Shown here: in pieces, positions 1 through 37,927 of the stretch | Layout: every line of letters starts with the position of its first letter | How positions within the stretch are numbered: position 1 is the first letter of the stretch | Source: Verrucomicrobia bacterium ADurb.Bin018 | GTDB lineage: Bacteria; Verrucomicrobiota; Kiritimatiellia; CAIQIC01; Lenti-01 | NCBI GenBank assembly: GCA_002071335.1 | Contig: MWEZ01000006.1 | Coordinates: 1-37,927, forward strand | DNA length: 37,927 nucleotides | Direction: 5' to 3' | Translations under genes and position numbers: made by a program | Notes under the pieces: model-generated | What the model was told of the DNA's origin: nothing | Database searches by the model: none | What the model saw: only the letters and a program-made list of their open reading frames with translations

Positions 1-1
1 T

Positions 2-1729
2 GGCCTCCCGGTGGAAGTTCCCGAGGGAGTCAACATTTTGAATGCCGCCCGCCAGGTGCAGGTGAAAATCCCGAGCCTGTGCTACCACCCCGACTTGCCG
101 CCATGGGCCGCATGCGGGATTTGCGTGGTGAAGGTGAAGGGCCTGAACAAGCTGGTTCGCGCGTGCGCCGCGCCGGCAGCCGAGGGACAGGAGATCATTA
201 CGCACGACTCGGAGTTGTTCGCGATCCGCCGCACGATCATTGAACTGATTTTGTCCACGCATCCGGACGATTGCCTGCAATGCCCGCGTAACCAAAACTG
301 CGAATTGCAGCGGTTGGCGGCGGAATTTGGCATCCGCGAAGCGCCCTACGGCAAGCGGTTGCGTGATTTGCCCGAAGACGACACCACCGGCTCGCTGGTG
401 CTAAACCCGGAAAAATGCATTTTGTGCGGCCGTTGCGCGGCGGTGTGCCAGGATATGCAGGGGGTGTGGGCGCTGGAGTTTATTGGGCGCGGCGAGAATA
501 CCCGCATCGCCCCAGCGGCGGATGTGACGTTGAACGAGTCGCCCTGCATCAAATGCGGGCAATGCTCCGCGCATTGCCCGGTGGGCGCCATTTATGAGCA
601 TAGCCATGCCCGCGAAGTCTATGCCGCGCTGCAAAACCCCGCCAAACATTGCGTGGTCCAGATTGCCCCCGCCGTGCGTGTGGCGCTGGGCGAAGACTTT
701 GGCTACCCGCCCGGCACGCTGCTCACCGGCAAGATATATGCCGCGCTGCGGCGGCTGGGTTTTGATGCGGTGTTCGACACCAACTTTGGCGCCGACCTCA
801 CCATCATGGAGGAAGGCACCGAATTCGTGGAGCGCTTTGTCCATGGCAAGGGAGAATTGCCGCTTATCACGAGCTGTTGCCCGTCGTGGACCGACTACAT
901 GGAGAAGTTCGCCCCGGACTTCATCCACAACTTTTCCACGGCCAAATCGCCGCACGCGATGGTGGGCGCGCTGACCAAAACCTATTATGCGGAAAAAATG
1001 GGCTTGGACCCGAAGGATATCTTCATGGTGTCCATCATGCCCTGCACCGCCAAGAAGTTTGAGATTCAGCGCAGCGCCGAAATGAGCAGCTCCGGCCAGC
1101 AGGACATTGATATTTCGCTGACGACTCGCGAGCTGTGCCGGATGATCAAGAGCGCCGGGATTGATTTCCGCAACCTGCCGGAAGACGAACGCGTGGATTC
1201 GCTGCTGGGCGAGTATTCCGGCGCGGGCACCATCTTTGGGGTGACTGGCGGCGTGATGGAAGCCGCGCTGCGCACCGCGCACTGGGCGCTGACTAAAGAA
1301 CGTCTGCCATCCATGGAATTGAAAGAAATCCGCGGGCTGGACGGGGTGAAAGAAGCCACGTTGCAGGTGGCCGGCAAAGAGGTACGCGTGGCCGTGGCCC
1401 ATTGCATGGGCAACATTGAGACGGTCCTTGACCGGGTACGCGCCGCGCGCGCGGCCGGCAAGGAAACGCCCTATCATTTCATTGAAGTGATGGCCTGTCG
1501 CGGCGGGTGCGTGGGCGGCGGTGGCCAGCCGTATGGCGCGACGGATAAAATCCGGCGGCAACGGGCGGCGGGAATCTATCGGGATGATGAAAAGAGCGCC
1601 CAGCGCTGTTCCCACGAAAACCCGATGATCCAGAAGCTATACGCCGATTACCTCGGCGCGCCGTTGAGCAAGAAATCCCACCAGCTCCTGCACACCCATT
1701 ACCAACAGCGCAAAGTATATAAGCGCTGA
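2..1729 (+). CDS. hydA: [FeFe] hydrogenase catalytic subunit, 5'-truncated by window edge
   Basis: Group A [FeFe] hydrogenase that interconverts protons and H2; in multimeric NAD(P)-linked enzymes it partners flavin/NADH subunits. The frame is already open at base 2 (reads GLPVEVPEGVN), so the start lies upstream and the GTG at 11 is internal. Numbering from that GTG: a plant-type 2Fe-2S domain (C24, C35, C38, C52), a His-Cys3 4Fe-4S site (H84, C88, C91, C97), two 4Fe-4S motifs (C136/139/142/146 and C179/182/185/189), then the H-cluster signatures L1 TSCCPSW (287-293), L2 MPCTAKKFE (343-351) and L3 EVMACRGGCVGGGG, and a C-terminal small-subunit-like tail. All H-cluster ligands and the proton-relay Cys of L1 are present. 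About 575 residues are visible, which fits a HydA/HndD-type subunit. Diaphorase genes would be expected upstream but are outside the window. It converges on cysK with 12 bp between stop codons. Confidence 0.96.
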   Translation, partial: GLPVEVPEGVNILNAARQVQVKIPSLCYHPDLPPWAACGICVVKVKGLNKLVRACAAPAAEGQEIITHDSELFAIRRTIIELILSTHPDDCLQCPRNQNCELQRLAAEFGIREAPYGKRLRDLPEDDTTGSLVLNPEKCILCGRCAAVCQDMQGVWALEFIGRGENTRIAPAADVTLNESPCIKCGQCSAHCPVGAIYEHSHAREVYAALQNPAKHCVVQIAPAVRVALGEDFGYPPGTLLTGKIYAALRRLGFDAVFDTNFGADLTIMEEGTEFVERFVHGKGELPLITSCCPSWTDYMEKFAPDFIHNFSTAKSPHAMVGALTKTYYAEKMGLDPKDIFMVSIMPCTAKKFEIQRSAEMSSSGQQDIDISLTTRELCRMIKSAGIDFRNLPEDERVDSLLGEYSGAGTIFGVTGGVMEAALRTAHWALTKERLPSMELKEIRGLDGVKEATLQVAGKEVRVAVAHCMGNIETVLDRVRAARAAGKETPYHFIEVMACRGGCVGGGGQPYGATDKIRRQRAAGIYRDDEKSAQRCSHENPMIQKLYADYLGAPLSKKSHQLLHTHYQQRKVYKR

Positions 1730-1741
1730 ACACGGTGGGCG

Positions 1742-2701
1742 CTAGGCGCCGATGCCTTCGAAGAGGATGGTGGAGAGATAGCGTTCGCCTGCGTCAGGGA
1801 GGATGACCACGATGGTTTTGCCGGCAAAGGCTGGATCGTGCGCCAAACGGGCCGCAGCAACGACCGCTGCGCCACTGGAAATGCCGGAGAGAATCCCTTC
1901 TTCCTTGGCCAGGCGGCGCGCCATTTCCACTGATTCCGCTGCGTCCACCTGCTCCACGCGATCCACCAACGACAGATCCAACGTGTCGGGAATAAACCCT
2001 GCGCCGAGCCCTTGGATTTTATGCGGGCCGGGTTTCAGCTCCTGGCCGGCCATGCGCTGCGTGATCACCGGGCTTTCCTTCGGTTCAACAGCCACCGAAA
2101 CCAGCGCCTTGCCCTTGATTTTTTTGAAGTAGCGGGAAACGCCGGTGATGGTGCCTCCGGTGCCGACGCCGGAAACCAGCACATCCATGTTGCCGTCCGT
2201 GTCATTCCAAATTTCCACTGCCGTGGTGCGTTCATGGATGTCCGGGTTGGCCGGATTGCGAAATTGCTGGGGCAGAAAATATTTTTGGGGTTCGGCGGCA
2301 GCCATGGCTTCCGCGCGCGCAATGGCGCCCTTCATGCCTTCGGCGCCGGGGGTCAGAATAAGATTGGCACCTAAAGCGGCCAAAACCCGACGGCGTTCCA
2401 AGCTCATGGTTTCGGGCATGGTGAGCGTCAGTTTGTAACCGCGCGCCGCGGCCACATAGGCGAGGGCGATCCCGGTGTTGCCGCTGGTGGGTTCAACGAT
2501 TTCCACGCCGGGTTTCAGCACGCCGCGTTGTTCGGCATCCCAGATCATCGCCGCACCGATCCGGCACTTGACGGAGTAGGAGGGATTGCGCCCTTCCACT
2601 TTGGCCAAGACCGTTGCCGGCGCACCGGCCACAACTTTATTCAAACGAACCAACGGAGTGTTGCCGATGGATTCTGAATTGTCGCGATAGATTCTGCTCA
2701 T
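1742..2701 (-). CDS. cysK: Cysteine synthase A (O-acetylserine sulfhydrylase)
   Basis: PLP enzyme making L-cysteine from O-acetylserine and sulfide in the cytoplasm. The 319-residue protein matches the E. coli CysK family along its whole length: PLP lysine K45 in [12 protein letters not shown], the substrate loop [11 protein letters not shown] (70-80), the phosphate-binding [10 protein letters not shown] loop, and the C-terminal GISSGAAV and [11 protein letters not shown] segments. The SVKCR form is typical of CysK rather than cystathionine beta-synthase or CysM. The ATG at 2699-2701 is preceded by AAAGGAG about 4 nt upstream, which fixes the start. It diverges from metY, another sulfide-using enzyme, across a shared 234-bp control region, so joint control by sulfur status is likely (inference). 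Confidence 0.97.
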
Positions 2702-2722
2702 GGGGCTCCTTTGTTTTTAATG

Positions 2723-2750
2723 TCTATAGAAATACTATATAAAATGTTAA
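2723..2750 (-). promoter_or_regulatory. Candidate cysK promoter
   Basis: On the minus strand TTAACA (plus positions 2745-2750) is followed after 16 bp by TATAGA (2723-2728), giving a 5/6 and a 4/6 match to the sigma70 boxes and placing transcription start about 15-20 nt before the cysK start codon. A TTGACA just upstream on the same strand (2751-2756) has no good -10 at the right distance. Confidence 0.45.
2725..2739. promoter_or_regulatory. Candidate operator palindrome TATAG-N5-CTATA over cysK promoter
   Basis: A perfect inverted repeat, TATAG-AAATA-CTATA, spans the -10 box and spacer of the proposed cysK promoter. A dimeric regulator bound here would block RNA polymerase. Sulfur-responsive regulators such as Rrf2-type proteins use AT-rich sites of this kind, but nothing here identifies the protein. 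Confidence 0.35.
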
Positions 2751-2776
2751 TGTCAAAAATATTTTTTGCGTAACTC

Positions 2777-2805
2777 TTGACAGTGGTGTGAAAATGACAG
2801 ATAGT
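2777..2805 (+). promoter_or_regulatory. Candidate metY promoter
   Basis: TTGACA (2777-2782, 6/6) and GATAGT (2800-2805, 4/6) are 17 bp apart. They would give a leader of about 125 nt before metY. A second -10-like GATAAT lies at 2820-2825 but has no well-spaced -35. Confidence 0.5.
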
Positions 2806-2917
2806 CCAGTCAGACGATGGATAATGTAGAGAAATAAAAATTAACCAAAAAACTCGACGGTCTGGGTTGGAAAACATACAAAAAGGACTTGCCCTCCCGT
2901 CCTGAAAAAGAATCTAA

Positions 2918-4228
<1,311 letters not shown>

Positions 4229-4254
4229 ACGACGTCAGTGTCTGACGTTGACCC

Positions 4255-4293
4255 AACGGCGACCCGCCTCGTGCGAAGTCGCCGTTGTTTTTT
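4255..4293 (+). terminator. Rho-independent terminator of metY
   Basis: The 9-bp stem AACGGCGAC (4255-4263) / GTCGCCGTT (4278-4286) has a 14-nt loop and is followed by G and six T. A smaller inverted repeat, ACGTCA/TGACGT (4232-4248), precedes it just after the metY stop. Confidence 0.85.
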
Positions 4294-4313
4294 GGTAGCC
4301 GGGCTGGGGGTGG

Positions 4314-4350
4314 GGAAAAGCTTTTCCGCCGCGGCAAACTGTGCGATAGT
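4314..4350 (+). promoter_or_regulatory. Candidate promoter with 14-bp palindrome upstream of priA
   Basis: GGAAAAGCTTTTCC (4314-4327) is a perfect 14-bp palindrome. Its right half overlaps a weak -35 (TTTTCC, 4322-4327), which is 17 bp from GATAGT (4345-4350). The -10 ends 7 nt before an ATG at 4358, so transcription would begin at or next to that codon. The palindrome position suggests an operator, but this is inference. Confidence 0.4.
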
Positions 4351-4357
4351 CCGGGCC

Positions 4358-4432
4358 ATGAACACTGTCATCTCGGCCGCCATGATCCTGTGGATATTCG
4401 GCATGGTGATTTACCTCACCAAGGACATGTAG
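4358..4432 (+). CDS. Possible 24-residue single-span membrane peptide
   Basis: A 24-codon ORF starts MNTVISAAMILWIFG and ends in YLTKDM. Almost all of it is one hydrophobic segment with a short charged tail, the layout of tiny membrane subunits such as KdpF. There is no Shine-Dalgarno, but a -10-like GATAGT ends 7 nt before the ATG, consistent with leaderless translation. Its stop lies 11 nt before the priA start, so it could be a leader peptide or a small membrane protein co-transcribed with priA. I do not recognise a family. It may be chance: the evidence is only hydrophobicity, promoter position and placement. Confidence 0.35.
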   Translation: MNTVISAAMILWIFGMVIYLTKDM

Positions 4433-4443
4433 GATGTCCCGTT

Positions 4444-6669
4444 GTGCCGCAGCCCATTGCCAGAATCATCACGGACATTGCGCTGGATCGCGAGTTTGAC
4501 TACCGCATTCCGGAGCAGCTGCTGGGGCGGGTGCAGGTGGGCAGCGTGGTGCAGATTCCCTTTGGCCGACGCCACGCCCGGGGGTTTGTCACCGGTCTGC
4601 GCGACACTTCGCCGTTTCCGGACTTGAAGGCCCTGCATGACGTGGTGGATGCCCCGCCGCTCTTCGATGAATCCATGCTCCGGCTGGCCCGTTGGCTGGC
4701 GGATTATTATGTTGCGCCGTTTGAGCAGGCCATCGCCGCCATTTTGCCTGCCCCCGTGCGGCGCGAGGGCGCCAAGTTCAAGGAACAACTCATTGTGCGC
4801 GCGCGGTCGGAGAGTGCGCCAACACCGGAAGAAGTCGCGGCGCTGGCAAAGCGAAGCCCCAAGCAAGCCGCGGCATGGCAAGAGTTGCTGCAGACGCCCG
4901 AGCAAACCGCCGCCGCATTGATGGCTGCCAGCGGCGTGGGCCTGCCGGGGCTCCGCGCGTTGGCAGCCAAAGGCTGGCTGACGCTCGAAAAAGGCGTGAT
5001 CCGTCGCAATCCGCATGAACGCATGCAGGTGCTGCCCACGCACCCACCGCCGCTCATGGCGGAACAGACGGCCGCCTTGGCAGCCATCCATGAAGAAATG
5101 ACCGCCGCCAAGCCACGCGTGGTGCTATTGCACGGCGTGACTGGCAGCGGCAAAACAGAAGTCTATCTGGCCGCCATCCAAGCGGCTTTGGATGCCGGCA
5201 AGGGGGCCATCGCGCTGGTGCCGGAGATTGCCCTGACCCCGCAAACCATGGAGCGTTTTCGGGGGCGCTTTGGCGAAACGGTCGCGGTCCTGCACAGCCA
5301 TCTTTCGGATGGCGAGCGCCACGACGAATGGCGCCGGATTGCTGCCGGGCAGGCGCGCGTGGTAGTTGGCGCGCGCAGCGCTTTGTTCGCGCCGGTGCGA
5401 CCGCTGGGGCTGGTGGTGGTGGATGAAGAACACGAACCGGCCTACAAGCAGGACGAGGCCCCCCGCTATAACGCGCGCGATGTCGCTGTGATGCGCGGCC
5501 ATTTGGAGGGCTGCGCGGTGGTACTGGGCAGCGCCACGCCGTCGCTGGAATCCTACCGCCACGCCCGCGCGGGCAAATATCGGCTGGTCAACATGACGCA
5601 GCGCGTGGATGAACAAGTCATGCCCATGGTGCGCGTGGTGGATATGCGCTTGGAGACCGAAAAGGCCGGCGGTGCGCACCTGATCTCGCAAGACTTGATC
5701 GAAGCCGTCCGCCAGCGCCTCGATCAAGGCGAACAGACGATCCTGTTTCTGAATCGGCGCGGCTATGCCACCACGGTCATGTGCCCGCTGTGCGGGCATA
5801 CGGAAACCTGCCCCGATTGCAGCGTCAAAATGACGTACCACAAAGAGGCCGAGTTCCTGCTGTGCCATGTGTGCGGCCACACCAGCCCGGTGCCCGCGCG
5901 CTGCAGCGCGCCCCAATGCGGCGCGCCCAACATCAAGATGGCGGGCGTCGGCACACAACGCGTCGAGGCCGCCGTCCGCAAGATATTCCCGCGGGCGCGG
6001 GTGGCGCGGATGGACTCCGATGCAACCGGTGCCAAAGATTCCCACGCGCAAATTTTGGGCAAATTCCGGCGCGGCGACATTGATATTCTGATTGGCACAC
6101 AGATGATCGCCAAAGGCTTGGACTTTCCAAACGTCACGCTGGTGGGCGTGATTCACGCCGACTTAAGTTTGCAGATGCCGGATTTCCGGGCCGCGGAGCG
6201 CACCTTCCAACTCTTGACGCAGGTGGCGGGACGGGCAGGGCGGGGGGATGTGCCCGGCGAAGTGCTGATCCAGACCTACACCCCGTTCCACCCCGCGGTG
6301 CAGGCGTCGCGCCGGGCCGATTACACCACTTTTTACGATCAGGAAATTGAACTGCGCCGCGAGTTGAACTATCCACCCTTCAGCCGCCTGACCACGGTAT
6401 TGTTCCGCGGTCTGGAGGAGGCTAACGTGAATACCGCCGCCAAAGACTTCGCCGAGCGGCTCCAAAAACTATTACCGGCGGGTGTCCGGCTGCTGGGGCC
6501 CAATCCAGCGCCGCTGGCGCGCGCCAAAAAGCAGTACCGTACGCACTTCCTGTTGTTCGGGCGCAACACCCGCGACTATATCCCAGCCCTGCGTGAAATT
6601 TTGACCTCTTTCAAACCGCCCAAGGGAGTGGCCATTGCCATCAATGTGGACGCACTGTCCATTATGTAG
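4444..6669 (+). CDS. priA: Primosomal protein N' (replication restart helicase PriA)
   Basis: PriA is a 3'-to-5' superfamily 2 helicase that recognises stalled forks and reloads the replisome. From GTG 4444 it has 741 residues, normal for the family, beginning MPQPIARIITDIALDREFDY, which matches the 3'-DNA-binding domain start. Walker A GVTGSGKT is at about 231-238, the DEEH box at 327-330, and the paired zinc knuckles begin at C447 (CPLCGHTETCPDC, then CHVCG...CSAPQCG). Helicase motifs IGTQMIAKGLDFPNV and TQVAGRAGRG follow, and the C-terminal domain is intact. The frame stays open upstream to 4285, but that part overlaps the promoter and the small ORF in another frame and shows no similarity, so I place the start at the GTG; AGGA lies about 9 nt before it. 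Confidence 0.94.
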   Translation: MPQPIARIITDIALDREFDYRIPEQLLGRVQVGSVVQIPFGRRHARGFVTGLRDTSPFPDLKALHDVVDAPPLFDESMLRLARWLADYYVAPFEQAIAAILPAPVRREGAKFKEQLIVRARSESAPTPEEVAALAKRSPKQAAAWQELLQTPEQTAAALMAASGVGLPGLRALAAKGWLTLEKGVIRRNPHERMQVLPTHPPPLMAEQTAALAAIHEEMTAAKPRVVLLHGVTGSGKTEVYLAAIQAALDAGKGAIALVPEIALTPQTMERFRGRFGETVAVLHSHLSDGERHDEWRRIAAGQARVVVGARSALFAPVRPLGLVVVDEEHEPAYKQDEAPRYNARDVAVMRGHLEGCAVVLGSATPSLESYRHARAGKYRLVNMTQRVDEQVMPMVRVVDMRLETEKAGGAHLISQDLIEAVRQRLDQGEQTILFLNRRGYATTVMCPLCGHTETCPDCSVKMTYHKEAEFLLCHVCGHTSPVPARCSAPQCGAPNIKMAGVGTQRVEAAVRKIFPRARVARMDSDATGAKDSHAQILGKFRRGDIDILIGTQMIAKGLDFPNVTLVGVIHADLSLQMPDFRAAERTFQLLTQVAGRAGRGDVPGEVLIQTYTPFHPAVQASRRADYTTFYDQEIELRRELNYPPFSRLTTVLFRGLEEANVNTAAKDFAERLQKLLPAGVRLLGPNPAPLARAKKQYRTHFLLFGRNTRDYIPALREILTSFKPPKGVAIAINVDALSIM

Positions 6670-6687
6670 CAAAATCCCTCCCCGGAC

Positions 6688-6716
6688 TGGGCAAGCGAGC
6701 CGCCGGGTTGTACACT
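6688..6716 (+). promoter_or_regulatory. Candidate promoter of the HerA-like ATPase gene
   Basis: TGGGCA (6688-6693) and TACACT (6711-6716) are 17 bp apart, giving a leader of about 21 nt that includes AAGGAG (6731-6736) before the ATG at 6744. It follows priA directly and no terminator is visible. Confidence 0.45.
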
Positions 6717-6743
6717 GGCGCCGATGGAACAAGGAGCAGCCAC

Positions 6744-9167
6744 ATGACGGACTTTGAAAAAATGGGCGTGTTTTATTTGGGCCGGGTGTTTGATCCCGCC
6801 ATGCAGCAAACCACGGCTGAACCGCTGCTATACGATGCCAAAGACCTGACCACGCACGCGGTTTGCCTCGGCATGACCGGCTCCGGCAAAACCGGGCTGG
6901 GCATCGGCTTGCTGGAAGAAGCCGCCATTGATGGCATCCCGGTCATTGTCATTGATCCCAAAGGCGATCTTGGCAACCTGCTGCTCACGTTCCCCAATTT
7001 GTCGCCCGCCGACTTTGAACCATGGGTGGATGAGGGCGAAGCCGCCCGCGAGCAGATTAGCGTGAGTGAGTTGGCCGCCAAAACGGCAGCCAAATGGGCG
7101 AAAGGCTTGGCTGTGTGGGGGCAGGACGGCGCGCGCATTGCCCGGCTGAAAGCCGCCGCGGAATTCGCCATTTATACGCCCGGCTCGCGCATCGGCTTGC
7201 CGCTATCCATTTTATCTTCACTGGATGCACCGCCACCGGAATTGCTCAATGACACCACCGCCATGCGCGACCGTGTCACCACGGCGGTTTCAGGACTGCT
7301 TGCGCTGGCCGGGGTAAATGCCGATCCGGTGCAATCCCGCGAACACATCCTGCTGACGACACTGGTGGACCGCGAATGGCGCAGCGGGCGCAATTTGGAT
7401 TTGGCGGCGTTGATCCAAGCCGTGCAGGAGCCCGGCTTGGAACGGGTTGGCGTTTTGCCGTTGGAATCTTTTTTCCCGGCCAAAGACCGTTTTGCCCTCG
7501 CCATGCGCCTCAACAATTTGGCCGCATCGCCGGGCTTTGCGGCCATGGCCGATGGCGAACCGCTGGATATCCAGCGCTTGCTCTACACTCCCGATGGCCG
7601 CCCGCGAATATCCATCCTGTCCATCGCGCATCTCGCCGATAGCGAACGAATGTTTTTCGTGACCATCCTGCTCAACGAAGTTTTGGCGTGGACGCGGCGG
7701 CAAACCGGCACCTCCACGCTGCGTGCGCTGCTGTATATGGACGAAATCTTTGGCTACTTCCCCCCCACCAGCAATCCGCCCGCCAAGGCCCCCATGCTCA
7801 CGCTGCTCAAGCAAGCCCGCGCATTCGGGCTGGGCATCGTGCTGGCCACGCAGAATCCCGTGGACTTGGATTACCGCGGCCTTGCCAACACCGGCACGTG
7901 GCTCATTGGCCGCCTGCAAACCGAGCGCGACAAAATGCGCGTCATTGAAGGACTGACCAGCGCCACTGCCGGCGAGGGCTTGGATCGTGCCACGCTGGAC
8001 CGGCTGATGGCCAATCTCGGCAGCCGGATTTTCCTGATGCGGAATGTTCACGATGACGCGCCGGTGCTGTTTGAGACGCGCTGGTGCCTGTCGTACCTGC
8101 GGGGGCCATTGGCGCCCGCGCAGATCAGCAAACTGATGCCCCAGCAGCAAAGTGCACCGCCCGCCGCGCCGAGCGTTGTGCCCGCGGTCGCGCCCGCCGC
8201 GCCAGTCGCCATGCCTGCCGCGCCCGCCCCCGCGCCCAAAACCGTCCTCGCCGCCAGCATCCCGCAGCGTTATTGGCCGGCCACCCAAGCGCCGGCCGGC
8301 GCGGCCATCACGTACCGCCCGGCGCTCATGGCCAGCGCCCGCATCCACTTTGCCGATCTGAAATACGGCCTCGATTCGTGGGAAACGGTCCGCCATCTCG
8401 TCTGGACCGATCCAAAGCACGGCCACCTGGTGTGGACCGCAGTCAGCAACGCCCCCGCCGGTGATGACCGCGACCCGTTACCCGGCGCAGCGCATGAGAA
8501 CGTTCCCACGGACCTTGCCGACCCCAAGCGCTATGCCCAGCACGAAAAAGATTACAAAGCATTTCTTGCGGAGGCTTTCGCTCGCGAGCTGTTCACGTTG
8601 CCAGAACATAAACTGACCTCGCAGCCGGGCGAAACCGAAGGCGACTTTCGCATTCGAGCCAATCAGCTTCTGCGCGAAAAGCGCGATGAGGCCATGCAAA
8701 AAATGCGCCAGAAATATGCCCAGAAACTGACGACGCTTGCGGAGCGTGAACGCCGCGCGGTGGCCAAGCTGGAAAACGAAAAAGCGCAGCTCTCGCGGCA
8801 ACGCATGGGCACCATGGTCAATTTTGGCGCGGCGGCGCTCTCGGTGCTGTTGGGCCGACGCATGGGCGGGGTGGGGCGGGCCACCAGCGGCATCAATTCC
8901 ATGAGCCGCACCAGCAAGGAGAAACTGGATGTTGCCCAAGCCGGCGAAACGCTGGAGGCCATCCGCCAGCAGCGCGCCGCATTGGAAGCCGAGCTGGAGC
9001 AGGAAATGGCGGCCACGGGTGCGGCGTTCGATCCAGCCAACCTGAAAGTGTCCACCGTCCGCGTTGCCCCGCGACGCGCGGATACCAGCATCCAGCAAAT
9101 TGGTCTCGCGTGGATTCCCTGCGTGGCCGATGTCTCCGGCACCCTTCGCCCGGCCATCGCGTTGTGA
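6744..9167 (+). CDS. HerA/FtsK-like ATPase (DUF87-type) with C-terminal coiled coils
   Basis: An 807-residue P-loop ATPase of the HerA-FtsK class. Walker A is GMTGSGKT (43-50), followed by VIDPKGDLGNLL; Walker B is LLYMDEIFGY with D333 E334, then the LATQNPVDLDYRGLANTGTW sensor region typical of HerA/VirB4-like proteins. Around 470-502 is an Ala/Pro-rich linker, then a second domain of unknown fold. Residues about 632-690 and 724-755 look like charged coiled coils flanking a short hydrophobic, Gly-rich stretch (GAAALSVLLGRRMGG, 695-709) that could touch a membrane. The ATG is fixed by AAGGAG 7 nt upstream; upstream in-frame codons fall in the promoter. Such ATPases move DNA or unfold partners, but no nuclease (NurA) or conjugation gene is adjacent, so the substrate is unknown. 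Confidence 0.85.
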   Translation: MTDFEKMGVFYLGRVFDPAMQQTTAEPLLYDAKDLTTHAVCLGMTGSGKTGLGIGLLEEAAIDGIPVIVIDPKGDLGNLLLTFPNLSPADFEPWVDEGEAAREQISVSELAAKTAAKWAKGLAVWGQDGARIARLKAAAEFAIYTPGSRIGLPLSILSSLDAPPPELLNDTTAMRDRVTTAVSGLLALAGVNADPVQSREHILLTTLVDREWRSGRNLDLAALIQAVQEPGLERVGVLPLESFFPAKDRFALAMRLNNLAASPGFAAMADGEPLDIQRLLYTPDGRPRISILSIAHLADSERMFFVTILLNEVLAWTRRQTGTSTLRALLYMDEIFGYFPPTSNPPAKAPMLTLLKQARAFGLGIVLATQNPVDLDYRGLANTGTWLIGRLQTERDKMRVIEGLTSATAGEGLDRATLDRLMANLGSRIFLMRNVHDDAPVLFETRWCLSYLRGPLAPAQISKLMPQQQSAPPAAPSVVPAVAPAAPVAMPAAPAPAPKTVLAASIPQRYWPATQAPAGAAITYRPALMASARIHFADLKYGLDSWETVRHLVWTDPKHGHLVWTAVSNAPAGDDRDPLPGAAHENVPTDLADPKRYAQHEKDYKAFLAEAFARELFTLPEHKLTSQPGETEGDFRIRANQLLREKRDEAMQKMRQKYAQKLTTLAERERRAVAKLENEKAQLSRQRMGTMVNFGAAALSVLLGRRMGGVGRATSGINSMSRTSKEKLDVAQAGETLEAIRQQRAALEAELEQEMAATGAAFDPANLKVSTVRVAPRRADTSIQQIGLAWIPCVADVSGTLRPAIAL

Positions 9168-9233
9168 GCCACGGATAACTTCACCGCTGGCCGTTTGTCG
9201 CCACTGCCAACGGCGCGCGCGGCGATGTTGTGG

Positions 9234-9263
9234 TTTTCGTTTGAGTGCAAACTGTGGTACTTT
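9234..9263 (+). promoter_or_regulatory. Candidate promoter of the PLD gene, leaderless type
   Basis: TACTTT (9258-9263) ends 6 nt before the ATG at 9270. The best -35 is weak: TTTTCG (9234-9239) with an 18-bp spacer. There is no Shine-Dalgarno before this ATG, so transcription starting at the A of ATG would give a leaderless mRNA. Confidence 0.35.
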
Positions 9264-9269
9264 AATCAA

Positions 9270-10373
9270 ATGCTCAGAAGGTTCCGAGTCATTGGATTAA
9301 TGCTGGCGGTGCTGGCGGCGGCAGTTTTGCCGGGCGCGGCCAGTCTGTTTCAAATTGATGTGGATCCGTTTTACGCGGATACGCTGCTCAAGGGCAAATT
9401 CGGCGATGTGCCGGTATATTTCTTTTTGGGGCCGTCGCCCACCATGGAAAAAGCGGTGGTGGCGTTCATCGGCGCGGCGACGCAGACGCTGGATGTCTGC
9501 GTATATGACCTGAATCTGCCGGAGTTTGCGCAGGCGCTCTTGGATGCCCGCGCGCGCGGGGTCAAGGTGCGGGTGATTGTGGCCCAGGAAAACGCGGAGA
9601 AGGCCTACGCCATTTCCGGGCAACTGGCGCAGATGGAAAAGCTGGGCATGCTGACGCTGGCGCACAACCGCTCAGGCCTGATGCACAACAAATTCATGGT
9701 GGCCGATAAACGGCTGGTCTGGACCGGATCCTACAACCTCACGCGCAACTGTTCGCGGTTCAACGACAACCACGCCATCGTGCTGGAAAGCAAGGAGCTG
9801 GCCGAAAACTATTCGCTGGAGTGGCTCGAAATTTTTGAAAAGCGCCACGGCAAGCGCTTCGCATATCCCACGCCGCACCCCGAAGTGAATGTCGGCGGGG
9901 TATTGATCCACAACTATTTCACGCCCGAAGACGACACCCGCGGGGGCATCGTGGCGGAGATGGACAAGGCCACCAACGAGATTGCCATCCTGGCGTTTTC
10001 GTTCACGGATGCCGCGATGACTGAAGCGGTCAAGCGCGCGATCGGCCGCGGGGTGCGCACCATTATAGTGCTCGATTCCGGCATGGCCACTCACCCCAGC
10101 GCCAACACCAGGCAACTGGAGGCCATGGGGGCCAACGTCCGGATGTCACCGGGGGTTCTCCTGCATCACAAAGTCATTGTGATTGACCGGCAGACCGTCG
10201 TGCTCGGCTCCGCCAACTTCTCGCAGGCGGCGTTTGACAAAAACGATGAAAACGTCCTGATCGTCAAAGCGCCCAATTTTGCCCAAGCCATGCTGCGCGA
10301 GGCCATGCGCTGTTGGCGGGCGGAGCCCTACTGGATCACCAAATGGCGCACGCAGCTCCCGGCCAGCCCATGA
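9270..10373 (+). CDS. Secreted phospholipase D-like protein (two HKD motifs)
   Basis: A 367-residue member of the phospholipase D superfamily, whose members hydrolyse phosphodiesters in lipids or nucleic acids through a covalent phospho-histidine. Both catalytic motifs are complete: H139-x-K141-x4-D146 in LMHNKFMVAD followed by GSYNLTRN, and H299-x-K301-x4-D306 in LLHHKVIVID followed by GSANFSQAAF. The N-terminus (MLRRFRVIGLMLAVLAAAVL, then PGAAS) is a signal peptide without a lipobox, so the protein is probably exported to the periplasm. The layout, two HKD motifs in a short chain, resembles bacterial Nuc-like endonucleases and cardiolipin-synthase relatives; which activity applies cannot be told. 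The ATG at 9270 was chosen because the signal sequence starts there and upstream codons overlap the promoter. Confidence 0.88.
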   Translation: MLRRFRVIGLMLAVLAAAVLPGAASLFQIDVDPFYADTLLKGKFGDVPVYFFLGPSPTMEKAVVAFIGAATQTLDVCVYDLNLPEFAQALLDARARGVKVRVIVAQENAEKAYAISGQLAQMEKLGMLTLAHNRSGLMHNKFMVADKRLVWTGSYNLTRNCSRFNDNHAIVLESKELAENYSLEWLEIFEKRHGKRFAYPTPHPEVNVGGVLIHNYFTPEDDTRGGIVAEMDKATNEIAILAFSFTDAAMTEAVKRAIGRGVRTIIVLDSGMATHPSANTRQLEAMGANVRMSPGVLLHHKVIVIDRQTVVLGSANFSQAAFDKNDENVLIVKAPNFAQAMLREAMRCWRAEPYWITKWRTQLPASP

Positions 10374-10403
10374 TTCGCGCGGCGGGAAACGCCAAATCTT
10401 TCG

Positions 10404-10432
10404 TTGAGGAATCCGCGCCGGGGCAGTAGATT
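10404..10432 (+). promoter_or_regulatory. Candidate metH promoter
   Basis: TTGAGG (10404-10409) and TAGATT (10427-10432) are separated by 17 bp in the 92-bp gap after the PLD gene. The leader would be about 27 nt and carries GGAG 6 nt before the ATG. I saw no cobalamin riboswitch; the gap is too short for one. Confidence 0.5.
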
Positions 10433-10465
10433 GCCCATTCCACAACAACCCAAACGGAGCCCGTG

Positions 10466-13015
10466 ATGCGCATCAAAGAATTTCTGAACCACAACCTGCT
10501 GCTGGTGGATGGGGCCATGGGTACGCAAATCCAGAATCGCAATCCGGGCGCGGCGGCCTGGGGCGCCTATGAGGGCTGCAACGAGTGGCTGAATCTGTCC
10601 GCGCCGGAAATCATCCGTGACATCCACGCGGCCTATTTTGCGGCGGGTTGCGATGCAGTGGAAACCAACAGTTTTGGCGCGTCGCCGCTGACGTTGGGAG
10701 AATATCAATTGACTGCCCGCGCGCGGGAGATCGCCCGCGCCGCCGCGCAAATTGCCCGCGGTGCCGCGAATGAGGCAGCGCAACAGAGCGGCCGCCCGCG
10801 CTATGTGCTGGGCTCCGTCGGTCCCGGCACCAAGCTGGTGACGCTCGGCCAGGTGACCTACGACGAACTCTACGGCGGCTACCAAGAGCAAATGACCGGC
10901 CTGTTGGAGGGCGGGGCGGATGGGCTGATCATTGAAACCTGCCAGGACTTGCTGCAAATCAAGGCGGCGGTGGCAGCGGCCCAAAAAGTGATGGGCGCCA
11001 ACACCGACAAATTACTTTACGTTTCCGTGACGGTGGAAACCACGGGCACGCTACTAGTGGGGTCGTCCATCGGAGCGGTCATGGCCGCCCTGGAACCATA
11101 TCCGATTGATGTGTTGGGATTGAATTGCGCCACCGGGCCGGAAGCCATGGAGCGCCACTTGGAGGCCATCGCCCGGCAATGGCGCGGTGGCCTGGGGTGC
11201 ATGCCCAATGCCGGCCTGCCCACGCTGCAAGAGGGGCGCGTGCATTATCCGCTGGGCGCGGCCGACTTCGCGCGGATATTTGCGCCGATGGTGCAACGGC
11301 TGGGGCTCAACGTAGCTGGCGGTTGCTGCGGCACGACCCCGGAACACATCCGTGAATTGCGCCGCGCGCTTGGCGCCGCGCCCGCGCCCGCGCCACGCGA
11401 CGTTCAACCGCCAGAGCAGGTGGCCAGCCTGTTCGCGCCGATGGACCTCACCCAAAACCCGCCGCCGATGTACGTGGGTGAGCGCGCCAATGCCACCGGC
11501 TCCAAAAAGTTCCGCGAAGCCCTGCTGGCCGAAAAGCTCGACACCGCATTCGATTTGCTGGTGGAGCAGGATGAAGGCGTGGCGCACGTTCTGGATTTGA
11601 GCGTGGCCTATGCCGGGCGCAACGAAACCGCCGACATGACCGCGCTGGTGGCGCGGGCCGCCCGCGAGTGCCGGCTGCCGATCATGGTGGATAGCACGCA
11701 GTTGGACGTGGTGGAAGCCGCGCTGAAATTGCACGGCGGGCGAATGTTGATCAATTCCATCAACTTTGAATCCGGCGAAGAAAAAGCGGAAAAACTCGTG
11801 GCGCTGGCCAAGCAATTCGGCGCTGGGCTGGTGGCCCTGACCATTGACGAAGTGGGCATGGGCATGACCGCCGACCGTAAGGTGGAAATCGCGCGCCGGC
11901 TGGTGGACTTTTGTGTTCAGCGCGGAATGCGCCCCGGCGATTTGCTCATTGACCCGCTAACCTTCACCATCGGCAGCGGTGACCCCGCGCTGAAAACCGC
12001 CGCCGTGGAGACCATCGAAGCCATCCGCCGCATCAAGCAGGAAATCCCCGGGGTGCGCACGCTGCTGGGGCTCTCGAACATTTCGTTCGGCTTGAAACCG
12101 GCCGCGCGCAAAGTGCTCAACACGGTTTTCCTGGACCGCTGCGTCAAGGCCGGCATGGATGCGTGCATCATCAATACTTCCGCCTTGGTGGCGCTGACGG
12201 ACCTGGCACCCGCCGCGGTGACCCTCGCCGAGCGCCTGCTGGACAACGATGCCGCGCAAGGCGACCCGCTCGAGGTCTATATCCAGCACTTCGAGACCAC
12301 CAGCCCGGAAGAGGAAGCCGCCGCGGAGGCCGCGCTACAAACTCCCGCCGAACAGGTGCAGGCCGCACTGGTCAAAGGCAAGGCCGCGCTACTAGCCGAT
12401 TCCGTTCCAGCCCTGCTGGCGGAAATGGCCGCGGAAGATGTGCTGAACAACCACCTGATCCCCGGCATGAAGGAAGTGGGCCGCCTGTTCAACGACGGCA
12501 TCCTCCAGTTGCCGTTTGTGCTGAAGTCAGCCGAGGTCATGAAGAAGGCTGTGGACATGATCAAGCCTTTCCTGAAGGCGGGCGAGGCCAAAGCCGCCGG
12601 CACCCTCGTCATTGGCACCGTCGCGGGCGACGTCCACGACATCGGCAAAAACCTGGTGGATATCATCCTCTCGAACAACGGCTACAAAGTGGTGAACCTG
12701 GGCGTCAAGGTTTCCATCGAGCGAATGTTGGAAGTCGTGCGTGAAACCAAGGCGGACATGCTGGGCATGAGCGGCCTGCTCGTCAAATCGGTGCAGGTCA
12801 TGCGCGATAACCTCAAGGCAATGGAAGCCGCCGGGCTGAACATCCCGGTACTGCTGGGCGGCGCGGCGCTCACGGAAAACTTCGTGATCAATGACTGCCA
12901 GCCCGCTTATTCCGGGCCGGTGCGCTACTGCAAGGATGCGTTCGACAGCATCACCGCCTTCCGCGAGCTGGAAGAAACCGGCCGCCTCGCGCCCACACCC
13001 CCGCCCAAGGCCTAG
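10466..13015 (+). CDS. metH: Cobalamin-dependent methionine synthase lacking the AdoMet reactivation domain
   Basis: Transfers the methyl group of 5-methyltetrahydrofolate to homocysteine via cobalamin. Domains in order: homocysteine-binding barrel (about 1-300) with zinc ligands C221, C287 and C288 (GLNCATGPEAM, GGCCGTTPEH); pterin-binding barrel (about 325-600, VGERANATGSKKF, VDSTQLDVVEAAL, INSINFESGEEK); four-helix cap and B12-binding Rossmann domain (about 620-840) with D722-x-H724-x-x-G, His724 being the lower cobalt ligand. The protein stops at 849 residues, whereas E. coli MetH has 1227; the missing part is the C-terminal domain that reductively re-methylates inactive cob(II)alamin. 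The stop is followed by non-coding DNA, so this is a genuine short form, as known in some other bacteria. GTG 10463 just before the ATG is an alternative start; GGAG is 6 nt before the ATG. Confidence 0.94.
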   Translation: MRIKEFLNHNLLLVDGAMGTQIQNRNPGAAAWGAYEGCNEWLNLSAPEIIRDIHAAYFAAGCDAVETNSFGASPLTLGEYQLTARAREIARAAAQIARGAANEAAQQSGRPRYVLGSVGPGTKLVTLGQVTYDELYGGYQEQMTGLLEGGADGLIIETCQDLLQIKAAVAAAQKVMGANTDKLLYVSVTVETTGTLLVGSSIGAVMAALEPYPIDVLGLNCATGPEAMERHLEAIARQWRGGLGCMPNAGLPTLQEGRVHYPLGAADFARIFAPMVQRLGLNVAGGCCGTTPEHIRELRRALGAAPAPAPRDVQPPEQVASLFAPMDLTQNPPPMYVGERANATGSKKFREALLAEKLDTAFDLLVEQDEGVAHVLDLSVAYAGRNETADMTALVARAARECRLPIMVDSTQLDVVEAALKLHGGRMLINSINFESGEEKAEKLVALAKQFGAGLVALTIDEVGMGMTADRKVEIARRLVDFCVQRGMRPGDLLIDPLTFTIGSGDPALKTAAVETIEAIRRIKQEIPGVRTLLGLSNISFGLKPAARKVLNTVFLDRCVKAGMDACIINTSALVALTDLAPAAVTLAERLLDNDAAQGDPLEVYIQHFETTSPEEEAAAEAALQTPAEQVQAALVKGKAALLADSVPALLAEMAAEDVLNNHLIPGMKEVGRLFNDGILQLPFVLKSAEVMKKAVDMIKPFLKAGEAKAAGTLVIGTVAGDVHDIGKNLVDIILSNNGYKVVNLGVKVSIERMLEVVRETKADMLGMSGLLVKSVQVMRDNLKAMEAAGLNIPVLLGGAALTENFVINDCQPAYSGPVRYCKDAFDSITAFRELEETGRLAPTPPPKA

Positions 13016-13025
13016 CGACAGCCGG

Positions 13026-13044
13026 TTTTCCACAGCGTGGGAAA
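13026..13044. repeat. Degenerate outlying palindrome unit
   Basis: TTTTCCACAGCGTGGGAAA lies just after the metH stop, 137 bp before the first regular unit of the array. Its left arm is intact and its right arm carries a changed base. It looks like an isolated relic of the same element. Confidence 0.5.
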
Positions 13045-13050
13045 GAGGGT

Positions 13051-13078
13051 TCAGAGGTCAGAGGTCAGGGTTCAGGGA
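13051..13078. repeat. Heptamer tandem repeat TCAGRGK, four units
   Basis: Four consecutive 7-mers: TCAGAGG, TCAGAGG, TCAGGGT, TCAGGGA. This is a short simple-sequence repeat in the metH-cstA gap, of the slippage-prone kind. Confidence 0.7.
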
Positions 13079-13079
13079 C

Positions 13080-13098
13080 CAGCCGTGATTCACGGCTG
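13080..13098. terminator. Stem-loop after metH, possible terminator
   Basis: CAGCCGTG and CACGGCTG form an 8-bp stem with loop ATT about 65 nt after the metH stop. No T-run follows, so it may end transcripts by another route or only protect a 3' end. Confidence 0.3.
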
Positions 13099-13162
13099 CC
13101 GACCCAGTTTCTCTACCATATGAATCACGCCCCGTGTTGCCTTTGCCTGCTTGATTCGATGG

Positions 13163-13338
13163 TTTTCCACAGTGTGGAAAAATAAATTCCACAGTGTGGA
13201 AAAATTCGGGTCGCAGCGCGGGTATTTTTCTACGCAATGGAAAAACTTTCACAAATTTTTCCACACAATGGAACAACTTTGGGCCCATTTTTCCACGCTA
13301 TGGAAAACTTATGCGGATTTTTTCCACGGTGTGGAAAA
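13163..13338. repeat. Palindrome array 1: six TTTTCCA-N5-TGGAAAA units
   Basis: Six 19-bp units have centres at 13172, 13194, 13235, 13266, 13298 and 13329, so the steps are 22, 41, 31, 32 and 31 bp, near multiples of the DNA helical repeat. Arms are conserved and the 5-nt core varies (CAGTG, CAGTG, CGCAA, CACAA, CGCTA, CGGTG); the second unit has only TTCCA/TGGAA arms and the third and fourth carry one arm change each. The rest of the 426-bp metH-cstA gap holds the heptamers, one stem-loop and no convincing gene. ORFs through the array only translate the repeat. Confidence 0.9.
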
Positions 13339-13441
13339 CCTTGCGCCGCGGTGACCGCGCGCTGAAAAATTGTTGGGCAAAAAGCTGGATTTTTCGTCAA
13401 GGCAGGCAGAAGATGGCCCCCTTTCAAAACGGTGGTGACGT

Positions 13442-15151
13442 ATGCTGGGCTTGATATTTCTGGGTTGCTGCGGGCTGTTCTGGGCGGCGTATAAGATTTA
13501 CGGCGGCTGGATGGAGCGCCGGCTGGACATGCTGGAGGAACGGCTAACGCCCGCCCACACGATGTATGACGGGGTGGATTATGCCCCGGCGCCGGATGCG
13601 GTGGTGTTCGGGCATCATTTCAGCTCGATTGCCGGTGCGGGGCCGATTGTGGGGCCGATTGCGGCGGCGTTGGCGTTTGGCTGGGGGCCAGCGCTGGTGT
13701 GGATTGTGCTGGGGGTGATCTTTATCGGCGGGGTGCAGGACTACACCTCGATGATGGCCAGCGTGCGCAACAAAGGGCAGAGCTTGGCGCAAATCGGCCG
13801 GAGCGCGATGGGCCCGCTAACGTATCGCCTGTTTCTATTGTTCATCCTGCTGGTGCTGCTTTATGTGATCATGGTGTTTCTGGACATGACTGCGGCGACG
13901 TTCGCGCCGATTACGCTGAAGTGGGGGGCGCCGGAAACGGTGGAGTCGCGGATTGGTGGCGTGGTGGCGACGGCATCGGTGTTTTATATTTTTCTGGCGG
14001 CGGTGTTTGGGTGGGTGCTGAACCGCTGGAAGATGCCGCTGCGCAAAGCCACGCTGCTGGCGGTGCCGCTGGTGTTTGGCGGGTTGTGGCTGGGGCAGGT
14101 GTGGCCGCTGGCGCCATCGTTGGTGCCCTCGCTGTTGGGGTCGGACAAATATTTTTGGTCGGCCATTTTGCTGGTGTATTGTTTGGTGGCGTCGGCGTTG
14201 CCGGTATGGGCGCTCTTGCAGCCGCGCGATTATTTGTCGTCGTTTTTACTTTACGCCTGCCTGCTGGGGGGCGCGGTGGGGTTGTTGCTGGGGTCGGGGA
14301 GCGGCGCGGCGACGATTGCCTGGCCGGCGTTCATCACGGCGCAGACGCCGGCGGATGGGTGGATTTATCCGGCGCTCTGCGTGATGATTGCCTGCGGCGC
14401 GGTAAGCGGCTTCCACGCGGTGCTGGCCAGCGGGACCACGTCCAAGCAGTTGAACCGGGAAAGTTCCGTGAAGCGGGTGGGGCTGGGGGCCATGCTGGTC
14501 GAAGCCGTACTGGCGGTGCTGGCGCTGGCGACAGTAATGATTTTGGCGGAGAAGCCGGCGCTGTCGCCACCGGCTATTTTCGCGGCGGGGATCGAGCGGT
14601 TCTTCCGGCCGCTGGGCGTGCCGGACGGTTGGATCATGTCGCTGGCGATGCTGGCGGTGAGCACGTTTGTACTGACAACGTTGGATACGTGCACACGATT
14701 GTGCCGGATTATTTTGCAGGAGCTGACGGGCTTTGGGTCAGAGACCACCTGGAAGCGGGTGGTTTCGACAGTGGTGGTGCTGGCGCTGCCGGCCTATGTG
14801 GTGTTTCAGGAAATCCCGGGGGCGGGGGGGCAGTTGATGCCGGCGTGGCGCGCCATCTGGCCGGCGTTTGGCGCGACAAACCAGTTGATGGGCGCAATGG
14901 CGCTGCTGATGGTGTATGGCTGGCTGCGCAACCAAGGCAAGTCGGCGTGGTTTGTATGGTTGCCGATGGTGTTCATGTTCGTGACCACGATGCTGGCGCT
15001 GGCGCAGATTGTGTGGCGTAACTTCCAGCAGGATGGCAGCAAGTTGATCGGCGGCTTGAGCGCGGTGCTGCTGGCGCTGGCAGCAGTGGTGCTGGTGGAT
15101 GTGGCGATGCGCGTGGTGCGCCGGTGGTCGCCGCTGTTCTCCCGCGGATAA
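13442..15151 (+). CDS. cstA: CstA family carbon-starvation transporter (peptide/pyruvate uptake)
   Basis: Inner-membrane protein of 569 residues with about 15 hydrophobic segments. The family signature HHFSSIAGAGPIVGP is at 58-72, followed by GVIFIGGVQDYTSMMASVRNKGQS, both diagnostic of CstA/BtsT proteins, which take up peptides or pyruvate when carbon is short. It is shorter than E. coli CstA (about 700 residues) but the core is intact. The ATG at 13442 has only a weak GGTGG-type site upstream. The gene follows the palindrome array with about 100 bp between them, so the array could influence its promoter; I see no clear -10/-35 pair there. Base usage is rich in TGG/CTG/GTG, as expected for a membrane protein in a GC-rich genome. 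Confidence 0.92.
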   Translation: MLGLIFLGCCGLFWAAYKIYGGWMERRLDMLEERLTPAHTMYDGVDYAPAPDAVVFGHHFSSIAGAGPIVGPIAAALAFGWGPALVWIVLGVIFIGGVQDYTSMMASVRNKGQSLAQIGRSAMGPLTYRLFLLFILLVLLYVIMVFLDMTAATFAPITLKWGAPETVESRIGGVVATASVFYIFLAAVFGWVLNRWKMPLRKATLLAVPLVFGGLWLGQVWPLAPSLVPSLLGSDKYFWSAILLVYCLVASALPVWALLQPRDYLSSFLLYACLLGGAVGLLLGSGSGAATIAWPAFITAQTPADGWIYPALCVMIACGAVSGFHAVLASGTTSKQLNRESSVKRVGLGAMLVEAVLAVLALATVMILAEKPALSPPAIFAAGIERFFRPLGVPDGWIMSLAMLAVSTFVLTTLDTCTRLCRIILQELTGFGSETTWKRVVSTVVVLALPAYVVFQEIPGAGGQLMPAWRAIWPAFGATNQLMGAMALLMVYGWLRNQGKSAWFVWLPMVFMFVTTMLALAQIVWRNFQQDGSKLIGGLSAVLLALAAVVLVDVAMRVVRRWSPLFSRG

Positions 15152-15163
15152 GTGGCGAGCGCG

Positions 15164-15194
15164 CCGCGGGCGCCCCGCGGGGCATCCGTTTTTT
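15164..15194 (+). terminator. Weak terminator-like stem after cstA
   Basis: CCGCGGG (15164-15170) and CCCGCGG (15174-15180) form a 7-bp stem with a 3-nt loop; a run of six T follows at 15189-15194, but 8 nt downstream of the stem, which is not ideal. Confidence 0.35.
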
Positions 15195-15198
15195 GGGG

Positions 15199-15227
15199 TT
15201 GCGGAGGGCGGGGGGGTTGGGGAGAAT
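15199..15227 (+). promoter_or_regulatory. Candidate promoter of the glycosyltransferase operon
   Basis: TTGCGG (15199-15204) and GAGAAT (15222-15227) are separated by 17 bp, and the ATG of the first gene is 11 nt after the -10. No Shine-Dalgarno is evident in the short leader. Confidence 0.4.
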
Positions 15228-15238
15228 CGCGCGGCATT

Positions 15239-16972
15239 ATGGAAGCTGAACAAAACGTGCGGGCGCAGGATGTCCCGGATTGGCATTGGGGGCATCTGGC
15301 GTTGTTTTTGGCGGTGGTGGCCACATGGTTGGCGCTGGCCGGCCTGAATCTGTGGATGGGGGAACTGAACCAGGACGAAGGCTGGTACCTCTATGCCGCC
15401 AAGCAGATGGGGGAAGGGCTATGGCCCTACCGCGATTTTGCCTTCACGCAGGCGCCCATGCTGCCGCTGGTCTATTCGTTGGTGTATGGCTGGGTGGGAA
15501 AATATGGGCTGTTGGGCGGGCGCGCAGTGACGTGGGGCTTTGGGACGCTGGGCACGTTGTTCGCGGTGTGGCTGGCCATGCGGGCCGGGCCGCGGCGGGC
15601 GCTGCGCTTCACGGGGGGGCTGTGCTTTATTTTGATCGCGGTCAATGTGTACCAATCGTATTTCACCACGGTGGTCAAAACCTATTCGCTGGCCAGTTTG
15701 TTTTTGTCGGCCGGGCTACTGGCGCTGGCCTATGTGGGGCCGCGACGCGGCTTCCGGGCCGCCACGTTGGCGGGCTTTTTGCTGGCGTGCGCCACGGCCA
15801 CGCGCATCTCGCTGGGGGCGGCGCTGGCGGTGGGCGGGCTCTACCTTTTCATTTGCCGCCGCCGATTGCGCCTGTGGGCATGGCTGGATTTTGCGCTGGG
15901 CGGGTTGCTTGGCTTGGCGGTGACGTTCCTGCCCTTCATGATGCTGGGGCGCGAAGGATTTCAATTCGGCGTGTTGGAATATCACACGCTGCGCGAATCG
16001 GGCCCGTGGCTGACGCAACTGGCCTACAAGGCGGGTTGCCTCTCGCGGCTGGGGCAGGCGTATTTCCCGGCGGCGGCGGCGGGGCTGGCGCTGCTGATGC
16101 TAGCCGGGCGCTACGTGGTGCTGCGGGGCAAATCGCCCTGTGACCGCGGCGAGGATTCGCCGCTCTACGCCGGGCCGGAAGACATCGCGCCGTGCTTCAA
16201 CACGTTTTTGTGGGTGACGGTGTTTGCGCTGGCGCTGGTGCATTTGGCCGCACCGTTTCCCTATGACGATTATCAGGTGCCGATCTACCCGGTGTATTGC
16301 GCGGCGCTGACGGCCACCGCCGCGCGATGGTGGCTGCGCGAGGAAGGCCGGCGCTTCGGCGAGACGCCGCCATGGCGCGGCCTGCGGCGGTTGGCCATCC
16401 TCGTGGTGGCGTGGCTGCTGTGCAGCCTCTACGCGTTTTCCTCCCCGCAAACCCAAAGCTGGTTTGTGGCGGGGCGCGACCGCATCTGGTGGCGGCTGCG
16501 CTCCCAAAGCCCGCTGGGCCAGTTGCGCGATACCGCCCAATGGATCCGCGATCTGAACAAGCCCACCGGTGCCACGGAGCTGTTGACGCAGGACACGTAT
16601 CTGGCAGTGGAAACCGGCCTGGACGTGCCGCATGGCATGGAGATGGGGCCGTTCAGCTACTACCCCGATTGGCCGCGCGAAAAGGCGGAGAAAATCGGTG
16701 TGCTGAACCGCGACATGATGCTGGAATTGCTGGCCACGCAGACCAACGCGCCGATTGCCGCATTCAGCGGCTACAGCCTCGCCATCCGTTCGCCGGAAGT
16801 GGAAGAGGTCACCCGCGAGGATCAGCAGGCCTTCGCCGACATTTTGGCCGCCCGCTATGAGCACGTGGAATCCATCCCCGGCTTCGGGCAGGCGGGCACC
16901 ACGCTGGAATTGTGGCGGCTGCAACAGGCGGAAACGGAGTGGACACCTCCCGTGGAGACGCCCGAGGAATGA
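15239..16972 (+). CDS. GT-C type membrane glycosyltransferase (GT39/ArnT-like)
   Basis: A 577-residue protein with a first membrane span at about 18-40 followed by NQDEGWYLYAAKQMGEG: the acidic pair D46-E47 after helix 1 is the catalytic hallmark of GT-C enzymes such as ArnT and protein mannosyltransferases. About ten further spans follow, then a soluble C-terminal domain of about 140 residues facing the periplasm. These enzymes move a sugar from a polyprenyl-phosphate carrier to lipid or protein on the outer side of the membrane. The next gene, overlapping by ATGA, encodes the matching polyprenyl-phosphate sugar synthase, which supports the assignment. The frame is open upstream to 15152, but the ATG at 15239 is the sensible start because upstream codons cover the promoter. 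Acceptor and sugar are unknown. Confidence 0.85.
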   Translation: MEAEQNVRAQDVPDWHWGHLALFLAVVATWLALAGLNLWMGELNQDEGWYLYAAKQMGEGLWPYRDFAFTQAPMLPLVYSLVYGWVGKYGLLGGRAVTWGFGTLGTLFAVWLAMRAGPRRALRFTGGLCFILIAVNVYQSYFTTVVKTYSLASLFLSAGLLALAYVGPRRGFRAATLAGFLLACATATRISLGAALAVGGLYLFICRRRLRLWAWLDFALGGLLGLAVTFLPFMMLGREGFQFGVLEYHTLRESGPWLTQLAYKAGCLSRLGQAYFPAAAAGLALLMLAGRYVVLRGKSPCDRGEDSPLYAGPEDIAPCFNTFLWVTVFALALVHLAAPFPYDDYQVPIYPVYCAALTATAARWWLREEGRRFGETPPWRGLRRLAILVVAWLLCSLYAFSSPQTQSWFVAGRDRIWWRLRSQSPLGQLRDTAQWIRDLNKPTGATELLTQDTYLAVETGLDVPHGMEMGPFSYYPDWPREKAEKIGVLNRDMMLELLATQTNAPIAAFSGYSLAIRSPEVEEVTREDQQAFADILAARYEHVESIPGFGQAGTTLELWRLQQAETEWTPPVETPEE

Positions 16973-17745
16973 AGCTCTCCATCATTGTTCCGGCCTATAA
17001 TGAGGCCACCCGCATCGGTTCGATGCTGGCGGCCTATTTGCCGTTTTTTGCCGAACGCTATGGTGACCAGTTTGAGCTGATTGTGTCCATCAACAACACC
17101 ACGGACAACACGCCGGAGATTGTCCGCTCTTGGCAGGAGCGCTACCCGCAGGTGCGGGTCCTGAACGAGCCACGGCCCATCGGCAAAGGCGGCGCGATTA
17201 TGGCAGCCGGCCGGCAGGCGCGCGGTGACTACATCGGCTTTGTGGATGCCGACGGCGCGACGCCCCCCGCTGCGTTTCAGGATTTGGTGGACAACATCGG
17301 CCAGGCCGGCCTGATTATTGCCTCGCGGCGGCTGCCGGGCGCGGTGGTCAGTCCGCGGCAACCGTGGCCGCGCCGTGTGGCATCACGGATTTTCAACTGG
17401 CTGGTGCGCCGCCTGTTCAAATTGCAAATCACCGACACCCAATGTGGCGCCAAGCTCATGACCGCCGTCGCGTGGCGCGACATCGTGCCCCGGATCGGCC
17501 TCACCAAATGGGCGTTCGATGTGGACATGTTGTTCCAGACCCGCCGTGCGCGCTATCCCATCACGGAAATCCCCACCACGTGGAGCGATGTGGCCGGCTC
17601 CAAGCTGCGCGTGGGACGGGTCTCCGCCCAAATGTTTTTGGCCATTTGCCGCCTGCGCCTGCTGTATTCGCCGCTGAGCTGGGTGGTGACCCTCTACGAC
17701 CGGGTGCTGGGCCGGGTGATTGACTTGCCGCCGGATGCGCGATGA
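16969..17745 (+). CDS. GT2 glycosyltransferase, polyprenyl-phosphate sugar synthase (Dpm1/DPG synthase-like)
   Basis: A 258-residue GT-A fold enzyme. It begins MKLSIIVPAYNEATRIG, has the nucleotide-binding RPIGKGGAIMAAG loop (69-81) and the metal-binding D93-A-D95 motif, then the TDTQCGAKL and TKWAFDVDMLF segments that are typical of dolichyl-phosphate mannose/glucose synthases. It lacks C-terminal membrane spans, so it is the soluble or peripheral form. It would charge undecaprenyl phosphate with a sugar from a nucleotide donor in the cytoplasm. The start overlaps the stop of the GT-C gene and its own stop overlaps the flippase start, both as ATGA, so all three are translationally coupled. 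Confidence 0.92.
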   Translation: MKLSIIVPAYNEATRIGSMLAAYLPFFAERYGDQFELIVSINNTTDNTPEIVRSWQERYPQVRVLNEPRPIGKGGAIMAAGRQARGDYIGFVDADGATPPAAFQDLVDNIGQAGLIIASRRLPGAVVSPRQPWPRRVASRIFNWLVRRLFKLQITDTQCGAKLMTAVAWRDIVPRIGLTKWAFDVDMLFQTRRARYPITEIPTTWSDVAGSKLRVGRVSAQMFLAICRLRLLYSPLSWVVTLYDRVLGRVIDLPPDAR

Positions 17746-19007
17746 AGTGGAACTGGGCCAAGCATGACGAAGGCGGGCTGGTGCGCCACGGCTTGTTGCT
17801 GGTGGTGGCCACCTTCCTCGGCGCGCTGTGCAACGCGGTGCTGCACATGGCGCTGGGCCGCCTGCTGCCCAACGCGGAATATGGCGCGTTCATCGCCATG
17901 CTGGGGCTGATCATGGTGGTGGCCACGCCCATGCTGGCGTTGCAAAACACGCTGGCGCACTTTGTCTCGCACTTTGTGCAGGAAAACCGCGCCAGCGAGA
18001 TTCGCCCGCTCTTTTTTCATTGGGCCAAGATTTTCACGGCGCTGACAGTTGTGCTGATTACGGCGGCGTGGTTGGGCCGCGGAAAGTTGGCCGCGGTCTG
18101 GCAGGTTTCGCCGGGGCTGATTGTGCTGACATTCGCCGTCTTGGCGGCCAGCTTGTGGATGTATCTTTTCCTTGGGCTGCTGCAAGGCCGGCAGTGGTTC
18201 GTGTGGCTGGCTTGGGCGCCGCAGGCGTGGGGTGTGGTGCGGTTGGTGCTGGGCGTGATCTTCGCCTATTGGATTTCCGCGACGGCGTTCGCGGCGTTGG
18301 CGGCGCAGGGGTTTGGTGTGCTCTCCGTGTTGGCGCTGTGCCTGCTGGCAACGTTGTTGATGCGCCTGCCGCGCGGCGCCGGCCACGTGCGCCCCGCCGA
18401 GACCTACCGCTATCTCGGTTCGGCGGTGGTGTGCCTCGCCGGCTACGCCATGCTGATGAATCTCGACACCACGTTGGCCAAGCTCTACTTCGACGAGGAA
18501 GTCGCCGGGCTATTTGCCAAGGCGGCCACCATCGCGCGTACCGCCGTATTTTTGCCGGTGCCGGTGGCCGCCGCGTTGTTCCCCAAAGTGACCTCCACCG
18601 GCGAACTGACCGACGTGAGTTGGCGGCTTCTGCTGCGCGGGTTGGCGTTTTCCGGTTTACTGATTGCGGCGGTGGTGGGTGTGTGCCTGCTGTGGCCCGC
18701 GCTGCCGTGGACCATTCTCTACGGCCGCTGGACCGCGGAAGATGCCGCGTTTGCCGCACAACTGACTCGCGGCATGGTGCTGGCCATGTGCCCGCTGGCG
18801 TTGGCCTATCTGATGCTCAATTTCGAGATGGCGCAACGCCGCTTCCGCTGGTGCTACGCGTTGGTGCCCTGCGGCCTGTTTTACGTGGGCGGGGTCGCGC
18901 TATTCCATCAGCATCCGCTCCAGATTGCCCTGCTGCTAGGCGCCATGAACCTGCTGGCCGCGGTCTTGCTGACCACCGGCATTTGGACGCAACGCCGCCG
19001 CGGCTAA
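17742..19007 (+). CDS. Polysaccharide-type flippase (MOP/Wzx-like membrane protein)
   Basis: A 421-residue membrane protein with about 12 hydrophobic segments. It has the N-terminal GALCNAVLHMALGRLLPNAEYGAFIAMLGLIMV pattern (split here only by loops) seen in oligosaccharide flippases of the MOP superfamily, and a mid-protein LDTTLAKLYFDEEVAGLFAKA stretch matching the alternating-access core. It is a little short for a Wzx (usually 420-500). By context it could flip the polyprenyl-linked sugar made by the preceding GT2 protein, supplying the GT-C transferase outside. It overlaps the GT2 gene by ATGA and is followed 12 bp later by an MFS gene. Confidence 0.82.
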   Translation: MKWNWAKHDEGGLVRHGLLLVVATFLGALCNAVLHMALGRLLPNAEYGAFIAMLGLIMVVATPMLALQNTLAHFVSHFVQENRASEIRPLFFHWAKIFTALTVVLITAAWLGRGKLAAVWQVSPGLIVLTFAVLAASLWMYLFLGLLQGRQWFVWLAWAPQAWGVVRLVLGVIFAYWISATAFAALAAQGFGVLSVLALCLLATLLMRLPRGAGHVRPAETYRYLGSAVVCLAGYAMLMNLDTTLAKLYFDEEVAGLFAKAATIARTAVFLPVPVAAALFPKVTSTGELTDVSWRLLLRGLAFSGLLIAAVVGVCLLWPALPWTILYGRWTAEDAAFAAQLTRGMVLAMCPLALAYLMLNFEMAQRRFRWCYALVPCGLFYVGGVALFHQHPLQIALLLGAMNLLAAVLLTTGIWTQRRRG

Positions 19008-19019
19008 AGACCTGATCCA

Positions 19020-20405
19020 ATGAAACACGCGACGCTGACAAGCAAGTGGTGGACTTTGGCCGTGGTGGGCTCGGGCACCTTCATGTCGGCACTGGATACG
19101 AGCGTGGTCAATGTGGCGTTGCCGGTCATCAGCCGCGAAACAGGCGCAACGGTGGCCTCGCTGGAGTGGGTGATGTTGGCCTATTTGATCGTGGTCAGCT
19201 CGTCGTTGCTGGCGTTCGGCCGACTGGCCGATATCCACGGCAAGCGGCGCATTTACCTCATGGGCATTGTCATTTTCACGCTGGGCTCACTGGCGTGCAG
19301 CCTGTCGCGTACCATCGGGTTGCTTATTGCGTCGCGCGCCTTGCAGGCACTGGGCGCGGCGATGCTGTTCGCGCTGAGCCCGGCGCTGCTGGTGGCGGCG
19401 TTTCCGTCGTCGGAACGCGGGCGGGCGCTTGGAATGCAAGCCACGCTGACGTATCTCGGCCTGGCGTTGGGGCCGCCGTTGGGCGGGTTTCTGACGCAGC
19501 ACTTTGGCTGGCCCACGATTTTTTCCATCAACGTGCCAATTGGGTTGGCCATGTGGGGGCTGGCGCTGGTGGTGCTGCATCCGGACCGTAACGGCGCCGG
19601 CCAACCCTTCGATCCGATTGGAGCAGGGGCCATGGCCATCGGACTTGCGGCCACGCTGTTCGCGTTGAGCAAGGGCGGCGAAATGGGTTGGCGCCATCCC
19701 TTGATTATCACTGCCGCGCTGACGGGCCTGCTGGCGTTGGTGGCACTGTTGATTTGCGAGCAGCGTTGCCGGTATCCGGCGTTGGACCTCAAGCTGTTCC
19801 GTAACCGGCGCTTCGCGGCCTCGATGGCGGCGGCGTGGCTCAGCTATGTCTGCGCGGCCTCGCTGTCGTTTCTGATGCCGTTTCGGTTTCTGCTGGGCGC
19901 GGGCTGGGAGCCGGCGCGCGTGGGCGTTTGGATGATGGCGGTGCCGGTGGGCATGGTACCGGTGGCTGCGCTCAGCGGCTATGTCTCGGACAAGGTTGGC
20001 GTGACGCTGCCAGCCACGTTGGGCATGCTGCTGGTGGCTACCGGTAATGCGTGCCTCGCCGGTTTTGGCGTGGAGTCGCCCGCGCTGGCGGCGGTGTTTC
20101 TGGCGCTGACGGGGCTGGGGGCGGGGCTTTTCACTGCGCCGAACAACAGCGCCATCATGGGCTCGGCGCCCGCCGCACGCCACGGAGTGGCGGGCGCAAT
20201 GCTCGCCGCGGCGCGCACCACCGGCTTTGCGTCGGGGATCGCGATGGCGGGCCTGATCTACATGACCCGCGCTGGCCACACGTCCACGCCCGTAGCGGCG
20301 GATGTGGTGGCCGCCGTGCACAACGGCTTGTGGGTCACGGCGGGAGCGGCGCTGCTCGCCGCGCTTGGCAGCCTGCTGCGCGGCCCGCGCCACGAGGCCG
20401 TCTAA
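19020..20405 (+). CDS. MFS transporter, DHA2 (14-TM, EmrB/QacA-type) family
   Basis: Proton-driven exporter of 461 residues. Motif D1 LDTSVVNVALP (25-35), motif A GRLADIHGKRR (67-77) and the antiporter motif C region GLALGPPLGGFL (about 142-153) are clear, placing it in the drug:H+ antiporter-2 family. It begins 12 bp after the flippase gene and is probably its last operon partner. The substrate may be a drug, a lipid or a glycan intermediate; the sequence does not say. No T-run terminator follows, only a GC-rich stretch with CGCGCG repeats that can pair. Confidence 0.9.
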   Translation: MKHATLTSKWWTLAVVGSGTFMSALDTSVVNVALPVISRETGATVASLEWVMLAYLIVVSSSLLAFGRLADIHGKRRIYLMGIVIFTLGSLACSLSRTIGLLIASRALQALGAAMLFALSPALLVAAFPSSERGRALGMQATLTYLGLALGPPLGGFLTQHFGWPTIFSINVPIGLAMWGLALVVLHPDRNGAGQPFDPIGAGAMAIGLAATLFALSKGGEMGWRHPLIITAALTGLLALVALLICEQRCRYPALDLKLFRNRRFAASMAAAWLSYVCAASLSFLMPFRFLLGAGWEPARVGVWMMAVPVGMVPVAALSGYVSDKVGVTLPATLGMLLVATGNACLAGFGVESPALAAVFLALTGLGAGLFTAPNNSAIMGSAPAARHGVAGAMLAAARTTGFASGIAMAGLIYMTRAGHTSTPVAADVVAAVHNGLWVTAGAALLAALGSLLRGPRHEAV

Positions 20406-20460
20406 ACCGCCCAACTGAGCTGCCGCGGGCGTCGCGCGCGCCACGCCGCGCGAAAAGCAA

Positions 20461-20489
20461 TGGACTCAGGGCGGGCGCGGGGCTAAAGT
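20461..20489 (+). promoter_or_regulatory. Candidate leuS promoter
   Basis: TGGACT (20461-20466) and TAAAGT (20484-20489) are 17 bp apart, with a leader of about 23 nt carrying GAGG 7 nt before the ATG. I see no T-box or attenuator in the 113-bp gap. Confidence 0.45.
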
Positions 20490-20518
20490 GCCCGTCATTA
20501 TTGATTTGAGGTAAAAAC

Positions 20519-23122
<2,604 letters not shown>

Positions 23123-23146
23123 GACGGAACAAACAAAGGAACGGCC

Positions 23147-24262
23147 ATGAGCGATATCTCCCGCGCGTTGCAAAACAAGCTGAGCCGCAAAGGCCAGCTC
23201 AAGGAGCAAGCGGAGGAGCAGTTGGACCTGTTTGCTTCGCTCGCGGACCACACCCCCACGCCGCGTTTCATCACGCCCCCGCCGCCGGCCACGCCGCGCC
23301 CGGAGCCGGCGATGATCCTGCCACCCGCCACGCCTAAAAGCGCGCCCAGCGAGCCCCCGACGGATATCATGGCCGATGTGCGCGCGGCGTTGTCGGATTC
23401 CAGCGTGCCGCGCCCGAGCGAACCGGCCTCGGACAACGGCCTTGAAACCCGCCCGCCGTTGCGCACCGGGATTTATCACCGCCCGCAGCGGTTGGCTTTT
23501 TCGCTGCCGGAGCCGCCGCCCCCCCCGCCGCCGGGAAGTTCGCCTTGGCAAAAAATAAAAGCGTGGTTTGCCGGCGCGGAACTGGATCGGCGGATGATTG
23601 CGCTGATCGTCGTGTTGTTGGCGTTGGCGGCCTTGATTGGTTTCTGGAGCGGCTGCCCGAGCCGCGCGCCAGAGTCGGCGACCACGGCAGAACCGGCCGA
23701 AGGCTCTGCGTCGGAAACCGCGGCATCCGCCGCGCCTGCGCAACCCGCCGTGCCAACCGCCCCCGCGCCCGCCACGCCCGCGCCGGCGGCGCCCGCAACA
23801 CCGGCCGCACCGGCCAAACCCGCCGCTACCCTCGCCGCGGCCGATGCCTCCTGGCAAATCGCCGGCGCGGAATCCTTCCAAAAAGAGGGCGGCATTTTTA
23901 TCCGCTATGCTGCGCCGATCTTCGTTTCCGCCGACAACATTTCCGTGGAAGGGATGCGCGCGCTGAAGGCCACCGCCGCCCGGCTGGCGCGCCTCGAAAA
24001 CGGCGCGCGCGTGCAGGTGACGGGCCATACCGACGATGTGCCACTGAGTGCCCCCACCGCCAAGTTCAAGAGCAACGAGGATATCGCGGCGGCCCGCGCC
24101 AAGGTGGCCATGGAACATTTGTCGGCCATGACGCGCGCCAACAAAAAGTTGTCGTTTGAGCCGGTGACGGGCGCGCCGCAGGATGCGCCGTTCCCGAATG
24201 ACACCCCCCAGAACCGGCGCTTGAATCGCACCGTGACGGTGCAGGTTTTCCCCGCGCCGTGA
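23147..24262 (+). CDS. Membrane-anchored protein with C-terminal OmpA-like peptidoglycan-binding domain
   Basis: A 371-residue protein without a cleavable signal. Residues 1-148 are a Pro-rich, probably disordered cytoplasmic region; a single membrane span is at about 150-168; residues 172-232 form an Ala/Pro-rich linker; 236-371 is an OmpA/MotB-type domain with VTGHTDD (291-297) and the closing NRRLNRTVTVQV. This layout, an inner-membrane anchor with an extended periplasmic reach to peptidoglycan, resembles MotB- or TolR-like anchors more than OmpA itself, but no MotA/TolQ partner is nearby. AAGGAA precedes the ATG. The long Ala-Pro tract has strongly biased GCC/CCG codons, which opens a very long false ORF on the other strand. 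Confidence 0.85.
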   Translation: MSDISRALQNKLSRKGQLKEQAEEQLDLFASLADHTPTPRFITPPPPATPRPEPAMILPPATPKSAPSEPPTDIMADVRAALSDSSVPRPSEPASDNGLETRPPLRTGIYHRPQRLAFSLPEPPPPPPPGSSPWQKIKAWFAGAELDRRMIALIVVLLALAALIGFWSGCPSRAPESATTAEPAEGSASETAASAAPAQPAVPTAPAPATPAPAAPATPAAPAKPAATLAAADASWQIAGAESFQKEGGIFIRYAAPIFVSADNISVEGMRALKATAARLARLENGARVQVTGHTDDVPLSAPTAKFKSNEDIAAARAKVAMEHLSAMTRANKKLSFEPVTGAPQDAPFPNDTPQNRRLNRTVTVQVFPAP

Positions 24263-24290
24263 CCGGCGCGCTGACGAAAGGAGCTTTCCC

Positions 24291-25958
24291 GTGGCTGGCG
24301 AATATGTCTTCAACCTGACGCACCTCTCCAAGCAGTACGACGCCGTGACGGTCCTCGACGACATCACGCTGGCGTTTTTCTTCGGCGCCAAAATCGGCGT
24401 CATTGGCGGCAACGGCGCGGGCAAGTCCTCGCTGCTGAAAATCATCGCCGGGCTGGACAAGGAATATCACGGCGAGTGCATCGTGGCGCCGGGAATCCGT
24501 GTGGGCTATCTGCCGCAGGAACCACAGCTCGACGAAACCAAGGATGTCGCCGGCAATGTCGCCGAAGGCGCCGCCGCCGCGCAGGCCATTCTCGACCGCT
24601 ATGACGAGCTGTGCGGCAAGCTGGGCGAGGCGCTTTCCGACAGCGAATCCGAAAAACTCAACAACGAGCTGGGCCGCCTGCAAGACCTGATTGATGCGCG
24701 CGATTTGTGGAGTCTCGACAGCCAGATCGAGCGCGCGATGGATGCCCTGCGCCTGCCGCCGGGCGATGCCGACGTGCGCACGCTTTCCGGCGGCGAGAAG
24801 CGCCGCGTGGCGCTCTGCCGCCTGTTGCTTTCCAATCCCGACGCGCTGCTGCTCGACGAGCCCACCAATCACCTCGATGCCGAAACCGTGGCTTGGCTCG
24901 AGGACTACCTCAAGAAGTTCAGCGGCACGCTGGTGGTCGTGACCCACGACCGCTACTTCCTCAATAATGTCACCGAATGGATTTTGGAAATGGATGCGGG
25001 CCGCGGCTATCCCTTCAAGGGCAACTATGAAAAGTGGCTGGAAACCAAGCAGGCCATGGCATCCGCGCAGAACAAGCAGCACGCCGCGCGCCAGAAAATG
25101 CTCCAGCGCGAATTGGAGTGGATTCGCCTGAATCCGTCCGGCCGCCAATCCAAGAGCAAGGCGCGCCTCGCCCGCTACGAAGAGCTGGCCGCCCAGCAGG
25201 TGGATACCCGCGAAGACGTGCTGGAAATCCAGATTCCCGCCGGCAAGCGGCTGGGTGACCTCGTGGTGCGCGCCGAAAAATTGCGCAAGGTGTACGGCAA
25301 TCGGCTCATCATGGACAACGTCAGCTTCAATCTACCGCGCGGCGGCATCGTGGGCGTGATCGGCCCCAACGGCGCGGGCAAAACCACGCTGCTGCGCATG
25401 ATTGTCGGCGAAGAAAAACCCGACGGCGGCACGCTCACCATTGGCGAAACCGTGGAGCTGTCCTACGTCAATCAGTTCCGCGACGCGCTCGACGATCGCA
25501 AGACGGTGTTTGAGGAAATCACCGGCGGGCAGGAAACGCTGGATCTCGGCGGCCGCGCAATGAATAGCCGGGCCTACTGCACGCGCTTCAATTTCCGCGG
25601 CACTGACCAGCAGAAAAAGGTGGGCGAGCTGTCCGGCGGCGAGCGCAACCGCGTCCATCTGGCCAAGCTGCTGCGGCGCGGCGGCAACCTCCTGCTGCTC
25701 GACGAGCCAACCAACGATCTCGACGTCACCACGTTGCGCGCGCTGGAAGAAGGCATCCAGTCATTCGGCGGCTGCGCGGTGGTGGTCAGCCACGACCGTT
25801 GGTTCCTCGACCGCATCGCCACGCACATTCTGGCCTTCGAGGATGACGGCACCGTCACGTGGTTCGAGGGCAATTTCGAGGGCTACCACGAACAACGGCG
25901 GCGGCTGCTGGGCGATGCCGCCGACCAACCCAAGCGCATCCGCTTCCGGCCCATCTGA
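24291..25958 (+). CDS. ettA: Energy-dependent translational throttle protein (ABC-F)
   Basis: Ribosome-binding ABC-F ATPase of 555 residues that gates the first steps of elongation according to ATP/ADP level. It aligns with E. coli EttA throughout. First ATPase: Walker A GGNGAGKS (39-46), signature LSGGEKRR at about 165, Walker B LLLDEPTNHLD. The P-site tRNA interaction linker ELEWIRLNPSGRQSKSKARL is near 274. Second ATPase: GPNGAGKT at about 359-366, signature LSGGERNR at about 447, LLLLDEPTNDLD, and C-terminal SHDRWFLDRIATHIL. It starts at GTG, supported by AAAGGAG 7 nt upstream and agreement with the family N-terminus. There are no membrane segments. Confidence 0.96.
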   Translation: MAGEYVFNLTHLSKQYDAVTVLDDITLAFFFGAKIGVIGGNGAGKSSLLKIIAGLDKEYHGECIVAPGIRVGYLPQEPQLDETKDVAGNVAEGAAAAQAILDRYDELCGKLGEALSDSESEKLNNELGRLQDLIDARDLWSLDSQIERAMDALRLPPGDADVRTLSGGEKRRVALCRLLLSNPDALLLDEPTNHLDAETVAWLEDYLKKFSGTLVVVTHDRYFLNNVTEWILEMDAGRGYPFKGNYEKWLETKQAMASAQNKQHAARQKMLQRELEWIRLNPSGRQSKSKARLARYEELAAQQVDTREDVLEIQIPAGKRLGDLVVRAEKLRKVYGNRLIMDNVSFNLPRGGIVGVIGPNGAGKTTLLRMIVGEEKPDGGTLTIGETVELSYVNQFRDALDDRKTVFEEITGGQETLDLGGRAMNSRAYCTRFNFRGTDQQKKVGELSGGERNRVHLAKLLRRGGNLLLLDEPTNDLDVTTLRALEEGIQSFGGCAVVVSHDRWFLDRIATHILAFEDDGTVTWFEGNFEGYHEQRRRLLGDAADQPKRIRFRPI

Positions 25959-25960
25959 GC

Positions 25961-27346
25961 ATGAAACGCGCGTGGACATTGGCCGGGTGGGCGGCGCTGG
26001 CGCTGGCGTTGGGCGCGCTGCCCGGCCGTGCGCAGTCCGCGCCGCCGGGGGTGGGCAAGCCCGGCCGCGCCGCCATGTATAGCGCTGACCGTCGCTTCAT
26101 GGTCAGCGGCCTTACCTCCGCCGAAAACATGCTGTTGGCCGGCAAGCTGGCCGAGCTGGCCCGGCAGGTGGAGGAATGCGTTGGCCGCCCACTGCCCATG
26201 CAGCGGGATCAGGTGCTCGGCGTGATGGTGCAAAGTGGCGGCGCGCCCGATGCCGCCATCATGAAAGTGCAGGGCTGGGACGATGGCCGGTTTTACCAGC
26301 GCCTCGTGGTGCCCAACGCCGTGCGCCTCGACGAAGAAGATTTGTTTGAGGCCGCCTGCTGGCTGCTGCTGAACCGCTACGCGGCGGACTTTACCCCCGT
26401 TGGCCAGCGCACCGGCCTCGGCGCGGCCACGCCGGATTGGATTTCCTGCGGCATGGCGCAAAATGCGCAGGCCGCATTGAAGGCGCGCAACCGCGAATGG
26501 CTCAACCGTGAGCAGGCCGAGGGCCGCGCGATGCCGCTGGCGCAGGTGATCAAGCTGGAGCTGCTGCCCAGCGGTCGCTGGCGCGAAAAAGCCTACGCCG
26601 CCGCCGCCGTAGATTTCCTCTTTCCCGCCGGCCAGCCCGCCGATTGGCAGGCGCTGTTCGCGGCGGTCGGCGCGCGGCAGCCCATTGATGCCGCGTGGCT
26701 GCGCGACCATGCCGCCGCGCTCCAAGGCCAAAAGCCGGAGGACGCCTGGCGCGCGTTTCTAGCGGAGCGCCGCCGGCAGCGTAGCGTGGAGGCCTGGAGC
26801 GACCGCGGCCTGCTGCTGGAAGAACGCCTGCTGCAAGTCTTGAACTTCCGGCCACGCGATTTTGCGCCGGAGATTCCCGCCGATGTACCCCACGACCTCT
26901 TTGCGCGCGACTTGATCGAGTTCCGCGCGCAATCGTGGGTGGCGCCGCTGGCCGCTGCGCTATCCCTGCAAGTGCAGAGTCTCAAGCTCGGCGCACCGCC
27001 CGCGTTGCAGGAAGTCCTCGGCGCCTACGCCCAATATTTTGACCACCTGACGCTCCGCCCCGCCGAAAAACATTCATGGTGGCAGCGCGCGCCCAAGTCC
27101 GCCGCCAAAGCGCAGCCGCGCGACGACGCCACGTGGGAAGTGGCGTTGAATCAGCTCTGGGCGCGCGCCGAGCGGGCGCACCAGAACTATTTGGCCACCA
27201 CGCAAAGCCGCAAGCAGTATGTGGACCAGTTCGATCGCGGCGACGATGGCTGGAGCGAGCCGCCGCCCGCTGCTGGCGATGTGCCGCGCACCGCCATCCA
27301 AAAATATATGGATGAAGCCGAAGAACGGTTGCGGCCGGCCCGTTAA
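25961..27346 (+). CDS. Secreted protein of unknown function, possibly a degenerate metallopeptidase
   Basis: A 461-residue protein with a signal peptide (MKRAWTLAGWAALALALGAL, then PGRAQS) and no other membrane span. I do not recognise it firmly. Residues about 127-170 (DLFEAACWLLLNRY...TPDWISCGMAQNAQ) have the rhythm of peptidase-MA/gluzincin domains, in which a helix with HExxH is followed by a P-x-W-L-x-E-G-x-A turn; here no HExxH exists and the turn glutamate is Cys, so any protease activity should be lost. The C-terminal half is helical and charged. It starts 2 bp after ettA and its TAA shares bases with the cupin stop on the opposite strand (TTAA, 27343-27346). Confidence 0.7.
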   Translation: MKRAWTLAGWAALALALGALPGRAQSAPPGVGKPGRAAMYSADRRFMVSGLTSAENMLLAGKLAELARQVEECVGRPLPMQRDQVLGVMVQSGGAPDAAIMKVQGWDDGRFYQRLVVPNAVRLDEEDLFEAACWLLLNRYAADFTPVGQRTGLGAATPDWISCGMAQNAQAALKARNREWLNREQAEGRAMPLAQVIKLELLPSGRWREKAYAAAAVDFLFPAGQPADWQALFAAVGARQPIDAAWLRDHAAALQGQKPEDAWRAFLAERRRQRSVEAWSDRGLLLEERLLQVLNFRPRDFAPEIPADVPHDLFARDLIEFRAQSWVAPLAAALSLQVQSLKLGAPPALQEVLGAYAQYFDHLTLRPAEKHSWWQRAPKSAAKAQPRDDATWEVALNQLWARAERAHQNYLATTQSRKQYVDQFDRGDDGWSEPPPAAGDVPRTAIQKYMDEAEERLRPAR

Positions 27347-27702
27347 GCAGGCGCGGCCGACTTTTCCTTGATCATCACCAACGCCATCTTGAATGGTTCG
27401 TTGGCTTGTAGCCCGTGTGGGCGGTTGGCGGGCATAATCACCATGTCACCGACTTTGGCCACCAGCTCATTTTCTTCGATGGTGATGTGCGCGGCGCCTT
27501 CCAGAATCCACACCAGCGCGTCGTAGGGCGCGGAGTGGGTGCTGAGGCCCTGCCCCTTGTCGAACGCGAAGAGCGTGACGGTGCCCGCGGGCTTGCTGAT
27601 CACGGTGCGGCTGACCACAGCGCCGGGTTGGACGCTCACCAGCTCGGCCATCGGCAGGGTTTTGGACATCAGTTCATCGGGGGTCGCAGCAGTTTTGGAC
27701 AT
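27343..27702 (-). CDS. Small cupin-domain protein
   Basis: A 119-residue single-domain cupin. The first cupin motif is degenerate (GQGLSTHSAPYDALVWILEG, with one His and Asp in place of the usual HxH...E) and the second ends GDMVIMPANRPHGLQA, keeping the terminal His. Metal binding may therefore be altered. Proteins of this kind are sugar- or small-molecule-binding enzymes or sensors; no function can be assigned. The start at ATG 27702 is preferred over the upstream GTG-type codon at 27744 because GAGG lies about 9 nt before it and the extra 14 residues are promoter-like sequence. Confidence 0.85.
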   Translation of the reverse strand: MSKTAATPDELMSKTLPMAELVSVQPGAVVSRTVISKPAGTVTLFAFDKGQGLSTHSAPYDALVWILEGAAHITIEENELVAKVGDMVIMPANRPHGLQANEPFKMALVMIKEKSAAPA

Positions 27703-27742
27703 GGTATTTTTCCTCTCGGGGTTGTTCACGTTGAAGGCCCAC

Positions 27743-27770
27743 ACCGTACCACGAAAACGGGATTTGGCAA
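27743..27770 (-). promoter_or_regulatory. Candidate cupin promoter
   Basis: On the minus strand TTGCCA (plus 27765-27770) is followed after 16 bp by TACGGT (27743-27748), about 40 nt before the cupin ATG. The -35 is a 5/6 match. Confidence 0.4.
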
Positions 27771-27800
27771 CTGGTGCCGGCGCGCCGTGGTGGAAATCCG

Positions 27801-27828
27801 TGGACGAACGCGCGCCGGCGGGTAGAAT
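27801..27828 (+). promoter_or_regulatory. Candidate SDR promoter, leaderless type
   Basis: TGGACG (27801-27806) and TAGAAT (27823-27828, 5/6) are 16 bp apart. The -10 ends 6 nt before the SDR ATG, so the predicted transcription start is the A of ATG and no Shine-Dalgarno can exist. Confidence 0.5.
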
Positions 27829-27834
27829 GGCCGC

Positions 27835-28704
27835 ATGAAACGATATCCAGCAGTTCAGGAAAAAGTGGTGGTGGTGACGGGCGCATCCACGGGCATCGGG
27901 CGGGCCACGGCGCGGCTGCTCAAGAGCCGCGGCTGGCGCGTTCTGCCCACGGCCCGCAGCCGTACCGATTTGGATTTGCTGCGCGGCGAGGGCTTCCAGC
28001 CGGTGGAGCTGGACCTGGCGGACTCCGACTCGGTGGAATATGCCGCCAAGGAGGTGCTAGAGCTCACGCACGGCGTGATTGGCGCGGTGGTCAATAACGC
28101 GGGCTATGGCCAGCCGGGCGCGCTGGAGGATTTGTCGCGCGCGGCCATGCGCAAGCAATTTGAAACCAACGTGATTGGCACGCTGGACTTTACCAACCGC
28201 TTCATCCCGGCGATGCGCGCGCAGGGCTATGGCCGCATTGTGCTGGTCAGCTCCGTGGTGGGGCGCGTGACGATCCCGTTCCTCGGCATCTATTCCGCCA
28301 GCAAGTTCGCGGTGGAAGCCATCGGCGATGGCCTGCGCGTGGAGCTGGGGCCGGCGGGCATTTCGGTTTCGGTGGTGCAGCCGGGGCCCATCAAGACCAG
28401 CTTCCGCAAGCGCGTCGTCAGCGAGGCCACGCGCGGCCTCGACATGCGCGACTCCGTTTTTGCCGCCACCTACGCGCGCGAGCTGTCGCAGCCGGAGCGC
28501 ACCTATACGCGCCCCACGGACCGCTTCCGTCGCCCGCCCGAAGCCGTGGCGAAAAAAATCGTCCACGCCCTCGAAGCCGCTCGCCCGCGCGTGCGCTATC
28601 CCGTGACCGCCGTGGCGTGGTTCGGCGATTTTGTGGCGCGCTTTTTCCCGGCGCGGCTGAAGGACCGGATCCTCAGCTCAAAGGTCATCGGCAAGGAAGT
28701 GTAA
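27835..28704 (+). CDS. Short-chain dehydrogenase/reductase (classical SDR)
   Basis: NAD(P)-dependent oxidoreductase of 289 residues. The cofactor loop TGASTGIG is at 15-22, N87-N-A-G90 stabilises the central sheet, and the catalytic Y153-x3-K157 appears in YSASKFAVE. The PGPIKTSF turn after the active site and a C-terminal extension of about 40 residues resemble the retinol/steroid dehydrogenase-like bacterial SDRs of unknown substrate. It diverges from the cupin gene across 132 bp. Its ATG has no Shine-Dalgarno but a good -10 box 6 nt upstream. Confidence 0.93.
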   Translation: MKRYPAVQEKVVVVTGASTGIGRATARLLKSRGWRVLPTARSRTDLDLLRGEGFQPVELDLADSDSVEYAAKEVLELTHGVIGAVVNNAGYGQPGALEDLSRAAMRKQFETNVIGTLDFTNRFIPAMRAQGYGRIVLVSSVVGRVTIPFLGIYSASKFAVEAIGDGLRVELGPAGISVSVVQPGPIKTSFRKRVVSEATRGLDMRDSVFAATYARELSQPERTYTRPTDRFRRPPEAVAKKIVHALEAARPRVRYPVTAVAWFGDFVARFFPARLKDRILSSKVIGKEV

Positions 28705-28759
28705 GCGGGAGCGGTCCTGAGTTCCGTATTGGGACACTCCGAAGCAAACCGGATGCTTT

Positions 28760-28838
28760 TGTAGGGCGGGAATGGTTGAGGCACGAGACCTTCCCGCCGA
28801 GAAACGGCTGGAAGGTCTGCGACCATTCCAGCCCTACA
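28760..28838. repeat. 79-bp hairpin repeat element, copy 1
   Basis: The ends TGTAGGGCGGGAATGGT (28760-28776) and ACCATTCCAGCCCTACA (28822-28838) are inverted repeats with one mismatch, and GACCTTCC (28787-28794) pairs with GGAAGGTC (28810-28817) inside. A diverged copy in inverted orientation lies at 34449-34526. It looks like a small non-autonomous palindromic (REP/MITE-like) element, and could also act as a bidirectional stop between the convergent SDR and TPR-like genes. The rest of the 169-bp gap holds nothing I can identify. Confidence 0.8.
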
Positions 28839-28873
28839 ACCCAACCCGGATAACGATATTTTTTGGGAGGGGC

Positions 28874-29719
28874 TCAGTCGGTTTGCAGCGCTTCGAGCTG
28901 GCGCAGCACTTCCGACAGCGCGCCGATGCTGGGGTGCCGCTGCGCGGTCTCGCGGACAAATCGAATCGTGGGGGGGATCAAATCGCGGCGTCCCTGTGCG
29001 ATGAGCTGCAGCAGCGCCTGATACACCATGCGGCGTAAGGAGAGGTCATCAAAATCCGCGCGGGCAAAAGGCAGCCCGGCCATGGCCCAATAGATGGCTT
29101 GCGCCTGTGGTGTGTGCCAATCCAGCGCGCCGAACTCGCGCTCGATGGCGGCCACGCGCGCCGGATCGAGGTTCACCGCGCCGCTGGCGACTTCCGCGGC
29201 CCATTGCTCGCGGTAGTATGCCGCCGCGTGGTCGGAATCGGTGCCAAGCTTGTGCAGGAAAAGCCACGCCAATTCCTGATAAAGGCGGGCGGAGCCGGGA
29301 TTGGCAGCGAGGCCCTCATCGCGCAACAGCACGATGCCATCGCGCACCCAGCGCCAGCGGTCGGCGTTGGCCGGCATCAGCGCGGAGATATTGTAGGCCA
29401 TGTTCCACGCGTGATACGCCCAGATGGCCGGGCTGCGCGGCTGCAACTTGGCGATCCAGTCGGACAATTGCACCAGCTCGAAGAAGCGGCCCTCGTCCTG
29501 CAAGCGGCCGGCGCGCATCCAGAGGATGTCCGCCAGCACGCCGCGGAAGCCGCCCAGCACCACGGTGGTCAGCGCGACGGATGGCGGCAGGTTGCGCGTG
29601 GGCGGGGCCAGCGTGAGGTGCGCGCGACTCCGCAACGCCAGCAGGCGCGTATTGAACGCCCCGGCCAGCAGCAGCGCCACCAGCGCCAACACCCACCAAA
29701 TGCCGCGCCATCCCCTCAT
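28874..29719 (-). CDS. Conserved-looking TPR-like protein with N-terminal membrane anchor
   Basis: A 281-residue protein with one N-terminal hydrophobic span (about 7-22, WWVLALVALLLAGAF) and a helical, Trp/Tyr-rich remainder. Stretches such as GRFFELVQLSDWIAKLQPRSPAIWAYHAWNMAYN and GSARLYQELAWLFLHKLG have the helix-turn-helix spacing of tetratricopeptide repeats. I do not recognise a named family. It is downstream of an ABC-2 permease gene on the same strand, separated by palindrome array 2, so the two may belong to one export-related unit. Confidence 0.7.
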   Translation of the reverse strand: MRGWRGIWWVLALVALLLAGAFNTRLLALRSRAHLTLAPPTRNLPPSVALTTVVLGGFRGVLADILWMRAGRLQDEGRFFELVQLSDWIAKLQPRSPAIWAYHAWNMAYNISALMPANADRWRWVRDGIVLLRDEGLAANPGSARLYQELAWLFLHKLGTDSDHAAAYYREQWAAEVASGAVNLDPARVAAIEREFGALDWHTPQAQAIYWAMAGLPFARADFDDLSLRRMVYQALLQLIAQGRRDLIPPTIRFVRETAQRHPSIGALSEVLRQLEALQTD

Positions 29720-29749
29720 GCTACGGCTCCACCCAAGTCAGCGGCATAC

Positions 29750-30009
29750 TTTTCCACGCTGTGGAAAAATAATTTCCACACTGTGGAAAAAACAACGCCC
29801 CGCAGCCCAAATTTTTCCACACCGTGGAAAAAAGTTTTCCACACTGTGGAAAAAACAACGCCCCGCAGCCCAAATTTTTCCACACTGTGGAAAAAAAGTT
29901 TCCACACTGTGGAAAAACATGTCCGATTTTTCCACGCAATGGAAAAAGTTTCAGCGAATTTTCCACGCAATGGAACGACTTTGCGGGGATTTTTCCACAC
30001 TGTGGAAAA
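29750..30009. repeat. Palindrome array 2: nine TTTTCCA-N5-TGGAAAA units
   Basis: Nine 19-bp units have centres at 29759, 29781, 29822, 29844, 29885, 29907, 29937, 29968 and 30000, giving steps of 22, 41, 22, 41, 22, 30, 31 and 32 bp. The commonest unit is TTTTCCACACTGTGGAAAA. The array fills most of the 307-bp gap between the ABC-2 permease and TPR-like genes. Within it a 63-bp segment is tandemly duplicated (29773-29835 and 29836-29898). The last three units align without gaps to three units of array 1. Confidence 0.92.
29773..29898. repeat. Two tandem copies of a 63-bp segment inside array 2
   Basis: Each copy contains one unit, a spacer with CAACGCCCCGCAGCCCAAA, and a second unit. The copies differ at very few positions, and a partial third copy follows to about 29914. 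The near-identity suggests a recent duplication. Confidence 0.85.
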
Positions 30010-30026
30010 AGTTGGCGGGTGGATGT

Positions 30027-31427
30027 TCATGTGGAGTTGGGGAGGGCCCATTCGCGGGTTTTCAGGACGGCGGTGGCGATCAGCGCCAGCAGTGCGGGCA
30101 GGCCGAGGCCTTGCACCAGCAGCGCGCGCAGGACATGGCGTGGCGGCAGGTGGGTGCCGGTAGCGAGTTGGTCGAGCGTGTGGTCGTCGAGCAGCGGGCG
30201 CAGGGCGTACCAAGTGCCGCGGTAGGTGACGTAGAGGACGTTGGCCACGCCGCGGGCCAGGAGCGAGGGCGCGGGGGCGGCGTCATCGTGGGCGTGGCCG
30301 CCGCCGAATTGCGCGACGTTGGCCACAAAGGTGGCGCGGTCGGTTTGCGCGGCGCTGCTGACGAAGCTGGAAAGCTGCAGCACGAGAATCAGCACCAGCG
30401 CGAGGAACGAGGCCACCGGCAGGGAGAACAAAGTGCCGAGGGTGACGCCAATGGCCGCAAACAGCGCGAGGCGCAAAAAGAGCAGGGCCAGCGCACGCAG
30501 GTAGTTGCCGGCAAAAGCGCCGACCGGTGTGCGCAGGGTGAGGCCGGCGGCCGGTTCAAAAAACAACGTGGAGTTGGCGGGGGCGCGGTTGACCACGTCC
30601 ACGGTGATGACGGCGGCGGCGGGGACGTTGTCGAAGATGATGGTTTGTGGCGTGCCGGCCATGGCGGAAAAGTCGCGGCTGGCGGTGTAGTCGCCGCTGT
30701 GCAGGCGCACGGTGCCTTGGATTTCCACGGCGCCGGGGATGGAGGAGTCGCAGGAAAATTGCACCAGTTGGCGCGTGGCGGCGGGCGGTTGCGGGAAGGA
30801 CCACAAGCGGGTAGCACCGGCAGCGAGGGAGTAGAGCTGGGCGAGGCGCGTGCGGCGGATGCTGTCGCGCACGACAGCGGGCGGGGCGTCGGGGGGGAGG
30901 GCGCGGCGGGCGCGGAGATGCGTGTATTCGGCTTCGACATCGGCAGTGATGTCGGGCAGGGGGGCGGTGGTGGTGGCGAGCGCGGTAAGCGTGGTGGCGT
31001 GGGCTTGCGCGAGATCCTCCGGCGCGAAGCCACCGTGGCGTAGCTTGTAACGCAGGGTTAGTGCAGATGTGCTGCCGGCCAGCGCGAGCAACAGCGCGTT
31101 CAGCAGCAGCAGTGCGAGCCATTTGCCGAGCCAGACGTGCGTGCGCGGCACAGGTTTGGCCAAGAGGAGTTGCAGGGTTTTGTCGTCGGCTTCCTGGGCT
31201 ATGGCTGCGCAGCCGGCCCATAGCGTGGCAAGGGTCAACAGAAACGAAGCGCTGCCGAGGGTGTAGGCCAGGTGCAGGTGGATGAGGCCGGCGGGGGTGC
31301 CATCGCTGCGAATGGTGGCGGGCAGCAGGCAGATGGCCGCGCCCAGCAGCAGGGCCAGCACCAGCACGATCCGCGAGCGGAACGTCAGCCGCAACGCTTG
31401 CAACGCGATGGCCCAAATGACTTTCAT
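30027..31427 (-). CDS. ABC-2 type transporter permease with large extracytoplasmic domain
   Basis: A 466-residue permease. Three or four spans lie in residues 15-125, including the ABC-2/NosY-like segment AQEADDKTLQLLLAKPVPRTHVWLGK, which would contact an ATPase. Residues about 130-305 form a soluble domain predicted outside the membrane, with beta-rich text (GAVEIQGTVRLHSGDYT, TPQTIIFDNVPAAAVITVDV). Further spans follow (about 310-370 and 430-455). No ABC ATPase gene is adjacent in the window: the upstream neighbour is a small soluble protein overlapping by ATGA. The ATPase must be elsewhere or shared. The substrate is unknown. Confidence 0.8.
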   Translation of the reverse strand: MKVIWAIALQALRLTFRSRIVLVLALLLGAAICLLPATIRSDGTPAGLIHLHLAYTLGSASFLLTLATLWAGCAAIAQEADDKTLQLLLAKPVPRTHVWLGKWLALLLLNALLLALAGSTSALTLRYKLRHGGFAPEDLAQAHATTLTALATTTAPLPDITADVEAEYTHLRARRALPPDAPPAVVRDSIRRTRLAQLYSLAAGATRLWSFPQPPAATRQLVQFSCDSSIPGAVEIQGTVRLHSGDYTASRDFSAMAGTPQTIIFDNVPAAAVITVDVVNRAPANSTLFFEPAAGLTLRTPVGAFAGNYLRALALLFLRLALFAAIGVTLGTLFSLPVASFLALVLILVLQLSSFVSSAAQTDRATFVANVAQFGGGHAHDDAAPAPSLLARGVANVLYVTYRGTWYALRPLLDDHTLDQLATGTHLPPRHVLRALLVQGLGLPALLALIATAVLKTREWALPNST

Positions 31428-31690
31428 GCTTCCGCGGGGGGCAGCGGGTTGGCGGCGGCGAGCCGCTCCACAAGCTGCAAATCCTTGTAGGGGGCCTGAC
31501 GGCGGACGTAGCGGGCCTGCATTTTTTCCAGCAAAAGCTGCCAGTGAGCGGGGGTGGGCTCAAAGGTTTCCCAGCGCTCCATGCGTTTGGTGATGCGCCG
31601 CCAGCGGATGCGCCCGCCGCCGTCAAACGTGACGCGGATTTCGTATTTGGCGTCTTCTTGGTGTTCCTGCCAGCCGATGTCCTTGCGCAT
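31424..31690 (-). CDS. Small protein of unknown function upstream of the ABC-2 permease
   Basis: An 88-residue soluble protein from the ATG at 31690: MRKDIGWQEHQEDAKYEIRV, then strands and a charged C-terminal helix (TPAHWQLLLEKMQARYVRRQ). I do not recognise it. It overlaps the permease start by ATGA, so the two are coupled. An upstream ATG at 31708 and a TTG at 31726 are alternatives, but those codons fall on a promoter whose -10 ends 8 nt before the chosen ATG. Confidence 0.6.
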   Translation of the reverse strand: MRKDIGWQEHQEDAKYEIRVTFDGGGRIRWRRITKRMERWETFEPTPAHWQLLLEKMQARYVRRQAPYKDLQLVERLAAANPLPPAEA

Positions 31691-31698
31691 GGACGAAA

Positions 31699-31726
31699 AC
31701 TGTAGCATGATGATGCCCGAGGGCAA
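31699..31726 (-). promoter_or_regulatory. Candidate promoter for the small protein and ABC-2 permease
   Basis: On the minus strand TTGCCC (plus 31721-31726) is followed after 16 bp by TACAGT (31699-31704). The -10 is 8 nt from the ATG at 31690, again near-leaderless. It fires away from sufS, which starts only 7 bp beyond it. Confidence 0.4.
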
Positions 31727-31732
31727 GGTGTA

Positions 31733-32971
31733 ATGAATTCACAGGCGTCAGGAGCCGTACCGGAGCCGTCGTTCGAGCCGGCGACCCTGCGGCCGCATTT
31801 CGCGATTCTGAATCGCGAGCTGGCGTGGCTGGACAACGCGGCGACCACGCAGCGCCCGGAGGCCGTGCTCAAGGCGATGGCGCAGTTCTATCGGCGGCAC
31901 AACGCCAACCCGCGGCGCAGCGTGCACCGGCTGGGGGCCGAGGCCACCACAGCCTATGAGCGCGCGCGGCTGGCCGTGGCGCAGTTTATCGGCGCGCGGT
32001 CGGCGGACGAAGTGGTGTTCACCGCCGGCACGACGGCGGCACTCAATTTGGTGGCGGCGGGGATGGCCCGCTGGGAGATCGGGCCCGGCGACGAGATTTG
32101 GGTTTCGGCGGCGGAGCACCATAGCAACTGGGTGCCGTGGCAGCAGGTGGCGCGGGCAATGAATGCTGCGCTGAGGGTGATCCCGCTGCTGCCGGATGGG
32201 CGGTTGGATGTCGCGGCTTTCCGCAAGAGGCTGGCCGCGCGGCGGACCAAGTGGGTGGCGGTGACGTGGGTCTCCAACGTGCTGGGCGCCGTGAATGATG
32301 TGGCGGAGATTTGCGCGGCGGCCCACGCGGCGGGGGCGCGCGTGGTGGTGGATGGCGCGCAGGGCGTGGCCCACCTGCCGACAAACGTGGCGCAGATGGA
32401 TTGCGATTTCTTCGCGTTCTCCGGCCATAAAATGTATGGCCCGTTCGGCATCGGCGTGCTGTGGGGGCGGCAGGAATGGCTGACACAAATGGAGCCGCTG
32501 ATTTTCGGCGGGGAGATGATTAGCCGGGTGGATGAGCGTTCGGCGCAATGGGCGGAAGTGCCCGCGCGCTTCGAGGGCGGCACGCCCAACGCGGCGGGTG
32601 CGGTGGGGCTGGCGGCGGCCATCGAATGGCTGCGTGGCCTGCCGGCAGCGGCGCATGCGCACGTCAATCAGTTGGCGCGGGAGGCGGCAGAGCAGTTGGC
32701 GGCACTGCCGGGCGTGCAGGTGTGGGGGCCGCGGGAGGGGCGGGTGGCGTTGGTGAGTTTTAGCGTGGACCGGGTGCACGCGCACGATGTGGCGCAAGTG
32801 CTGGATGACCGCGGCGTGGCGGTGCGCGCGGGCCACTTGTGCGCGCAACCGCTGCTGCGGCGTTTGGGTACGCCATCGGTGGTTCGCGCGAGTTTTGCGC
32901 CGTATAACACGCGCGACGAAGTGGCGCGGCTGGTGGCCGGTGTGCGCGCCGCGCAAGAGTTGTTCACATGA
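31733..32971 (+). CDS. sufS: Cysteine desulfurase, SufS type
   Basis: PLP enzyme removing sulfur from cysteine as an enzyme-bound persulfide for Fe-S cluster building. The 412-residue protein has the SufS hallmarks: LDNAATTQRP near the N-terminus, AAEHHSNWVPWQQ, DGAQGVAH, the PLP lysine K233 in SGHKMYGPFGIGVLWG, and the persulfide cysteine C370 in RAGHLCAQPLLRRLG, which is the group II (SufS/CsdA) form. It overlaps sufU by ATGA. The ATG at 31733 follows GAGGGCAAGG. The first 20 residues are a little longer than usual. Confidence 0.95.
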   Translation: MNSQASGAVPEPSFEPATLRPHFAILNRELAWLDNAATTQRPEAVLKAMAQFYRRHNANPRRSVHRLGAEATTAYERARLAVAQFIGARSADEVVFTAGTTAALNLVAAGMARWEIGPGDEIWVSAAEHHSNWVPWQQVARAMNAALRVIPLLPDGRLDVAAFRKRLAARRTKWVAVTWVSNVLGAVNDVAEICAAAHAAGARVVVDGAQGVAHLPTNVAQMDCDFFAFSGHKMYGPFGIGVLWGRQEWLTQMEPLIFGGEMISRVDERSAQWAEVPARFEGGTPNAAGAVGLAAAIEWLRGLPAAAHAHVNQLAREAAEQLAALPGVQVWGPREGRVALVSFSVDRVHAHDVAQVLDDRGVAVRAGHLCAQPLLRRLGTPSVVRASFAPYNTRDEVARLVAGVRAAQELFT

Positions 32972-33393
32972 ACGGAATCTATCAGGAAAAATTGTTGGCC
33001 CACGCCCGTGCGCCGGCAGGTGCGGGGACGATACCGCCGGGCACCGAGGATGCGGAGGTGTTCAACTCCGCCTGCGGCGACGAAATCCGCGTGAAGCTGA
33101 CGTGGACGCCCGAAGGCGCGTTGGCCGGCTTGACGCACGAAACGCACGGCTGCGCGGTGTGCCAGGCGGCGGCTTCTCTGGCGGTGCCGCGGCTGGTTGG
33201 CAAAACAGCGGCGGAGATTGCCGGGTTGGCGGCGGCGTTTTATTCGCGGCTCGGGCAAAGCGGTTTTGAAGAGGCATGGGGCGATTTTCAGATGTTCAAC
33301 GGACTGGAGAAATATCCGGCGCGGCTGGCCTGCGCGCGACTGATCTGGCAGGCCGTGGAGCGCGCGCTGGCCCCGAAGCCAGGGCGGCCATGA
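32968..33393 (+). CDS. sufU: SufU zinc-dependent sulfurtransferase / Fe-S assembly protein
   Basis: A 141-residue U-type protein that accepts sulfur from SufS. C36 and D38 (NSACGDEI), C62 (HGCAVC) and C122 (RLACARLIW) match the four zinc ligands known for SufU of Gram-positive bacteria. This is therefore SufU rather than SufE, despite the Gram-negative setting. Coupling by ATGA to sufS upstream and to amrS downstream ties it to both. The SufBCD scaffold genes are not in the window. Confidence 0.9.
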   Translation: MNGIYQEKLLAHARAPAGAGTIPPGTEDAEVFNSACGDEIRVKLTWTPEGALAGLTHETHGCAVCQAAASLAVPRLVGKTAAEIAGLAAAFYSRLGQSGFEEAWGDFQMFNGLEKYPARLACARLIWQAVERALAPKPGRP

Positions 33394-34403
33394 AAACTGC
33401 GCGCTTTTGGGAAGCAGCCGAAAACAGCGCGGTGCGGTGTGTGCTGTGTCCGCACCGCTGCCGGTTGGCGGTGGGCGCGCGGAGCCGCTGCTTCGGGCGG
33501 GTGAATCACGGGGGCACGCTTATGGCCGAAACCTGGGGTCAGCCGATGGCCCTGCAAGTGGACCCTATCGAGAAAAAGCCGCTCTATCATTTTTTGCCGG
33601 GTAGCCGGATCCTTTCGGTGGGCACACTGGGGTGCAATTTGGCGTGCCAGTTTTGCCAGAACTGGGAACTGAGCCATCCCACGCCTCGCCGGCAAGCGAC
33701 TGGTCGGCCGACGCTGCCGGAAGAGATCGTGGACATGGCGGTGCACAACCAGTTGCCGGCCATTGCGGCGACGTACAACGAGCCTGCGGTGTGGGCGGAA
33801 TATGCCCTCGACATCGCGGCCGCCGCCCACGCGCGCGGCATCAAAATGGTGGCGGTGACGGCCGGATATTTTTCGCCCGAATCGCGCGGCGAATTTTTTG
33901 GGCAAATGGACGCGGCCAACGTGGATTTGAAATCCCTGCGGGATGATTTTTATCGGCGGTATTGTGGTGCGCGGCTGACGCCGGTGCTGGATACGCTGTT
34001 GGCCATTCGGCAGGAAACCTCCTGCTGGCTGGAGTTGACCACGCTCCTGATTCCCGGCCTCAACGATTCGGACGCGGAGTTGGATGAACTGACCAAGTGG
34101 GTGACAGAAAATCTTGGCCCGGATGTGCCACAGCATTTCAGCGCGTTCCATCCGGCGGGCGAGCGGCAGGATTTATCGTCCACGCCGCTGGCCACCTTGC
34201 GCCGTGCAGAACGCGTTGCCCGCGCGAACGGGTTGCGGCATGCGTATCTGGGCAATGTGGCCGCGCCGGATGTAGCCACGACCCGCTGCGCGTCGTGCGG
34301 GGCCACGCTCATCACGCGCGACGGCTTCGCCGCCCGGAGCGTCGGGTTGGATTCCGGCGGCTCCTGCCGGGCATGCGGCACACCCAGCCCTGGCGTCTGG
34401 TAA
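33390..34403 (+). CDS. amrS: AmmeMemoRadiSam-system radical SAM enzyme
   Basis: A 337-residue radical SAM protein. The cluster motif C82-x3-C86-x2-C89 lies in GCNLACQFCQNW; an N-terminal cysteine group (C17, C20, C24, C34) and the C-terminal zinc-ribbon-like CASCGATLITRDGF...CRACGTPSPGVW are typical of AmrS, as is LQVDPIEKKPLYHFLPG. The radical SAM domain would cleave S-adenosylmethionine reductively; the reaction of AmrS is not settled. Family members usually occur with MEMO1 and AMMECR1 homologues, absent here. It overlaps sufU by ATGA. The frame is open upstream to 33276, but that is the overlap with sufU. Confidence 0.92.
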   Translation: MKTARFWEAAENSAVRCVLCPHRCRLAVGARSRCFGRVNHGGTLMAETWGQPMALQVDPIEKKPLYHFLPGSRILSVGTLGCNLACQFCQNWELSHPTPRRQATGRPTLPEEIVDMAVHNQLPAIAATYNEPAVWAEYALDIAAAAHARGIKMVAVTAGYFSPESRGEFFGQMDAANVDLKSLRDDFYRRYCGARLTPVLDTLLAIRQETSCWLELTTLLIPGLNDSDAELDELTKWVTENLGPDVPQHFSAFHPAGERQDLSSTPLATLRRAERVARANGLRHAYLGNVAAPDVATTRCASCGATLITRDGFAARSVGLDSGGSCRACGTPSPGVW

Positions 34404-34407
34404 GAAC

Positions 34408-34438
34408 AAAAAAACACACGCCGGAAACCGACGCGTGT
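34408..34438 (-). terminator. Minus-strand terminator just beyond amrS
   Basis: Read on the minus strand, a stem (ACACGC 34416-34421 with GCGTGT 34433-34438, plus an inner CGG/CCG pairing, AAA loop) is followed by seven T. No annotated minus-strand gene ends here. It would stop antisense read-through into amrS or end an unseen short transcript. Confidence 0.5.
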
Positions 34439-34448
34439 TGCGGGGATT

Positions 34449-34526
34449 TGTAGCACCGAAACGGCCGAAGATATTCCTGCCTTTCCCAGCGGGAAGGTTT
34501 CCTCCCTCAACCATTCGCACCCCACA
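34449..34526. repeat. Hairpin repeat element, copy 2 (inverted relative to copy 1)
   Basis: The reverse complement aligns with the element at 28760-28838: it shares GAATGGTTGAGG, ACCTTCCCGC, and ends related to TGTAGGGC (here TGTGGGGT and GTGCTACA). It has diverged at roughly a third of positions and its hairpin pairing is weaker, so it is probably an older copy. Confidence 0.65.
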
Positions 34527-34631
34527 AAAGTCCGATAAAAAAAACAGCTACGACCGCGTCCAGTTGTATTTTGGAGTTGAAATGGTCGTATTCCTTTCTA
34601 GAACAACATGTTACATTTTATTTTGTGGCCC

Positions 34632-34663
34632 TTGATTTCACTTATAATTATAAGTGAAATCAA
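34632..34663. repeat. Perfect 32-bp AT-rich palindrome
   Basis: TTGATTTCACTTATAA (34632-34647) is followed directly by its exact reverse complement (34648-34663), with no loop. Overlapping TATAAT hexamers sit at the centre on both strands. It could be a large operator, a cruciform site or part of a mobile-element junction. Confidence 0.85.
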
Positions 34664-34758
34664 CCGTTTTTATCTGGCAAATCTGATTATTTCGGATATG
34701 TGTCAGAATGTTGTGGGCAGCGAAGTTATTGGGTGTCCCAATGAGGAGCTCAGGCCAT

Positions 34759-34790
34759 AAAAAAACGCGCTCCGGATGCCGGAGCGCGTT
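34759..34790 (-). terminator. Rho-independent terminator of the OMP gene
   Basis: A 12-bp perfect stem, AACGCGCTCCGG (34764-34775) with CCGGAGCGCGTT (34779-34790), has a 3-nt loop and ends in seven T on the minus strand. It begins 18 nt after the OMP stop codon. Confidence 0.92.
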
Positions 34791-34807
34791 GCGTGACGCG
34801 GTTGGCG

Positions 34808-35623
34808 CTAGAACGTGTAGCCGATGGTCAAGCCACCGAAGAAGAAATCTACATCGGGATAAATGTCAGATTCCTTGACGTCGTCGCGGATGTCGCTATC
34901 CAGAATGGTCATGAAGGCGCCAGTGAGGCCGAGGGTGATTTTCTCGTTGAGCGCGTAGTTGAGCGTGGCCTCGAACTGGGCGTGGGTGATGGCATCGCCG
35001 GCATCGGAGCCGAAGTTGTCTTCCACGTAATACTTGCCGGCCATGCCGAGAATGGCGGTCAGGTCCAGCGACAGCGCGGCGGTCAGCTCAATCGTGTGGC
35101 CGATGGCAAGTTCCGCATGCCAGTCGTCGGCGTTGCCGAGGTCGTGATAGAACTGGGCGCGCGGCGAAAGCAGGACATCCTCGGCTTCGACGAGGATATA
35201 CACCTCGTAGCCACCGTCGGCGGGATGGGGCTGCACGATGACTTCGCCGGAATCTTCCGGGATGAGCACTTCGCTGGCTTGCTGCGGATAGGCGAAATAG
35301 ACGCCGCCCAGTGTCAGCGAGACGGGGCCTTCCAAGGGCGCGGTCCAGTTAAGTTCCAAGTTCAGCTCGCTCCACTCGCCGGCAGTGTTGGGCCACCAAG
35401 AGCGGGCGTTATCCGTCAGGTCCATGTTGGCCCACAGATTGAAGCCAAAGCCGTAGGGCCCGGCGACATCGAAGCTGGGCTGGAATACCGCTTCGTCGTT
35501 ACCCACTTGTCCGTAGTTGACGTAGGCGGACAAGATGTTCAGTTCCAGGTTGGCGTCTGCCGCACCGGCGACCCATGCTCCGGCATACAACCCGATGATG
35601 CTCAACAGTACCAGTTTCCTCAT
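34808..35623 (-). CDS. Outer-membrane beta-barrel protein
   Basis: A 271-residue protein with a signal peptide (MRKLVLLSIIGLYAGAWVAG, cleaved near AAD) and alternating amphipathic strands such as LELNILSAYVNYGQ, AELAIGHTIELTAALSLDLTAILG and ITLGLTGAFMTI. It ends GGLTIGYTF: a terminal Phe is the BAM recognition hallmark. It is acidic, with no cysteines visible. The pattern resembles uncharacterised OMPs of the TIGR02001 type; the pore or substrate is unknown. AAAGGAG lies about 8 nt before the ATG, inside the rnr tail; the ATG overlaps the rnr stop (ATGA). A strong private terminator follows, suggesting high expression. Confidence 0.85.
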   Translation of the reverse strand: MRKLVLLSIIGLYAGAWVAGAADANLELNILSAYVNYGQVGNDEAVFQPSFDVAGPYGFGFNLWANMDLTDNARSWWPNTAGEWSELNLELNWTAPLEGPVSLTLGGVYFAYPQQASEVLIPEDSGEVIVQPHPADGGYEVYILVEAEDVLLSPRAQFYHDLGNADDWHAELAIGHTIELTAALSLDLTAILGMAGKYYVEDNFGSDAGDAITHAQFEATLNYALNEKITLGLTGAFMTILDSDIRDDVKESDIYPDVDFFFGGLTIGYTF

Positions 35624-37908
35624 TTTGTCTTTCTCCTTTGCGAGCCACTGACACGTTGGCCCGTTGGGGTGTGTTTTTCGGTTTTTGGCTGCGGTGTGTC
35701 AACGTCATTATCGGGCGTTGCGCACTTTTTTTTGGCAGGGGCGCGGGGGGTGGGGAGATCGGCAGGCGCGAAATCAATGCGTCGCCGTTTTTCATCCACA
35801 GTGGCGAGTTGCACGTGGAGGGTTTGGCCGAGGCGGTAGGTCTTGCCGCGCAGCGCGGTGGCGGCGAGGCCGTCGGCGGCCAGCACGTACTGTTGGCGGC
35901 CAAGTGCCCGATACGGCAACAGGCCGGTTTGGAGGGAATCGTTCAGTTCCACGAGGAGGCCTTTGGGATTCAGCGCGATAATGCTGCCGGCGAAGGGCCC
36001 GGTGCGGCCCTGCGCCATTTGCGCGGCATAATACTGGATACGTTTGAGCAAAATGGATTCGGCTTCCAACTCGGCGGACTCCGCTTCAGTTTCGGAGCAA
36101 TGACGGGCCAACGAGGCGATTTCTTCGGCGGAGTAGGGCGGGGGGCGGCCTTCCTCGATGGCGAGGAGAACCCGGTGCAGCACCAAATCGGGATAGCGCC
36201 GGATGGGCGAGGTGAAATGCGCGTAGCAGTCGAAACCGAGGCCGAAGTGCGGCTGGCAGTCCGCGGCATAGATGGCTCGCGGCATGTTGCGCAGCATGGC
36301 AAGCGTGACCATGTGCTCCGCCGGCTGGCCGGCCACGCGGCGGGCAATCCGGTTCAGGTCTGCGGCGCGCGCGGGCGTGGTCCGGATGCCGAGGGCGTGC
36401 AACTCGCTGGCCATCCGCGCCCATTTTTCCGGCGTAGGCGGCAGGTGAATGCGGTATGGCGCGGGGAGGCCCGCCGCCCGGATTTTACGGGCCACGACCT
36501 GATTGGCCGCCAACATGCACTCTTCGATCAGCACGTAGGCCTCGATGGCATCGCGCCGCTGGAAGCCGGTGGGTGTTCCTTGGGCATCCAGGATGCACTG
36601 CACTTCCGGCATGGCGAAATCGAGCGCGCCAGCCTCGAAACGGCGCGCGCGGATTTGCCCCGCCAAGTGGCGCAGATGGTCCACCGTGGCGCGGATTTCG
36701 GGGGCGAGTTCCGGCCACGCGCCGGTGTCAAAGTAACGCTGCACGGCTTCATAGCTGAGCGCGGCGCGGGTGCGGATGAGCGAACGGTAGGTTTTGCTTT
36801 GGTGGAGCCGGCCAGTGTCGTCGAAGATCAACTCCACGGTGTGGGCCAAGTGGTCCTCGTTGGGGCGCAGGCTGCACACCTTGACGGTGAGGTCGCGCGG
36901 CAACATGCGAATGACGCGGTCCACCAGATAAGTGCTGTTGCCGCGGCGGCGCGCCTCACGGTCAATGGCCGAGTCGGGTTCCACATACGCGGCGACATCC
37001 GCGATGTGTACGCCCAACTGCCAGCGGCCATCGGGCAGGCGCGCGATGGAAATGGCGTCGTCTTGGTCATGCGCGGAGGCGGGGTCAATGGTGAGGATCA
37101 GCCGGTCACGCAAATCCACGCGACGCGGCCCAGGAGTGCGGCGAACCGACGTGGCGACCTGCCGCGCCGCGCGTTGCACTTCCAGCGGGAAGTTTTCTTC
37201 CACGCCGTGATCCTTGAGCAGCGCAGGAATGTCGTTGTGCGGGTCATCTGGCTGGCCGAGGTCTTCCTGAAAGCGGGCGGTTACAGGACGGGTGGGGGGG
37301 GCGGGGGCGGGGGAGAGGCTGGCCAGAATCAAGTGACCCCGCAGCGGTTTAAGCTTGGCGGGCGGATCGGTAAGCATGATGGGCGTGGGCAGCAATGGGT
37401 CGCGCGGCAGCAAATGCACGCCACGCGCGCTCCACTGCACAGTGCCCACGGCCTGCGCGCGCGGGCGTTCGAGAATCTGTGTGAGCCGCGCGGCTTTGGT
37501 TTCGGGGCGGGCGCCGGGAATCCACATGTCGGGCGTGCGTGGGATGAATCGCGCAGCGATGCGGTCGCCATGCACTGCGCCCAGAATGGATGTCGGTTCC
37601 AGCCAGCAGGGTTTTTCGTCGGGAGTGTCGGGCAACAGCCAACCGGAGCCATTGAGCCGTGCCTGATACGTGCCGGTGATGGTCTGCGCGCCGCCGGTGG
37701 GTGCACCCCAGCGCCCGTCGCCATAAGTGGCGGCCGTGCCTTGCTCGGCCATATCGCGCAAGGCACGGCGCAATGCGCCCCGCTGGCCGGGGGGCAGCAG
37801 CAGGCGCTTGGCCAAATCACGTTCGGGGAGGGGGCGGTAGCCGGGCAAGCGGAAAAGCTCTGCCAACCGGCGGGCCAGGTCATTCGGATTAGTCATTGCG
37901 GCCATCAT
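35620..37908 (-). CDS. rnr: Ribonuclease R / RNase II family 3'-5' exoribonuclease
   Basis: Processive 3'-5' exoribonuclease of 762 residues that degrades structured RNA. It has an N-terminal winged-helix-like region (about 8-70), cold-shock OB folds (about 75-250), the RNB catalytic domain with D275, D281, D283 and D284 in IDPASAHDQDDAISIA, then GNSTYLVDRVIRMLP and the HFTSPIRRYPDLVLHR motif near 561, and an S1 domain at about 640-725 followed by a basic tail (QRRKTK). The start is uncertain: ATGs at 37908, 37905 and 37896 are all possible and none has a clear Shine-Dalgarno. The C-terminal tail overlaps the OMP start, so expression of the two may be linked. Confidence 0.94.
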   Translation of the reverse strand: MMAAMTNPNDLARRLAELFRLPGYRPLPERDLAKRLLLPPGQRGALRRALRDMAEQGTAATYGDGRWGAPTGGAQTITGTYQARLNGSGWLLPDTPDEKPCWLEPTSILGAVHGDRIAARFIPRTPDMWIPGARPETKAARLTQILERPRAQAVGTVQWSARGVHLLPRDPLLPTPIMLTDPPAKLKPLRGHLILASLSPAPAPPTRPVTARFQEDLGQPDDPHNDIPALLKDHGVEENFPLEVQRAARQVATSVRRTPGPRRVDLRDRLILTIDPASAHDQDDAISIARLPDGRWQLGVHIADVAAYVEPDSAIDREARRRGNSTYLVDRVIRMLPRDLTVKVCSLRPNEDHLAHTVELIFDDTGRLHQSKTYRSLIRTRAALSYEAVQRYFDTGAWPELAPEIRATVDHLRHLAGQIRARRFEAGALDFAMPEVQCILDAQGTPTGFQRRDAIEAYVLIEECMLAANQVVARKIRAAGLPAPYRIHLPPTPEKWARMASELHALGIRTTPARAADLNRIARRVAGQPAEHMVTLAMLRNMPRAIYAADCQPHFGLGFDCYAHFTSPIRRYPDLVLHRVLLAIEEGRPPPYSAEEIASLARHCSETEAESAELEAESILLKRIQYYAAQMAQGRTGPFAGSIIALNPKGLLVELNDSLQTGLLPYRALGRQQYVLAADGLAATALRGKTYRLGQTLHVQLATVDEKRRRIDFAPADLPTPRAPAKKKCATPDNDVDTPQPKTEKHTPTGQRVSGSQRRKTK

Positions 37909-37927
37909 GCGCAGGGGGCGCGGGGCT

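Follow-up and report, generated by a model that had tools for sequence, protein, structure and literature searches.

A family of putative protein-binding palindromes, helically phased and dispersed through genomes of the Kiritimatiellae

Described repeat systems and the arrays

REP/BIME elements occur as hundreds of short palindromes per genome that are mostly extragenic, often lie near gene 3' ends and form regularly spaced mosaics, and it has been proposed that architectural proteins bind them (PMC2817692, PMC3733652). In the broad sense, the palindromes analysed here are of this kind. The genome of the window (the window being the whole 37,927-nucleotide stretch that we analysed) contains 235 exact, clustered copies, and in a relative, G017, 37 of 46 clusters fall outside called genes in a genome with 88% of bases coding. 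However, the GTAG or CGTC foot of REP elements is absent from the profile of 439 units (T4 arms) and their flanks. A link to RAYT transposases was rejected, as Y1_Tnp match counts do not follow the numbers of sites, and G005 (86% complete) has 72 sites and no match. The units also differ from REP elements in their strict helical phasing, in having two half-site classes in a fixed order, and in half-sites that change independently, with the result that the hairpin is lost in some units (hybrid units of G013, 0 kcal/mol).

The stoperators of Cluster A mycobacteriophages are dispersed in large number over one phage genome, in short gaps at gene boundaries, and all serve one DNA-binding protein; each is an asymmetric site of 13 bp, and their orientation strongly follows transcription (PMC9283540). 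The two-domain protein that reads this asymmetric site provides a precedent for the two-letter half-site code described below (PMC9283540), and the sites analysed here are likewise dispersed in short intergenic gaps. Unlike stoperators, they form phased chromosomal arrays and appear to have a weak orientation bias. No array was found in the IMG/VR viral contigs searched, and a phage or prophage origin was rejected on this basis.

ArgR, which controls a small arginine regulon, binds cooperatively to one face of the helix at ARG boxes, palindromes of about 18-19 bp that are about 3 bp apart. The 22-bp pairs in our arrays resemble paired ARG boxes, but the sites number in the hundreds, lie beside unrelated genes, are grouped in arrays that reach ten units, and have a second period of 31 bp. 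In plasmid iterons and centromeres, whole-turn repeats build a nucleoprotein complex at one locus per replicon. The whole-turn repeats here are similar, but they are spread over the chromosome rather than confined to a handful of loci. Of the 202 sites in a one-contig genome from another family, the first 100 are distributed across 1.77 Mb in a manner compatible with a uniform spread (KS test, p = 0.11), with near pairs 31, 32, 32 and 73 bp apart. The first-pass annotation of the window had offered a replication or segregation site or a titration locus as possible functions; hundreds of dispersed copies per genome beside unrelated genes argue against any such single locus. Its further suggestion, a chromosome organiser, is possible.

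We found no description of the exact unit or of Kiritimatiellae repeats in the open-access literature, and two REP surveys do not mention the class. The arrays match neither a regulon nor an origin, a centromere, a terminator or a REP/RAYT element, and the palindromes constitute a family not described before, with hundreds of sites in one bacterial class that resemble protein-binding sites.

Arrays, copy number and helical phasing

The window belongs to a Kiritimatiellae metagenome-assembled genome (G000; 2.75 Mb in 429 contigs) and carries two non-identical arrays (Table 1). The nine TTTTCCA-N5-TGGAAAA palindromes reported at 29750-30009 were confirmed in both position and spacing, six of them with perfect 7-bp arms. 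Allowing up to three mismatches, the window holds 19 matches compared to 0.83 expected, a number reached in none of 100 dinucleotide shuffles. Short direct repeats (e.g., GGTTCAGGGTTCAG or GGGGACAGGAGACAG) occur beside arrays, at 13045-13075 in the window and in gaps of loci L029, L052 and L099, and may be part of inserted material.

Table 1. Arrays, units and neighbouring genes in the window. Coordinates are window positions; spacings are between unit starts.
Feature	Coordinates	Strand	Sequence or product	Unit type	Spacing (bp)	Remarks
MetH-like gene	10466..13015	+	homocysteine S-methyltransferase/pterin-binding/B12-binding protein			second array lies 3' of it
Second array	13026..13338	.			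137, 22, 41, 31, 32, 31	units at 13026, 13163, 13185, 13226, 13257, 13289, 13320
CstA gene	13442..15151	+	carbon starvation protein			downstream of second array
Gene without Pfam match	28874..29692	-				nine-unit array lies 5' of it; start 29692, or 29719 by longest ORF
63-bp tandem repeat	29750..29917	.				2.7 copies, 92% matches; underlies first five intervals
Unit 1	29750..29768	.	TTTTCCA CGCTG TGGAAAA	aa
Unit 2	29772..29790	.	ATTTCCA CACTG TGGAAAA	aa	22	1 mismatch
Unit 3	29813..29831	.	TTTTCCA CACCG TGGAAAA	aa	41
Unit 4	29835..29853	.	TTTTCCA CACTG TGGAAAA	aa	22
Unit 5	29876..29894	.	TTTTCCA CACTG TGGAAAA	aa	41
Unit 6	29898..29916	.	GTTTCCA CACTG TGGAAAA	aa	22	1 mismatch
Unit 7	29928..29946	+	TTTTCCA CGCAA TGGAAAA	ab	30	oriented
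Unit 8	29959..29977	+	TTTTCCA CGCAA TGGAACG	ab	31	2 mismatches; orientation as unit 7
Unit 9	29991..30009	.	TTTTCCA CACTG TGGAAAA	aa	32
ABC-2 gene	30027..31427	-	ABC-2 type membrane protein			nine-unit array lies 3' of it; stop 17 bp from array

The reversed control pattern gave no match in the window genome. Class-wide counts, made with the N5 core pattern and mostly on metagenome bins, identified at least one exact unit in 103 of 288 sampled genomes, with a maximum of 718 in one genome of the home order. This order is rich in units; elsewhere in the class the distribution is patchy, with up to some hundreds of units in families f10, f15, f19, f20 and f31 and in part of f8. Genomes of the same phylum outside the class have 0-2 exact units, with the single exception of G397, which has seven. 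The named relatives bearing similar arrays are Kiritimatiellae, Lentisphaerae or Verrucomicrobia bins. Many sites are single 19-bp units. The units are nevertheless not almost always single, as each of the nine loci sampled from the window genome holds 2-9 of them.

The nine-unit array alone is weaker evidence for phasing than it appears. Its 22-41-22-41-22 part is largely the 63-bp tandem repeat, and those intervals are thus not independent; the genome-wide data settle the point. For stretches of six genomes from four families (G000, G006, G007, G017, G018 and G019), we collected 181 neighbour distances of up to 110 bp. These fall into few classes: 21-23 bp (32 distances), 29-33 bp (137), 40-42 bp (8), 59 bp (1) and 62-63 bp (3). 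For a period of 10.5 bp, the distances give a mean vector length of R = 0.89, or 0.88 for non-redundant spacers only (n = 110). Without the 30-32 bp class R is 0.82 (n = 47), or 0.71 if the spacers are also made non-redundant (n = 24). The best-fitting period is near 9.8-10.1 bp, although it is poorly resolved because so few distance classes exist. The whole-turn spacing claimed for the window therefore extends genome-wide, with distances quantised near whole helical turns, and the claim withstood the refuting test that the first-pass annotation had set for it.

Spacer sequences indicate how far copying contributes to this regularity. Spacer identity in G017 is chance-like (0.28 within arrays, 0.32 between), yet nearly all steps are 31 or 32 bp; thus, the phasing in this genome cannot be due to copying alone. 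Within arrays of the window's family, spacers are partly alike (0.57, vs. 0.35 between arrays), which indicates that tandem duplication contributes to array growth, and it may account for the uniform unit orientation. Whole-turn spacing is independent of spacer sequence, as expected of a phased binding array. That the phasing is kept in six genomes and four families with unrelated spacers supports the first-pass proposal of sites that would face one side of the DNA and be read through their arms.

Half-site grammar and a half-site switch

The 439 units give the profile TTTTCCA-Y-R-S-Y-R-TGGAAAA, in which each arm position carries nearly 2 bits; the spacers carry little information. We assigned half-sites to two classes by the base following TTTTCCA (C in a, T in b). 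There are 186 aa, 262 ab and 15 bb units, compared to 217, 200 and 46 under chance pairing. The order of half-sites along arrays is also constrained: ab units 31 bp apart are head-to-tail in 116 steps and opposite in none, aa-22-ba steps outnumber aa-22-ab (63 vs. 14), and aa-30-ab steps outnumber aa-30-ba (23 vs. 1). Frequent whole arrays have the form aa-22-ba-31-ba, with or without a further 30-aa. Uniform orientation could also stem from tandem duplication, and the orientation rule alone is thus no proof of function. The earlier proposal of a dimeric protein that reads the arms holds for arm recognition; a simple homodimer site does not agree with two half-site classes in a fixed order, one of which changes alone.

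This change is seen in some relatives, in which the b half-site is now TTTTACGT and a is unchanged. G012 has only 14 TTTTCCA units, compared to 89-253 otherwise in its genus, and has 152 TTTTACG-N5-CGTAAAA (ACG/ACG) units that keep the 31-bp spacing. In G013, we identified 177 CCA/CCA, 34 ACG/ACG and 104 hybrid TTTTCCA/CGTAAAA units, the hybrids being mostly TTTTCCAC-GCT-ACGTAAAA. Elsewhere in the family, hybrids number 19 in G014 and 0-1 in the other 15 genomes. The other half-site, the spacing and the array layout are unchanged alongside the switched half-site. The folding energy of hybrids is 0 kcal/mol, vs. -4.5 to -6.9 kcal/mol for symmetric units. Hairpin or RNA explanations are thus excluded for the hybrid units, and their inability to form hairpins is a strong argument for two proteins, or two domains, that read DNA. 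The hybrids are the strongest evidence for separate reading of the two half-sites on duplex DNA.

Four G013 contigs (C10, C12, C13 and C14; L305-L308) begin 50-230 bases from a mixed array. The sequence CACACGCTTTCGGACATT precedes three of these arrays, and L314 ends with its reverse complement; the contig-start arrays seem to be accompanied by a longer repeat.

Genomic placement, turnover and possible roles

Gene calls were made heuristically from codon usage, and individual gene boundaries can therefore be wrong. Among G017 gaps of at least 60 bp, arrays are present in 10 of 21 convergent, 6 of 22 divergent and 17 of 71 tandem gaps. We rejected a promoter-only location, as convergent gaps hold arrays at least as often as the others. 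Many arrays begin a few to 60 bp past a stop codon. Within tandem gaps, arrays are not strongly enriched at the upstream stop codon and show a trend only (34 of 54, p = 0.08). Oriented ab units with a gene 3' end within 60 bp point against the direction of that gene in 39 cases and along it in 19 (p = 0.01, although the units are not independent); the bias is weak in tandem gaps (31 vs. 17, p = 0.06). Units of the home order are mostly intergenic, unlike those of G177 (L246-L247; family f19, to which the one-contig genome belongs), in which units also lie inside strongly scoring called genes.

The 120 flanking proteins match 132 Pfam families, mostly unrelated housekeeping functions, and no recurrent regulon was identified. 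Regulon operators, which would be found at promoters of functionally related genes, were rejected given the unrelated flanking genes and the occupied convergent gaps. DUF480, a suspected winged-helix protein encoded beside two arrays, was rejected as the binder because it is missing from G006, G009, G019 and G020, genomes with 181-441 sites.

In G017, 5 of 29 arrays that face a gene start (L189-L208; e.g., L191:8177-8226 and L194:13283-13363) are followed by a -10-like TAnnnT 14-15 bp beyond their last unit, and some arrays thus abut promoters. The TTGGAA of the unit could serve as a -35 box at these arrays, with a 16-bp spacer. Such abutment via TAnnnT was not seen in the home family.

Arrays differ between relatives at orthologous gaps. 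The gap after the MetH-like gene carries arrays in G000, G010 and G016; in G001, G007, G012 and G013 there is no array, and no more than a few bases separate the MetH-like gene from its neighbour. After the ABC-2 gene, CCA arrays are present in G000 (the nine-unit array) and G011, and G012 has a TTTTACG array directly after the gene; the other relatives compared have no array. Overlapping named loci, which were selected for arrays, include several gaps that are occupied in two or three genomes (60-88% protein identity) by arrays with differing cores, spacers and unit numbers. In a small set of unbiased stretches, arrays are present in both members of 2 ortholog pairs, in one member of 5 and in neither of 30 (Fisher p = 0.08). 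Given this patchiness, no single site looks indispensable. Sites thus turn over rapidly, as would be expected whether they are numerous architectural sites of weak individual importance or a mobile repeat.

At the gene boundary that follows the ABC-2 gene, G013 (L288:2976-3335) encodes a 119-aa 23S rRNA-intervening-sequence protein (PF05635, E 5e-25), flanked by ATTAAGAATT-type repeats in opposite orientation. This gene is also found at the equivalent boundary in L286 (G016) and, shortened, in L289 (G014). It looks like another element inserted where the window has its array.

We consider it reasonably probable that the arrays are dispersed, one-faced nucleoprotein platforms with a local architectural or insulating role. 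Each unit would comprise two half-sites for a pair of DNA-binding proteins (two paralogues) or for two DNA-binding domains. Neighbouring bound complexes on one face of the helix would touch and form a directional nucleoprotein stack, in which aa units occupy the ends at a distance of 22 or 30 bp and head-to-tail ab units are 31 bp apart. Units could thus stack at two, three or four turns. Hundreds of such platforms, as single units or as arrays of up to about ten, would be distributed across the chromosome, mostly between genes, where they might bend or stiffen the DNA or act as barriers to supercoiling or transcription between neighbouring genes. Local architecture or insulation is the most likely role, rather than that of regulon operators.

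Chief among the rivals is a BIME-like repeat of mobile or selfish nature. In this reading, a transposase or recombinase that binds the phased half-sites would copy the non-autonomous arrays into gene boundaries, and any host function would be secondary. We consider this unlikely, but it would explain why arrays split gene pairs that abut elsewhere (in G010 and G016 compared to G007, G012 and G013, and in the window's ABC-2 gap compared to G007), why several G013 contigs begin at arrays, and why sites with the new half-site coexist with old ones in that genome. The mostly intergenic location, often 10-60 bp past a stop codon, is also consistent with such copying. However, the arrays have no common element ends, their spacers are unrelated between arrays, and many sites are single units. 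The occurrence of REP-type Y1 transposases does not follow that of the sites, the IMG/VR viral contigs searched contain no array, and some gaps are occupied in several genera with cores that differ. The first-pass argument that a mobile hairpin would not keep such phasing nonetheless went too far, given the gain and loss of arrays among relatives.

Next in standing, and somewhat less likely again, are roadblock or operator sites of a global regulator, at which bound arrays would stop elongation or set promoter activity by analogy with the stoperators of mycobacteriophage L5. The position of arrays at gene boundaries, often just past stop codons, is compatible with this, as is the lean of ab units against the gene with a nearby 3' end, and the exact 14-15 bp distance to TAnnnT in G017 suggests that a unit can cover the -35 region. 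Roadblocks agree less well with arrays that are at least as common in convergent gaps as in others (10 of 21 vs. 23 of 93 in G017), with unrelated flanking genes, with arrays inside gene pairs that abut in relatives, and with the weak orientation bias in tandem gaps.

Hairpins in RNA or cruciforms (terminators or mRNA stabilisers) are highly improbable: symmetric units fold and many lie past stop codons, but hybrids in G013 keep position and spacing and cannot pair, the unit reads TTTT...AAAA and on neither strand has the T run (U-tract) that follows the G+C-rich stem of an intrinsic terminator, and helical phasing would be meaningless for separate RNA hairpins. Equally remote is titration of the initiator by paired, head-to-head DnaA boxes (TTTTCCACA, found on both strands of some units in the window genome), given the hundreds of dispersed copies and the absence of a conserved TTWTNCACA, as the last bases vary freely by lineage (CCAC, CCAT, CCAA, and ACGT as in the TTTTACG of G012) and the CACA part is not kept.

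If the arrays are indeed architectural or insulating platforms, a poorly studied class would possess genome-wide, sequence-specific, one-faced platforms with a readable grammar and steps of 22 and 30-32 bp, and a half-turn shift between units should destroy function. More tentatively, we suggest a class-wide system that has no described counterpart, with two modules, a two-letter half-site code, directional phased arrays of architectural or insulating role at hundreds of gene boundaries, and a recognition specificity of one module that can be switched genome-wide with the other module and the geometry kept. The hybrid-site lineage would then be a natural experiment in which hundreds of sites changed one half-site together. 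This switch makes the co-evolution of protein and site directly testable, and provides a sharp handle on the binding protein.
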